Below are positions 1 through 64,000 of a DNA stretch of 64,000 bases, in pieces. Below the pieces are notes generated by a model. That model saw only the letters and a program-made list of their open reading frames with translations, did not search any database and had not been told where the DNA came from. The translations under genes were made by a program, and so were the position numbers. Every line of letters begins with the position of its first letter. Positions within the stretch are counted from its first letter, which is position 1. This stretch comes from Gracilaria domingensis (Eukaryota; Rhodophyta; Florideophyceae; Gracilariales; Gracilariaceae), in NCBI GenBank assembly GCA_022539475.1, contig VCMS01000141.1, forward strand, positions 62,001-126,000. Reading direction: 5' to 3'.

Positions 1-1
1 A

Positions 2-550
2 CCCTATTACGATGGACCAAGGACCTTGCGACAAGAAGTGAGTCATGCACTTGACATGGTTGCAATGCCAATTGTTGTCGACTACGAAGTTCGCAACCCA
101 GAAGTAGATTATCTAACTCTGGAAGTCGGTGGTCGTACACTAGAAGACTGGCTTGCGCCATTGGATTGTGAAGATTGGGAGAAGCACAGGGTTGTCTGGA
201 ACTGCTTCCATCTCTGCCTTAGCGTACACCACGTATATGGTCAGTACATCACAAGACGTTCTCATGAAATGCTGGGAAGGTTGGCACGAAGGCTACACCC
301 ACAAATGAAGAGACTTGGCGCTGATAGAACCATATTCCTTCTCTATCATTATGTGGTCGGAAAATATGGTCACCTCCCGCCAGCAGCAACACATGAAGAA
401 CAAGTGGTGGACTACATCCGACTTATCGGACAACGGGAGGAGTTCATTGTGGACTTCAATCCAGACCCCGACTACCCAGAGCCTCCATATCCGTTCCTAT
501 ACACCACTGAAGAAGTTTCGCGCAACGGAGCTTTGGGAACTACGATGTAA
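2..550 (+). CDS. Unrecognised protein, 5' end outside window
   Basis: The frame is open from the left edge to a TAA at 548-550, about 182 codons, so the true start lies outside the window. I do not recognise the family. The product is soluble-looking and rich in His, Trp and Tyr, with no signal peptide or membrane segment in the visible part. It contains LTLEVGGRTLEDWL early and a Pro-rich acidic C-terminal stretch (PDPDYPEPPYP). The DNA just downstream has a purine-rich run (GGTGGGGAGTG, about 590) and other repeat-like features, so the ORF may be a product of a mobile element. No integrase, RNase H or reverse transcriptase motif is visible. Being an ORF is well supported; being a host gene is not. 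Confidence 0.45.
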   Translation, partial: PYYDGPRTLRQEVSHALDMVAMPIVVDYEVRNPEVDYLTLEVGGRTLEDWLAPLDCEDWEKHRVVWNCFHLCLSVHHVYGQYITRRSHEMLGRLARRLHPQMKRLGADRTIFLLYHYVVGKYGHLPPAATHEEQVVDYIRLIGQREEFIVDFNPDPDYPEPPYPFLYTTEEVSRNGALGTTM

Positions 551-589
551 GATCTAATTCACGGCCGCCCAGGCGAAGCGACCGCTTAG

Positions 590-1620
590 GTGGGGAGTGT
601 GTGAAGATGCAGCGCAGAAGGGCGTGTGGAGAAGCATTGAAGAGGAGCGTCCGTTACGCAAAGAAAGCAGATTTTTACTAGAAGCAGCAGGAAGCCCTCA
701 GTATCAAGCAATTAGGGCGGACTCAACGCTGAATACGACGCACACCATTCAGGGTAATACGAGTCAACGGCACGTCTCCAGTTCCTACGGATTCGGCGGC
801 GCGAATTAGCTCCTGTAGCGCGGCGCGGATCCTGAAAACGGCGTCGCGGAAGCCAGCAATGTAGCCCGTGCGGTAATCGTACGTGACGTTGAAGAGAATT
901 TCGTGAATCTCGTCCACGATGGAGGCCTCCTCTGCCTCTACATCGAGGACTGAGCGGGTACGGGGTAGCATGGGAGGTGGCAGGATAAACGATAGGTGCA
1001 AGGGTGGCTGCAGCGACTCGGTGGGATGTCTGCAAGGTGACGAAGACAGTCGGGTGGCGTGATGCAGGTATATGTGCAGCACCATTCAGCAGTTGACAGA
1101 GTGGTGGCCACGTGGCAATTTACTGGGTGCACCTGAGACATTAGTCCACCAATGCATTGGGAAGGAACTGACAATTAATTAGGGAAATTGATTAATTTTC
1201 AACAAGAAATTGTTGGGAAGGAATTAATGTCTTGTTGACAAACCATTACGAACAAAACAGCTGAGGACATGTCGGTGACATGTCCCATGGAAAGGAATTA
1301 TTACTTGTCAACAAGGAGATAACCTTACATGTCATCAATCAAATGGAAACGACTCATCGATTCGGGCAAAACTAATGAAATTTCGGACAACTTTTCTGTG
1401 GAATGGAAGGCACACGCGACCTGACCTGTCTCAATGAGAAGCTGCTTCGCGTCTATAAAGAGACGGTCAAGAGACTCATTATGGCCAGGTGGTTATGACC
1501 GCATCGAAACAGCAGTTGTGGGAGGAACCAATCAAGAAACCCACACAAGACATAAATATACAAGTAGTAACTAGTGAACCTTTAGATTAGAAATACGACT
1601 AGTATGCATTCTTTGAGATT
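590..1620. repeat. Possible decayed LTR-like or repeat-derived region
   Basis: A purine-rich tract (GGTGGGGAGTG) just before a TGTG at about 598 resembles the polypurine tract and LTR start of copia-type elements. Downstream are several diverged copies of a TTGGGAAGGAA-like word (about 1157, 1214 and, as TGGAAAGGAATT, about 1288), AT-rich DNA and two TATA-like sites (about 1455 and 1642). No second LTR copy, primer-binding site or pol motif could be confirmed. This entry records repeat-like character, not a defined element. Confidence 0.2.
723..971 (-). CDS. Small hypothetical protein
   Basis: An 82-residue ORF on the minus strand starts at an ATG (complement of 969-971). It has an acidic N-terminal part, then an amphipathic middle (FRDAVFRIRAALQELIRAA) and a basic end (RRIQR). 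Composition and helix periodicity look plausible for a protein, but I recognise no family. It lies inside the repeat-like region, so it may be a chance or repeat-derived ORF. Confidence 0.22.
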   Translation of the reverse strand: MLPRTRSVLDVEAEEASIVDEIHEILFNVTYDYRTGYIAGFRDAVFRIRAALQELIRAAESVGTGDVPLTRITLNGVRRIQR

Positions 1621-2496
1621 ATTCAATGGCTCATTTCTTTATATAAACCCCTCTCCGAAGAGCGATGGTCTCTAAAATCTGGAGGGGGCAGACCACCTTG
1701 ACGACCTCACACACACTTCCTTTGGCAAACCACCACCACCCTTCAGAGCAGTCTGCTCCCCCTTGCCATCAACCTTCCTACATTCAACCCAACAGTGAGC
1801 GGCTTGGTCTCCCGCTTCACAACTCGTCTCTACGCGGCTAGTCGTGCTGCCCTGTCTTGAGCTCGCTTGCACTTCTACGCCGTCGCTTGCAACTACCAGT
1901 ACACAGTTCCGACGAACTTAGGTTGACGTTTGCGCACCCTTTGCGTTCTTTCGCTCCCCACCCAGCTGTGGACTACTCTAGTTTGCTGTCACAGGGCTGC
2001 TGATCTTTGCTGCCTACCATACGCTAGCAACAACAGAACGCTACGTTGCCGTCAACAACAGCACGACGGCTGGTACCCCCTGGTGTTTCGTTTCTGCAGT
2101 TGGATTGTCACCACTCGCGCCATTCGTCCACAAAAATGGCGTCCACAATGTGGACGTGATTCAATTGGATTGGAAGCAGCGGATTTGGTTTGATCACGCA
2201 AAAGAGAAGACGCGTGTACACGCGTGTACACGTTTGATCCGGGGTTTGGCGGGTGAGGCGTTGCGCGTCCACTCGCAACGGGCATGCACCGGGCGGCGGC
2301 GGCGGCGCGCGAGCGCAGACGCGCTCGGCGCCAGTGAGCGCGAGCGCTGCTTTTGGTTGCGTGTGCCAACGGCGTGGCGCGCGCACTGTGTTCGCATAAT
2401 GCGCTTCGCCTTCGCGCTGCGCTTGCGACCGCCCTGCCGCCGCGCCACGCCACGCCCGCGCTTTTTTTGCCGCTCACGTGGCCCGCCCCCGTCCAC
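1621..2496 (+). promoter_or_regulatory. Upstream region of the HIRA-like gene
   Basis: No convincing gene is visible. The last about 240 bp (2240-2480) are strongly GC- and CpG-rich, as in a CpG-type promoter. At 2211-2232 the self-complementary word CGCGTGTACA is tandemly repeated, ending in CG, which gives a small palindrome. Long ORFs here exist only because stops are rare in GC-rich DNA. A TATA-like TTTATATAAACC lies at about 1638-1649, probably too far upstream to serve this gene directly. Confidence 0.3.
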
Positions 2497-5400
2497 ATGC
2501 ATCTGTTCTTCCCCGCATGGCTTCGTCACGGCCGCCCCAGCGCTCCCGTGTCCATTTTCAGCGTCGACATCCAGCCGTTCGGATCCCGCCTGGCGTCCGC
2601 CGGCCAGGACTGCGCCGTCAAGATCTGGTCGCTGTCGTTCTTGGCTGACAAGGCTACCTTGTCCTCCACAGAGCCCACAATAAATACCGCCGCTCTTTCG
2701 GATAAACCCCCGGCCGGCGCCCTTCTTGCCACCCTCTCGTCGCACTCGTCCGCCGTCAACTGCGTCCGCTGGAGCCCCGACGGCTCGCTGCTTGCGTCCG
2801 CCGCCGATGACACCGTCGTGCTACTGTACGAGCTGGACACTCAGGCCTCTGCTGCGTTTGGACAGCGCGAGAACTGGCGCGTTCGCAAGCCGCTACGTGC
2901 GCATGCGGGCGATGTCACCGACTTGGCGTGGAGTCCCGACGGCGAGCGACTGGCGTCTGCAAGCGTTGACAACCTTATCTACATCTGGCATGTGAGATCT
3001 CACCGCACGCTCGTCTGTCTGCGCGGCCATACGGGGTTGGTCAAGGGCGTGGCGTGGGATCCGGTCGGCCGTTACGTCGCCTCTCAAAGTGATGATAAGA
3101 CAGTCAGAATATGGCGTACTTCTGACTGGAAAACCGAGAAAGTCATCTCCAAACCATTTGATTCCGCTGTGTACCGCGAGAACTCCATGGCCTTTTACCT
3201 GCGAATCAGCTGGTCACCTTGCGGAACACAACTGCTTTGCACCAATGCATGTAAGAGGGCGGCTGTGCATACCGCCCCAATGTTCTCCAGATCTTCTGCT
3301 TTCGACCATGATATAGGATTTATGGGCCACCGCGAACCTGTCATCAGCACGCGTTTCTCCCCTCGTTTATACCGCCCGCACCCGGCCCAGGTCGCCGCCG
3401 CTTCCGCCAAGAAGGCTAACGTTGATAAACAAAAACCACAAGACGAGAACAAACAAGCGCACGCGGGCGTTGAACAAACTGAAAACCAAAATGCATCAAA
3501 GCCTTCCACGCAGGGCGCCGCCAATTTGCAGCAACCCTCTTCTACAAACTCTTCGGACGGACAAACGCCCACTTATACCTGTCTTGCGCTCGGATCAAAG
3601 GACTGCGGTGCCACCATCTGGAAGGCTTCTGCAGTCACCCCTTTCTTCGAGATAGCACACCTTTTCGACAGTGATGTTATCGATCTTGCGTGGGGTACGG
3701 ACGGTTACACCCTTGTCGCATGTTCAACTGATGGAAGCGCGATGTATTTCCGTTTCGAACCTCAAGAGCTTGGTGAGGTGGTGTCAGAAACGGAGATGCG
3801 CTCCATTCTAACAGAAACATGGCGCGCTTTTGGAGCCGGTGTGGGTTCTAATGCCTCCGCGAGACCTATAGCTGAGACGCCATCCCAGCTTCGAATGGAA
3901 CTTACTTCGACTGAGAGATCCCCAAACGGCCAGAGTTCCGCGAAGGACCCTATACACGTCGAGACTGCTACACCAAAGCAGCCAACGGTGCCAACTTCGA
4001 ATGATAAACTGCCCGCTCCTGTTCAGGCTGCAGCGGAAGCTATCAAGAAGAAACCCACTCCCCCTGCTGATCCTAACTTCATCGCCTCTCAGACGGAGAC
4101 TAGAGTGCGAGGAGGCAAACGACGGATAACCCCGCGCCCGGTTTCCACTGTCTCTTCGACACCTATCTCCGCCTCGAAACCTCCCCTTCCTAACTCCTCT
4201 TCCTCCATGTTCTCCGATGCTCCTTTAGAAACTGCTAGCGTTCCACTACCATCGCCATCGAAACGGCCGCGAGTTAGTGCGCAGGAAGCCTCTCTCCGTG
4301 GTGAATCTCGAGTACTGAGTGCAACACGGCAGCAGAATGGGGTGCACCCTTCCTTTGCTAACGGGGACCTTGCCGCTTCCGTGCGGGTTGTACCGCCAGG
4401 AGCAAAGCCAGTATCACATGCGGCCCATCTTTACGCTCCAAGCGTCATGGGACTTAGTATGATGCTGCTTCCAGATAAAGGCGATGGCCCTGGGCGATGT
4501 CGAATGATAAGCAGAAGTGTCCCTCCGGTGATGCTAGAGTCAAAGGAACATCATGGGAATGGCGGTGGTTATGTTGTTCTTTGCTCTAGTGGAGGTAACG
4601 TTCACTGGAGGGACTTCTTTCCGAAGACTTCTCCTGTCACAGCCTTGGCCGGCATAGCCAACAAGTTCGTGGCTGTGGGAACAGCTGATGCCTCACTCTT
4701 TTTTTACTCGGCCTCTTCTGGCCGACGACTAACTCCGCCCATAGCAATTGACTCAGCCCCTTACATTCTGGAAGCACTGGCCGTTCCTCAAGAAGCGAAG
4801 GATGAAGACATGATGAGTGACCAGGAAGAAAAGGCAGAGGATTGGTATGCAGTTCTTATTTCTCGAAGTGCACTGTGTTCTGTTTTTGATATCAAGAAGA
4901 AGCAGTTAGTGTGCGCTCGGAGCGCAGTGTCGCTGATTGCCCGTCCTGCTGAGAAGGAGGGGCAAGGCAGTTTGACAGGTCGTGCCGCTTTCTATCGAGA
5001 AATATCTCAGTGCCGGGTGACCACGTACGGAGAGCCCATTCTCATCTTGTCAGACGGGCATGTATTCGTTTATTCTAGAGACTTTAGTTCGTGGTTGCGT
5101 GTAGCTGATGATAACTCTCCCAATTCTGACTACACCCGTATAGTTCCTACGCCGGGACCGGTTGGTATTTTGCGATCCCTGCAGTCGGCCAGAGGGTTTG
5201 ATAGTCGTCCTTTGCCCTCCCTGTCAGGAATGGGAGATCTTCGACGATCAGCTGTCGAATCTCTTGCGCACTTGGAATCGCTGATGGAATCTGCTATTGT
5301 CCTGGGTTCGGCCAGTGACTACCGGTATTACCTGACAAATTATGCATCCAGGATAGCAGCTGCTGTTAGTGACGACGTTGAGAATTGTATAATGCGCCTC

Positions 5401-5601
5401 CGTGAGCTTTGTGATATGCTTCTTAACAGTAAGCAACCTGAAACTGACTCGAAAGTGCTCGGTATGAGCGGCCGCAAACTTCTGAAGCAGTCAGTCCTTC
5501 CAGTTGTTTCGACAAATAGGCAGATGCAACGGTTCGTTGCTGAATATACGGAATGTCTCGACGAACTTGAGAAGCGGGCCGCGGAAGCTACTACAACTTG
5601 A
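2497..5601 (+). CDS. HIRA: HIRA-like histone H3.3 chaperone subunit
   Basis: This 1034-residue, single-exon WD40 protein is the scaffold of the HIR/HIRA complex, which deposits H3-H4 independently of replication in the nucleus. The N-terminal half has WD repeats with typical endings: SAGQDCAVKIW, SAADDTVVLLY, SASVDNLIYIW and SQSDDKTVRIW. Around residues 530-550 there is GGKRRITP, matching the HIRA B-domain that binds ASF1 (GRRRI[AT]P in animals). From about residue 645 to 900 is the conserved Hira C-terminal domain, with VAVGTADASLFFYS and GRRLTPP. The start at 2497 is the first ATG and aligns with HIRA N-termini; the frame is open further upstream without an ATG. An AATAAA lies 1 base after the stop (5603-5608). 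The linker at 360-410 is unusually rich in Lys, Gln and Asn. Confidence 0.93.
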   Translation: MHLFFPAWLRHGRPSAPVSIFSVDIQPFGSRLASAGQDCAVKIWSLSFLADKATLSSTEPTINTAALSDKPPAGALLATLSSHSSAVNCVRWSPDGSLLASAADDTVVLLYELDTQASAAFGQRENWRVRKPLRAHAGDVTDLAWSPDGERLASASVDNLIYIWHVRSHRTLVCLRGHTGLVKGVAWDPVGRYVASQSDDKTVRIWRTSDWKTEKVISKPFDSAVYRENSMAFYLRISWSPCGTQLLCTNACKRAAVHTAPMFSRSSAFDHDIGFMGHREPVISTRFSPRLYRPHPAQVAAASAKKANVDKQKPQDENKQAHAGVEQTENQNASKPSTQGAANLQQPSSTNSSDGQTPTYTCLALGSKDCGATIWKASAVTPFFEIAHLFDSDVIDLAWGTDGYTLVACSTDGSAMYFRFEPQELGEVVSETEMRSILTETWRAFGAGVGSNASARPIAETPSQLRMELTSTERSPNGQSSAKDPIHVETATPKQPTVPTSNDKLPAPVQAAAEAIKKKPTPPADPNFIASQTETRVRGGKRRITPRPVSTVSSTPISASKPPLPNSSSSMFSDAPLETASVPLPSPSKRPRVSAQEASLRGESRVLSATRQQNGVHPSFANGDLAASVRVVPPGAKPVSHAAHLYAPSVMGLSMMLLPDKGDGPGRCRMISRSVPPVMLESKEHHGNGGGYVVLCSSGGNVHWRDFFPKTSPVTALAGIANKFVAVGTADASLFFYSASSGRRLTPPIAIDSAPYILEALAVPQEAKDEDMMSDQEEKAEDWYAVLISRSALCSVFDIKKKQLVCARSAVSLIARPAEKEGQGSLTGRAAFYREISQCRVTTYGEPILILSDGHVFVYSRDFSSWLRVADDNSPNSDYTRIVPTPGPVGILRSLQSARGFDSRPLPSLSGMGDLRRSAVESLAHLESLMESAIVLGSASDYRYYLTNYASRIAAAVSDDVENCIMRLRELCDMLLNSKQPETDSKVLGMSGRKLLKQSVLPVVSTNRQMQRFVAEYTECLDELEKRAAEATTT

Positions 5602-6277
5602 AAATAAAATAGCTAACTACCATGCAACACTGCAGCAACACGATTACCATCAACAGAACTACCATTAACTCAGAACCGAAAAGTTCCGATATTGTACTGT
5701 ATATGTACCCTCTAATCGTCAACTTATCCTTGTAACCTTCACTTGCGCTTTTGAACGTGTTCAATTCAGTAGATAGTGTACCTGGTATCTCTTCGTCGCA
5801 ACGAAGTCTTTCGCAGGTTTGGACATGTATCGAGATCAGGATTTAGAGAGTAAAGCCTCTCTTTTTCCAAATTCGAGTTACTACAAAGCTGCTAGCAAAT
5901 GTAGCACTTTCTTCTTTCTTTAATAAATGTAGCACTTAATCCTCCTTACTGCTGCCCGCAGACATTTCGTGTCCTCTGCAGGCTACAGACCACTTGTCGT
6001 AGAGTAGTTATAGCTATTCCGACAATACTGGTCCGCTTAAGGTTGGTTGATGCTTTGTCCAGATCCTCATCTTCCATGGGAAGATGAGCTTCAAACTAGA
6101 ATCGGGGTATATGGTCAATTCCGGACGGTTTCTAATGATGGGCCTCTTCTGTTGTTTCGGTGGGCCGCGTGACTGCTAGGTACATTCGACAAGTGACTCC
6201 CCCAGGCGGCTTGGGGCCCATGGTGCTCAATTCAGTACAGGACGTTTTAGGCAGAGCTTCATCCGTATACTGATAGA

Positions 6278-6299
6278 ACACACACACACACACACACAC
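6278..6299. repeat. (CA)n microsatellite at the 3' side of a LINE remnant
   Basis: About eleven CA units are followed by a CT-rich stretch. The repeat sits at the 3' end of the minus-strand LINE remnant, where non-LTR elements often carry simple-repeat tails, so it may have been that tail. Confidence 0.75.
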
Positions 6300-6680
6300 T
6301 CTATCTCTCTCATTTATGATCATCTGCCCCCAATTACGAGGCAAAAATAAGGCTATATCTACATCTAGAAGTAAACATCTCTCCTGAAGAACGCCAAAAA
6401 CTTTGACGGCCATTGCTTAATCATTTCTATCATGCTTTTGTCTTTTCTTTCTCTACTCGGGGCTGGTAATTCATCCCTATGTTACGCGTTTGTTAGCGGC
6501 ATCGAAACAACACGTGATTAGCATCCTTCTTAACGTTAGTACCGCAGTTGCATCGAACATGCTTGTTCTCCATAAAAGAATCTACTGGGTGTAAGGAACT
6601 CACATGTCCTGTTGAAAACTGTGCCAAAAGAACCTCGGTTTTTCTGGCCTCGTTGCTATCTTTGATGTCGCACAATTGTA
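6300..6680 (-). mobile_element. LINE (non-LTR retrotransposon) 3'-end remnant
   Basis: The minus-strand translation of 6493-6675 contains LLAQFSTGHVSSLHPV followed by a Cys/His knuckle (CNCGTNVKKDANHVLFRC). This is the arrangement found near the C-terminus of LINE reverse-transcriptase polyproteins. Further toward the element's 3' end, in another frame, it encodes MIKQWPSKFLAFFRR before a stop near 6365. The same two peptides recur at 25.9-26.2 kb, which identifies a shared family. No reverse transcriptase domain remains, so this is a 5'-truncated, frameshifted copy. Confidence 0.7.
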
Positions 6681-6960
6681 TAATCGATTTGCTTCGTTGC
6701 TTTGATGCTGATGAATTATTGACAAAGCGTCAGCGTAGTCAATTGGAACACTAAGTTAAAGCAGCGGAAGGCTAAGACCGGACTTTGCGAGACAGTTCGC
6801 GAGATCATTTGGCGCAAATCCACAGTGACTAGGGATCCTTGAAATGTAGACTCGGCAGGTTTCACAGAGCCTTTTGAGTTCCAACGCAAGAAGTTGAAGT
6901 ATAGGACATTGCTTGCGCAGGTTTCCCTGTAAGGCGCTGATAGATACAAAATAAGGAAAC

Positions 6961-6981
6961 GTCTCTCTCTCTCTCTCTCTC
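6961..6981. repeat. (TC)n microsatellite
   Basis: About ten TC units lie in intergenic DNA. No gene association is apparent. Confidence 0.8.
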
Positions 6982-7766
6982 ATTCATGGGTACAATCGCA
7001 CAGAGTAATCCGATTTGAGTACTGTTCTAGCTTGCGTGAAGGTAGTTAGGTAACTCTTAGATTGCATGGTACTAGAAAAGTAGACAGGGAGAATTGATGA
7101 TAAAGACCTCAGCAGTGTATGTTATGCATGGCCTGAATAGATGTTGGCCTTCCTGGAGAGAGAACGCCGCTTTCTTCTTTCAGAAGAAGTGTTCCGCATG
7201 AATTCGAAATTAGGTTGTGCGCTCATAAAGAATGTGCATGTGTTTGGGTGGGCGAGTGTTTTGTGCGAAAAACACTTTGAGTGTCTTCTATAAACTATCA
7301 TATATTATACCGCAAAGGAACACTATTTCGTGAGTCAACTATCTTCTTTTCCCGTAAGTCCGAGTTAGTGTACGTCTTTGAAACTTCACACCGATCCTCT
7401 CCCCTAGCATGTAAGATACTACCCCTGAGTTGGGTTGACACTTCAACAACTTCCCACAGCTTCTTGTCTTGTCTTCTCAAAAGGGTCACAACTTTTTTGA
7501 CCCTGCTCAAAATTTTGGTGTCACGGCGTTACAATGTATCATAGAGACACGCGCCAAAGTCCAGACACTGATTTCGCTATACATACATCTACTGCATCTC
7601 CTTTTTCTCTCTACTGTTTTTCACAAGGCGATGGCACCATCCGCCGCTAGCTCATTCCTTTTCGATCTCTAGGAACTGCGTTCCCGAAACGTGCAGCGTC
7701 TCTGATAGTGGGGCAGCCCTGATACAAATTGACATTAGCAGACTCTCATACAGGTACAGTTCTGAG

Positions 7767-9218
7767 ATGGACCCACCCTTGAGCAACATATACCTCTCCG
7801 GAAAGCCACTTGACTCGTCTCCTTACGCCCCGAGCACCGAAGAATTTCACTCATTTGTCACCTACTCTCTTATCGATTCATCTGTGGCCACAACTCTTTG
7901 TGATGTATCTCTTCAGACAAGCGACGGTCATGAGATACCAGCATGTCGCGCACTACTCGCATCACACAGTGATTATTTTCGCACAATGTTTTTCTCACAG
8001 TTCGAAGAATCTAAACAGGAGACAATAAAAGTCGAGATGACCAAGCGAGTTCTTCGTCATGTTTTGATATTTGCTTATACGGGACATTGCCCCCTCTTGA
8101 AGACAATCCTGGATATGACGCGTTGTATGGACTTTGCCAAAGTCAATGCAAAGTATAAAGAGCTTGAGCTTATGGTTCAGCTTAGTGCAGCCGCTGATTA
8201 CTGTGGCCTCAGTTTGTTGCATACTTGGTGTGATTCTTCCTTGCTCTATCTCTGCAAGAGGTTTCCCGTTGTGACGTGCACTGTTCTGGCGGCAATGAGT
8301 AGCGATGCAGCACACCATTCGTCACGACCGAAGCTTCACGATGTTATTCGAAACTTCTATAAACATGCTCTGAACGTACCAGAGGGCCTTCGAAAGCGCT
8401 CTTATACAGAAGCTGTAGAACTGCAGTCTAGACGTCATAGTCTTAATCTGCCGTCCTTACGAGAAGAGCTTGACGACGTCGAAGAGGAATTTCATGGAAC
8501 GTTATATGAAAGGTCTCCATATGAAGGAAGTCCATATAGTGGATATCCACATGAGGGGCCTTCATCTGGAGGACCTCCATGGCCAAGAACTGGGTATGAA
8601 GTACATCCTCCATCGGAAAGTATCTATAGGCGGAGTCGGGGCCGTGGTCGGGGCCGAGGGCGAGGAGGGATGCAGAGGTTCCAAAGTCCTGTACACCCTC
8701 CCACTTCAGGTTATCCGTTGACGCCCACTTATGATGTGCCTGTACTTCTCACTGGGGCCGATCCGAGGATGTATGGCATCGTTGTTTTGTCGCCACAGGA
8801 TCTTAGCGAAGTGCTTCTTGGCATAGAGGATCATGTCTGCCATGAGTATTTGGTGCAATGCATCTTTTATTGGGTCACAAAAGGGACAGTTTTGAGTAGA
8901 AGGCATCGCAAACTGCGCCCACTGGAAGCAACAGCTAGTGCTGGTGCAAGTGCTCCGGAGCTGGCTAATGAAAACGAAAAAGATGAAGCCGAAGAGGGTA
9001 TCATCTGTGTTGAAAAGGGCCGTTTGGAGTGGGGGAAGAAGTTTGCGGCCAAGCTAAATCTGAAGCTGATGCGTATTCGTTTTGTGTATGACTACGTTGT
9101 TCATACCGGTCTATTCGAGAACATTGCGATGGACGGTTTGCTTCGCGACCATCTGATTTCCTCTACTCCCGCTATACAGGAAGTTTGTCGAGATCCGACA
9201 TTGAGGTTGGATGCATAG
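7767..9218 (+). CDS. BTB/POZ domain protein with Arg-Gly-rich linker
   Basis: This 483-residue single-exon protein begins at an ATG. The BTB domain spans about residues 30-160: CDVSLQTSDGHEIPACRALL, then SHSDYFRTMFFSQF and VLRHVLIFAYTGHCP, the canonical BTB order, with a longer than usual connection before the last helices. A low-complexity linker follows with Tyr/Pro/Gly repeats of the type SPYEGSPYSGYPHEG and an RGRGRGRGG box (about residues 290-300). The C-terminal half has a BACK-like helical segment (YLVQCIFYWVTKG). BTB proteins dimerise and often act as cullin-3 substrate adaptors; the RG box would also allow nucleic-acid binding. No Kelch, MATH or zinc-finger partner domain is seen, so the specific role is unknown. 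The gene is convergent with the ATP-citrate lyase gene. Confidence 0.85.
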   Translation: MDPPLSNIYLSGKPLDSSPYAPSTEEFHSFVTYSLIDSSVATTLCDVSLQTSDGHEIPACRALLASHSDYFRTMFFSQFEESKQETIKVEMTKRVLRHVLIFAYTGHCPLLKTILDMTRCMDFAKVNAKYKELELMVQLSAAADYCGLSLLHTWCDSSLLYLCKRFPVVTCTVLAAMSSDAAHHSSRPKLHDVIRNFYKHALNVPEGLRKRSYTEAVELQSRRHSLNLPSLREELDDVEEEFHGTLYERSPYEGSPYSGYPHEGPSSGGPPWPRTGYEVHPPSESIYRRSRGRGRGRGRGGMQRFQSPVHPPTSGYPLTPTYDVPVLLTGADPRMYGIVVLSPQDLSEVLLGIEDHVCHEYLVQCIFYWVTKGTVLSRRHRKLRPLEATASAGASAPELANENEKDEAEEGIICVEKGRLEWGKKFAAKLNLKLMRIRFVYDYVVHTGLFENIAMDGLLRDHLISSTPAIQEVCRDPTLRLDA

Positions 9219-9552
9219 TTTCGAGAACTTCTGTACTAGTGAATAACATTCGCAACCGTTGCTGTATAGATGGGGAGAAGAGAGGAGCGGCAATGAAGCA
9301 CGCTGCTCCGAGTATAAGAACACCCAAACTCAGAAACAGCCATCCGGTATGAGTTGAACCTAGTGCTCGGCTTTTTTTGCTGATTGAGTAATCTACGTGT
9401 AGTAGATTATGCATCTACCAGAAGATACAATGCCACATGCAACGACAATGTATTTTACGTGACGGAGCACCACATCGATGTGCAGATTGGTGCGATATGT
9501 GCTGAGGATGAGATTATTTCCGAAGGCAGTTTGCCACAACTCGCGTTCATAT
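9219..9552. other. Convergent 3' intergenic region
   Basis: This 334 bp lies between the stops of two convergent genes. No ORF of note or other structure is seen. Confidence 0.6.
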
Positions 9553-10914
9553 CTAGTAACCCTCTTCAATCCATCGAATGCCAAGAGAAACGATATGAGT
9601 CATGTTTGTTTCTGGTCCATAAACCTCTATTGGAATGTCAAGTGAGTTTCCTAGATCCCTCATGAGTTGAAGCCCAGCTTTATAATTGGGCCCCCCACGT
9701 CGAACAAACACCTTGACCTTCGCCATTTGAAGCTTTCCATGGAAGTCAGTTAAGGCTTGTTGCAACCCGCCAAGGGTAGCAGCAATATCACTGAAGTTGG
9801 CCACACCACCTCCACACAACAACGCTCTGCGACCTCCGTCCGCATTTCGCGTGACAAGTCCCAGAAGTGTTCTGGCGTACAGATAAGTCTCTTGTTCTTT
9901 CGGATTCCCAGAATATTCAGCATAATTACCAAGCTCATCGCCATAGCCAAGTTGAACAACTTGATCTGCATATATAACAGAAGCTCCGCCTCCTGCAACC
10001 ATGGTCCACATATTCCCATTCGGGTTAAGCACAGTAAGCTTCAAGGATGCACTAGATTTGTCATCCATCGACTGCACAATTCGTTCTTCATCGCACTTTT
10101 CACGACCCCAAGGTTCCGGAAACTCAAGATCCGAACCCCAGACCTTTGCATTCTTGAAAGAAGCGTATGAATCAAGTTCAACTCTTGAATCCAGGATTGC
10201 GGGCAAGCCGGAACTATCCAATGCGAAAGGATTCATTTCTAGCAAGGTCATATCCAATTCCACGTAGGTCTCAAAGCAAGCTGTGATGAAGCCAGCCAAT
10301 ATGGATTTGCTACTCTCCGAAATATCTACACCTTCCAAAAGTGGAATTACATGCTGCTCACGATCAATGCTGGACTCCGAATCTGGCTCTCCACAGGGAA
10401 CGATTACCGATTTCACTTTATCCCAGTTTTCTTCGATATCAATTCCACCACACGCCCCGAAACTGAGGCGATCTCCCTGTCGAACAGTTTGGATACACAT
10501 ATAAAACTCGTGTTCATGCGGGACAAACGGCTCAATGAGAAAGGTGGTGATAACACCCCTGACTTCTGATACTTCAATCTCCTCGCCCATACGGTCCTCA
10601 ATAAAGGATTGTGCAGCTTGATAATCAGCATTAAGCAGAACTAGATTGTTCTTGCCACGCTTTCCAAATAGCATATCTGGTTTGACGACGAGTTTGGTTG
10701 TTAACAACCATGGATGTTGCTCAGAAAGATTTGCATAGAACGCCTGTGGAGTAGAAGAAGCCTTCAGTGCTGACATCGATACTTGTGCTGCAGCTACGTG
10801 AGAAGTAGGCGTGGTGTGCACTCCAGCACCGCCGATCTTAATGCCCTTGATTTTCTTGAGACGACGGGTGACAAGACGCTTTCCGTCATATTCTCTGATC
10901 TTCTTGCGCGCCAT
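9553..10914 (-). CDS. ACLA: ATP-citrate lyase alpha chain (plant-type ACLA)
   Basis: This 453-residue cytosolic subunit corresponds to the ATP-grasp/citrate-binding part of ATP-citrate lyase, which makes cytosolic acetyl-CoA and oxaloacetate from citrate. The N-terminus MARKKIREYDGKRLV matches plant ACLA closely, which fixes the start; the longer frame upstream lacks an ATG. ATP-grasp hallmarks follow: LVVKPDMLFGKRGK, ITTFLIEPFVPH, CGGIDIEENWDKV and LLEMNPFAL. The C-terminal citrate-binding part has TMVAGGGASVIYAD, LGNYAEYSG and FVRRGGPNYKAGL, ending in IEVYGPETNMT. Length is close to plant ACLA (about 423) apart from a longer N-terminal loop. The two-gene ACLA plus ACLB arrangement, rather than the fused animal enzyme, is typical of plants, algae and many fungi. 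The ACLB gene is not in this window. Confidence 0.95.
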   Translation of the reverse strand: MARKKIREYDGKRLVTRRLKKIKGIKIGGAGVHTTPTSHVAAAQVSMSALKASSTPQAFYANLSEQHPWLLTTKLVVKPDMLFGKRGKNNLVLLNADYQAAQSFIEDRMGEEIEVSEVRGVITTFLIEPFVPHEHEFYMCIQTVRQGDRLSFGACGGIDIEENWDKVKSVIVPCGEPDSESSIDREQHVIPLLEGVDISESSKSILAGFITACFETYVELDMTLLEMNPFALDSSGLPAILDSRVELDSYASFKNAKVWGSDLEFPEPWGREKCDEERIVQSMDDKSSASLKLTVLNPNGNMWTMVAGGGASVIYADQVVQLGYGDELGNYAEYSGNPKEQETYLYARTLLGLVTRNADGGRRALLCGGGVANFSDIAATLGGLQQALTDFHGKLQMAKVKVFVRRGGPNYKAGLQLMRDLGNSLDIPIEVYGPETNMTHIVSLGIRWIEEGY

Positions 10915-11423
10915 TGATGACGTGCGGAAAGAATCGGCGTGAGGGCAGTGCAAAGAGTTGTAGAGAGCCACTTATGCAATTATGTTTGCACCTCCCAAAC
11001 GTCAGCATGCGAATGCGCACACTCGCGAGCATGATAGCGCCGCATTGATCATCGCCGAACGATCGCTCCTTCTTGAGTCCTCTTTCTATGACTGATCACG
11101 GCTGATCACGGCTAATAGATGCAAAACACATGCACAACGTGTCACCACTGCCGACACGCACCAAATTACCCAAAAACAACACGGAGCGCCTTCGTACCAA
11201 AATCAGCGAGTGCACGCTCCGCTGTAGGCTACAGCCTGTAGCTAGATACAACCCTCCTTTGATATACGAAGGTCTGTCGATACACCTGCTTCGTATTGGC
11301 CGGTTTCCAAGCCAGTTTGGTCTGAAAGAAGTTACTTGGCTATGCTTTGGTGACGTTCCTCCGCAATACGTAGTGTGCAAGCGACCGCAAAACTGCATCT
11401 CATAAACGCCGCTCATCTGGTAG
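10915..11423. promoter_or_regulatory. Divergent promoter region between ACLA and ENY2
   Basis: This 509 bp separates the starts of two divergent genes. No clear TATA box is seen. The repeated word TGATCACGGC (about 11093-11112) is a small direct repeat. Confidence 0.35.
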
Positions 11424-11907
11424 ATGAAGAGCGAGGCATCTGAAAGCAACATAATGACGTCTGATCAAGTCGCGAACCAACTTTTGGAGCGAATGCAACA
11501 GTCTGGTGAGCGCGACCGAATCAAGGAGTGGTTAATGAATGACTTGGAAACTACTGGTTGGACGTCTGCTTTGCTCGAAAAGGTCACACAACTGCGTTCC
11601 TCAAGTGACAAATCTGCTTCGGAGAACACTTCCGCAGCGGATGCTACTTCATCGTCGCAGAGCGATCAGCTTACTGTGAGGCGTATATCGTCTCAATTAA
11701 GTAAAGAGGCCTTAGGTACGTCATTATACAACAGTTGTCTCTGCTGCGTATATAATTTCTCTTTTGCTCATGCTTCTTTTGTGTTTTCTTTCAGCATCTG
11801 TGCCGGATACAGTGCGTTCAAAGTTGATGCAGGAGCTCTTGGATATCTGTAGACAATATGTTGCATCAGAAAACTTTGCTAGTTCGAGTCGTCAGGGGAA
11901 CAAGTGA
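11424..11907 (+). CDS. ENY2: ENY2/Sus1-family SAGA and TREX-2 subunit
   Basis: Two exons, 11424-11715 and 11795-11907, encode 134 residues. ENY2/Sus1 works in the SAGA deubiquitinase module and in TREX-2, coupling transcription to mRNA export. Exon 1 encodes QLLERMQQSGERDRIKEWL and then TTGWTSALLEKV, matching the family's SGE[RK][ED]RLKELL and CGW blocks. Exon 2 supplies SVPDTVRSKLMQELL, matching VPDSVKxELLQRI. The 79-bp intron (11716-11794) is supported by GTACGT at the donor, a TTTCTTTCAG acceptor and restoration of this conserved block across a phase-1 junction. Without splicing the frame ends at 11852 in unrelated residues. A Ser/Ala-rich insertion of about 20 residues in the middle is longer than in animals. 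An ATG at 11454 is an alternative start. Confidence 0.85.
11716..11794 (+). other. Intron in ENY2 gene
   Basis: This 79-bp GT..AG intron has a pyrimidine-rich 3' end (TTTCTTTCAG). It was inferred from the switch of reading frame and the continuity of the conserved protein. Confidence 0.85.
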
Positions 11908-13066
11908 TTATTCAAAGCCCATATATACCAGTTTTTTTCAAAGATAAACCGTCGTATCTTCGTAATGTTATGTATATGATCCGCCTGTACAGGTACTTCA
12001 CTTCTGGCAAGTGTTACTACGCATCGGTTTTCAGTAAGGTCTCTTGTCGACCTGCTGTATGAAATTGGCCCTGCCGTCAAAGAAGCCTTGTCCCTGTACC
12101 GAGAGAGTGCCCTCTGCACTTTATTTTCTACCTTCCTTGGCTTCCAAGGTCATCCTAAACCATTCATGCGTTAGTTTTTACCTTATTGACGTAAGATGCC
12201 TGTACGCCGTCCTGTCAGCACTGAAGAGTCGTGACCAAAAGAAACGGCACAGCTTTTTGGGATGTTCAAACGGGACTCCACACATCACAGCTAAAAACAG
12301 TAAACCTTGGGGCAGTTGTTTCATTCTTGAAATCCTGAGGTTCGCCTTGTTCCTTTCCTTTCCAAAACATAATAACATTCCGATGATCAAGCATTTGACA
12401 GCAATGTTCCCACAAAGCTCCTACCCAACAGTTCAGATCGGGCACCGATACAAACCCCGATAACCAAGTCAAAAACAGCAATAAAGTCTGACGATAAACC
12501 GGGTTACACAAGTACAGTCAATTCTAAGGCTACACACTGGCCCACATATCAGTATCATGCCCAAAGCTCGCGACGCCCCACAAATGTATCTCAGAGAACA
12601 TCCCGATTCGATCGCCCCGACTAAACGTTCATCAGACGAGCGATGTACCTTGACGGCGCCACGTTATTTTTGTCTCGCAGTCGCTGTGGTGCGATGACGA
12701 TTCCATGACTGCAATGAGAAGTAGTTAAAGATTGCAGAAGACCAATGCTACTACCCATTCACCCGGGCCGGTTTTCTAACTCATGCTTACGTTGACGATG
12801 CATGTTTGCGAAATTTGGTTCGGTTACGGCGAGTGGCGCTTTGAAGCCTGAGCGATGGAGCCCGAGAACTGCGCCGTAAAATGAAGAGCGGGCTATCGAT
12901 GCACATCCTCCATTCAACTCCCTTCAAGATTCAGCAGCGCGAAACAATTCGCTGCAGAGTCTAAACTCATCTGCTTCCTATCCACGCTTCTCAAAGGCTT
13001 TCTTACACTCTCTCTTTCAAATCATAACATCTGTGTTTGCGAAAACTGGCTATCATCCGTTTCTTC
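11908..13066. other. Intergenic region, one possible unassigned coding exon
   Basis: No recognised gene is present. From 11993 to 12174 a plus-strand frame preceded by a CTGTACAG acceptor-like site encodes LVDLLYEIGPAVKEALSLY and more before a TAG. It looks protein-like and could be a third exon of the ENY2 gene or an alternative 3' end. No strong donor is seen at the end of ENY2 exon 2. The last about 100 bp are the presumed leader of the next gene. Confidence 0.4.
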
Positions 13067-14476
13067 ATGACACATAAAAACATTTTGAGACATTCGACGG
13101 TTGTTCTCTCCTTCGTGGCATTTCTTCTAGTCAGCGCAAAAGGTGTTTTCGGGCACTCTCATTTGGCAGACCCGCTTCCTACTCGTGAATTGCATTGTCG
13201 CGTCGGTGCACAACAAGGAAGAGACTGCTATGGACCTTGTCCAGCACCAGATGACTATGGACGTCTAAATCATCCTTGGATAAACGAACACAATCCCGCA
13301 CAGACGTGGAGACGAGGGGACATGGTGAATGTGAGATGGCACAGAGATAACCGTACGTACTATTCACGACACCATTGATACATCGAATAGCAAAGTTCTG
13401 ACACACCTTACTACCTGCGACTACCTTTGGGATGCATTGTTATGTACGCAGATGACGGAACTGGTTTTGTCCGACTTGTTCTGGTACCTGTTGACAAAAT
13501 GATGGATAAAAAGGCTCACGATCAATACGCTTTTCATTTTCTATGTATGAACGAAGGTCTTCACCACTGTTCCGACCGGTCATACGACACGTGCGGAAAT
13601 GATGCAGAAGGCATGGCTTGGCAGAAGCTGGTACAAGTTCCAACAAGTTACCCTGATGGAGTGTACGTGTTTGGATGGTCATGGTACGGTGGTGGAGATT
13701 ATCGAGCAATGAGTTTCTTTGGAGACTACTACAGCTGCAGTTTTGTGAAAATCGAAGGCGGCGTACCAGTGACAGACAGCTATGAACCGCAATGGGACGG
13801 CAGTAGATGCGTGAGCGCCACAGATCGATTAGGGATTTGCTGGAAGGAACCTTGCCATGTTGGTCGCATGTATTCCATGGAACCGTTTGAATTCAAGGAC
13901 GGCACAAAACCGGAGGCGATTCAACGCTGGTGGTTCGGTGAAGGTCATGACGATGATGGCCATGACGACCGGCCTTCTTTCGGGAGCTCAGTGACCTTGG
14001 GCTCTGGAACAGGTGTATCTGTCGGGGCACGAAGTGGCGGGCGGGGTGGCAGAGACCAATTAGCAAGCGCACTAGACCTAAACGTAGGAGGGGAATCGTC
14101 ATCGGACTCATCAGACGGTGAAAACGCATTCAACACCGAGTTGATATCGACCGGTGCGCTGGGGGTGTTCTTTCTTGACTTCACAAACTGGGAGAAGATT
14201 CCGCTCAAGGACGGAGAGACCTATCGTCTGGACAACTTCAAGAATGGGTTCACAGTGGAGGCGTTCTATAACGGAAAGGTACGATTCATCGATTTCTTTG
14301 TGGACGGCGAGAAAGTGCGGCGCGAACGGTCTTCACCATATGTGATGAACGGCAACCGAGGAAAACTGATCTACGGGTGGAAGCCACCAGTGGGACGCAT
14401 TGTGAAGATTCAAGTGACGGTGACAACCAAAGCAGGTCGCACCGAGGGCTTCGAAGCCGATATCGAGTTTGAGTAA
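13067..14476 (+). CDS. Secreted LPMO-like (histidine-brace) protein
   Basis: Exons 13067-13352 and 13452-14476 encode 436 residues. An N-terminal signal peptide (hydrophobic VVLSFVAFLLVSA) appears to end before His30, leaving HSHLADP at the mature N-terminus. A His at mature position 1 is the hallmark of copper lytic polysaccharide monooxygenases. Further support comes from Cys-rich CYGPCPAP, the junction-spanning RDNHDGTGFVRL (resembling the NNHxGGF block), LVPVDKM, and the Tyr/Trp-rich VFGWSWYGGGDY and GDYYSC. The second His of the brace is probably in FHFLC or LHHCSD. After a Gly/Ser/Asp linker, residues from about 325 form a beta-sandwich module with LKDGETYRLDNF, DFFVDGEK and SSPYVM, as in bacterial extracellular proteins. 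Copper binding, substrate and the LPMO assignment itself are inference. Confidence 0.68.
13353..13451 (+). other. Intron in LPMO-like gene
   Basis: This 99-bp intron runs from GTACGT to TACGCAG. Splicing joins the two frames in phase and rebuilds the continuous motif HRDNHDGTGF. Unspliced, the first frame stops at 13378. Confidence 0.88.
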
Positions 14477-14914
14477 CAACCTCACCTAGTCTAGAGAACC
14501 TCTCCCTTGGTACGGGCGAGTGTGAATGAAGACTCGAGATGAGTCATGTGAATAAATAAAGCGAGCAGTGTAAACAAGGGAATCCCTTGTAGATATGTCG
14601 CTATTTTGTGTACAGAAAAAACGCCCAGCTCACGCACAAATCGCGCAGCCACGTGCGCGCATTTTCCCCACGTACGTCATAATGGCGCACGCAGTGCGCG
14701 CCCATAAAGCAGCCGCCAAAAAAACAACCGACACGCTCCCGCCCGCCCTGCTTACGCAACCTCCTCCGCCGGTCGCACCGCTCACCTTCATTTCACATGC
14801 TTCCTTTCAAACAGCCGCCCTTCTAGACCAACCCTTCCTCCCCGCCCCCCCGCCGACAACCTGACTTCTGCCCCCCACCCCCCTCCAACAGCGCGCCGCG
14901 AGAAGCAAACCGAC
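14477..14914. other. Intergenic region with poly(A)-type signal
   Basis: Overlapping AATAAATAAA at 14551-14560, about 75 bp after the LPMO-like stop, is a likely polyadenylation signal. The rest is the C-rich upstream region of the phosphatase gene, without a clear TATA box. Confidence 0.55.
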
Positions 14915-15988
14915 ATGAAAACGCAGCAACGAGCAGACATGTGTTGCGCCGAGCGTCGCGAACTGACGACCACGAGCAGCGACTCGCTACGCATGGCAGC
15001 CATCTCGTCGCAAAGTTTACCGGAACTGGACCTCAACGCGCACGACGACCAAGAAGCACGCGCAGAATTCGGGCACTGTGCACGGAGTCTATTCCGCAGA
15101 AGCTCGCAGCCAGCGTCCAACTTGCCTCTGCTAAATTTCTCAGCACTGCGAGAGCACGTGCCGACGGGCGAGGAGATTTGCACGCCTCGTCGGAACGTGG
15201 AGCGCATTGGACGCTCTCTGTCGCGCGTGAAGCCGTACTTGTACATTGGAAGCAAGCAATCCGTACGGGACGCGTCGACGATACAGCTGAATAACATCAC
15301 ACACATCGTCAACTTTGGCGGACATTTGTACCATAATGAACATAGCAGCGTCAAGTACTTGTCGCTGAGCATTCGAGACGACGTCGGAGAGAACATTGAA
15401 GACTTGTTCGACGTTTGCATTGCATTTATTAACGAAGCGAGACAGCAAGGTGGCGCGTGCGGCGTCATCTGCACGCAGGGAATCTCAAGAAGCGCGACCA
15501 TCGTGGTGGCGTACCTGATGAGCATGGAGAACATGGGCATGGACGAAGCGCTGCGCAAGGTACGCATCAGTCGACCCATCATCGCGCCCAACAGCGCGTT
15601 CCTCAACCAGCTGAGCGCGTTCGAGAGCCGGCTGAAAGGCGGGCGACGCAGCGTATGGATCGGGAAGCTGACGTACGTCGGCAGCGTGGACAAGGTGCTG
15701 GTGGCGCGGGACGTGCGGCACGCGCGCGTGGAGCGCCTGGACGACGAGGTGTTCATCGCGGAGAAGAGCGAGCTGAGGGGGGTTGCGGTGTGGCGGGGCC
15801 GCCACGCGGCGGAGCACGTCTGGAGGGAGGCGGTGCGCGTGGCGCAGCGCATGGCCGGCCGCGTGAGAACGGAGTGCGAGGTGCGCGGCGTGCGCGCGCC
15901 GCTGCACCAAGTGCAGCTGTGCGTCAGCGGCGACGGCGCCGCCGCGATGGAGCGGCACATCCGCGCCGCCGTGCTGCAGAGCCATTAA
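14915..15988 (+). CDS. Dual-specificity phosphatase with gelsolin-like C-terminus
   Basis: A 357-residue intronless protein. The DSP domain (about residues 105-245) has VKPYLYIGSKQSV, HIVNFGG, the general-acid region LSIRDDVGENI and the catalytic CX5R loop CTQGISR (Cys186, Arg192) followed by SATIVVAYLM. The residue before the catalytic Cys is Ile instead of the usual His, which is unusual but tolerated in some members. The C-terminal about 100 residues (VFIAEKSELRGVAVWRGR, then REAVRVAQRM) resemble a gelsolin-homology repeat. DSP plus gelsolin is the architecture of plant MAPK phosphatase 1, so a MAPK-phosphatase role is a reasonable inference; a MAPK gene lies 4 kb away. The C-terminal half is much more GC-rich than the N-terminal half. 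Confidence 0.82.
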   Translation: MKTQQRADMCCAERRELTTTSSDSLRMAAISSQSLPELDLNAHDDQEARAEFGHCARSLFRRSSQPASNLPLLNFSALREHVPTGEEICTPRRNVERIGRSLSRVKPYLYIGSKQSVRDASTIQLNNITHIVNFGGHLYHNEHSSVKYLSLSIRDDVGENIEDLFDVCIAFINEARQQGGACGVICTQGISRSATIVVAYLMSMENMGMDEALRKVRISRPIIAPNSAFLNQLSAFESRLKGGRRSVWIGKLTYVGSVDKVLVARDVRHARVERLDDEVFIAEKSELRGVAVWRGRHAAEHVWREAVRVAQRMAGRVRTECEVRGVRAPLHQVQLCVSGDGAAAMERHIRAAVLQSH

Positions 15989-16530
15989 ACGCATTTAACA
16001 GTGTATCATACATATGATATATCACAGCGCATACCCTTGTATCTATCTATCTGCGCAGTGCGCCCTGCGCACCCGGCTCATGCCGTGGCACCATCCGCCT
16101 CCCGTTACATTCTTCTCTGCCGGCCGCAGGGCAGGACAGTCTCCTGTTCCTGCACGACACACGTGGCCCCGTGGCGCGGTGCCCACGTGGCGCGCGAGTG
16201 GAGAAAAACAGACGCAGAGAGCAGAGTGCAAATGGCTTGCACAGCTGCCGCACCGGTGCTCCGCCAGCGCGCGCGCAAGCTGCGCGCCCCGTGATTGGCG
16301 GCGGCGCCGGCAGCAACAATACAGAGCTACGCGTGTCCGCAGAGTTGCTGGACACCTTGCTGGATTCCTGCCGAAGCGTTGTTGAAAGGGTTCAACGCTC
16401 TGCGCACCGGCTGGAAATCGTGCGCCGAAGCTCCCCTTCCCACCAGCCCCGCAACCGCCCGCCCCACGCCGCGCATCGCCCGCGTCACGCATCCTCGCAC
16501 CTTCACGTCGCCGTCTTCGTCGTCGCCGCC
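15989..16530. promoter_or_regulatory. VPS4 upstream region
   Basis: 542 bp, GC-rich toward the gene. The VPS4 frame is open through most of it without an upstream ATG, and the antisense ORFs look like composition artefacts. No TATA box is seen. Confidence 0.4.
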
Positions 16531-17886
16531 ATGACGGATACCAGCACGTTTATCAATCAGGGCGTCGTTCACGCCGAGAAGGCCATTCAATACGACAAGC
16601 TGGCTTGCAAGAATTCAAACCCTGAGGACTTTGAGCACGCCAAGAACAGCTATGTGCGCGCCATTGAGCACTATTACGTTGCACTCAAGTACGAGAAGAA
16701 TGAGCGCACGCAGCTCACCCTCCGACAGAAGATAGAGACCTACATGAGTCGCGCGGAAACCATGAAAGAGTGGCTCAATAAGTACGAGGCCAGACAAAAG
16801 GAGTCTGCGGAAAACCCCAATTCCGACCACGGTGCATCTGATGCAGGCGGCACCGCTGCCCCCTCCAAGAAGAAGGGCGATAAAGACGAGGACACCGCCG
16901 ACCAGCGCCTGAGAGATCGTCTTGGAGGCGCCGTGCTTTCCGAGAAGCCGAACGTCAAGTGGGATGATGTCGCCGGTCTGGAGGGCGCGAAGGAATCTCT
17001 GAGAGAGGCTGTCATCTTGCCGCAGATGTTCCCCGAGATTTTCACTGGAAATCGACGCCCGTGGAAGGGAATTCTGCTGTATGGGCCGCCCGGCACGGGA
17101 AAGAGTTATCTTGCGAAAGCGGTTGCCACAGAAGCGGATGCCAAGTTCTTTTCGGTGTCGTCCAGTGACCTGGTGTCTAAGTGGCAGGGCGAGAGTGAAA
17201 AGCTCGTCAAACAGCTCTTCTCGATGGCGCGAGAGTCCGGCAAAGCCATTATTTTCATCGATGAGATTGATGCATTGGTGTCGTCCAGAAATGATAATGA
17301 GTCTGAAAGCTCGCGCAGAATAAAGACTGAGTTCCTTGTTCAAATGGATGGCGTTGGCAACTCCACCGATGGCGTTTTGTTGCTGGCTGCTACGAATATT
17401 CCTTGGGCGTTGGATGAAGCTATGCTACGTCGAATGGAACGTCGAATTTACATCCCGCTTCCCGACGCGAGGGCTCGTGCAAAGATGTTCCAGTTGCATC
17501 TGGGCAACACTCCACATGTACTTGAAAAAGATGATTATATGGAGCTGGCGGAACAGAGCGAGGGATATTCTGGATCCGATATTGCCATCTTGTGTCGTGA
17601 CGCACTCATGCAACCGGTGCGTATATTGCAGAACGCCACCTTCTTTAAAAAGGTGACAGTCACAGAAAAGGGGCAAAGCACAACAAAGTACACACCGTGT
17701 TCACCGGGCGATCCTGAAAAGATTGAGATGGATTTGATGAAAGTTAAGGCGGAAGAACTATTAGTTCCTCCAGTGAAACGACTAGATTTTGAAAAGGCTC
17801 TTGCTAGCACCAAACCTTCGGTTGGAAAGGATAATCTTGCGAAGCATACCAAGTTTACGAATGAAAAGGGTCAAAGTGGCGTTTGA
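16531..17886 (+). CDS. VPS4: VPS4-family AAA ATPase
   Basis: This 451-residue protein disassembles ESCRT-III filaments in multivesicular-body formation, cytokinesis and membrane repair. Residues 1-80 form the MIT domain (YDKLACKNSNPEDFEHAKNS). An acidic and Lys-rich linker follows. The AAA module has WDDVAGLEGAKESL, Walker A GPPGTGKS (about 185), Walker B IIFIDEIDAL (about 241), sensor-1 AATN and the arginine fingers in LRRMERRIYIPLP, where the usual Phe is Met. The VPS4-specific beta domain and C-terminal helix are present (TPCSPGDPEKIEMD, LASTKPSV). The ATG at 16531 follows GCCGCC and begins at the expected MIT N-terminus. Length matches VPS4 (about 435-445). Confidence 0.96.
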   Translation: MTDTSTFINQGVVHAEKAIQYDKLACKNSNPEDFEHAKNSYVRAIEHYYVALKYEKNERTQLTLRQKIETYMSRAETMKEWLNKYEARQKESAENPNSDHGASDAGGTAAPSKKKGDKDEDTADQRLRDRLGGAVLSEKPNVKWDDVAGLEGAKESLREAVILPQMFPEIFTGNRRPWKGILLYGPPGTGKSYLAKAVATEADAKFFSVSSSDLVSKWQGESEKLVKQLFSMARESGKAIIFIDEIDALVSSRNDNESESSRRIKTEFLVQMDGVGNSTDGVLLLAATNIPWALDEAMLRRMERRIYIPLPDARARAKMFQLHLGNTPHVLEKDDYMELAEQSEGYSGSDIAILCRDALMQPVRILQNATFFKKVTVTEKGQSTTKYTPCSPGDPEKIEMDLMKVKAEELLVPPVKRLDFEKALASTKPSVGKDNLAKHTKFTNEKGQSGV

Positions 17887-19755
17887 GTCAAGTTCCGGAC
17901 TCGCGTGTTTGGTTCACTGTATGTACTATTTGACATGCAAAAAGCTTAGCTGGTGCATTTGTTGATTAGGTAGAAGAGCCAATGCTAATACAACAAAAGC
18001 AAGCGAAACTCCTTGGATGATTTGTGACTTTCCGTGCGGCAACATTTCCGTCTATCTGGGCGGTAGCCATCGCGTGCATCGGATAGAGTGCTGCGAACCA
18101 AAATGTTCAAGGGCAGAACTGGACGCCTCTGACGGTCTTAGTGTATTCCCACTCAATCCGGGGACCGGTTATGATTGCGAGGTCAGTCATCTATCCTATT
18201 GCAGCTATACCTGGAAGTCGAGATTCAAGTGCTCAACAGTTGTTCCCAGGTTTCGAACCAACCACTGGTCCTCCTACTGGCACAGCAGAAACTTTTGCTG
18301 ATGCTACTAGGCTTATATAGCAGTGTTAGAGTAGGGATTAGTTCTGGGCGCGGGAGCGAATGATGTTAGCAGTTTGGTTCGAGAAAGCTTGGTCAATTGA
18401 TAACTTAAAACAGACACATGAGCCGATGATTGGCATTGATCAGGTATGACAAACCGCCACTGTTTAGTAACGTGACGGCATTGGTTGGCCCAGAGATCAA
18501 CGAGAGCAGACACGGAAATTGCACAAGTCATATTCCCGTGTCAAAAAGACTGTGTGGACCAATACAATCGTCTCGGAGCTTAGACAGCACCTCAACCCAG
18601 CCTCCTTTGTTACTGACGCAGTTGACGGGCACGACCATGAGCTTCGGAAGCTGGATCAGTGCAGATCACTGCCAGATGAGATATTCGAAGTCGTACTGAA
18701 GGTAATCAATAAAACCGGGCATGGCGAAACAAATCACATCGGCTTTCGTGCCCACTTCTGTTATTCTGTTTTCGCATCGATTACACTGTTCAGTGAACAG
18801 TTCACATGAGAAGCGACCACGTAATGCGTCTTGGACGTACGGCTAATGAGAAGGAAGTATCACCTTGGGCGACTCAAAAGCAAGAAACTCTGAGGTAGGG
18901 GGATCAGGTACGAATCGTATCTGACTTGAGATAACTCTGGGAAATGGTACAATCAGTGACGGTCACGAAGAAGGATGTCCGTGTTTCCCTGGACGGAACA
19001 GCTGCCATGTGGTTCACGGTCAACAAACTCTCCGAGTTAGGGAGTTAGGTGCGAGACAATGCTGAATGGTCTGTAAGCAGCGCTGCATGGTGCCGCAAGG
19101 GGACTCGTTGAACTATATTCAGCGGCGACCATGAACGCAATGCGTAGAGAGCGGGGCTGGATCAAGTGATAGGAATGACGAGCGAACTCGGAGTTTTGAT
19201 ACGCATAGCATCGTGTGGGGCCGTGAGTCAGTGCCGAATACGTGCCCGGCTGCGCGGCCGCGTCAACCTGCAAAGCGCCATACGTGCTCCAGGCGAGGCG
19301 CATCGCAACGGATTGAAGTAGTTGCGACACTGGACGGGCGCCGCGAGCACAGCCAACGACAGGCGGTGTCGACGTGACGGCGTCGAAGACGACGGAGGCT
19401 TTGACGGAGGCCAGTTTCCACACGTCGGCCCACAGGCCATGTCGCACGTTGCTCTCGGCCACATGTGTGGGCCGCACGCGCGCGCGCCACAAAAATTGGT
19501 GGTCTAACTGCCACGCGCGTCGCACCCCCGTCTTCGACGTTCGACGTGCCCTGTGCTTTAAACCTTAACCGGAACAGCTTTCCGCTGCGCCTCAGATCAT
19601 TCGCCCTTGCTGCCGCGTGCCTCCGTCCGTCTCTTCTTCAATCCTTTGCCTGCGCTGTCTGCCCCCGTTTTCCCACCCACTTCCCATCTCGGCCGTACTC
19701 CCACCCGCTGAGCTGAGGCTGAGAGGTCCTTGTTGCCTTCGGCCCGTTTCGCCTT
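17887..19755. other. Intergenic region without recognised genes
   Basis: Several ORFs of 60 to 160 codons occur on both strands, but none has a recognisable domain or consistent coding character. The last about 600 bp are GC-rich and contain the MAPK promoter and leader. A TTTAAA-type element (CTTTAAACC) occurs at about 19556. Confidence 0.5.
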
Positions 19756-21432
19756 ATGGAGCGTCCGCGCAACGAGGAGGAACGTCGTCGCCTCCTCGAG
19801 CGTCTCAAAGAAGAATTCTTTCTGCCCCCGCTTCTTGAGCACAAGTACAAACTCGAGCAGGTCATCGGCGAGGGCAGCTATGGAATCGTCTGCTCTGCCG
19901 TCAACACCGAGACCGGTGAGAAGGTCGCCGTCAAGCGTATCATGCGTGTATTCGAAGAAGCGCCTGAGGCAACACGAACCCTTCGCGAGTTGAAGTTTCT
20001 CCGCTTGCTCAAGGACCACGAGAACATCATTACCATCAAAGACGTATTGCTTCCGTCTGACCGTGATCGTTTTGACGATGTCTTCGTCGTGCTTGAACTT
20101 ATGCCCACTGACCTTATGCGAGTGTTGCGTTCTCGGATAGAGCTCTCACCTGACCATATTCGCTGGCTTGTCTTCCAACTCATTCGCGGTATATTTTACA
20201 TTCATACCTCTCGCGTCTTTCACCGTGATCTTAAGCCGAGTAACATCCTCATCAATGCCCGCTGCGATCTACGAATTGTCGATTTTGGTCTTTCTCGTGC
20301 TGCTTTCGACACACAGGAGCCAGATGCCGTGTTCTGGACAGACTACGTTGCAACTCGATGGTACAGAGCGCCAGAACTCATCATGGCGGCCAACACAAAT
20401 TACACCACTGCCATTGACATGTGGTCTATTGGATGCATCTTCGCCGAGATGCTCAACAACGGTCGCGCCATCTTTCCTGGCCACAATCCAGAAGACCAGC
20501 TTCAAAGGATTATCAATGTGAGCGGCACTCCCACCCCAGAGGCTGTTGCGGCTGTTCGGGAACCTCGCGCACGTGCCTTGATTGCGCGAATGCCCCCACG
20601 ACAGCGGAAACCCCTGAAACAACTGTTCCCCCAAGCTGAGCCTTTGGCCATAGATCTTCTCGAAAAGATTCTTGAATTCGATCCTGCGAAACGTATTAGT
20701 GCGGAGGACGCCTTGAAGCACCCATACTTGCGCATGGATACTGTTACAAGAGGTATCCCCATTGATATGAATGAGTTTGCGTTTGAGAGAAGAAGTCACA
20801 GCGTTCAAGAGTTGAGGATTCTTTTCTTGGAGGAGATTCTTAAGTATCACCCAGAACATCGCGATTTATATTTGCGACCAAAGCCAGAACCACGTTTGCA
20901 ATACGCGCCTGTGGATCAAGCCTCTCGATTCCGCGAAGCTATGATTGCCAACCAAAACGGAATGGATCCACCACGTGCATGGGAGTCAATGCCGAATCAG
21001 AGACTTACAACTTATTATCGCGATCCTGGAGCACATCCAACACAGCATAGCGAAGCTGGCAGCTTTGTCCAGAGAGGTGTAGGGGGTAACGGTGTCATGA
21101 CTGCCACCACAGATGCGGAGACTAGTGCGCGTCAACTGGATGAACGATCTCATCAAGCTCGTGGACCACATGTCACGGTTCGCACGGACGGTGAAGCTTC
21201 AGTTGGCGGTCGTCACACTGATGATGTTTCGAATCAATACGACGAACAAAATCTCCTGCAATATACACAACTTGGTAAGCTTTCAAGTGTGGATAGTGCC
21301 ACATCAACATTCAATCAAGATTCTTCTCAGATAGGACCGCCCGTTGTTCGAAGAGTCAGCGAAACGGTTGATAGTATGCCTGATATGAGTTCGGAAATCA
21401 TGATAGATGTTGCCAGGAATGAAGTGGGTTGA
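19756..21432 (+). CDS. MAP kinase with TDY activation motif
   Basis: A 558-residue CMGC-group Ser/Thr kinase. The domain covers about residues 30-330: Gly-loop GEGSYGIV (from 38), the Lys in VAVKRI, catalytic HRDLKPSN (from about 156), DFGLSR, the activation lip TDY (Thr195-Asp196-Tyr197) and VATRWYRAPE. TDY, rather than TEY, is the lip of plant group-D and many algal MAPKs. After the kinase fold, FDPAKRISAEDALKHPYL is the usual C-lobe ending. A tail of about 220 residues, rich in Gln, Ser and Asp, carries no recognised domain, as in group-D kinases. It presumably acts downstream of a MAPKK in stress or growth signalling; the specific pathway is unknown. The ATG at 19756 begins a charged ERPRNEEERRRLLER leader. 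No intron. Confidence 0.94.
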   Translation: MERPRNEEERRRLLERLKEEFFLPPLLEHKYKLEQVIGEGSYGIVCSAVNTETGEKVAVKRIMRVFEEAPEATRTLRELKFLRLLKDHENIITIKDVLLPSDRDRFDDVFVVLELMPTDLMRVLRSRIELSPDHIRWLVFQLIRGIFYIHTSRVFHRDLKPSNILINARCDLRIVDFGLSRAAFDTQEPDAVFWTDYVATRWYRAPELIMAANTNYTTAIDMWSIGCIFAEMLNNGRAIFPGHNPEDQLQRIINVSGTPTPEAVAAVREPRARALIARMPPRQRKPLKQLFPQAEPLAIDLLEKILEFDPAKRISAEDALKHPYLRMDTVTRGIPIDMNEFAFERRSHSVQELRILFLEEILKYHPEHRDLYLRPKPEPRLQYAPVDQASRFREAMIANQNGMDPPRAWESMPNQRLTTYYRDPGAHPTQHSEAGSFVQRGVGGNGVMTATTDAETSARQLDERSHQARGPHVTVRTDGEASVGGRHTDDVSNQYDEQNLLQYTQLGKLSSVDSATSTFNQDSSQIGPPVVRRVSETVDSMPDMSSEIMIDVARNEVG

Positions 21433-22270
21433 GAGCTCGCTTGCGAAAGAATGGCTCACGATAGCATGTTCATGAACATGCTTTGCTTCTGATAAGAAGG
21501 GAACGATGCAATGAGGGTGTATCCAACCTCGTTGGAGACAAGCTATACTTTCCATTTTTCGCCTTGGCCATACTCACTGAGCATGTCGTATTCTTTCATG
21601 CGGAATTGACTGTTTATGATTATAGATCTAACGCATCCTCGAGGCCTACATATACTCATCACTTTGCTATGCCAATGTTCATCTCAAGGAATGTATCGCA
21701 CTCCACTACTCTGCATATCTGAAAATCATTGTACAGGACAAAGTTGAGCATCTCAGGGGTTCAAGCGGCATTGTACACTGTGTAGATTGAGATGCGCTCG
21801 ATTTCCAAGCTCATTTTCTGCAACACAAGACAGAAGTAGTTCTAGCTTAGACAACGGAGGAAGCTGACAAGTCGATCCGGAAACTTTGGAACGCATGAGA
21901 TGCACAGAAAAGTTTTCTGCGAGTAATTGAATTCAGGAAGAGGACTTTCTCACGATTAATGTAGTACTATAGTCAAAAAAAAGACTTTCCTTTACTAAGA
22001 ACCAAATATATACACAACGTCTCCACTCATAACAAATGACGACAGAGTGCGGAGAAACACCCCTGAATGATGGAGAGAGAGAGAGCAAAATAAGCTACGC
22101 CGTTTCTCACTGAAATGTGCCCTGCACAAGATGGGAAAGAGCAATGACGAAGATACCGCATCCAAATCCGTGGTGATCAGTAACACTTGGTACCAGTAGC
22201 GTTGAGAGGGCAGCCGGCTGTGACAAGAGGGTTGTACTGCAGTATCTGTTGTCCCAGTCTGCAGCTGGGT
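21433..22270. other. Convergent 3' intergenic region
   Basis: 838 bp between the MAPK and SWC4 stops. A short palindrome (AGCATGTTCATGAACATGCT, about 21463-21482) lies 30 bp after the MAPK stop and could form a terminal hairpin. Otherwise nothing is recognised. Confidence 0.45.
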
Positions 22271-23821
22271 TTAACTGCGACCGAACAGAGAAGCGATATC
22301 TGCGTCATCTGAACGCCTCTTCTTATTGCTGACGTTCATTCCGGGAGGCATAGAAGGCAGCGGGTCTCCTTTCAATTTTGCAAGCTTACATCGAAGTTGA
22401 TGTACTTCTTCTTCTTTGCGCTGGACGGTTCTTGCAAGTTCCATGAATGCTAGAATATCCATTCTCAGCAAATCAAAGTTATCAACGACCAAAGCAGTCG
22501 GAGTTGGCCTGAGACCAACCCCTAATTCGATCAGGGCAGAATCAACGCGCTTCGCAACCTTTGCGCTGTTAGTCACTTGCGCATAGATCATTGTACTTCG
22601 CGCAAAAGCACCAGTTATGGTCTTCCGATGCGGAAAAATCTTTGCAGGGCTCGCAGATTGTCGCGCAAGATCTGCCGCAATGTCTGGTGAAGGGGCAAGA
22701 AGCCTGGCCAAGCGTTGTCGTTCCTTGTATATGCGACGTCTGTTGGCCTCGATTCGACGTGCTTCACGGACCGTTTCCTCCTCCTCTCGGAGTTCCTGTT
22801 TTGAGCGCTTATAGGCCCATTCCAATTGGTTCTTTCGGACACATTCATATTCGTAATCAAACTGGTTCTTAATAATAGAATCAGAATGCTTCTGAATTGC
22901 TAGAGACTGCCGGGAAACATACGCGGGGTCCGCAGCCATTCGAACGTCAATAAGTCGACGTGCTACAGAATAATAGCGATCCTTCAACTCGTCAATGGAT
23001 CGCGGCCGTAGTGAGTCTGGCCAACGATCGTGAATGACAACAAAACGCATGTCAAATCGACGGCATAATGCGAACAGAACATCTGTATCTTCTTTTGTCC
23101 AAGCTGCCTGTGGCGGAATATTGTAAATGTCATTTCGTTCACTCTTTGGAAGCTTGGGATTTGTGTTCGGGCGTTCTTTCTCCCCTTTTGGAGCGTCCGC
23201 AAGAGGCAATAAGGTCTTCAAATGCTTTTCGTATTCCTCCTTCGTATATGTTATCATTCTGATCTGCTTATTGAAACGAACGAACGCGGAGTCAGCGGAA
23301 GCGCCGACACGAGTCCAGTGCTGAAACGTAAGACCATCCTTTCGCGCAGAATTTCGGAACGGTGCAACAGCCCAAGCGTTCTTCCTTGTTGGCTTTGAAG
23401 TAACTATATGCAATGGTAAGTGAGGTGCAATAGGGGCCGGGGTAGCTCCACCCGTAAGAAGAAATACTTCCCGTGGAACAGCATTTTCAATGTGCCCTGT
23501 CGTGGAGGGGGGCCGATTCGGTAAAAGGGTATGGATGCGCTTAGGGGGAGGTTGGCTGATTTGGGGAGCAGGACGCGTTCCGTTCTTTGTAACGTTAGCG
23601 CGAGATGGATGCGCAGTTCGCACAGAGGCCTTAGATGCCTGAGGAAGAGGAGGCTTCGCAGCGGTTGTCGGGGTTTGGGGAGCGCTCACGCTTGTTAAGG
23701 GCAACTTGGGAGTACTAGAGGCTGTCGCCGACGCAGATGCCACCACAGGGGCAACGCCCTGGGACATGGTATTTGACGCCATGTTTGATTCGGGAGCTGT
23801 CGGCGCTGGAGTGGTGGTCAT
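22271..23821 (-). CDS. SWC4: SWC4/DMAP1-family chromatin complex subunit
   Basis: A 516-residue protein shared by SWR1 (H2A.Z exchange) and NuA4 (histone acetylation). After a Pro/Ala/Thr-rich N-terminus, the conserved core has WAVAPFRNSARKDGLTFQHW, FNKQIRMITYTKEEYEKHL, a SANT/Myb-like AWTKEDTDVLFALCRRFDMR (about residue 240), VIHDRWPD, and SIDELKDRYYSVARRLI. This is the typical order in DMAP1/SWC4. Next comes a long charged coiled-coil-like segment (ELREEEETVREARR) and a C-terminal DMAP1 region with LGVGLRPTPTALV. The product is nuclear. ATG at complement 23819-23821, TAA at 22271; no intron. I consider the assignment secure. Confidence 0.93.
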   Translation of the reverse strand: MTTTPAPTAPESNMASNTMSQGVAPVVASASATASSTPKLPLTSVSAPQTPTTAAKPPLPQASKASVRTAHPSRANVTKNGTRPAPQISQPPPKRIHTLLPNRPPSTTGHIENAVPREVFLLTGGATPAPIAPHLPLHIVTSKPTRKNAWAVAPFRNSARKDGLTFQHWTRVGASADSAFVRFNKQIRMITYTKEEYEKHLKTLLPLADAPKGEKERPNTNPKLPKSERNDIYNIPPQAAWTKEDTDVLFALCRRFDMRFVVIHDRWPDSLRPRSIDELKDRYYSVARRLIDVRMAADPAYVSRQSLAIQKHSDSIIKNQFDYEYECVRKNQLEWAYKRSKQELREEEETVREARRIEANRRRIYKERQRLARLLAPSPDIAADLARQSASPAKIFPHRKTITGAFARSTMIYAQVTNSAKVAKRVDSALIELGVGLRPTPTALVVDNFDLLRMDILAFMELARTVQRKEEEVHQLRCKLAKLKGDPLPSMPPGMNVSNKKRRSDDADIASLFGRS

Positions 23822-24254
23822 TGAAGTTTTAGGCTAGAAACTAATTCCGGCATAAGCACGTTAGGCAATGCTCACATTCACAATTCTTCACTTTCGTTGC
23901 TCCAAAACCCCCGGAAGAAAAGACCGCCACCGACGGGAAAGCGATGTGAGTTTTCGGTTTGTGAACTCGAAAAAAATGGATTGTGCATGAATCTCTCGAG
24001 CTAAAGCGTTCGCGATCGTTTGCTTCGAATTTCAGACCTGTACGCTTGTCTTTTCTCAGTATACACGGTATCAAGCATCAGCCAGATATTGAGGTAGACC
24101 ATAGATTGGTGTGATATGTTCGTACCCATCTCCAACCACCAACGCTCGTTGTTGGAGCCATGTTACTATCTACCAGACTGGTAGTACCAGTGCGACGCGT
24201 AGACAAACAATGCATGCAAAAAGGAAATCAGAATTAAAAAGTTGTGAAATATAC

Positions 24255-24289
24255 AGACTTCTTTTGGGACATGTCCCAAAAGAAAGTCT
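24255..24289. repeat. Perfect-centre palindrome, 17-bp arms
   Basis: The arms AGACTTCTTTTGGGACA and TGTCCCAAAAGAAAGTCT meet with no spacer and differ by one inserted A. Continued partial symmetry extends outward. Confidence 0.85.
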
Positions 24290-24312
24290 TTATACTAAAA
24301 CGTTTAGTTATA

Positions 24313-24421
24313 GGAATAACTTATTTCGGAATTAACGCTTTTCTTCCCGCGCCTGTTGGCCCAACAGTGTTGGCCCAACAGGCGCGGGAAGAAAAGCGTT
24401 AATTCCGAAATAAGTTATTCC
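24313..24421. repeat. Near-perfect inverted repeat, 54-bp arms, 1-bp spacer
   Basis: Left arm 24313-24366 and right arm 24368-24421 are reverse complements with one mismatch, around a single G at 24367. The arms start GGAATAACTTATTTCGG. Candidate origins are a fold-back MITE, a recent hairpin-mediated inverted duplication or an assembly artefact. No ORF crosses it. Confidence 0.95.
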
Positions 24422-24544
24422 TTAGGTTGGGCACCTGGAGCTGCTTGCCAACTTCATGTCGACTTCGAGCTCCTGGATCTCTCTCTCTCTAAAACCAGGG
24501 GTATCTAAGGATACGGGCGCAGTAGTCTAATTCCTTCTTACTGC

Positions 24545-24572
24545 AGAGCGTTTCTGTTGAAAGAAACGCTCT
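24545..24572. repeat. Small hairpin, 11-bp arms
   Basis: AGAGCGTTTCT and AGAAACGCTCT are separated by six bases (GTTGAA). The arms pair perfectly. Any regulatory role is unknown. Confidence 0.85.
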
Positions 24573-25468
24573 ATCAGTAGAAAACCCAACACTCAGCTCC
24601 TGGATAACAGCATTGGTACCGACGGTACCGTTGGTAGAGGAGTATCGACGATAATATCGATTCCATATACTCAATGTGAAGGTGCGATTGATTAGGCTAC
24701 CCTGTATTTGAACCGACTGGTACCGTCGGTAGGGGTGCCCACATGAATTATGCTTCTGATGCTAAACTTTGGATGATCGATGGCTGCGAAGAGCCTGGCA
24801 TGTGCTTGACATAATACGTTGATGTATAATGCAATGGGCGTATCATTCTCCGGCACCCAGTTTTGACCGGAGTATCATCGTTGCCCAAAAAGTCAGCGGA
24901 GTCCTTTGCCTTGGGGCTTAAATGGATGTTCTGAACGCCAACTCACTGTTGGGGTACGCATATCTACTTGCATTCCAACCCCACTCGGCATCAAATCACA
25001 TTTGAAAGCATCGGGCACACCCATGACAAGTGATGGTAAAAAGGCCAAAGGGTTATGGTACCTGTGTTAAGTGTTCACAGATATACTGGCAAAACGATCC
25101 AAGTTCAATCAATGAGGGTTGTTGCCAGGTTCTGGAGCGCGATTTAGAAGTAGATCGCGACCCAAGCAGTTTTGAACTGCTCTTGTACTTTTTATGAACT
25201 CTGTCATACACGGTTGAAGAATGGATGATGTTGTCAATTGCAAAATTGCTGCTACACAGAGCAGGTTAAATCATTCGCTCTATCGTTGGCCCACTGTTAT
25301 GGTCCAGGTTCGAACAAGTCTTTATGTGACGGCTCACCCTTATTCCGTCTCTGTAAGGCACGTCCACAAGTAGTTCACAATTGGTCAGGGTCCTCGCACC
25401 TGAACCTGCTTCTCAACTCAAGCTCCGACCCTGCCAAAGCTGCTTTTGCACAGTCATGTGAGCTTCCA

Positions 25469-27192
25469 ATGTTGCAGCTTACTTTGTTTCGCGTGCTCCT
25501 TCTATTTCTCTTCATTGCCTTATTCTCCACAGTATTTGTACAGTCCTCGATCTCGAGCAGGGGGACAAAGCAGGATGCTTCTTTTTTCTTTGAACATGCC
25601 TCACCTGAATCCTTGGCGTTCAGGAATAACCGCATAAGCCAAGAAGAAGATCCTATTGTAGGGGAGCATTTGTCAACGTTGAAGCGAATTCTTATCGACC
25701 ATTATGTTGCATGGCACCAATCCATTATAGCTAGAGTTCAGAATGGAGAACTAGACGGATCGACAGTCAAGTCACTGGTATTCGTCGGGCATATCGCAGG
25801 TCATGGCCTCGGGGACCGACTGCGCGGACTTCTCTTGGCTTATTTGTCTGCCGTAATGTCGAATCGCTTGTTCCTGATTCATTGGCAAGATCCATTCTTC
25901 TTCTTCTTCTTTAGTATGGTCTGCAACTCCTCATTGCGAAGAAGCAGGAAAACTACGCTAAGTATTCTAAACGTAGTTCTCTCTCCTTAAGAAGGCCAAA
26001 AATTTCGACGGGTTTTGCTTAATCAACTCTAACAGGGGTTGTCTTCTCGCTCTCTTGGTGGTGGGAGCTCGTTTCGCCGTGAAACACTTGTAAGTGGGCA
26101 TCGGAAAAGAACGTGTTCGACATTCTTTTTGACGTGTGCACCGCACTCGCATTTCAGTTGGCGTTGGTCTAGGAAAGACGCCACCGGGTGGAGTGCAGGT
26201 ACGTGCCCCGTGCAGAATTGCGCTAGCACAACTTCCGATCTTCGCGCCTCGCGTTGGTCAAAGATCCATTCCCTTTGTCCAAAGTTTTCGCCAGCAGCAA
26301 GATATCGAACTTCACCTATGACGAATCACTGTTTCCGTCTCGATTTCGAGCAGACGGCAAACTTGATGTAAAGAGAGTTCGGAAGGCGACTCTGGCGGAT
26401 ATGCACTTCTTCTTCGGAAAGAAGGGGAATCAAACCAAGATAATGTTTGCCTGCGAACCACCACTAGGTCTTGACGACTTGTTTCAGGCCGTGAGGAAGT
26501 TTCCGGATCTCCCTACGTCTACCGAATTAAGCAAGATAATGCCCTTTAGAGTTCCTGTGACCGAACAGCAGTTCTTCCCGTTGATATTCAACGCGCTATT
26601 CAGGCCATCAGCTGAGCTCCGCAGACTGATTGAGACAGACGACAATCACAATCCCTTTTGCTCCGTCACGTCTATGGAGGGGAGGACTTCTGACACGAAT
26701 TGACACTAGTAGACCTTTCATTTCTTTACATGTGAGATTAGGATTTGGGGTAGGCGAATATGACAAGAGGTTCAAACGTCAAATGAAAGGCCAGACAATG
26801 GAGTCTGCAGCACGCTGTCTGGCCCAGAAAGCGATGACACTTGCTGTACAAGAAGGGATAACCAATTCTCCTCGATTTTACTTGGCGTGTGATACAGCCG
26901 AATTTCGCTTAGGTCTCGAAAAACTTTACTTCGAATAAACAGCCGTGCCAAAGTAATGTATGGAAGGTGGGATATAAAAGATATGAGGGATATGGTAGAA
27001 CGGACAAAAGAGGACCTGAGATTGCTCTTGTACACGTTTGCAGAGCTTTACGTCTTGTCTAAGGATTCTATTCTACGAAGCAGTTCTGGATTTCCGAAGC
27101 TGGCAATGTGGATGGGAGCTATCCCAAGTGATATGTACTACGATATCTACACGGACTGTTCACAGGATCGAAACGCATCCTTTTCCTCTTGA
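25469..27192 (+). pseudogene. Fucosyltransferase-like type II membrane protein, disrupted
   Basis: The ORF from ATG 25469 gives a short cytosolic tip, a signal-anchor helix (LLLFLFIALFSTVFV) and a lumenal part with GHGLGDRLRG, like the GDP-fucose-site motif G[xG](N/D)RLxG of alpha-fucosyltransferases. It breaks at HWQDPF, where a LINE is inserted. It resumes after the insertion with PLSKVFASSK, so removing the insert and one target copy restores one frame. Two more breaks follow. Near 26690 the frame ends at RTSDTN and the homology moves to the frame with SRPFISLHVRLGFG. Near 26935 it moves again to the frame with KVMYGRWDIKDM, DLRLLLYTFAELYVLS and SSSGFPKLAMWMG, typical of the C-terminal sugar-nucleotide region. 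It would have worked in the Golgi. Dead gene very likely; exact family likely but not certain. Confidence 0.72.
25898..26260 (-). mobile_element. 5'-truncated LINE insertion with target-site duplication
   Basis: AAGATCCATTC occurs at 25887-25897 and again at 26261-26271, bracketing the insert as an 11-bp target-site duplication. On the minus strand the insert encodes LLAQFCTGHVPALHPV [here read as MLAQF..], the Cys/His knuckle CECGAHVKKNVEHVLFRC, and further on LLELIKQNPSKFLAFLRR. It ends at the left junction in a (GAA)n-type tail (forward TTCTTCTTCTTCTTT, 25898-25912). Polarity, tail and duplication all fit target-primed reverse transcription of a 5'-truncated LINE. Confidence 0.88.
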
Positions 27193-28163
27193 GCAAGAGA
27201 AGGTAAGTTCTTGTCGAATTTGAACTGGCAATATGAGCAACTCTTTGGCTGCCCCTACGCGAAAATACTCTTTTATTCTAGTGTGTCGTGATCATCACGA
27301 TGATGTATATGCATCCGTTCTTCCGAGCCAAAGGCAGATGAAAGGATACACTGCATTGAGTTTTCGAATCCTAAAGTTAACGTCAGTACCGTCGTTACGA
27401 CGGACCGTCGACCGACCGAGTAAATTACTAGTAACTGTAGATATGGTTTCTGAGAACGACGAAAAAAAGATCTGTGTAAATCGCCGGTCGCCGTGGACAG
27501 CACAAGGGTTAGTGCTGCACTGCCAGATAAATTAGAAGTATGGATTAGCAGTTCGGAGTTTGAACTGGAGGTGAACATCAGACATTGCCGTTCGCCATTG
27601 TTCCAGCGCAGTGGTAATCATTACTGAAACAATGATTATCTACTTAGGTTTCCCAGTTTGGGCGTGACCCAGCGGTTGGACAAAACCGCACAAAGCATTT
27701 GCAACAGAGCTCACGTAACCAAAACCATGTCTAACAAACGAGACAGACCTTCCTGGAAACTGATCACTTCAGCTCTGCCATCACGCTCACCATCATCATC
27801 GTCATCATGGGACAAGAGCCGCGATGACTCGCGTCGCACGACAAGGAGATTGCAGACAATTGCACACCAGTCACGGCAGTAATATCAAGCCATCGCTCGA
27901 GTGGTGGACGATATCAGTTGCATCCCTAGTACCGCCTAGTATTCACATGCCATGAGTTTGCTTGCCACAGTGTTAACTTACCAGCTCACTTGTCAAACAA
28001 CATTTTGGCAAAATCACGACAGCATACGATAGATGATATTCTAATAGTGAATCAACATGTTGGGCGATGCCACGAAAACCAGAGATGCAAGGGCCAACAT
28101 GAAATGATTAGTGCGGACCTAGTCGGGGTCTCCGAAACCATGTGGGTGCGCTGAGCCCAAATT
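27193..28163. other. Intergenic region
   Basis: No convincing gene. A 100-codon plus-strand ORF (27233-27535) and an antisense one have no recognisable features. It lies between the fucosyltransferase-like pseudogene and the transporter 3' end. Confidence 0.5.
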
Positions 28164-29603
28164 TCATCGTTTTAACAAAGTTGAGGGTAGGTAGTAGAAA
28201 GCATCGATTGACACAACAAGGACATAGTAGATACCGACAAACGCATAGATCAAAAACGTATGCGGGCGTGAAAGAGGGGCCGGTACACCGCATTGATCAT
28301 CTTGTTTTCGACTTTGATATAACATGTAGAGCACGTATATACCACCTTCGATATTGAGCGCTAGAGTTGTTACGCCTTCCATAATCTTGAACAGTCCTTG
28401 CGGGTTTGAGAGAGCGGTGACCAACACTACAGAGAAGTATATGGCATACTTTGTCCAGCGAGCTTTGTTATACTCGGTGTCTGTCTCGGTAGTGTCCTTG
28501 GCGGTGCCGTCAATGTAGTGCTTCATTCCAATGGACATGACAAGGAATGAAACTGTGATGCTGACGGCGATAAACAGATTGACGATGAAGGAGATGACAG
28601 AATCGAGCTGATCGTGACGACACTGCAACACTTTGATGAGCGGAATGGTGCTGATTTGTCCGCGTTGGTAGGCGTCTTCTAATGAAGCACATGGCAGAGA
28701 CTCCGAGGCGGCAGCACGCACTGCGCCGGTGACATTGAGCGGCGATGTCTGCGGGACAACAAAGAGCACGGCGATGCACCACGACACGTTAAGCACGAAG
28801 CAGATGGCAATGGCGACGATGGTGGCGTTGCGGTAGGCGGAAATGAAATGCGCGTCGACGGGGGTGTCGTCGTCGGGGGGCAGCGAATCGACGCACTTTT
28901 GAAAAGTAACCGGCATGATGTTGATGACGCCGCTGAGCGCGAGGGTGCCCAATAGCAGCGGGTCCACCATCTGCAACGGCCGCCACGAGTCGGCGACGGG
29001 CTGGCGAATGGCCAACGCGCGCGCGAGCGTGAGCGAGACGAGCACGGTGAGCAGCACGGCCTTGCCCACGGTGGCGAGTGTAAGCGACGGCAGCAGCCGC
29101 TGGTACGCGAGCGTGATGAGCAGCGCTGAGAGCAGCACGAACAGCAGCTGCAGCAGCTGCAGCGGCACGGCACGCAGCGCGGGCACGAGCGCGACGTACG
29201 CCTGCGGCGCGGCAATGGCGTACGCGGACAGAATGAACAGGAAGTGCGCCAGCACCACGACGCCGAACAGCTGGCGCGCCGCGCGCAGCGGGATGAAGTG
29301 CGCGGCCAGCGCGTGCAGCGACGGCGGCTCGCACAGCCGCGCGTGCGCGGGCGCGTCCAGCGGGCGGTAGCGCGCGCCGTCGGGCGACGGCGGCGCGCGC
29401 GGCGCGTAGTACGCGCGCTGCAGCAGCTCGGTGGTGGCGATGGCGACGCCGGCCTGCGCCAGCAGGCTGGCCGAGAACAGCAGCGCGAACGGGCGCAGCC
29501 CCACGGCGTGCAGCGCCACGGGCAGCCCGAGGATGCCCGTGCCCAGCACGGTGGCCACGCACAGCGCCGTCGCCTGCACCAGGCTGCCGAGCGTCGGACG
29601 CAT
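28164..29603 (-). CDS. Amino-acid/auxin permease-type (AAAP-like) transporter
   Basis: A 479-residue polytopic membrane protein with about 11 hydrophobic segments. The first helix has TVLGTGILGLPVAL, the unwound GxGILGLP motif of eukaryotic vacuolar and plasma-membrane amino-acid transporters. Later features are LLGTLALSGVINIMPVTFQK and FIVNLFIAVSITVSFLVM, followed by an Asp/Glu/Thr-rich loop (KDTTETDTEY). It probably moves neutral amino acids with H+; substrate and membrane are unknown. The ATG at complement 29601-29603 places the first helix at once, as expected. The N-terminal third is extremely GC-rich (Ala, Leu and Arg codons ending in G or C), while the C-terminal third is near the local average. 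It is divergent from the RRM gene. Confidence 0.82.
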   Translation of the reverse strand: MRPTLGSLVQATALCVATVLGTGILGLPVALHAVGLRPFALLFSASLLAQAGVAIATTELLQRAYYAPRAPPSPDGARYRPLDAPAHARLCEPPSLHALAAHFIPLRAARQLFGVVVLAHFLFILSAYAIAAPQAYVALVPALRAVPLQLLQLLFVLLSALLITLAYQRLLPSLTLATVGKAVLLTVLVSLTLARALAIRQPVADSWRPLQMVDPLLLGTLALSGVINIMPVTFQKCVDSLPPDDDTPVDAHFISAYRNATIVAIAICFVLNVSWCIAVLFVVPQTSPLNVTGAVRAAASESLPCASLEDAYQRGQISTIPLIKVLQCRHDQLDSVISFIVNLFIAVSITVSFLVMSIGMKHYIDGTAKDTTETDTEYNKARWTKYAIYFSVVLVTALSNPQGLFKIMEGVTTLALNIEGGIYVLYMLYQSRKQDDQCGVPAPLSRPHTFLIYAFVGIYYVLVVSIDAFYYLPSTLLKR

Positions 29604-29610
29604 CGCGCTC

Positions 29611-29760
29611 GGAGGAGGAGGCCGCGGCGGCGGAGGCGGCGGCGGCGGCGGCGGCGGCGGAGGCGGCGAAGGCGGCCGAGGCGGAGGCGGCGAAGGCGGC
29701 CGAGGCGGAGGCGGCGAAGGAGGCGGAGGCGGAGGCGGAGGCGGCGGGGGGGGACGGGGG
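29611..29760. repeat. GGCGGA/GGC low-complexity repeat
   Basis: About 150 bp of imperfect GGCGGN triplets sit just upstream of the transporter ATG, ending in a G-run (about 29744-29755). On the transporter's sense strand this is a (GCC/TCC)n leader, probably in its 5' UTR or promoter. Open frames through it in several phases are composition artefacts. Confidence 0.9.
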
Positions 29761-30232
29761 CGGCGATCGCGTCGCGCGGCGACAGCCCGCTGTAATGCAA
29801 CGGCGCGTCGAGCATGCGCACGCGCGCGCGCGTGCTCGATCTCGCGCTGCGCATGACGCGTCGCGGCGACGCATCACAGCCGCAGCGCGCCGGCGCGTGG
29901 CGCGCGCCAGCGCCAGTGCGCAGTGACTCGCTGCGCGGGGGGGGCGGGGGGGCGGAGGGGGCGGTGGCGCAACCGACAGCGCGCGTCACCGCCGCGCGCG
30001 ACTGGGAACCGGCGCCGGCGCCGGCGCGGCGCACCGTTCGCGTTCAAGCCGCGCGCGGCCGTGACGGCGATGGCGGCGGCTCGCGCGCGCGGTACAAGCC
30101 GTCGCCGCGCACTGTCTTGCCGACGCTGCGCGCGCGCGCCGCCCTTTATAAAGCGCGCCGCCGTCGCGCGCCGACCCCGACGTCTGCCCGCCTCCCGACG
30201 CCGCCGCCGCCCGCACACGCCTCTTGTCCGCC
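29761..30232 (+). promoter_or_regulatory. GC-rich divergent promoter with TATA box
   Basis: Very CpG-rich DNA lies between the divergent transporter and RRM genes. CTTTATAAAG at about 30144-30153 (TATAAA 30147-30152) sits 80 bp before the RRM start codon, a good position for a core promoter. G-runs near 29938-29960 could form G-quadruplexes. Confidence 0.55.
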
Positions 30233-33200
30233 ATGCAGCAGCCCGTCCGCCCCGGCCGCCCCGGCCGCTCTGCTCGTGCCCACGCCAAGCATCAGTCCGT
30301 GTCGTCGTCGTCCGACTCTGTGCCGCCCGCCGCCGCGGATGCGCACCCTCCTTCGGAGCATGTGCTGCACGACGTCCCGAAGCCTTCAGCTCGCCCGTCC
30401 TTGCCGCCGGCTGCCCTTCGAGCCCGCCGAACCGTAAGTTTTCCTATCTTCCTATCTTGTTGTCTTCCCGTCTTCCCATCGCCGCTCACCGCCGTATCTC
30501 TGACACGCTCCAACCCCCCCCCCCCCCCCCCCCTACCCCTACCCCTTCTCCTGTTATGCACGTTTCTTAGTATCCGCGTCACCGCAAGCCCAAGAACCGC
30601 CCTGACCATCCGCTCGAAGCCGTCAACTCTGCCCCTGTGGACACCAAGCACTCTGACCAACACTCGGCCACCTCGCTAGCCAACCCCGCTCCACAGGAAG
30701 TCCAGTCTCTTGCGTCGGCTCTGCCTTCTACCAAGTCTTTGCTTACCAAGCCTGATGGCTCCGTACATGTGACTCTTACGCCCCAGCTTCCGACGCCCAT
30801 GGTCCCGCCTTCTCCGGTCTCGCAACTTACTGTCGAGATGCAAAACGTCAGTCTTTCTTCCTCGTCGTCCGCTCATCCGCGCCCACCTCACCCACAGCAG
30901 CAGCAGCAGCATCAGCATCAGCCACCGCTGCAGCCACAGCAACAGCAACATGTGCAGCAGCATCCGCAGCAGCACTCGCAACAACAGGCACTGGTTTCGC
31001 CCATACAAGAAGCTTCCTCCGCTCAGCATTCGCCTGGTGCAAACTCTTCACGCAAATCTCCGGCCTCCCCATCTGGTCAACCTTCGCACGTCGCTGAGCC
31101 ACCCCACCGGGAACAACCGAATGCCGCCCACAAGTCGCCGATGCATCCACTGCCTCCGCAGCTTCTGCAGCAAGCCGTGGATCAACATCAGCAACTTCCT
31201 ATGCAGATGCAGGTGCCGAATCATATGGCTATGCACCACATGTCAGTGTCTCAGGCTATGATGCATCCTCAGCGACAAGTCATCGTTCACCCTCAGTATT
31301 GTTCCTCTGTCAACGACGCTGCATTCGGCTCGGATACCAAAGCCGTCAATATCACTGCGCACAACGTGCCCGTTCCAACACAGCCTCTCCAGCTGCCAGT
31401 CCCTTCAAACGTCGATAGGTCTGCAGCTCAAGGTGCTTCGCAGCCGTATGTGTTCACCAGAACGATGAACGTCTCTTCTGCAACTGTCCCCTACCAGCTC
31501 GTTTCGCCCTCCTCTCAGCCCCAGGGACAGCAGTTCGCCCCCGCCAGTGGCTCCACCTCGCAAACCCAAACTGGAAAGCACAGTGGAGAAGACGCCGTGG
31601 CCGCTTCCGCCTCATCCCTTTCGAAACCTGTTGGGCGTGCACAAGCATCTGAATCTACTTCTAGTAAGAAGGATGGTCCTGCTAAAGAGGGAGAATGTGG
31701 AGAAGCTGACAAGTTTGCGCAGTTTGTATCACGGGTCAAGGCTTCTGTTGATAGCCATCGCGCCCGCCCGCGAATCTGTCAAGATATTAACAATAGCAAC
31801 GCCGACACGCTCAGGATCTCACGACTGCCCCGAGGTGTTACATATGATAGGTTGTACAGCATGGTCGAGCCGTTTGGGGAGGTGGAAGAGCTTTCTTGGA
31901 GTGCGTCTGACCCGTACCTCTGTGAAGTAACTTATACTGACCCGGCTGCAGCGCACGAAGCGAAGCACTTCTTGGGTGATGCTTTGGTCGGAAGTGACTC
32001 TGAACCTCCGCTAAAGGCGGAACTTCACTCCAGGGACGCGGGAGCACAACTGTTTGTTGGGGATCTGACCCCGGACGTCACAGAAGAGATGTTGGAGGCC
32101 ACGTTCTCCAACCTTGTCGGGGAACCTGTGACAGCGCTCTTGAAGCGGGATCCCGACAGCTTTTCACCCATAGGATACGGATTTCTGAGCTTCAAGAGTG
32201 AATCATCTGCCAACTTTGCCTTAGTTGCCGGTCATCGTGCAAAGGTCGGAAACGCAAATGTACGTGTTGGAAGAGCTGAACGTAACACATATCTTTACGT
32301 TTCGGATCTCTCGCCGAACGTTTCAATGTCAGAGCTGAAGGATTTATTCGGCAGATTTGGCAGTCTGGTGGAAGAAGACACGGTGATCATTCGAAGGTCT
32401 TACGCATTTGTAAGGTATAAGAACAGAAATGCTGCAGAGAAAGCTAAGAGAACACTGGACAAGACTGATTTGAAAGGGCGGCTCTCTGTTCGCTATGCCG
32501 AAGCGGAACCTTTGAAGGCCTGCGTTGCTGTTCAGTTTCACAGCTCAGTCCCTCGCCCTCCCAACTCTCTGCGTGACCTTCTGACGGCTACGTTTTCGAA
32601 GCATGGGAACTGCTCCGTAGAAATTCCTCGTTTGACGAACGGTATGTGGAGGAAAGTCGCGTTTGTGACTTTTCATGGTGATCCGATGGCTGCCAACGCG
32701 GCAGCTCTTGAGGCCGTTCAATCCATTCGCTTTGTTTCATCCCTGCCTGTGTGTTGTCAGTTCGCAAGGGAACTTATTCCGAGACTACCGTCTAAAGGAC
32801 TTACCGTGGAGAGGGGTTCTGAAGCGAATGTGGCCAAGTCGAACTTGACTGCCCCTTCCGAAAGGGTTACTGCTAAACTGTTTCAGACGAAGAAGAACAA
32901 CCTGCGTCGTTCGGAACAGCTACCCACTGCTGTCAAGGGAAATAGCAGTATCGGACAAGGCAATCCGGAGAATCTGGGAAGCGAGTTTCAAAACGACAAG
33001 CAAGCGAGGGGACCGAACCTCGTGCCCATCTATGTGCCTATCACCGCCCTTCAGCATCCAAACTCGCAGTTACCGCCTGGGTCAATTGTCGGGACGGACA
33101 ATGCATCTGCTCCCTACCAGTGGTCTGGAAGAGTGCTAATTCCGGGGGGTGCCGCCACCGATCCGATGGGACACTCAGCGCCGACCATGAATGCTACATA

Positions 33201-33243
33201 CAATTCATTTGGTCGCATGCCTGAACCACGTACGAAGTGGTGA
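30233..33243 (+). CDS. Multi-RRM RNA-binding protein with Gln-rich N-terminus
   Basis: Exons 30233-30433 and 30571-33243 encode 957 residues. The low-complexity N-terminal half has a Gln/His tract (QQQQQHQHQ, coded about 30894-30990) and is rich in Pro and Ser. Four RRMs follow. RRM1 is at about 479 (LRISRLP). RRM2 is at about 559 (LFVGDLTPDVTEEML, with RNP1 GYGFLSF). RRM3 is at about 640 (LYVSDLSPNVSMSELKDLF, with RNP1 SYAFVRY). RRM4 is a degenerate one from about 719 (KVAFVTF). RRM2 and RRM3 are like Nab/TIA/PABP-type domains, so it may bind A- or U-rich mRNA; the specific orthologue is not recognised. The start is ATG 30233, after the TATA box; splicing is in phase 0. AATAAA at 33357-33362 is a likely poly(A) signal. 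Confidence 0.86.
30434..30570 (+). other. Intron of the RRM gene with C20 run
   Basis: A 137-bp intron runs from GTAAGT to GTTTCTTAG, in phase 0. It includes an uninterrupted run of 20 C (30514-30533) in place of a mixed pyrimidine tract. Such runs are prone to slippage and sequencing error, but lie outside the coding exons. Confidence 0.85.
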
Positions 33244-33428
33244 TTCAAGTGTCTTCTTCTAACTTGAGGTATTACATTTCGTCTCTTGCCTTTTTGATGT
33301 GCCATGGCATAAACTTAGGGTGTCCGCTCAGCTCTTGCACTTAGCTCGACAGGACCAATAAACTTGAGGTTGCAATGGACACTTCGCTTTCAATCAAATT
33401 GCATCTGTTTCTGTTTTCTTGTTCACGA

Positions 33429-33854
33429 GCGATGCCGTCACACTTATCGGTGCACTTCGGCAAACCATTGCGTGGGCTTCTCGACAAAGGGCATCCCGAA
33501 ATGAACTACGTCGAGTCCCTCTTGAGTCAAAATGTTCAGAGAATTCTATACGGCAGGAAAATTTCCTCGACGAATAAGCTTATGGTTCAGAGAACGAAAG
33601 GTACTATAGGTCTCCGGTTATTACCAGGGCAACCAGTAGATAGCAATGCTCTTTGTAATCGAAGAATATACGGATATCCGCTTCTTCATTCTAAAGCTTT
33701 TTATATGCAGAGAAAGACATTGAGCTGCGACTGTCGTATGAACGTTAAGAAGACCCTTGAACATTTTGCTCTCCGTTGCCTTTCGACCAACGCATCTAGA
33801 AGACACAAATCTCCTGCATTAGCACAACGCGCGAATAGGACTTACCTATTTTGA
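33429..33854 (+). mobile_element. LINE C-terminal fragment (third copy)
   Basis: An intact plus-strand frame (ATG at 33429) ends with YPLLHSKAFYMQRK, a Cys/His knuckle CDCRMNVKKTLEHFALRC and NASRRHKSPAL before the stop. The knuckle aligns with the copies at 6.5 and 26.1 kb (CxCGxxVKKxxxHxLFRC). The upstream residues of the ORF are not recognised. This is a divergent relative of the same LINE family, not a host gene. Confidence 0.6.
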
Positions 33855-33865
33855 TAAGAGAGCAT

Positions 33866-34294
33866 CAGGGGCGTATTCATGACTTTATGACTACGCCGGA
33901 ATTAGCATTGACTTTTGACTACGTGACTACTGCGGAGTAGCAGTAGTCAAAAAAAGTAGTCAACGTAGTCAAAGGTGTCTAGAATCACCGTCTAAAGCCA
34001 TTGTAGAGACATTTCAAACCGCCAATGGGTACTTTGGCTCCCTATCGATACTTCGCTTTCAAAGTACTGAACGTTCGATCAAAGACTTTTACTCCTTTTC
34101 GCTACACTAGCGTTCAAGACGAAGAGACTCTATCTCTATTTTTAGATATACAACTTAAGATAAGTAAAGAAGGCTCGTAACTGGCTTTATTGGCGTTTGA
34201 CTACCTATTGACTACTTCTAGTATGACTTCGAGAAAAACGGGTGACTGTTTGACTTCAAACTTTACAAGAAAAGTGGTCAGAAATACGCCCCTG
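33866..34294. mobile_element. hAT-like MITE (non-autonomous DNA transposon)
   Basis: The 429-bp element begins CAGGGGCGTATTCATGAC and ends GTCAGAAATACGCCCCTG, which are imperfect terminal inverted repeats of about 18 bp. The CAGGGGCG terminus is typical of hAT elements. The flanking octamers GAGAGCAT (33858-33865) and GAGAACAT (34295-34302) differ at one base, matching the 8-bp duplication of hAT insertions. Inside, a second inverted pair (TTGACTACGTGACTACT with AGTAGTCAACGTAGTCAA) gives a hairpin. No transposase is encoded. Confidence 0.82.
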
Positions 34295-34302
34295 GAGAAC
34301 AT

Positions 34303-35134
34303 TCTTACCAGTCCTTAGCCTTCTTACGCGAGAAGAAATTTTTTGTAGACAGTTTTACTTTTGCTCTGCAAATGGGGGAGATTAAAGAAGAAGATACAGG
34401 AGATCCTTATTTGCTCGCTCCCGACCAAAGGACGACTACGTCCACATGAAGGTAGCCTAATGTGAGATAATCGGAGCAGTTCTAATATCCGCTACGAGAC
34501 AGGGCCGATAGACGCACGGAGAAAGCCCTCACTCGATGCAGACGAATATGTAGCCGAAGGCCAGTGACGAAAGTTGTCTGTCTGGGCACAGTTCGACGGG
34601 AAAAAGCGGAGGGCTTGATATGAGGTATGTACGTGGGACAAATCTTAGACGAAGAAAGGGAAGAGCCAGAATCTAGCAGCCAGATGCTGTGTTGTCTCAT
34701 GTTTCTTATATGTGTCATGCTATGACTCTTTTATACTTCTGGACGGTATCCGAGCTTCCGCCCGAAGGCAGGTTTACAATAGCTCCCAAGAAGGCCCGAA
34801 GAACATCACTGAAAGAAAGAATTTCAGTACCCTTGTACGACCACTTCTATTCGAAAATGTCAGGTAACGAGTTAACTAACCCCTACTTCGCGCCTTCACG
34901 TGGCGAATGTAAACAATGGACGCTATGCGCTTGCCCCGTCCCACTAGATTCTATCAACGCGCTCCATGTTGCGCCACATGTTACGCTCCGAGAAGTGGCC
35001 CAGAAATGCAGTTGTTCCGATATCATGATTGTAACGATGTCTTTTGACGGCTGCTTTCAGAAGTTTGAAAAGAACAACTTGCTGCGTCAAAGGGAGAACG
35101 TACATTCATCTCTTCATCGACTACAACGTCAATT
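34303..35134. other. Intergenic region before tyrosinase
   Basis: A plus-strand frame from about 34689 to 35147 (no ATG at its beginning) has no known motif and overlaps the tyrosinase start in another frame. I treat it as non-coding. No clear TATA box was found. Confidence 0.45.
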
Positions 35135-36685
35135 ATGCGCATCATAATTCTTTTCATATTCGGTTCTTCGGTGCTATATTCCACAAATGCTACCATCCTG
35201 CCGAAGGAAAACCATGAAGTTCCGACTATTACAACACGATTCTTCAGCAGTGGTGAAACTTGTGAAGAATCATGGAATGAAGAGGAGAAAGTAACAGAAC
35301 GCTGTTGTTCAGGAAGTTTCGCATGCACTAGTGACAAATGCAAGGGACAGGGGCTCTGTTCCTTCGGATTTTTCCAAAGCGCATTGTGGTGTTTCAAGAA
35401 AACATGTGAACCCATAAACTCAAAGAAAGGAGAGGATGACGATAGTGACAAGCCTTCAGAAAGCGAGGAGCCCGAAGCAAGTCCCGAAGAAGAACAAACC
35501 GATGAGAAAGGTAGCACGAATGACTCTAATAAGGTTGAGACGCCTTCGCCTTCTCCTACAGGGGAGGTGCCTCCTACCGCAACGCCATCACCTCGTCCTT
35601 CTCCGTCTCAAGCACCAGTTCCTTCCCCATCGCGGTCACCGGTTCCTACCCCGTCTCGAACACCCTCTCCGCGTCCGGCTCCACCACAGAATGATCCTCT
35701 GCACTGCAATGGCCAGCGAAATCGCAGGGAGATACGAGATATGACTCCTCAACAACGGAGAGAATGGCGGCAGGCAATATTGGCGCTGAAACAAGACAGA
35801 AATGCCCAGGGAGAGACTGAGTGGGATAGTTTGGTCAAGCTCCATATGGACTTTTCTGATGAGGCCCACGGCGGCGCTTATTTCCTGCCATGGCATCGGT
35901 TGTTTTTGTTGCGCCTTGAAAACGCCTTGAGGGAGAAACAACCCGGGCTTTCTCTCCCGTACTGGGATTGGAGCATCGATGCGGGAGACGCTGCAACTTC
36001 AAGAGTATGGAACGCAGACATGGCCGGGGGAGCACGAAGAACTAACCAACCAATACAAAATGGGGACTTCCAGAACTCCGGTGCGATGTATCCAAATTCA
36101 CATACCGTGCAGCGAAACTTCAACTCCGGAACTTCCGGAGAAATGCCAGCATTGTGGGGCTCAAATGCGTTGGAAAATCTGATCAATGAACGCAACTTTG
36201 GGGATTTCAGCGACGGAATAGAGGCGGCGCATGCACTTCCTCACGTTTACATTGGTGGAGATATGCAGGGAACTTGGTCGGCGCCGAATGACCCTGTATT
36301 TTACCTTCACCATGCGTACGTAGACCGTCTCTACGAAATGAGACAGCAGCGAAGAGGTAGGAATGACTTTGGTGGTACTCATGACTTTAGCGGCGGAACG
36401 CAGACCGCCCAACCGGGGCACAGTTTCAATGCATTTGGTGTGCCAGCGTCCCGCGCGTTTAACCTCGGATGTGTTAACTATGTCGCTCCCAATCTCCAGG
36501 GAAGAAGCAGGAAGGGCACTGGGTCGGATGAGCAGCATCCAGAGGACATTTGCAACAATCCTGAATTACAAATGGGTGGTGGCTTCTCGAAAGAGCGCTG
36601 TGAGAACGGAAACAAGGTTTTAGACGGCAAGAATCAGTCGGGCAACAAAGTCCAGGGTCGTTCTCGTGGTCGTGACTCTTCCTAA
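35135..36685 (+). CDS. Secreted tyrosinase-type copper oxidase
   Basis: A 516-residue, intronless type-3 copper protein that would hydroxylate monophenols or oxidise o-diphenols. A signal peptide opens it (MRIIILFIFGSSVLYSTNA). Next is a small Cys-rich module (eight Cys, CCSGSFAC and CKGQGLC), then an acidic stretch and a Pro/Ser/Thr linker (SPSRSPVPTPSRTP type, about residues 145-190). The catalytic domain holds CuA ligands His237 (LHMDF), His245 (EAHGG) and His254 (PWHRLFLLRLE), and CuB ligands His366 and His370 (HALPH) and His393 or His392 (FYLHHAYVDRL). YWDW and NDPVFYLHH are family hallmarks. The C-terminal tail is basic. Role (wall cross-linking, wound defence or pigment) is inferred. 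The nearby LPMO-like gene is a second secreted copper enzyme candidate, but 21 kb away. Confidence 0.94.
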   Translation: MRIIILFIFGSSVLYSTNATILPKENHEVPTITTRFFSSGETCEESWNEEEKVTERCCSGSFACTSDKCKGQGLCSFGFFQSALWCFKKTCEPINSKKGEDDDSDKPSESEEPEASPEEEQTDEKGSTNDSNKVETPSPSPTGEVPPTATPSPRPSPSQAPVPSPSRSPVPTPSRTPSPRPAPPQNDPLHCNGQRNRREIRDMTPQQRREWRQAILALKQDRNAQGETEWDSLVKLHMDFSDEAHGGAYFLPWHRLFLLRLENALREKQPGLSLPYWDWSIDAGDAATSRVWNADMAGGARRTNQPIQNGDFQNSGAMYPNSHTVQRNFNSGTSGEMPALWGSNALENLINERNFGDFSDGIEAAHALPHVYIGGDMQGTWSAPNDPVFYLHHAYVDRLYEMRQQRRGRNDFGGTHDFSGGTQTAQPGHSFNAFGVPASRAFNLGCVNYVAPNLQGRSRKGTGSDEQHPEDICNNPELQMGGGFSKERCENGNKVLDGKNQSGNKVQGRSRGRDSS

Positions 36686-37424
36686 TACTGATTTCCAAGG
36701 AAATCTATACTGCACCAAAAATCTTGTGTTAAGAAACATTCACAACGCCATACTTCGGGACTGCTTGGCACAGTTGAGGTCAGCCTGGCTCATGCTAGCA
36801 TATCTGGCAATACACAGCACGCTACAAGAGTGAGATGCTCCCAACATACTCAATCTCGATGATAGCCTTTCTTGCTTGCGAGGATGGTTAGCTAAATCCC
36901 CTAATTCTTGGAACGATTGCGAGCCAGAGGCATTTCAGAAGCACTTCGCAATGGTAAAGAGCCTGCTTCGAAACCTTCCATGCTTCGGTCAGTTGTATAT
37001 GTGAGAAAGATGTAAAAGAATACTGCCCTTGTTACGTAAACGTGCTGTGGATAATTAAATAATGCAATCCGGAAAAAGCTGTGCTCTGACAATTTGATGT
37101 TGGTTGACTATGCATGTGGTCGAGAAAGGAAACAGTGCAATCGTCACCCCTTAAGTGTCCTACGCTGACTCCACCCTTTGCTTTTTCGAGTCTGAAGTGC
37201 AAGCTCCTCCTCAAACCCCAAACTCCGCATACTTCTCCTGCAACGCAGTCCTCCGGAACGACTTCAGAACAATTTTCTCTGTCGCGCCACTGTGCTTTGC
37301 CGAGCAGCTCTTCTTTGCTATGACTGTGACCATCTTCTCAGCTCGCTAGCTAACTGCGGCAAACGGAGATATCAGTCCAGACTGTTCCCGCTTCACTTGT
37401 TTGTTGCGTACCAATTCATTCGAA
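36686..37424. other. Intergenic region
   Basis: 739 bp with no gene. A clean ATG begins the next CDS at 37425; a ccaat-like CCAATTCATT lies immediately upstream of it, likely by chance. Confidence 0.45.
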
Positions 37425-40400
37425 ATGGCCTCGCTCGACCAAGATGAGGTCAATCTTCCGTGGGGAAAGTTCTCTTACACTACGGAGGGTTTGGCAACCA
37501 CCTGCTATATGGAAGGTGTGTCTCAGAAGTCTTATCCGGACAGACCTGATCAACCTGTGGGGAATCGGCTTTTGTTTCGGGTTGAGTTGCCAGCCCGCTG
37601 TTTTGTACTCTCAGTCGCGGTGAAGTTGCCCAACGCCCCGCAATCCGCACTCTATGCGCTTGATCACGTTGAGATAGAACGTTCGTTGAAGAGCGGGGAG
37701 TATGAGACTGTCTATGACGGATACAAAGCGCTTCAAGAACATCCAGAGCAAAGCGTCGTAACGAAAAAACGAGAAGAGCCTGCCAAAAGTTTGACCCAAC
37801 GGGAGAGCACGGAGAGCTCGTCCAGCGGTTCGCCAACAGCGGTTGACCAATCTGCATCTAACACAGTTGTTGAAACCGTACATATTTCTAGAAAGAAGGT
37901 GATGGAAGTACGTCGTGCTGCCGATGCCCTGCGACTGACTTTAATAGACGTTGATGATGATCTGGAAGGGTCTGAAACCCTGGAAATGCTTCGAAGTGAC
38001 TCTACACAAGATGGTTCTGACAACGGTGATCTGCGCATCCTGGGGGTCGTGGTTGTCGGATATGTTCGCGGACAAACTCCGGCTCCAAACAGGCTTAGAG
38101 TTCTACTCGATTGTTCAGCAAAGTTGGGCCTTAGTGACGCAATGGCGGACAGGGCTGAGGTTGACGCGCTTTTGGGTTTAGCAATTCTCGGCCATCGCCG
38201 TTATCGACAAGCAGCAGAGCTACTTCAAAGAGCTTCAGAGCTGACATTGCAAGTTGCAAAGGAAGATGCGGAATCAGGGTTTTCTGTAGAGGAAGCGGTT
38301 CTGTGGGCTGCAGAGTTGAATCTTCTTTCAGCCCATGCATACTTTGAGCACATACCAATGTCGAATGATGGAATAATTCGTCTTGTTCAGGTTGCTCATG
38401 CCTCTTCTCGCTCAGGGAAAAAAGGCTTTCGAGGTAGTTCCGATATCCAAAAGCTTAGTGAGGAGTTTCTTGACCTCAGAACAGAGCTTCTTTGTATGCT
38501 TGAAGACCTGGTGACAATGCTTGTACGATTTCTTGGAGAATCAAATTCATTAGCTGTTAAGCTAGCATCGACACGAATGCTCGAGTTTGTTTGTGAGCAG
38601 CTTGGGTGTGCGATTGCGAGTCATATGGCTGATATACTGAATCAAGTCCTTCGCTCATATCCAGCCTGCTTACCATTTGGGGCACGTGAACGAGCAGCGG
38701 CAGCGTCTTTCTCTTACGATTCTATGGAAGATTGTTTCGAGCGCTTAATTGACATATGCTGCCGCCTTTTCCCTCTCACAGAGCACACGGTACTCCTCAA
38801 GATATACGAAGGAACACTGATTCCAGTCTTCCTAGATGGGTTTCATGAAGAGGACTACTTGCATGACGACGAGGATGCGGAGGAAGCAGCTGACGAACTA
38901 ATGACAACAGCTGTGGCTCAGACCTTGCGTATAATATACTTGGCATTAAATATTTTGAGCTCAGATGCAAGGGTGCCGTCATCACTTTTGTCAAGACTAT
39001 TGAACATTCTCGTCACTGAGAATGGCAATGCAAGAACGCCTCTTTTACTGAGGCGAGCAGCGCTTCATGCTTGGGACGCAGTTTCCAAAGCCCTTGTTCG
39101 GGCTGCAAAGGGCTGTCAAGTTAAGATTTTCGGAGACCATTTGCATGTGTTGAAAGATTACCTTCCCAGTCTTCTCTTTGAGACACCGAGACCGCAGTTT
39201 CAATACAAGGATGTTGAAGACGAAGGCAATGGAGAACTGGAAATCACCAAAGAAGAATATGTGACCCCGGTAAACAGCCAGGTTTTTCAGCATATTCTTG
39301 ACATGCGGAAGAAACGCGTTGAAATCGTTGACAGGCACACGTTAAGACGTTTAATTCAAGTTATGCATGGAATTTGTCAGCATATGGAACCTACAGAAGA
39401 CGAAGAGGACCGCAGCATCGATATTTCTCTTAGCTTGGTCAATGCTTTAGGAGAGGCGATATCCAGTTTACTGATGAGTAGCCTCATTGATGTCAGTTAT
39501 CATGAAGCGGCAGCCAGTGGCAATGGTACAGAGCACCCCTTCGAGTTTGGTCAACTGTCGTCTCAAATCCTTGTCGTGACTGAGATTCTTAATGAATTGT
39601 TTCGCTGTTTTTGGTCGGCAGTGAAGCTCCTTCCTGCAAGCGCGGCCAGCGATGCAGTTCGCTCGGCCCCAGTAAGAGCTGTTCTCGGTTGGTGCGTTGA
39701 CCGTATGTCACATTCAGCACCACCAAAGGGAATGTTACGTTTATTGTGTGTGACTGTCAAGGGCTTGCAGAACGAATGTAACTCATCCATGTATGATCTT
39801 CCTGCAGTGCCTATTGCTCCTCATGAAGCGACTTTTCTTGGAATATACAGAGCTGTTTTGCAGTGGGTAGCTCAAACACGCCAGGAGGAAACATTTGATT
39901 TATTGGATATCCTTCATGAGAACGTCGCGGAAGATCTCATGGCAAGCGACCTGGCGTCTCTTATTAAGGGTCTTGGTGACCAAAGTGAACAATTGCAGGC
40001 TAGGACTGACGTGTCTTTGGAGGTCGTAGCTGAACTTGTCGCTTCAAATGTACCTAAAAGGCTTGACTTGGCTTTGAGTTCTTTAAAGGCCTTGGAGGAT
40101 CCAAAACACGGGAGCCAAAGAATAGCAAATGGGTTTCCGAGTGGCTCAAAGTCCAACACAAGTTCTTTCGCGCGGAGAATGCATCTTTCAGGAGGACCAC
40201 CTAGTTCGGATTCAACAGAACAATCATTTTATTTACATGTCGTACTTGCAAGTTGCTTTGACCTCTTTGATGCGTTAGCAAGAGCCGCGTCCAGAAGAGC
40301 GGGGCCGAGCTTTATGGGAGAGAAAATTGATGCCTTTGTTGAACACGCAGCTTTGTGCGTCAGATGTTTACATGCCTGTGCCCGAAAGCAACGACATCGT

Positions 40401-43400
40401 GAATATGTTGGCGCCAAGCTTGGGGACATTTTTGGTACATGCCTTGCCATGCAGGACCATGGGGACAGTCGTGTGCGATTAGCAGGATTTGAGATTTTTG
40501 CCGCATCCTTAGATGTTCTTTTCCTGGCACAGCGATCGTTCGCTTTATTGCCCGAACAGCACGTGCTGCCTGGTAATGATGCGACTGGCGCTTCGTCGTT
40601 TACCGCTACATCAAATCATACCGGTGTCTACGAAACCCAGAACGGTTCCTCAGATGGAAATGTAATGGAAAATGAGTCAATGCCACTTGTGCATGTTTCG
40701 TCAAATCCGACTCCAGGTTTAGACTTCTCGCGCTCTATGAGCCTTCCTATTTCTCGGAGCACATCGCGTAATGATTTCAATTCCAATGAACCTCAACAAA
40801 ATGGCGAGGAGTCCGGAAAAGAAGAAGATGCTGAAATGACCCGAAAGATACAAACCATTTTTGCTGAGGGGGGTTCGTGTTCATTTCATGGAGATGACAC
40901 CTCAAATGCCCGGCTCAATTATGAGGAACGAGGATGGCAAGTGCTTTGCCATTTTGTTACGGCTAGTTTGGGCATCGGCAAGTATGTTGATTTTGTCGTG
41001 CAAAGAGCCTGTATCGAATACCTGAAGGCCTGCATGATGAATGCACTCCGCGGTCGTTCCAGTGGAGCTCGAGTAATTGCATTTGAGCATATTGAACTGT
41101 TGTGGGAAGCAGTCAATCGCTTAATCGGATCTCCCTGGCGTACTTTGAATGCCCTTGCGATGTGGGTCGTGTGTACGATTTTGAATGTTGCAATATACTC
41201 TTCTGTAATGCCTCGAAAACGTGGACTGACAAAGCAGCGAGGTGTACAGCTTAATGAGTTCCTTACGAAGCAGGTATTTCCTCGAGCAGAGTCGATGTTG
41301 AAGCACGGAAACCGAGAAACACGTATTTGGGGAATGCGATTGCTAGAAGTGTATATCAGGGCAAGGGACAAGAATGCTAGCGTTTTGCATATTGCGCCTC
41401 CTCCTCCAGGCCGAGTGGTACGAGGTCTTGATCGTTTGAAGCATGACTGGAGTGAAAATGTGCAGGAAGGGGTAAAGAACCTGCTTAAGGCTCACTTCAA
41501 TGCTTTGAATAAGAAAGGCGCGTCTCAAATGCAATCCTTTACAGCACAAGCACAGAGCTTCATGACAATGAGGCGACATCATATCGATGAGCTCGAAGGA
41601 ACCGAATCCAATCAAGTTGAGCTATGGTTTCCTCCGCTTCCAAAGCAAGTTCCTACAGGGGAGATAGAACTCTACTGCAGAACTTTGGAAGCCTTTGCCA
41701 ACACAGAAATCGAAGGAGGTGAGGAAACAGAACTAGAAAAAGCTGCAGAGGAGGAAGAAAATGATATGGACGATGATGACGGATTCGTTTACGAAGATGA
41801 GCTGGAGGCCGAAGAGGCAGCAGACGAAGAAGAGGTGTTTGTGTCAGAAGACGAGGACCAGGACCTTCGCAAAAAGGACGCAGACATTAATTCTGAAGAG
41901 GAGGAGAAGGGCGACGTTCCGGGAACAGATGATGTAATACGTATAATCGAGAGCAACTCTGAAGATATATCAGCTTCTAAAGCGCGATCTGAAACGCAAG
42001 AATGCAAACTGGAGGTTCCCGAGTCCGACCGAGCACCAGAGAAGATATTGAGCGACTCGTCTCAGTCATCTGCTGAGATATTAGGGAAGGAAGAGGCAGC
42101 ACTTGAGGAAGATGAGGACCATGAGTTCCCCGCTGTGTCGGAAGAAGAGACTCAAAATAATGTCGAAGTCCAGGGAGTTACCCCGTTGTCATGTTCCATC
42201 GAGGAGAGCATGACCTCGTCAACTGATGGGAAGGACAAGGGCGTTGTCATTGACGGAGAAGATCTCGAAGAAGAAGAGGAAGTCATCAATGTCACGGATG
42301 AAGATGATGTTTTGGTTGACGTGGATTCTGTTCCAGCTGAGAAAAAGATGTCCCTACATTTCTCCCCTTCTTCCAATGCACCGGTTCCGAAACCTGAGCT
42401 GAACCCCGATCTTGATGAAGGGAGACAGGTTCTGCGAAGAAAGGGCTCCTTTACAAGTCGTCCCAGTGCTGGTATTCCTGTTGAAGAAGGTGATGCACCT
42501 AGACTGGCTCGAAGAAGGTCTATGGACATAGGGTTGAAGCCAGCGATGAAGGACAAAACGTCAGACTTGGATGATCTTGATTCTGAGTCTTCATCACAAG
42601 TTTTGAGCCCGCGACTACTTCGTCGAAAGTCGCTCAAGTCTCCAACGTCCGCACCACGAATATCAGAGTCGCTTCGAAGTCGAAGCGGAGACCAGCTCTC
42701 TAGTGCTGATGCGACTCATGGAAAGGATAATGCAGATGATGTCGGGCCATCATCATTGCGCTTACGTCGAAAGTCTTCAAGAGGTAAACCATTCATTGAA
42801 GATTCTCTCCCAGACACTAGACAATCGGACAACAAAAGTTGGACTTCATCGATGGATACGGAAGACAGCCTTGTGGGACATGCTTTCCTGGGCTTGTCTC
42901 CGAAACACGGACAGACTCCAAGAGGTGTCAAACTTGAAGATGATGTCCAGTTTGAAGTTCGTGAAGTCCGTCCGCAGACAACCCCTCAGGCTGGACAAAG
43001 GTCTCATTCGGATCAAGGAAGGTCGCGTTACAGATCAGGATCAAGTTCTAGAACTGGTCGGAGGTTACCGAGGGCACCAGCTTTCGTTAAAGGAGGAGGA
43101 CCGCAGCGAAGAGTGCCCGCACCTCTTCCGATTGGGAGTTCTAAAGAACTGGGGGAACCCGCAGTGATTGCAAGGGAGGAGTTATCTCAACAAGCGGGAG
43201 TGTCTCATGAAAATTTGGCCGCAGTAGATGGAGGGCCTGCTCAAGTGGCTTCTGCACGAGGGAGGCTACCAACTCGAAGTGCAGTCGGGAAAACCCGCCA
43301 AGAGAATCGAACCGAAGAAGAAGCTCAAGACAGAGTTGATAAGTCATACAGGTACTCGAGAAGGGAACCGCGAAACTCGGTTGAGTTTGATCCAGATATT

Positions 43401-43661
43401 ATTGGCGATCAGGACTTATCTCTTGACGACTTTAGGGACATAAGCAATCAGGTACATGTGGGAACTCCAACCGCCGAATCGGCTTTAGGTCGTAGGAGTC
43501 TAGCGGATGATGAACCATCAAGCAGCTACAAACGAAGAGCGAAAAGGAGTATCGGAAACTCCTTGCATTTCAAAAGCTTATTGGATCAATTTGAACCAGT
43601 ATCGAGCGAAGAAGACAGTAAGGGTGGTGGGCCATCTCAGCAATCTAGAAAGGACTCCTAG
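37425..43661 (+). CDS. Giant alpha-solenoid-like protein with N-terminal beta-sandwich
   Basis: A 2078-residue protein in one exon; I do not recognise its orthologue. Residues about 15-210 look like a jelly-roll/galactose-binding-type domain with low-complexity loops (LLFRVELPARCFVLSVAVKLP at the start, GVVVVGYVRG at the end). Residues about 230-1420 are helix-rich and solenoid-like (HEAT/ARM character, e.g. LLGLAILGHRRYRQAAELLQRA). Residues about 1430-1640 are very acidic (EEEEND, DDDDG, EEVFVSEDEDQ). The last 440 residues are Ser/Arg-rich with repeated basophilic-kinase sites such as LRRKGS, ARRRS, LRRKS and LRRKSS. The order beta-sandwich, helical repeats, charged tail recalls CEP104/TOG-type microtubule proteins, but no clear TOG or zinc finger is seen. 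Start is the first ATG. Confidence 0.72.
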   Translation: MASLDQDEVNLPWGKFSYTTEGLATTCYMEGVSQKSYPDRPDQPVGNRLLFRVELPARCFVLSVAVKLPNAPQSALYALDHVEIERSLKSGEYETVYDGYKALQEHPEQSVVTKKREEPAKSLTQRESTESSSSGSPTAVDQSASNTVVETVHISRKKVMEVRRAADALRLTLIDVDDDLEGSETLEMLRSDSTQDGSDNGDLRILGVVVVGYVRGQTPAPNRLRVLLDCSAKLGLSDAMADRAEVDALLGLAILGHRRYRQAAELLQRASELTLQVAKEDAESGFSVEEAVLWAAELNLLSAHAYFEHIPMSNDGIIRLVQVAHASSRSGKKGFRGSSDIQKLSEEFLDLRTELLCMLEDLVTMLVRFLGESNSLAVKLASTRMLEFVCEQLGCAIASHMADILNQVLRSYPACLPFGARERAAAASFSYDSMEDCFERLIDICCRLFPLTEHTVLLKIYEGTLIPVFLDGFHEEDYLHDDEDAEEAADELMTTAVAQTLRIIYLALNILSSDARVPSSLLSRLLNILVTENGNARTPLLLRRAALHAWDAVSKALVRAAKGCQVKIFGDHLHVLKDYLPSLLFETPRPQFQYKDVEDEGNGELEITKEEYVTPVNSQVFQHILDMRKKRVEIVDRHTLRRLIQVMHGICQHMEPTEDEEDRSIDISLSLVNALGEAISSLLMSSLIDVSYHEAAASGNGTEHPFEFGQLSSQILVVTEILNELFRCFWSAVKLLPASAASDAVRSAPVRAVLGWCVDRMSHSAPPKGMLRLLCVTVKGLQNECNSSMYDLPAVPIAPHEATFLGIYRAVLQWVAQTRQEETFDLLDILHENVAEDLMASDLASLIKGLGDQSEQLQARTDVSLEVVAELVASNVPKRLDLALSSLKALEDPKHGSQRIANGFPSGSKSNTSSFARRMHLSGGPPSSDSTEQSFYLHVVLASCFDLFDALARAASRRAGPSFMGEKIDAFVEHAALCVRCLHACARKQRHREYVGAKLGDIFGTCLAMQDHGDSRVRLAGFEIFAASLDVLFLAQRSFALLPEQHVLPGNDATGASSFTATSNHTGVYETQNGSSDGNVMENESMPLVHVSSNPTPGLDFSRSMSLPISRSTSRNDFNSNEPQQNGEESGKEEDAEMTRKIQTIFAEGGSCSFHGDDTSNARLNYEERGWQVLCHFVTASLGIGKYVDFVVQRACIEYLKACMMNALRGRSSGARVIAFEHIELLWEAVNRLIGSPWRTLNALAMWVVCTILNVAIYSSVMPRKRGLTKQRGVQLNEFLTKQVFPRAESMLKHGNRETRIWGMRLLEVYIRARDKNASVLHIAPPPPGRVVRGLDRLKHDWSENVQEGVKNLLKAHFNALNKKGASQMQSFTAQAQSFMTMRRHHIDELEGTESNQVELWFPPLPKQVPTGEIELYCRTLEAFANTEIEGGEETELEKAAEEEENDMDDDDGFVYEDELEAEEAADEEEVFVSEDEDQDLRKKDADINSEEEEKGDVPGTDDVIRIIESNSEDISASKARSETQECKLEVPESDRAPEKILSDSSQSSAEILGKEEAALEEDEDHEFPAVSEEETQNNVEVQGVTPLSCSIEESMTSSTDGKDKGVVIDGEDLEEEEEVINVTDEDDVLVDVDSVPAEKKMSLHFSPSSNAPVPKPELNPDLDEGRQVLRRKGSFTSRPSAGIPVEEGDAPRLARRRSMDIGLKPAMKDKTSDLDDLDSESSSQVLSPRLLRRKSLKSPTSAPRISESLRSRSGDQLSSADATHGKDNADDVGPSSLRLRRKSSRGKPFIEDSLPDTRQSDNKSWTSSMDTEDSLVGHAFLGLSPKHGQTPRGVKLEDDVQFEVREVRPQTTPQAGQRSHSDQGRSRYRSGSSSRTGRRLPRAPAFVKGGGPQRRVPAPLPIGSSKELGEPAVIAREELSQQAGVSHENLAAVDGGPAQVASARGRLPTRSAVGKTRQENRTEEEAQDRVDKSYRYSRREPRNSVEFDPDIIGDQDLSLDDFRDISNQVHVGTPTAESALGRRSLADDEPSSSYKRRAKRSIGNSLHFKSLLDQFEPVSSEEDSKGGGPSQQSRKDS

Positions 43662-44080
43662 ATGTTTTATAGTGTACAAAAGATATTGAGGTACCAACGT
43701 TAGGAGAAGTCGCATGGGGCAGGGAACCTTTTCATGTTCGCTGTGTTATCTTTTTGGTTTTCGTGGACGGCTGATGTTGTTAATGTTTCTAACATCCTAA
43801 CTAAATCGTGCGGTGTCGCCACCAGGTCTACCCCGGCCGCTGGAATGAATCTCTCACCAGTATTTCGCCGACATCCACGAATAATATCATTATGAGTGTC
43901 GTCACTCAGAGTATCCTGATGACGCCACTCGATGTATCCTTATGACGTTCGATCATCGCTGTTCTGGAAGAAAACAATAAAACTGTATTGTAGTAGTGCG
44001 TCTACCACAAAGAGGGTAAGCGTCTTATCTTTTATGTCCCATTGAAGAGAAGGTGTTCCTCTCCTAGTGCATGTTATATC
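43662..44080. other. Convergent 3' intergenic region
   Basis: 419 bp between the giant solenoid gene and the nucleoporin gene. ACAATAAAAC at about 43974 could be a poly(A) signal for the plus-strand gene. Direct repeats of GATGTATCCTTATGACG-like words (about 43909-43950) were noticed. Confidence 0.45.
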
Positions 44081-47000
44081 CTATCCATGATCGGAACAGG
44101 CAGTCCTTATCTGACGACATACCTGTTTTGCAAAACTAGAATCACGTCCACACCAGGCACTGTCCTTCAAGTTCTCAATTTCTTTGCACAGAGGAACAAG
44201 GCCGCCTTTGGCATCCTCCAAGAGCCGCTGCGCAGCGGTAAAGCTCATAACGTTGCTTGACAAGCTTGTGTTCTCCTCATCAAGCAGTAGTTTGGGCTCC
44301 ATTTGTCCAGGAGATATTCTCCCTCGAACTGTCTCTTGAGCGCAGCGAACATATTCTCGTAAAATTAGCAAGCAGCTCTCGAAGGCTCTAATACAAGCTT
44401 CAGCGTGCTCATTGACGAGCAGGACCGCCTTTCTCAAGCAGTCTTGGATAACTAAGAGCTTGGTTGCTTCTGCTTCAACCTTGTACTGTTCTCGACAGAA
44501 GGCTGCAATTTCTTGAAGCTTCTTTGATGACAATAAAGACCCTGTGCCTCCATTTAAGTTCATCTCCAGGAGGGAGCCTTCATCAACTGAACGTTGAAAT
44601 TCTTGCAACATGGTTCTGCATATACGATAAACGTCCGATAGCTTCCCCGCATTTTCAGGATACGAATCACTCTGCAAGCTTCTTAGGCTTCCAAGAGTCG
44701 ATGTTTCGTTCATCTCTGGAGTAAATAGTTGCAGAACGTGGACCGGGTCTCTCAGAGCCCCAAGAACATTCTTCATACAAAGAGCTCGAATCACAATCAA
44801 ATCCCTTTCGTACAGTGAGCCACCTTCTGGATGCAGCACACGCAAACGTCGCGCTTCTTTTGCATTGGCTGGCTTCAAAAGAGCTACACCAACGCTGAGG
44901 AGAGAAGACGATCCACCCGGACGACACGTTTTGGAACTACCAGGAATTATGGCTGACAGCGTTGAAGCCAAAGCAAAACGGAGCAAACTTCCAGCTGTCG
45001 CAGTTTGAATCACATGTTCTGGTATTCTTGACAGCATCATTCCCAAACAACTTGCAATCTGCAAATGATCCTTCGTTGCTATTCGATTTGTCTTCAAAAG
45101 CCCCAGATACACGTTCAAGCCTTCACCTATGGCAGACACCGTTCCTTCATAAATAGTAGGCCCACCGCAGCAGACGACAGCGGCAACCGTTTTCGTGACA
45201 GCAACCAACGTGGAAACAATGGATCTAGGATTGTAACGTGGCTTTTCGTGGGTTTTTTGAGCCAGGAAAGTATCCGTCATCTCGTCAAAGTCTTGATTAC
45301 CCTTTTCTTGTTCTGTCTTTGAAGCTTGCACACCTTCATCAGATACTCCGATGTCGAAATCATTTCCCAAAGATAGAAACTTCTGCCCATCTCGACTTGC
45401 GATCATTCGCAACATGGATCCCAATGCTTCCATACAACCCGAATCAACAATCAGTCCAGCGCCACTTCCAGATGCGGCCACAGAATGTACAAGGCACAAA
45501 GCAGAATCTACGGAGGCGACAGCAGCGTAATCTTCGCTGTGCTTTTGCAAATCAGGCACATATGGGCCAGCAAATGCCTGCAACATCGCATTCTGAACTT
45601 CTGTATTCAAGAGAGAGTACTGAATAACACGACTCAGGCGATTCTGAGTCCCGAGTGCTGGAATTGCGCGAACAGGATCTAATGAAGTTGTGACTGATAC
45701 CACGGTAATAGCGACACATCGAGAAGCCGGTGTGGGCGCAGACACAGCATCTTTGCACGCAGCAGATATTATTCCCTCTGTTCCGCTTACATGCTGTTGC
45801 CCGAAACGCCCTCCAAGTGAACTAGCGAGAACGTCCTCGGATCCAGTCGTCTGTGCAAGTGGCCCGCAGATCACAAACGCCCCGTACAGGGCAGTTCTAG
45901 CTTTAACTGCATTCGCAACAACACCAATCGTACCGGATATCGCGCGAACAATACCGTTCAGTAAAGAACCGTATTGTACATCGCCAATCAAGTGTGGAGT
46001 ATCCTGTGGGCCGGAATTTGCGCAATCCCTAAGCCGCTTCACACATAACAGCACCGCAGATGCAGCAACTTCGCCACCATCATTGCGAACAAGTTTCGAC
46101 ATTCCTCTGTTAGAATCTGTGCTAGCAATCGCATCAAGCAAGACTGACGCCACCTCCAAAAGCAACGGAACTGATGAATACCCGGAGTGAATCTCATGGC
46201 ACAAAATTCGTGTTCCAAGGAGAAGATACCAGGCTTTCAAGCCCTCAAACGCGCCTTGAAGTTCTCCTGAAGAGGCCACGGCGGCAAGAGCCCGGAGAAG
46301 TTCTAACGGAGAGGGCAAGCACAACCTGGACTCCCACAATGCGCTCGTCATTCGACTTTCTGAAGCCAAATTATCCATGCTTCTCATGTGATTCGCTATC
46401 TTCTCGAGTTCATATCGCGGGAAGAGACGGGCCTGAAGCGCACTTAATCTTAAACAGCTCGACATTACTTCGCTTAATGCAGACCAGTTGAGATCTTCCC
46501 GATGTTTTCGCGGTTCAGAATTCCCATAACATTCCATGATACGGTAAAGCATTTCGTCCCCAAATCCAGCCCCTCTGATGCCAACATTCTCCTCCCCGAT
46601 CTCACGTATGTGCTCTAGAACAGCCAGAGACGTATGCTTCGTAGTATTCGCGGCTAGTCGCTCCAGAAAGGTGGCAGCAGTTGCTGCCGACTTCGAATCC
46701 ATTGTATTCCTTGTGTCCATTGACCCAGCGATCAACTCTATCAAAGCTCCTAGAACGCCATACTCAGCGCAGGTATATCGACTCGAATTATCGGATTGTA
46801 ATCCAAGTAGAAAGAGACCCGGAGCTCCACCACCATCAGTACCAAGCGTAGCCTCAACAACGCGAAGGGCAGAATGCATAATCGGAGCTGTTTGCTCGAT
46901 GGATTCGTAATCTTCGGTATGGCTGATATCAGTTACCTCCCTGCTTGACTGAGAAATCAAATCAGCTAACGATGATCGAAACTGCGAGGCAGTTCCCTTC

Positions 47001-50000
47001 ATATCTGCTGCGTCCCTTGTGAGCGCGATGCCAATTTGATACGATTCCTGGGCTGCTCTTGCCAACATTGCCAGAACAGAGCCACATACAGAAGGAGTGT
47101 ATCCAGCTTTCGATACAAAGGTTCAAATCCATTGGCTAGAAAGACTAGGGTAGAAGCCGAAATAAGCGCCTTAGTCTCTCCCAGTATGAGAGCTGAAGCT
47201 GGTGCAACCACCACACCAGGCATCATTAGTCGCCCGGGAGGAACAGACAACAACATTCTGTTAAGGACAGAGGCAGTTCGAGCGGCTTTTTGCATCTCTC
47301 TGAAAGAATCGCCCATGCCCAACTCTGCTGCGTGGTTCAGGCATGCCCTTCCAGAAATCTTGTGATAGCCTCGAATCGATTGAGTCAACGATTCATCTAA
47401 GGCAGAGCTCCCGATCTCGTCGCTTGTTCTCATGAGCCCAGATGCATGGAAAAGAGCCTTCAACGCATAGGAGGCCGCTCCGGTTCCTGGTGCTGGCGTT
47501 AGCAACCGAGCCAAAAGCCTTGACGACTTAGACGATGGAGCCCGTTTGATTGAAGATATGATCAAGTTAGTTGCTTCGTGAATTAGCTTCCATCTCTGCG
47601 CTTCTTCAGCATACTTTCTTCGGCTCCAGAACATCAAAACTTCCTCGATTACAAACCACATAATAATCGATTCAACTGCTGTTTCTGGAACTTCATCCTC
47701 ATTCCACAACAATGACTCGTTCGTCATCTCCAATACTTTCAATGTAACAACATAATTCCCCGTTTGAGATTGTGTGCTTCGTATAAATCTGCGAAGCAAT
47801 GCAGCCTTATCCCTTGCCAAGTTCTTGAGTACCAAAGATATTACAGTCCTATTCCCTATAGCTCTTAGTGCGGACAGTAAAGTCGCTTTTAGTCTCACAG
47901 GAATATCTAGAGATACTAGAGCACCCATACGCATGGGAAGTTCTTTCCCTGCATCTCCAAGAATCGGCAAAACACCTGACTGGGAACTTACTGCTTCTGC
48001 TGCGTTCGAAACGACGTCAAGTATGCCACCCAACGCCTCCGATTCAGCGTCATCTAGTTCCTTTTGACTCCCTGAGGTTGCGCGAATCATTTGCCCATGT
48101 ATGTATGACATAGCATCTGCAGTACGTTCCAGAGATACTACTGGATGACCACCCTGACACAGGTAGCGTAACGCTGCGGCAGCATGCGTTGGCGATCCAT
48201 TCTTCAGAGAGGTGTTCCTCAAAAGCAAAAGAAAGCTCTCAAGAGCCTCCCGAAATGCTGCTCCAACACCTCCTGTCGCGTAGGCATTCCTCATGGATGC
48301 ATCCCATAAATCAGTGACTGCGTCTCCAATTCTCGAAATGAAGCCCAGGTTCGTTTGCCCAATTCCTACCCAATATCTCAAACCACCACCAATCGAATCA
48401 TTTGCAAGTTTTGACGGAGCCAGAGCAACACATCGTGCCACAAAAGTAGCCAAAGAAGCGATCAAATTCTCTGAAGTGGTAACGTTGGATTTCGAATTAT
48501 GCTCATCGCTTTCTCTTCCTTTTCTAGATTGCGAATTCTCTTCTTGCCTTGTGGCGGGTGCAAGCGTAAAAAGATCTCTTAGTGAAGAAGGGCGGCCAGG
48601 AGTGGTTGCCGTAGGTTGCCTTGGAGGTTTCCCACTGAATGAAGATCGCCTCGACGCTAATCTCTGTTCTGTTACACCCGGAGTACTCTGCAAAGGCTCA
48701 GGTTTTCTCAGAGAGGAAGGTCTCTCGGTGCCCAAAGAGTTAAACATTTGACGATTATCGCCTAACGTTTGACTCGGCCTTTGAGGTAGAGTCATATCTG
48801 ATCCGTCCAAAGACGCATAAGCCGCTTCTGATGCCGCGGCGTAGACTTCGTTTTGCGAAAATTGTATTACAGCACCCACAAGATGTGTGGCTTCAGCTAT
48901 ATCAAGAGACAAGTCCTCCATAACATCCGCGTAGAGATCCACATCTGGGGATAGAGAACCTCCTCGCTTCTCAATCCAAGACGAAACATCCCGTGATACA
49001 AAGGAAAGAGCGCCAGCATATGCACTTACTCGTAAGAAAGTTCCAACTGCTTCCTCTTCGTCGGGTGTAGCGACTGCCAGTCGGAATACAGCTGCTACAA
49101 GTTCAACTGCTGCAATCCGTTTCGGCATGTTCCGTACCTCTTGATCATCGTCGCCAACGACCGGCATTCCACTGGTTCTTGGAATAAAAGATAAATCCTT
49201 TAGCAGGCAGTTCACACCCTTTTGTCCGGTTCTTGGATCGTACATATCATGATATCTTGATCGATCTAGAGCACACATCCATGCCAGGAGCAACAGATTG
49301 CACACCCCTTCTGCTTCTACCGCCTCACGAGAGACAAGCTCTGATGGTGAGGAGTTCCAGTTCTGTTTTGCATCATGCGAAGAAGGAATGGAAACTCCAA
49401 TCCGTCCCGGCTTCGAATGTCCGAGATCTCTTTCGATAACTCTTGAATAGAAACTCTCAGCGATGTCCACTAGCTTCCGAAGAGCTAGAGCTTCGGCGCT
49501 CGTAAGCTGCACAGTATACGCAAGGAGGAAGATCGTCTCAGCGAGAAGCAGATACTCTCCATAGTACAGTCCCTTCGGATCCCTGGTTGACGTAGTACTC
49601 GTCTTCACCGCCTGAATTCCTTCGTGGAGCCGCGTAACAAGATTTGCGAAGACTTGATGTTCGACCACAAGAACATCTCTCTCTCTCATCAACAGAGATA
49701 CAAAACTCTCTTCGTTTTGTGGGACATTTGATGGTGTTATGAGGGCAGCCCGAATAATCTCTTGCAAGTATTGAACTCGTTGGCGTCGACGGAGAGCGTA
49801 TAGCTCCTTGGTCGCAGCGACAACATCGTGATCTGGACGATGTGAAGCCCTCATGCGGGCATCAAAAAGCAAAACAGCAGCATCCAACTCGTTGATTTGA
49901 AGTTCATCAGATAAGGCGATAGCTACAGCGACAAGATCAGCCCCCAGCCGCATGGACGAAGTTGGTTGAGTTGTATTTGCACCGATGGCGTCATCATGCA

Positions 50001-50250
50001 GTATAACATTCCCCTCACCAATACTTAACAAACGAGACCTCGCTTCTGGGCTTGGTAACTGGTCGATTGAAGGATCTAAAGCATTTGCAATTTGTGGTCG
50101 ACAAGCCCGTAATTCTGCTATTACTTCTACTTGAATACCATCAGCAGGTGCAAAAGGATCCTCTAATGAAGCACTCTGGATTGCACTGCATAGCCTTTCA
50201 AGGTCTAGAATTGCCCCTCTTTGAATCACCAAGTTATCTGCGCCCGGCAT
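44081..50250 (-). CDS. NUP205: Nup192/Nup205-type inner-ring nucleoporin
   Basis: Exons 47090-50250 and 44081-47015 (complement) encode 2031 residues, close to Nup192 and Nup205 (about 1700-2000). This protein is a large alpha-helical question-mark-shaped scaffold of the nuclear-pore inner ring. The N-terminus has LEDPFAP and VIAELRACRP, followed by the family block IALSDELQINELDAAVLLF, which matches the LSDLFDIxELxAxELL motif. KGLYYGEYLLLAETIFLLAY and KGVNCLLKDLSFIP also follow the family pattern. The remainder is helical and weakly conserved, as is usual. The start is complement 50248-50250 (MPGADN); a longer frame upstream lacks an ATG. The two frames are joined by a 74-bp intron with GTATGT..CACAAG that keeps phase; a real frameshift is the alternative. 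I am fairly sure of the family, less of Nup205 versus Nup192 naming. Confidence 0.75.
47016..47089 (-). other. Inferred intron in nucleoporin gene
   Basis: On the minus strand the intron starts GTATGT at 47089 and ends ..CTCACAAG at 47016. It joins the two long frames in phase 2 (Leu-Leu-Leu then Asp-Ala-Ala-Asp-Met). The frames overlap by 70 bp, so a one-base frameshift is the only other simple reading. Confidence 0.6.
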
Positions 50251-51189
50251 GATATCAAAAGCGGGTAAACAGCAAAATATCCTCTTCGCACTCGCATAAA
50301 TCAGTTTCCATTCACGTGGTGACAGACGTTGTTGCGAGCCTTTGGCTGCGATTAGCGGATGTGAAAAAGAACACGTTCGAACGGCTCGGCGAAAGACAAG
50401 TCTTGCAAGGAGGAGCAAAAGTGGTAGCAAGAGGGAGCCGGGTTCGGAATGTGTCGCGAGTATTCGTAAGCTCTTTGACCCAGGAAGTTATATGGTTTCA
50501 ACGAGAGATAGATCCTGTGCAAGGAGCCAAGGTGGCACTGCCACGGGCATCCGCAGCGCGATGCGAACGGTGGAAACGGAAGCTATCCAAAACGTGATCG
50601 AAACGAAATATGCAGGGCGCACCAATTCAAAATTTGGAAACACCAGGATCAAAACTTGATCCTTCTACCGATAAAGGCCTCATTCATTCATTCTAGGATA
50701 CCAAAGGTACCGATGGAAGAGGGCTATCCACCACTTTCCCTGGCGCTGTGTACGACCGTCGTAAATAAAGGTCTCGTTCGTTCGTTCGTACACAGCGCCA
50801 GGGAAAGCGAGGGATAGCCCTCTATCGTACTACGACGGTACCAACTTGTTTCCACCTAAGGGTAGACTTGCTCTTAACCAAGGGTATAAGGATATCCCTT
50901 CGGTACATGTTTCCAGCTGTTTTTGTATCGTTAAGTTCGAAGGATTTTTCTAAAGTCGCAACGACTGTTCGCGGCGCGAAGATTTTACTCCAGCAAGAAG
51001 AGGGTTGTCTCAACTACACTCCATCAAACGTAGACAGATACAGATAACTGTAACAGTAGGAAAGACAAACCTAACATATCTTGACAAAGACGTTGACCAG
51101 ACCTAACGTCGAAGCTTTTTCTTGCATTCATAACCCCTGTTCATAACACGTCTGCGAATCATCAGTGATCGTTTTCATGCCAACTGAGG
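50251..51189. other. Intergenic region with large inverted repeat
   Basis: Contains the inverted repeat at 50706-50842 and a related direct repeat (about 50669-50694 and 50764-50788). A 63-codon minus-strand ORF (50822-51013) has no known features. Confidence 0.5.
50706..50842. repeat. Inverted repeat with about 45-bp arms
   Basis: The left arm (50706-50755) includes GAGGGCTATCC and TTTCCCTGGCGCTGTGTACG. The right arm (50787-50842) has its complement CGTACACAGCGCCAGGGAAA and GGATAGCCCTC. The spacer of about 30 bp ends in TTCG repeats. Both arms finish at a GGTACC word. The spacer word ATAAAGGTCTCGTTCGTTCG is echoed just upstream as ATAAAGGCCTCATTCATTCA, so the element arose by duplication plus inversion, or is a fold-back MITE. 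Confidence 0.85.
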
Positions 51190-53373
51190 TCAGCTATGGG
51201 TTCCAGAGTGTGGAGTTTGTCGAATACCGGGTTGATCTTCTACACCGAAGTTCGTAACTTTGAAATAGTTACAGCTATGCAGAGGGACCCAGGAATGCTC
51301 GATACTGCATACTGTTCGCAGGTATATCTTTGTCGTCCACACCAACTCATTGTATACAACGAGAGTCGGAATCCCCTTTTGCTTAAAAGTCCTGAACGAT
51401 GAACTGGGATGTATATCCGCCCCATGCTCAAGAGAACCGATTCCCTTCGCATTTCCAATCGGGACATATTTGCCATCCTCATTTCGTCTTCTCGCAACAT
51501 GTCGAAAATAGCCAGCTACCAAACACCTCCTCACAAGATCCTCTGAACTGGAATCTTCTAGTTCTTCTAAGACACCTTTCGGGAACGGATGTGTTAGACC
51601 CCATGAAACCATATCTGCCTGTTGCATGACCACTGAAAGCTGATTCCTGATATTCTCAGCAGATGCCAGAGTACGGTAATTGAGAAAGTGATCTTTGCAG
51701 AACTCCTGCTTTCTTGTGGGAGCGCGTTGCAAGTATGCATGAAGCGCATTCACAAGCGTCAAATGGTCTCCAAAAGAACTCACAAAACGCCGATGCGCTG
51801 CTTTTGCTTGGTCAATTTTGTTCGGTGGTCTAAAGAGAATGGATCCTTCCACACTGAGGATGGCTGCTGTCGAAAGCATCGAATCAACGCATCCTAACCT
51901 CAGTGATTCCAACAAACTTCTCGCGAGCATTGGAGTGGCTGGAATCCGTGCCATCAGCTCTCCTGTTTCTGTAAGTTTCATGTTCTTGTCAAGCGCACCA
52001 AGAGAATAAAGAGTTTCTAAGGCCCGTTCACGCGCGTGTCGAGGGACTTTATCCAATAATGGGAAACGCAGATGGTTTTGCTCTGGCCTCTTACGTCCAA
52101 AATGCGTGAGAGCAATGATCTGAAGCTGTGTCGCAGTGGCATCAACGCGAAGAATTTCTGGTTTGGGATACTTTTCAAGCTTGTTGTAATGGTCTTGTGT
52201 GTACAAACGAAACAGATATCCTGGGCCTGTGCGTCCTGCTCTCCCTTTGCGCTGCTCCGCTTGCGCCTGGCTAATAGGTTGCACGCGTAGCACCTCTGTG
52301 TACAAACCGTTGTGTGGGATAAGTGTTCTTACTTTCGCAACGCCACTATCAACGACGTAGCTGACGCCAGGAATAGTAATACTTGTCTCTGCTATGTTTG
52401 TCGCAAAAATGATCTTTCGATGGGTTGCACGCATTTGCTCAGGCAAGGCTGCGATCGCCCGTATCTGTTCAGATGGTGGTTGAGCTGCGAATAAAGGAAG
52501 AATAATGACCGACCTCCTTTGGTCCTTACTGAGCCGGTGGCGTAACTTCGCTTTAAGGAGACCAATTGCAGACATAATGTCTTCCTGTCCAGGAAGGAAA
52601 ACAAGAATATGACCCGACGTTGAGTACCCAGTATGTACCTGAAGCGCAGCTTCAACGGCCCCGTCAACATAATCCGAAACAGGCTCTGTCGCAAACATCA
52701 TGTTGACCTTATAAATTCGACCAGAGATACCAAGCTGTTTAACATTTAAGCATGTCCCATTCCGGAAGAAGTGAGCGATCTTCTCCGCATCAGTCGTGGC
52801 CGACATAATTACAACTTTGAAGGCCAACTTGCTTCTCAAGAGCCCAGAAAGCCCAGCATGCGTTTTCTGGCTTTCCGTTGGAGATATGGGAGGTGCCAGC
52901 GTTTCCTTGATAACGCCTAAGACAATGTCGGTGTTAACGGAACGCTCATGAACTTCGTCGATAATCACATGCGAATAACGCCTCTTCAACGCTGAGAACC
53001 CGTCGGTAAGCGTTTCACGTAGGAGAACTCCGTCGGTCACATAGCGTATTCTTGTCGCTGTTCGACTTGACTTATTTTCGAAGCGAACAGCATACCCGAC
53101 AGTGTCTCCCAGAAGTGATCTGCGCTCATCGGCCACACGAGTAGCGACTGTTATAGCGGCAACACGACGAGGTTGGGTTACAAGCACAGATGAACCGGGT
53201 GAGTTGTCGAGTATAATTTGAGGGAGTTGAGTAGTTTTGCCCGAACCGGTTTCCGACACCAGAATTAGGACATCGTTCGCAGCAAGAGCGGAGAGAATCT
53301 CTTGGGACTTCTGTAACACAGGAAGACTTAGATCTTTCTCGACAACATTCTCTATCGCTCGTTTTCTTTTCAT
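51190..53373 (-). CDS. DEAH-type RNA helicase (DHX33-like)
   Basis: A 727-residue superfamily-2 helicase. It has Walker A GSGKTT (residues 43-48), motif Ia TQPRRVAAI, motif Ib TDGVLLRE, motif II DEVH (139-142, where DEAH is usual), motif III SATTD, motif V FATNIAETSITIPGV and motif VI QRKGRAGRTGPG. The winged-helix, ratchet (HA2) and OB-fold regions follow, with TELGELMA-type TETGELMARIPATPMLAR and HPSSSF near the end. The order and length fit the compact DHX33 or DHX40 group, which lack long N-terminal extensions; roles there include ribosome biogenesis and splicing. ATG at complement 53371-53373. Sits 558 bp downstream of the MLH3-like gene, on the same strand. Confidence 0.88.
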   Translation of the reverse strand: MKRKRAIENVVEKDLSLPVLQKSQEILSALAANDVLILVSETGSGKTTQLPQIILDNSPGSSVLVTQPRRVAAITVATRVADERRSLLGDTVGYAVRFENKSSRTATRIRYVTDGVLLRETLTDGFSALKRRYSHVIIDEVHERSVNTDIVLGVIKETLAPPISPTESQKTHAGLSGLLRSKLAFKVVIMSATTDAEKIAHFFRNGTCLNVKQLGISGRIYKVNMMFATEPVSDYVDGAVEAALQVHTGYSTSGHILVFLPGQEDIMSAIGLLKAKLRHRLSKDQRRSVIILPLFAAQPPSEQIRAIAALPEQMRATHRKIIFATNIAETSITIPGVSYVVDSGVAKVRTLIPHNGLYTEVLRVQPISQAQAEQRKGRAGRTGPGYLFRLYTQDHYNKLEKYPKPEILRVDATATQLQIIALTHFGRKRPEQNHLRFPLLDKVPRHARERALETLYSLGALDKNMKLTETGELMARIPATPMLARSLLESLRLGCVDSMLSTAAILSVEGSILFRPPNKIDQAKAAHRRFVSSFGDHLTLVNALHAYLQRAPTRKQEFCKDHFLNYRTLASAENIRNQLSVVMQQADMVSWGLTHPFPKGVLEELEDSSSEDLVRRCLVAGYFRHVARRRNEDGKYVPIGNAKGIGSLEHGADIHPSSSFRTFKQKGIPTLVVYNELVWTTKIYLRTVCSIEHSWVPLHSCNYFKVTNFGVEDQPGIRQTPHSGTHS

Positions 53374-53931
53374 TCTGAAGGATGAGATGCTTTATTTCGG
53401 GAATGAAGAAGTGCTGACGGCGCGGCAGCGTTTTGCACCAAGAACTCGGAGTAATACTACGATGGTATGTATCATAGCATGTCCTATTAGCCGAAGGCAA
53501 ATTTGGCGTAAAGGCAAATTTGCCTTCTGACTTCAGAAAGAAACGTTCCACGGCGTGCAGTCATGCGAGTCCATGGTTTCCTCTGAACAGACTGCATCGT
53601 GTACCTTTGGTACTTTCGAACCCCGTGACGCATCGTATCTGCTGCTCTAGAATCTGTAGTTTTCGATATGACAGGGCAAGTGTCGTTAATACGATAGCAG
53701 AGGGCTACAGTAACTTTTGCGGGCCAAGAGCTTCCAGTGCTTTTATTTCATCCTTTGCTTATCAACCAAGAAATGCCATCATCTGAGAGCTGCTTCCTTC
53801 CATTTAAGCTTGTGAAAGAAAGAAGACCATCGCCTCCGTCTCTAAGCTGTTGTTTCTATCTATCTCTTCTTGTAAAAGCATCAGGAAATGACATATCGCA
53901 AGGATACAAAGCTGGAAGATGTCCACCCTTG
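53374..53931. other. Intergenic region between helicase and MLH3-like genes
   Basis: 558 bp with no recognised gene. It could hide a short 3' exon of the MLH3-like gene: a TTTCACAAG acceptor-like sequence lies near 53802-53810 on the minus strand. A tandem AAATTTGCC/GGCAAATTTGCCTTC repeat occurs at about 53496-53527. Confidence 0.4.
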
Positions 53932-55710
53932 TCACCCAAAGATTGCAAGTGGAACAATGGACGGCCGTCCATGTGCACAACAGAACGGATTGTCACACTT
54001 GGCCAAGGCGCGTATGACATTCTCGCTTTGCTCATGAGACAAGCGATCTCCGAACCTCACTGCCTTGTGACAAGCCGCACTAGCGACTGTCCGGCGAACA
54101 AATTGAGGAATGGCCCCTGCTACAACTCCGTGATCATTATCGCGAACTTCGTCTAAAAGTTCCAAAAGATGGTTCTTAGTCATCACCACATCGCAAACGC
54201 TTGGAATACCTGTCATCAGAACCTCGTCTTCCGTAATCTCCAAATGCCAACCCCATCTACGAAGTATCTCCGAATGCAAGGATGCTATTTCTCTTCGGTA
54301 TCTTGACAAGGCAATCCTCTCTAGACATTCCACTGCTTCGATTCCGCGTTCGGCTTTGCGTAGAAGTCTTTCGAACAAATCTCGTTCTGAAGCGGCATGT
54401 TGATCAACTACATATAAGCCTCGTTCGTCAGATACCACTATAAACTTGTAGTCTACCTGACCCACAATTCGAACTTGTTTCAGCCTTTCCTTATCTATGC
54501 ACACGATTTTACGTTCCCAATATCCTCCCCGAATTCCTATGGACCCACTATTGTCATAAGTGGGGTTGTACCATTCTCCGACGTGCCTTCGAAGAGTGCA
54601 TTCTGAAACTTGCCTGACTGAACATTTTCTTCCCACCCGAATCCGTTGCGGCGGAATTAAAGTTGATTCCTTTCGTCTCTGTACTTCTGCCTCCGCAAAT
54701 CTCGGCCTCTTCGGAACGAGAGCCCCTCTGCTTTCAACTGGGTTGTTCCCGTTGCTCCACTGCACCTTCCTTTTCTTTGTTCCCATCAGCATAAAAGTTA
54801 ATGCTAAGAGCAGCTCATTCTGTACATCTCGTCGTAGCGCGACAGCCTCGACATGTTTTGAATATTTCCGCCTCCCTCGATCGTTTGTCGTACAGTGGAT
54901 CACAAACGCCGCGTGGCGTCCAATTTTGTACTGGCTGAGGTTCGATGCGCATTGCAATTGAGAAGCTTTGCAATTCAAGAATCTCTTCCATGAACTCTTA
55001 ACGATGTTGGACAACCACTCCGCCTCAAAATCCCCGTCCACAGCTGCATATTGAACTCTAGAATTCGAGAACCCTGAACGAGACACGAACCCGGTAACAA
55101 GACAGTCCTTCAACTGTATCCGTACTGGCGTAAACGAGAGCTCACATGTCCCTAGTACCGCTTGAATTCCATGAACACTGAGTCCATCGCCCATCCATGA
55201 CAATATCTCCGTGTCTTCTTCAGCCTTTACTTTGCATCGGATGCGTGAGTTTGCGAAAATAACGGGTATGATCATATTTCGAGTGGCGTTAATGATCTCG
55301 AGATAATCGCGCGCCTGTTGTAAACGACGACGAACCGGGACTGCAAAAAACATCTCCCAAACTTGAAGCTCGCAACCTTGATGGATAGTTTTCGGGGCTG
55401 GTTTATCCAACAATTTTGCCCCACGCATGTGAACAGTCTGGCTTTCGGAACGGTACTCAATAGAACATTGTGCTGATAGAGTTTCCAAAAGAGCTAATGG
55501 GGGAACGCACGGAGCCTTCTTGGAACTGAAGATAAAGCGTAGAGCCCTGGGAAATAGTGCTATGTCGAGGTCATCGGAGCCTGCTCGAATAAAAGACTCA
55601 AGGGTTTGCCTGACAACAAGTTCATAGTTGGTCAGGAGAAGGGTATGTATGAGCAAATGAGAAGATTCCAAGGGAAGAGGTTTAATCAGAGAGCCTTGAG
55701 TTCCTGCCAT
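53932..55710 (-). CDS. MLH3: MLH3-like MutL homologue with degenerate ATPase
   Basis: 592 residues. The C-terminal half is a clear MutL endonuclease/dimerisation domain of MLH3 type: QVDYKFIVV, the metal-binding motif DQHAASERDLFE (DQHA-x2-E-x4-E), ASAACHKAVRFGD and FCCAHGRPSIVPL. MLH3 pairs with MLH1 in meiotic crossover resolution and mismatch repair. The N-terminal half keeps the MutL shape (LP..., VVRQTLESFIRAGSDDLDIAL in place of VVKELVENSIDAGA, and MFFAVPVRRRLQQA for the LFxxxPVRRK strand). However, it lacks the catalytic Glu and Asn of the ENS motif, the DxGxG motif and GFRGEAL. The protein also ends right after the CAHGRP region (LAIFG), shorter than animals and plants. Start: ATG at complement 55708-55710. 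Confidence 0.82.
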   Translation of the reverse strand: MAGTQGSLIKPLPLESSHLLIHTLLLTNYELVVRQTLESFIRAGSDDLDIALFPRALRFIFSSKKAPCVPPLALLETLSAQCSIEYRSESQTVHMRGAKLLDKPAPKTIHQGCELQVWEMFFAVPVRRRLQQARDYLEIINATRNMIIPVIFANSRIRCKVKAEEDTEILSWMGDGLSVHGIQAVLGTCELSFTPVRIQLKDCLVTGFVSRSGFSNSRVQYAAVDGDFEAEWLSNIVKSSWKRFLNCKASQLQCASNLSQYKIGRHAAFVIHCTTNDRGRRKYSKHVEAVALRRDVQNELLLALTFMLMGTKKRKVQWSNGNNPVESRGALVPKRPRFAEAEVQRRKESTLIPPQRIRVGRKCSVRQVSECTLRRHVGEWYNPTYDNSGSIGIRGGYWERKIVCIDKERLKQVRIVGQVDYKFIVVSDERGLYVVDQHAASERDLFERLLRKAERGIEAVECLERIALSRYRREIASLHSEILRRWGWHLEITEDEVLMTGIPSVCDVVMTKNHLLELLDEVRDNDHGVVAGAIPQFVRRTVASAACHKAVRFGDRLSHEQSENVIRALAKCDNPFCCAHGRPSIVPLAIFG

Positions 55711-56391
55711 AGGAGGCAATAACACGACAGAGGTGCGTGTTTTCGAAGTTTCGACTGCAGACTTTTTCACCCCGTTAGAGTACCCTTGTATCCACAAGAG
55801 GGGCTATTTCTCACCCCCACCTTCACAGAAAGATGTTTCGCGCGCAAGTCTTGAACAAATTCATGGGAAGATTATTCCTAACACTGAGATTCTAGCCAAA
55901 TATATCTGAGCCTCCGATGTCGTAGATGAGCAAGACGGGATTCGCGAAGAAGAAGCCAGCGCTAGCTAGGCGACGCTCAGTATTGGACGAGTACCAAAGG
56001 TAGATGATACTTTACGAGGAGGCTTCAAGCCGACGAAGTTCAATGTCCGAGAAAAAATATGGCCCAAAGACGATGCGAAACGGCAAAAATGAGTGAATGA
56101 ACGCGGCGCAGCAATTCATAATCTTCAATTCCACTTTGTTTTCTTCGCCAAAATCGGAACCCGCTATAACGGGTCTAAACTTTAGACTCTAAAGGAGTTT
56201 AGGAGGGCTACAACCTATTACGTTGTAGTTCTTTTCCATGTGTAAATCCGTCTTAACAGGAACCGGGTTTCTTGTCTGTGTTAAGCACCACCCGTACCTT
56301 CGCACTGTATCTTCGTAGATCCTCCACAGTACATCGGTACTGTGCTGACAGATCGCGCTGGTACCATTTTCGAAGCCCGGCTAGATTCAAC
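55711..56391. promoter_or_regulatory. Divergent region between MLH3-like and SDHAF4
   Basis: 681 bp. A hairpin-like run near 56165-56240 has repeated TAAACTTTAGACTCTAAAGGAGTTTA-like symmetry (first 20 bases TAAACTTTAGACTCTAAAGG). The SDHAF4 frame is open from 56272 without an earlier ATG. Confidence 0.4.
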
Positions 56392-56739
56392 ATGGTGTTC
56401 GTCTATATTCCAAGGATTCTGTCACAAACCGCTGGTCACAGAGCTCCTCTCTCGTTTCGAGCATCTACTTCTCCCTTTCGAGCTGGAATTTTCCTACAGC
56501 GCGGAGCTGCATTAACGGGACCTAGTAAATCAGAACGAGACTGGAGAGAAAAAGAGAAGGGCGATAAGCCTGTTCATCAGAAAGAAGTCGACCCTCAATC
56601 GCCGAAGGCTGAAGAACCGGAGATGGTAGATATGTGGAATAAGGATGCGCCACAAGGGCCTGAATGGGGGGGGCCTCGTGGATACGAGCCGACGCGGTAT
56701 GGAGATTGGTCAAAAAATGGTCGTGTGAGCGACTTCTGA
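56392..56739 (+). CDS. SDHAF4: Succinate dehydrogenase assembly factor 4 (DUF1674)
   Basis: A 115-residue mitochondrial matrix protein that binds flavinated SdhA and promotes complex II assembly. The C-terminal block GPEWGGPRGYEPTRYGDWSK ending in GRVSDF is the DUF1674 signature (GxEPTRYGDWxxxGRxxDF), which clinches the call. The N-terminus (MVFVYIPRILSQTAGHRAP) is rich in Arg and Ser without acids, as in a mitochondrial targeting peptide. The middle is charged and Pro-rich. ATG at 56392 is the first in frame. The gene ends 58 bp before the CCT1 stop, so the two are tightly convergent and their 3' UTRs likely overlap. Confidence 0.92.
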   Translation: MVFVYIPRILSQTAGHRAPLSFRASTSPFRAGIFLQRGAALTGPSKSERDWREKEKGDKPVHQKEVDPQSPKAEEPEMVDMWNKDAPQGPEWGGPRGYEPTRYGDWSKNGRVSDF

Positions 56740-56797
56740 CTTTCGATACATACACACAATATGGTCTGTTTCAAAGCTTTACTCCTCTGATCTATCG

Positions 56798-58432
56798 TTA
56801 GTATGGTACAGATCCGTCATCTTCTTTCTTATCAATTTTGACCAAATCGTCAATGCGAATGATCGTAAGAGCAGCCTCCGTAGCAAACTGGATGATCTTC
56901 TTCTTGCTAACAGCCGGTTCTACCACCCCTTCTGAAAGGTTGTCACGAAGGGATCCAGCGTCTAGATCTAGTCCGAACGAAGACAGCTTGGCTTTAGAGT
57001 CTTCGTTTTGTGCCGCATGATGTACTGCTTTAAGTTTTGCCACCAGATCTGTCGAATCATGCGCCGCGTTCATTGCCAGAGTCTTCGGGATCACCAGAAG
57101 AGCTTCTGCAAATTCGGCAATAGCCAGCTGCTCTCGGGAACCAATCATTGTAGCAAAGTTTTCGAGGTGGATCGAAAGAGCAGCTTCGACTGCGCCTCCA
57201 CCTGCCACCACGGAATTAGATTCTAAGGTCCGCTTTACGACACAGACAGCATCATGGAATGATCGAGACATCTCGTCGCACATATACTCATTAGGACCAC
57301 GCAGTAAAACGGAACAAGCTGCAGTTGATTTGCAGTTCTTCATGATCAGAATATTGTCATCTCGAATTCGTTCTTCGTATACTTCATCAGCGTAGCCAAG
57401 CAGTGAGTGGTCAAAGGATTCTTCACCACCAAGATCGGCCATGGCTACTTGAACTGTTGCACCAGTGGCTTTAGCAATGCGATCCAAATCTCGCTCGGAC
57501 ACGCGACGAACAGCAATCGCACCAGCCTCAACAAAATACTTCAGAGCAGCGTCATCAATTCCTTTCGTTGTGAGGACAACGTTTGCACCAGTCCTCAGCA
57601 CAGAGGTGATCCGGTCCCGTGTAATATCAAGTTCTTTCTCCTGTGCTTTGTTTAACTCTTCTGGATTCTCGATTAACACAGATACACCCATTTTCATCTT
57701 TGCCCGGCGCAAGTCAACATCCAAACAGGCGATCTTAGCCGGAGCAACTCTTCTGGGCATAAGCTGACTGGATCTCGTCATGTTCAACGCATATCCTGGA
57801 AGTAGTTCGCTCTCCTTTGCGCTCTTTCCCTGCGCTTTCAGAACATGTATGGCTTCGATGGGGTACTTGTACTTGCCGCTTGATGTGGAAGTTTTCACTG
57901 CCATGACGGCGTCCACAGCCATGGAAGCGAATTTCAAACTCTCGGCACTTCCCAATATCTTGCTAGACAGACTTGTATTTGCAGCGTTGATGAGCGTCTC
58001 GCGCGCGAGTTTATCGACAGGCTTGGCGAGTTTATCTCGTAGATATTTGCAACCTTCTCGCATAGCAAGGCGATACCCGGTAATAATGTTGGTAGGATGA
58101 ATTCTAGACCGAACAAGTTCATTCGCTCGGCGGAGCAACTCAGCGGCAAGAATGACGACAGAGGTTGTTCCATCACCGACTTCCTCATCCTGCTGCGCAG
58201 CTAATTCTGTCAAAACCTTTGCGGCAGGATGTTCAACTTCTAGTAACCTTAGGATTGTGGCGCCATCATTTGTGACAGTAACATCTCCTACTTCGTCCAC
58301 CAACATTTTGTCTAGGCCGACAGGACCCAACGAGCTCTTCACAATATTCGCAACAGCCACGCACGCAGTGACATTGCCAGTTCGAACATCCTGGCCTGAC
58401 TCTCGCTGACCTTTTATGACCAAGCTAGACAT
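56798..58432 (-). CDS. CCT1: CCT1/TCP-1 alpha chaperonin subunit
   Basis: A 544-residue subunit of the cytosolic TRiC/CCT chaperonin that folds actin and tubulin. It has ANIVKSSLGPVGLDKMLVD, the nucleotide motifs NDGATIL and GDGTTSVV, the hinge region LNMTRSSQLMPRRV, and the C-terminal GGGAVEAALS and HDSTDLVAKLKAVH. The combination ANIVKSSLGPVGLDKML with LLEVEHPAAKVL is characteristic of the alpha subunit rather than delta or other paralogues. Length is as expected (about 545-556). The ATG at complement 58430-58432 begins MSSLVIKGQRESG, which fits the family; the longer frame upstream has no ATG. Probably constitutively expressed. Confidence 0.96.
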   Translation of the reverse strand: MSSLVIKGQRESGQDVRTGNVTACVAVANIVKSSLGPVGLDKMLVDEVGDVTVTNDGATILRLLEVEHPAAKVLTELAAQQDEEVGDGTTSVVILAAELLRRANELVRSRIHPTNIITGYRLAMREGCKYLRDKLAKPVDKLARETLINAANTSLSSKILGSAESLKFASMAVDAVMAVKTSTSSGKYKYPIEAIHVLKAQGKSAKESELLPGYALNMTRSSQLMPRRVAPAKIACLDVDLRRAKMKMGVSVLIENPEELNKAQEKELDITRDRITSVLRTGANVVLTTKGIDDAALKYFVEAGAIAVRRVSERDLDRIAKATGATVQVAMADLGGEESFDHSLLGYADEVYEERIRDDNILIMKNCKSTAACSVLLRGPNEYMCDEMSRSFHDAVCVVKRTLESNSVVAGGGAVEAALSIHLENFATMIGSREQLAIAEFAEALLVIPKTLAMNAAHDSTDLVAKLKAVHHAAQNEDSKAKLSSFGLDLDAGSLRDNLSEGVVEPAVSKKKIIQFATEAALTIIRIDDLVKIDKKEDDGSVPY

Positions 58433-59432
58433 GGCGAACTGGAAACCGATCCCTTCAGCGCGAAGAAGCCTCTTGGGTGTTGATGACACCGATCAGTCTC
58501 ACCGGATCCGTTAAGCGTTCTTGAAAACGTCGAAACAATTTCTGCACAAGAGAACTAAGGGTTCTCGATCAACCTTCCTCTTTGAAAGGCAACAAAATCA
58601 GCAGTACAATGATGATTAACGATCTTCCACAGCAAAAAGGTGAATTACCTGCTCGTATCGATTAACGAGAAGAGCACTGTTCCACTCAACGAGGCGATCT
58701 AAAGCGCTTCTTGCTCACTTCGCTCGCCGATTTCAAAACGACTGCTTGGCGGGGATTAACGTCGATACGCACCCGGGAGCCATTGGGGGTGGGATCAAAC
58801 TGCCCCTGCGCGCGCATTGGAATCCGCTGCACTATTTGATACCGTGAGAAAAAATAAAAAGTTTTTTTGATTTTCGAAACTGCCATTTTGTCATTTATGG
58901 TTCTGTCGCACACCACATCCGGGGGCCTAGGGAGAATCTAACATTACACACTGTGAGGCAAATGCCACAACGCCGGCGAATCCTCGCCCGCTACGGGGGT
59001 GATCCTCGTCAGCTAGTCCCGTAAGGATCCGCCCAATAGCGCTTCGACAAGTAAACTTTCCTTACAAACTAAGCACACTATTGGTCGGATCCTTCCGGAA
59101 ACAGACATCACCCGGGCTCCGCCAGCACGCCTATACGACGTGAGCTCATCACGTCAACGTAAGTCAGACATTGAAAGCGAAGAACAAACGAGCTCTGTAA
59201 AACGCTTTCAGCTCAAACGTTTTTAGCTCAATTTTTTTCAGCTCATAAGCGCATATCGTGAAACGGTAGCGGTTACTCACGCATCGTTAGATACTCAGAC
59301 CAGTTCTTCTTCTCGTCGTAAACAGACTGCACCTATAACTAACATATTAATGTACGATAAAAAAATGCAATGTGCTGACCTCACGCTGTCAAAACCTCCG
59401 CAAAATGAAGTTGACCGACACATCTTAAGTCT
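58433..59432. other. Intergenic region with fold-back repeat
   Basis: Contains the imperfect inverted repeat at 58992-59116 and a cluster of TCAGCTCA/TTAGCTCA words (about 59210-59245). A 76-codon minus-strand ORF (58686-58916) is basic and unrecognised. The left end of the decayed MULE is probably near here, but I could not identify its terminal inverted repeat. Confidence 0.5.
58992..59116. repeat. Imperfect inverted repeat (fold-back)
   Basis: CCGTAAGGATCCGCCCAATAG (first 20 bases CCGTAAGGATCCGCCCAATA, from 59020) pairs with CTATTGGTCGGATCCTTCCGG (from 59078; first 20 CTATTGGTCGGATCCTTCCG), and GGGGGTGAT with ATCACCC outside them. Loop of about 40 bp. Identity is lower than in the other palindromes, suggesting an older element. 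Confidence 0.7.
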
Positions 59433-60758
59433 TTGGCCATTAGTAGTATAGGATCAAACAAAGATGCTTATTTTGGAAAGAACGTTTTGACGCGATTTCT
59501 ACCTTCAAATGTGAGCAAAGATCAGGTCGTCACACAGATTAACGACTCTCTGCGTCTTGTACAAGCCAACTTAAATCTCAATATTGACCAAAGCCCTGTG
59601 TCTGGACGTATATATTTGATGGTTTTGTGGAAGCATTTAATACTGGTTGTAGTAAACAAAAGTGACGACAAAGAAAGATTGCCTGCATCGTTTATTACCT
59701 CCTACGAAGAAAGTAAGTGATTTTATAACACGCTATTGACTGTAGGTGTGCACGAACTAGAACCAACATGTTATACGGTACTTGTTTCCGCAGAGTTTTG
59801 TGTAATTATTGGCACTCTTTCTGATCCCTTAGAAAAGAAAGGCAAGAAGACATTTATTGACGGGTATCTCTCCCAGTTGCGCTCTTAACTGGCGCAGAGG
59901 ACATTTTTCTCTCCGGAACCCATCAAGGCCATTTTAATTCTTCTGTGCATCAATGAAAATTATTGGAAATATATGGTGGCCTATTTAAAGCGGTAAAACT
60001 GCTGAATTCTGTATTACGGTGATACTCTGAAAACGGATCCTTCGGGTGGCAGGTGAAGATTTGTCATTGCTGTCATAGAGCTTGCATTGAATAGTAGATT
60101 CGAACGGAAGATTTCTACAGGAAACTACATGTTAGACATACTCAAGTACGAGAAGCAGCAAGATTTATATAGTTGTGGAGCATATGTGTTATCGTGCATG
60201 TCCTACTTTAGCCGCACAAGAGGACGCCTTCCAAAAGGGACATATGAAGGAAAATATAGTTCTGAACTGACAAAGCGTTATCGCTGGAGTGCTGCAGAGT
60301 GTCGCCTCAACATTGTCATCGCCGCCAGACATAGAGGGCTCCCAATTGCAGATGAATTTCTCATTAATGAAATACATCGCAGTAATCGCGAGGAACGCTC
60401 TGCTCGACGTCATCAACGTATCCTTTCCGAGACAATTCGTAGCTCGAAGGGAACAGCTCATGTCAGACGTAGGGAAGGAGGAGGAAAAATCTCAGCTACC
60501 GATAACTACGCTGATGTTCTAGGTGATGCCCTAATGGATTCAGATCATAATGTCGAAATCACCCGAAAGGTTGTTAAGGACAATACATCCTTCACAGCCA
60601 GAAAGGATATTCGGAGATCCTTAACCAGATCCTCATCAGCCCCGGTGAGACAAGGAGATGGAGTCAATGGCAGTGACAAGAAGTACACTAATCCTTTTGT
60701 AAGAAGGAGACGGAATCCACGAATGAGAAACAGCTATCTATGCGGAGTGAAACTTTAG
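59433..60758 (+). pseudogene. Degraded Ulp1-like cysteine peptidase of a MULE
   Basis: The central frame from about 60087 to a TAG at 60756 encodes LKYEKQQDLYSCGAYVLSCM, matching the C-terminal active-site block of Ulp1/SENP peptidases (Q-x-(N/D)-x-x-(D/S)CG-x-(F/Y)-V). Upstream, in different frames, come INENYWKYMVAYL (about 59950-59985), which resembles the HWxLxVID block with His changed to Tyr, and an earlier segment at 59433-59720 (SGRIYLMVLWKHL). A possible GTAAGT..CCGCAG intron (59713-59793) connects parts, but stops remain. The C-terminal about 120 residues are basic and Ser-rich. Ulp1-like genes are carried by some plant MULEs, and a MULE transposase follows 0.4 kb downstream on the same strand. 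Confidence 0.6.
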
Positions 60759-61192
60759 AGGATCTTCGCGGATATTTCTTTCAGTTGATGAAGGAAGGCT
60801 ATAGCTACAGTGTGCATCTACGTTGACCTATAGCTCGCGTTGGGAAGTACAGAGTTACTACCAGAGTTCGATGCCTAAAATATAAGGTGTATCCAAACGG
60901 ATCGGGATGTAGAGCAGGAATCGTCGCAAAGTTGTCCAGAGATTTACGGCCGTGGGATATCAAGGGGGAGAACTCTGACAACCACGAACGCGTGGCTACC
61001 ACGACTGCTACCGTTAATAAGAGAGTCGCGGCCATTCGGAGCTAGATTAAAAAGTGTTGTCCTTCTACACTTCAAATCCCCTATATCCATTACACCCCAA
61101 AACGAGGATCCTCAAAGGGCAGGACTCAGAGAGAAGATTCTGCTACCAGCGAGCAGAGACAGGGAGGCTCTGTGTTGAGCTCGGGTGGACAG
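60759..61192. other. Spacer between peptidase and transposase parts
   Basis: 434 bp. A frame open from about 61047 leads into the transposase ORF; the first ATG is at 61193. No other gene is seen. Confidence 0.45.
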
Positions 61193-61420
61193 ATGGATGG
61201 AAAGGACAGTTTGGAGAGGGAGATAACGGAGATCAGAGATAGTGATCGTCAGGATTTTATGCAAGATCCCAGTGCCATACGAAATAATCCCCCGGCGAGC
61301 AGCTTGATGCCAGATTCTAAAGCATTGGCTTCTGTGGCCATAACTTGGACTGTAGAGGAGGAAGTTCTGGCTGAAGGTAACGGAAACGAGGATCTCACTG
61401 ACGATTGTCAAGTTTTACAG

Positions 61421-61527
61421 GTGAACGTAAGCTGAGTCCATTCCATCATGAGTCATGGTGTACAATATCTTTTCCATTATATATAAGTCTTCTAACCCTC
61501 TCTTTTCACTACCTATCCTACTAATAG
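61421..61527 (+). other. Inferred intron in MULE transposase
   Basis: GTGAACG at the donor and TACTAATAG at the acceptor, phase 0, joining CQVLQ to EKLVDETD. Unspliced, the exon 1 frame ends 15 bp later (TGA at 61433-61435). Confidence 0.65.
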
Positions 61528-61575
61528 GAGAAACTGGTCGACGAAACAGATCGGCAAGATAATCATGCGGCTTCG

Positions 61576-61665
61576 AAGGAAGATACTGGCGAAAGCGCAG
61601 GTGATAGTAGCTGCAATCGGAAGGAAGATACTGGCGAAAGCGCAGGTAATAGTGGCTGCAATGCG
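61576..61665 (+). repeat. Two tandem 45-bp repeats inside the transposase leader
   Basis: Units 61576-61620 and 61621-61665 both start AAGGAAGATACTGGCGAAAG and encode KEDTGESAGDSSCNR and KEDTGESAGNSGCNA. In-frame duplication (15 codons) in the acidic N-terminal leader. Confidence 0.92.
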
Positions 61666-64000
61666 GCGGAGGATGACGTCGATGATCGGGACCAAGAGTA
61701 TTCCTTCAAACATGCTTATGAGAAGGAGCAGTGTGTGCGGGATGGTTTCTCTGCCTACTTTTCTTCAGTGCAAGGCACCAGTGAGGATGAGACACTCAAA
61801 CATCTACAGTACATATCGGAATGGTTCGGGTATTGTTTGAATATCAGAGACTCGGTGTACACGGAAAAACAAGGAGGTAGGGAGCTGAAGAGAGGATCGC
61901 TGGTTTGTTCATTGCGAAACGACAAACAGTTCAAGTTTTCGTACCAGTTCAAACTCTACAGAGTGAGGATCACAGTGAATGAAGCGGGTAACAGAGCCGG
62001 GGAGTGGGGTTTCCGTTTAGATCTGTCTAAAGCACATCATAACCATTCCCCTAAGCGTACCGTGTTTCATCGCAAACTACCACCGAGAATGGAGGTAGAA
62101 GCGTTTCATATATACGCCAGTCTACGCATGCAGTACTCTGACATACTACGCGTGTTGTAGGATAAATACAATATCAAAGTCGATAAGACTCTGTTCAGGA
62201 AACGCCTAAAGTACCTATCTGATGCGAGGAATCCAAAGGACAAAGAGTCCTTTCGACTCTATGAGAACCTTCTAAAGTTGAAGGCCGAGAAGTCGAGGAA
62301 TGAGGTGTATTGTACAACCAACGCACAAGACAATTTACATTTCGTGTCATGGTCATTTGAGGAATGGATCCTCGACTATGAGCGCTTCGGTATAGTACCA
62401 GGGGTTTCAATTGACTGCAAGGCAGTGGCAAATCGTTTCGGAATACCGCTGGTAACCATAAATGGGAGAGATAACCATGGAAATGTCACTACGTTCTTCA
62501 TGGGATAAATTCCCAACGAGATAACCGAGAGCTTCTGCTGGATCCTAGTTTAAACGAAGTTTAAGGACTGCATGTCCATTTCCCCGTCATGCTTCGTCCT
62601 TGACCAAAGCAAAGCTTGTTTTAATGCTCTCCGTATGATCTTTCCCAAATCATATCTAACTTACGATGATTGGCACTTAAACAAGAATCAGGCCTGCAAT
62701 ATACCTCGTTGGTGATCAAATATTCATAAGCCGGAATGGAATGACGCAATGCAAGCTGACGTATATGAATTGCCAGGAGCTCCCACAATTGAGGTGTTCA
62801 GACGACGACGCGGCCACTTCGACACAAAGTACTTCTCCAATTTCAATCAACCCGCTCCGAAATAGTATAAGGAGCTGTGCCATGATTGCCCCACAATGAT
62901 AATCCTATGCTACAAGCTTGTATATCTCCCGAAGAGATTTCTATTCCAAGGAACGGGCTACACAGAGTCATCAAATTACCGTTATAAAAAGTTGATTCTC
63001 GGTCGCCGCATTCCTCTGTCAGAGGTTCCTGTAGAGATGAACATGATAACTCTCCGCCTGAAAGAAGAGCGAAGAGAAAGAAACGCTGCCGACCACACCG
63101 CAATCTCAAACAAACTTGCGACAGCTCAACTCCCTCTTCCACCCAAATACAGAGAAAATCTTGCTTCTCGGATCACGGCATTCGCTCTGAAGAAGTTTCT
63201 CGATACAAGCGTGAAGTGAGCACCATTCTATACTGTATCAAACGTTTCCATTCCACGATGTGGTGATACGGATTGGCGTATGTTTGAAATAGATCCCGAG
63301 GATCTGAAAATCGACTCAGACAACCTCGTTGCCATCCTCACTATCAATCGAATCCCAACGCGTTCCAATACAATTGAGACACAACATATCGTTCTCTACA
63401 CCCCTGAAGAGGATCCCAAGACGCTAGCTGCATACTGCACATGCCCCCGTTTTTGTTCAGACGGGTTTCCATGCTCCCACGTCACGCGAGTTGGAACGGT
63501 ATACTCTGAGTTATGCCAGCGCTGGTCGGACCTGCCGCAAGTTGCAGGTCACAGATTTCGGGTGGAGAATCTCTGGCACCCATATTGGTTCAGAGATCAG
63601 AAGACATGGACGAAGGAACACATCCTACATTTGCGAGCGGAGATGGGCTCCATTGGAAGCCAGGTTGCAGTGGAAATTGAGCAGCTTCGCAGAAGAGAAG
63701 GATCAGCATCAGATCCTCATCCGAGTGAAGTCCAGCAGCTTCTTGATGGGAAATCGTTAGATGAATTTCTCGACGATATAGTCACGCAGCGCAAAAGCGA
63801 TATTCAAAAGTATACATCGTGGGCTGCCTGCCGTGCACTTATCGACCAAATGCAGCATGTCGCTGATGGAAATGGTGGCGAGGCGCTAAGGGGTCTCAAA
63901 TTATACCTTGAGAACGGTTTGGCGCTTATCAACACCGGAGAGATACCGACTACTGACGATAGAAAACATCCATATCCTTCCATGCGCGCTCATCGGGATG

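Follow-up and report, generated by a model that had tools for sequence, protein, structure and literature searches.

MULEs bearing an Ulp1-type peptidase are on record from Arabidopsis, maize, rice, melon and grapevine. The Kaonashi (KI) MULEs are described as non-TIR elements in which the ULP gene is reversed relative to mudrA, and the same source pairs Ulp1 with MULE transposases in TIR and Jittery-like elements, in either orientation (PMC2528002). KIUs are VANC genes with an Ulp1 domain, and the VANC proteins of those elements direct sequence-specific loss of DNA methylation (PMC13317346); elsewhere, VANC proteins are described as carrying DUF1985 and DUF287, with Ulp1 unmentioned in the available text (PMC5735166). 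Ulp1 has also been reported in Mutator elements of hydra and lancelet, with a proposed role of the domain in transposition or repair (PMC2836005); a later study could not confirm lancelet MULE transposases in the sequences of an earlier report (PMC6446971). Plant CACTA proteins combining Tnp2 with ULP1 were found in a database search by the authors of PMC2528002. In Ginger1 of Hydra, transposase and Ulp1 domain share one protein, as they seem to do here; Ginger1 differs in its Gypsy-integrase-type transposase and C-terminal Ulp1, and belongs to another superfamily (PMC2836005).

The element family studied here, which we call lineage A, resembles KI/KIU and the VANDAL elements of Arabidopsis in being a MULE with an Ulp1-type (C48) domain, and it shares with the Ulp1-bearing MULEs of melon, rice and grapevine the company of Ulp1 and MULE transposase (PMC2528002). 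In grapevine, however, the ULP follows the transposase frame (PMC2528002), whereas in lineage A it precedes the transposase and is apparently joined to it. The preliminary description had likened the pairing to that of Kaonashi, but lineage A is not a member of that group as described: it has terminal repeats of 208 to 235 bp, and its Ulp1 part lies upstream on the same strand (in the 28 of 41 clusters described below, for which only same-strand matches were joined), apparently within the same protein. The pairing is indeed present outside land plants, in a red alga, but is not new in itself given the reports from hydra and, with the doubt noted above, lancelet. Closer at hand, the red-algal MULE-Cc groups 36 and 38 (Dupeyron 2019) likewise have a SWIM finger and one ORF; their terminal repeats measure 192-640 bp, group 38 has a 9-bp duplication, and group 36 is annotated with "Various inserts, potentially host derived" (PMC6446971, Table 1). 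The main text of that study makes no mention of Ulp, protease or SUMO; the likeness is drawn from published descriptions. Literature searches, with limited reach into subscription papers, returned no Ulp1-bearing MULE in a red alga. Ulp1-bearing MULEs and Ulp1-transposase fusions as such are thus already known; what these searches did not turn up is the occurrence in a red alga, an apparent fusion in which the Ulp1 part precedes the transposase and has a predicted DNA-binding domain of its own, and the coexistence of two such lineages.

The decayed copy in the window

The DNA analysed here (the window) is a stretch of 64,000 nucleotides, C141:62001-126000 of a 77.9-Mb assembly. That the host is a red alga, as first supposed, is supported by 14 phycobilisome-linker matches. 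Four of them lie on C680, presumably the plastid contig, where a single 878-aa frame holds three; the remaining ten are spread over other contigs. The window holds a decayed lineage A copy whose parts are listed in Table 1 and whose right end falls outside it. Terminal inverted repeats, which the preliminary description had proposed to look for, do enclose the unit, and their common tips extend the element to ~58930-64661; the element does lie at the span first given, 59433 to 64000, which was too narrow.

Table 1. Parts of the window copy of lineage A (window numbering unless marked C141)
Feature	Position	Strand	Remarks
Left copy of 11-bp direct repeat, possible target-site duplication	58913..58923	.	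CCACATCCGGG
Left terminal inverted repeat	58930..59179	+	Tip GGGAGAATC at 58930-58938; 235-bp aligned core at 58945-59179
Decayed Ulp1-type peptidase part	59311..60758	+	Several stops; Tyr in place of the catalytic His; Asp, Gln and Cys intact; family alignment and fold
FAR1/WRKY-GCM1-like DNA-binding domain (predicted) of the Ulp1 half, and following linker	60740..61396	+	2 stops; homology to C49; family model
Putative phase-0 intron linking Ulp1 half to transposase half	61427..61527	+	GTAAGC...TAG, 101 nt
Transposase half, first open piece	61528..62157	+	HNH-type N-terminal domain at 61753-62124; no Met ahead of the domain
MULE catalytic region	62179..63081	+	Stops inside; PF10551 match at 62428-62688
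C-terminal piece with SWIM zinc finger	63220..64000	+	Finger at ~63406-63483; frame continues to 64278
Right terminal repeat, outside the window	C141:126418-126652 (64418-64652)		235 bp, 91.9% identical to left

The 11-bp direct repeat has an exactly matching right partner at ~64666-64676, 4 bases past the right end, and is probably the target duplication; its copies stand 7 and 4 bases off the terminal-repeat tips, in contrast to the abutting 9-bp duplications of four other copies. The Ulp1-type block that had been claimed (KQQDLYSCGAYVL) is present at 60057-60758, and protease homology begins at 59526 in the same frame, with stops intervening. The transposase is present as well: its frames run from 61528 through 64278, PF10551 matches over its cut-off at 51.8 bits despite 2 stops (C141:124428-124688), and the PF04434 SWIM finger likewise scores over its cut-off. 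Two genes 0.4 kb apart were originally proposed; one broken gene is the better reading. In the right flank, 65089-66600 contains remnants that on visual inspection resemble a DDE transposase of the pogo/CENP-B type, and an imperfect palindrome of ~128 bp lies at 66732-66859.

A recurrent, TIR-bounded family

A genome search using three segments of the protein in the window returned at least 37, at least 37 and at least 42 matches. Joining same-strand matches no more than 16.5 kb apart produced 41 clusters, 28 of which contain the Ulp1-like block, HNH and SWIM on one strand, always in the order Ulp1, HNH, SWIM. The other 13 comprise one Ulp1 with HNH, one Ulp1 with SWIM, three HNH with SWIM, three Ulp1 alone and five SWIM alone. 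Gaps of 9.5-14.3 kb separate the parts in five of the 28 full clusters and in one of two C22 elements; gap-split copies lie on C121, C135, C140, C21, C22:959438-975867 and C29, and the excess over the usual spacing in C121 and C135 is nearly equal (~10.37 kb), as from one kind of nested element. Starting instead from the MULE domain, found at 51 places, window-type Ulp1 lies upstream at 28 (two of them 12-14 kb off), a C48 domain lies downstream at eight, and 15 have neither inside the limits used. The pairing exceeds chance: ~0.0007 accidental Ulp1 matches would be expected in the 3 kb of same-strand sequence ahead of any one domain match, against 28 of 41 clusters with the three parts in order.

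The unit at C7:122945-129437 has a twin on C98: the two share 6,493 bp at 99.77% identity between unrelated flanks, with both parts inside. Their existence, together with the recurrence, excludes an accidental neighbourhood of Ulp1 and transposase. Terminal repeats were found in five of the seven copies having flanking sequence and measure 208-235 bp, among them perfect ones of 225 bp in C7 and others of 210 bp in C30 and 208 bp in C6. Self-comparison revealed none in C41 or C269, although C41 has, close to its end, 71 bp that match the left repeat of the window copy in reverse. Four of five copies examined (C7, C98, C30 and C6) are flanked immediately by exact 9-bp duplications. PF10551 is over its cut-off in C7 (E 1.3e-12); in C30 it reached 27.4 bits against a cut-off of 27.6 in one search and passed in another. 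Read along one strand of a single TIR-bounded unit, intact relatives thus carry first the Ulp1-type peptidase and a predicted FAR1/WRKY-GCM1-like domain, next a linker and the HNH-type domain, and finally the MULE DDE region and the SWIM finger. The composite MULE put forward from the window alone is borne out by the terminal repeats, the 9-bp duplications and the recurrence: loci with both parts abound, and the bounded units of C7 and C98 hold both rather than one. As a separate observation, C269:7200-16500 contains an element fragment bounded exactly by two pieces, one reversed, that abut at ~73141 in C141 and correspond to C141 71939-75406 (both in window numbering), through rearrangement or an assembly fault.

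Peptidase, predicted DNA-binding domains and a second lineage

Family alignment and fold comparison place a His-Asp-Gln-Cys active site in a CE-clan fold. All four residues are retained in 23 of 29 copies, dead ones counted; C41, the nearest fully covered relative of the window copy, keeps the His, and the change to Tyr is therefore confined to the copy in the window. Of 13 family members, 10 are matched by Pfam C48 (best E 4.5e-5), the first member falling below cut-off. SENP and Ulp1 rank above adenovirus-type proteases in the fold comparison, and the deNEDDylase NEDP1 scores nearly as high as they do; the element peptidase may deconjugate SUMO or a relative. The best Foldseek match of the Ulp1 model was XopD, a plant-pathogen effector that is a SUMO protease with a DNA-binding part; XopD differs in being a bacterial effector without a transposase. 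In the tree of element and host Ulp1 proteins that had been called for, the 13 rows of lineage A group together with support of 100/100, set off by a very long branch; host rows do not form a single clade, and the position of lineage B (below) is unsure because of its long branch. The host genome has 21 SUMO-like protein matches, among them six repeats (PF11976) arrayed in tandem within a 479-aa frame at C5:319197-320549. Other C48 proteins lie away from MULE domains, those of C481, C30:205313 and C59 among them; near-identical sets on different contigs (C481 and C30; C359 and C521; C211, C333 and C405) are possibly other repeats or uncollapsed haplotypes.

The Ulp1 half is predicted to carry its own WRKY/FAR1-type (WRKY-GCM1-like) DNA-binding domain. 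The FAR1-like domain first assigned to the transposase had rested on the HNH motif, and Pfam FAR1 matched none of 12 homologues there; support for a domain of this broad kind is better in the Ulp1 half, where homology spans 60740-61396. Homology between this first domain and the HNH-type domain is unsupported (hhalign probability 1.7%). The 807-aa protein of C7 matched no Pfam family at E <= 1, including the VANC-type DUF1985 and DUF287, a threshold that distant relatives could escape. SUMO-binding-like motifs occur in 12 of 15 linkers, those of the window copy, C30 and C159 having none; the patterns were picked after inspection, shuffled linkers match in 9-43% each and several of the 15 are sisters, which makes the motifs a lead only.

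Lineage B, a distant second MULE lineage of the same genome, comprises the eight of 51 places at which PF02902 follows PF10551 ~2.3 kb on, with Ulp1 downstream, opposite to lineage A. In C326 both domains fall in one 1,483-aa frame, as deduced from frame lengths and positions. The Ulp1 parts of six copies (C326:39137-42367, C172, C17, C137, C191 and C21) are 98-100% identical, so lineage B was probably active recently; this part has a weak Tudor-like match (E 0.15). Since the domain order is opposite and genome searches with queries from either lineage missed the other at E <= 0.001, A and B appear to represent two separate Ulp1-MULE unions; a common origin followed by rearrangement is possible.

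Proposed role and its alternatives

Our preferred explanation, to which we give a probability of about 0.6, is that lineage A is a cut-and-paste MULE encoding a one-gene peptidase-transposase fusion whose deSUMOylation, held at DNA, would lessen silencing and aid the transposition complex. One alternative is that each element uses separate promoters or alternative starts to make two proteins: an Ulp1 regulator resembling the VANC/KIU factors of VANDAL MULEs, and a transposase distinct from it. The Ulp1 gene is separate from the transposase in plant Ulp1-MULEs (PMC13317346, PMC2528002), the halves occupy different frames in most copies, and a Met precedes the HNH domain in 14 of 23; in C7, for instance, an 807-aa frame with Ulp1 and the first DNA-binding domain overlaps a 959-aa frame with HNH, DDE and SWIM. 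In C30, however, every domain lies inside a single 1,764-aa frame. At 10 of 16 scored junctions, the ten coming from about six independent groups, the frame would be restored by a GTAAG intron of 68-101 nt that is in phase 0 every time (C72 lies outside the scored set); a usable donor-acceptor pair is present in 11 of the 16, and phase matched in 12 of 19 pairs against one third by chance. The Met is not conserved either: nine of 23 copies, some decayed, have none ahead of the HNH domain in the second frame, and the Met directly after the C7 acceptor is an unlikely start, since C56 and C16 have ACG at this codon and C121 has ATA. Junctions in phase 0, a Met that is not conserved and the undivided frame of C30 make two proteins an unlikely, if serious, alternative. 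They strongly indicate one gene and one protein of ~1,750 residues, split in most copies by a single short phase-0 intron that would be spliced out and uninterrupted in C30.

Were the Ulp1 part a mere passenger, a transduplicated and functionless fragment of a host gene as in Pack-MULEs, the dead window copy would be unremarkable, and MULEs often pick up gene pieces (PMC2528002). The pN/pS values between C7 and C56 are 0.23 for Ulp1, 0.17 for the first DNA-binding domain and 0.71 for the linker, as against 0.92, 1.17 and 1.10 between the dead sisters C56 and C16; C7 against C49 gives 0.49, a saturated comparison, and C30 against C6 gives omega values of 0.52 for Ulp1 and 0.86 for the first domain on few changes. 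Judged by these ratios, the fusion is under purifying selection between mobile lineages. Furthermore, Ulp1 and DDE identities correlate over the 25 copies with both parts (r = 0.94, as high in none of 2000 permutations), down to ~25-40% identity; the pairing is therefore old and was retained as the family diversified, which, within this genome, favours ancient association over recent capture, the question raised at the outset. With co-inheritance, selection and conserved catalytic residues against it, and an element Ulp1 very deeply diverged from host Ulp1 genes, a passenger is highly improbable. Adenovirus-type proteases are polyprotein-cutting maturation enzymes, and a CE-clan protease might similarly cut its own polyprotein and free the transposase. 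The higher fold rank of SENP and Ulp1, the lack of any conserved cleavage-like motif seen by eye in the linkers, and the protease at the opposite end in lineage B make such a maturation enzyme quite improbable.

Under the fusion reading, lineage A would spread by cut-and-paste using its long terminal inverted repeats, and the first DNA-binding domain would hold the peptidase on element or target DNA. Being part of the transposase, the peptidase would be delivered wherever the transposase binds. There it may free chromatin proteins, repair proteins or the transposase itself of SUMO or a related modifier, leaving the element less silenced and the transposition complex able to work. We infer splicing, tethering, deSUMOylation and benefit to the element. 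The role in SUMO-linked silencing suggested in the preliminary description is plausible by analogy: an anti-silencing benefit fits the behaviour of VANC/KIU proteins (PMC13317346, PMC5735166), and help to transposition and repair fits the proposal of PMC2836005. We slightly favour the former, given the separate DNA-binding domain predicted for the protease. A bolder picture, which we offer tentatively and consider doubtful as a whole, is a MULE with a built-in chromatin opener: a DNA-tethered protease for SUMO or a relative, with SUMO-binding-like linker motifs, fused to the DDE enzyme and countering silencing. This arrangement would have emerged on two occasions in a single red alga, with the domains in opposite order, paralleling the VANC/KIU factors that plant elements encode separately.

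Ulp1-type domains recur in unrelated transposons; a role in transposition or repair has been suggested (PMC2836005), and plant KIU elements point to anti-silencing. A fusion apparently under purifying selection, with a predicted DNA-binding domain and near-identical recent copies, makes the question of Ulp1's role testable with one protein, and lineages A and B provide a natural comparison within one genome. In its fused form, the old guess that such peptidases help elements escape silencing becomes testable.
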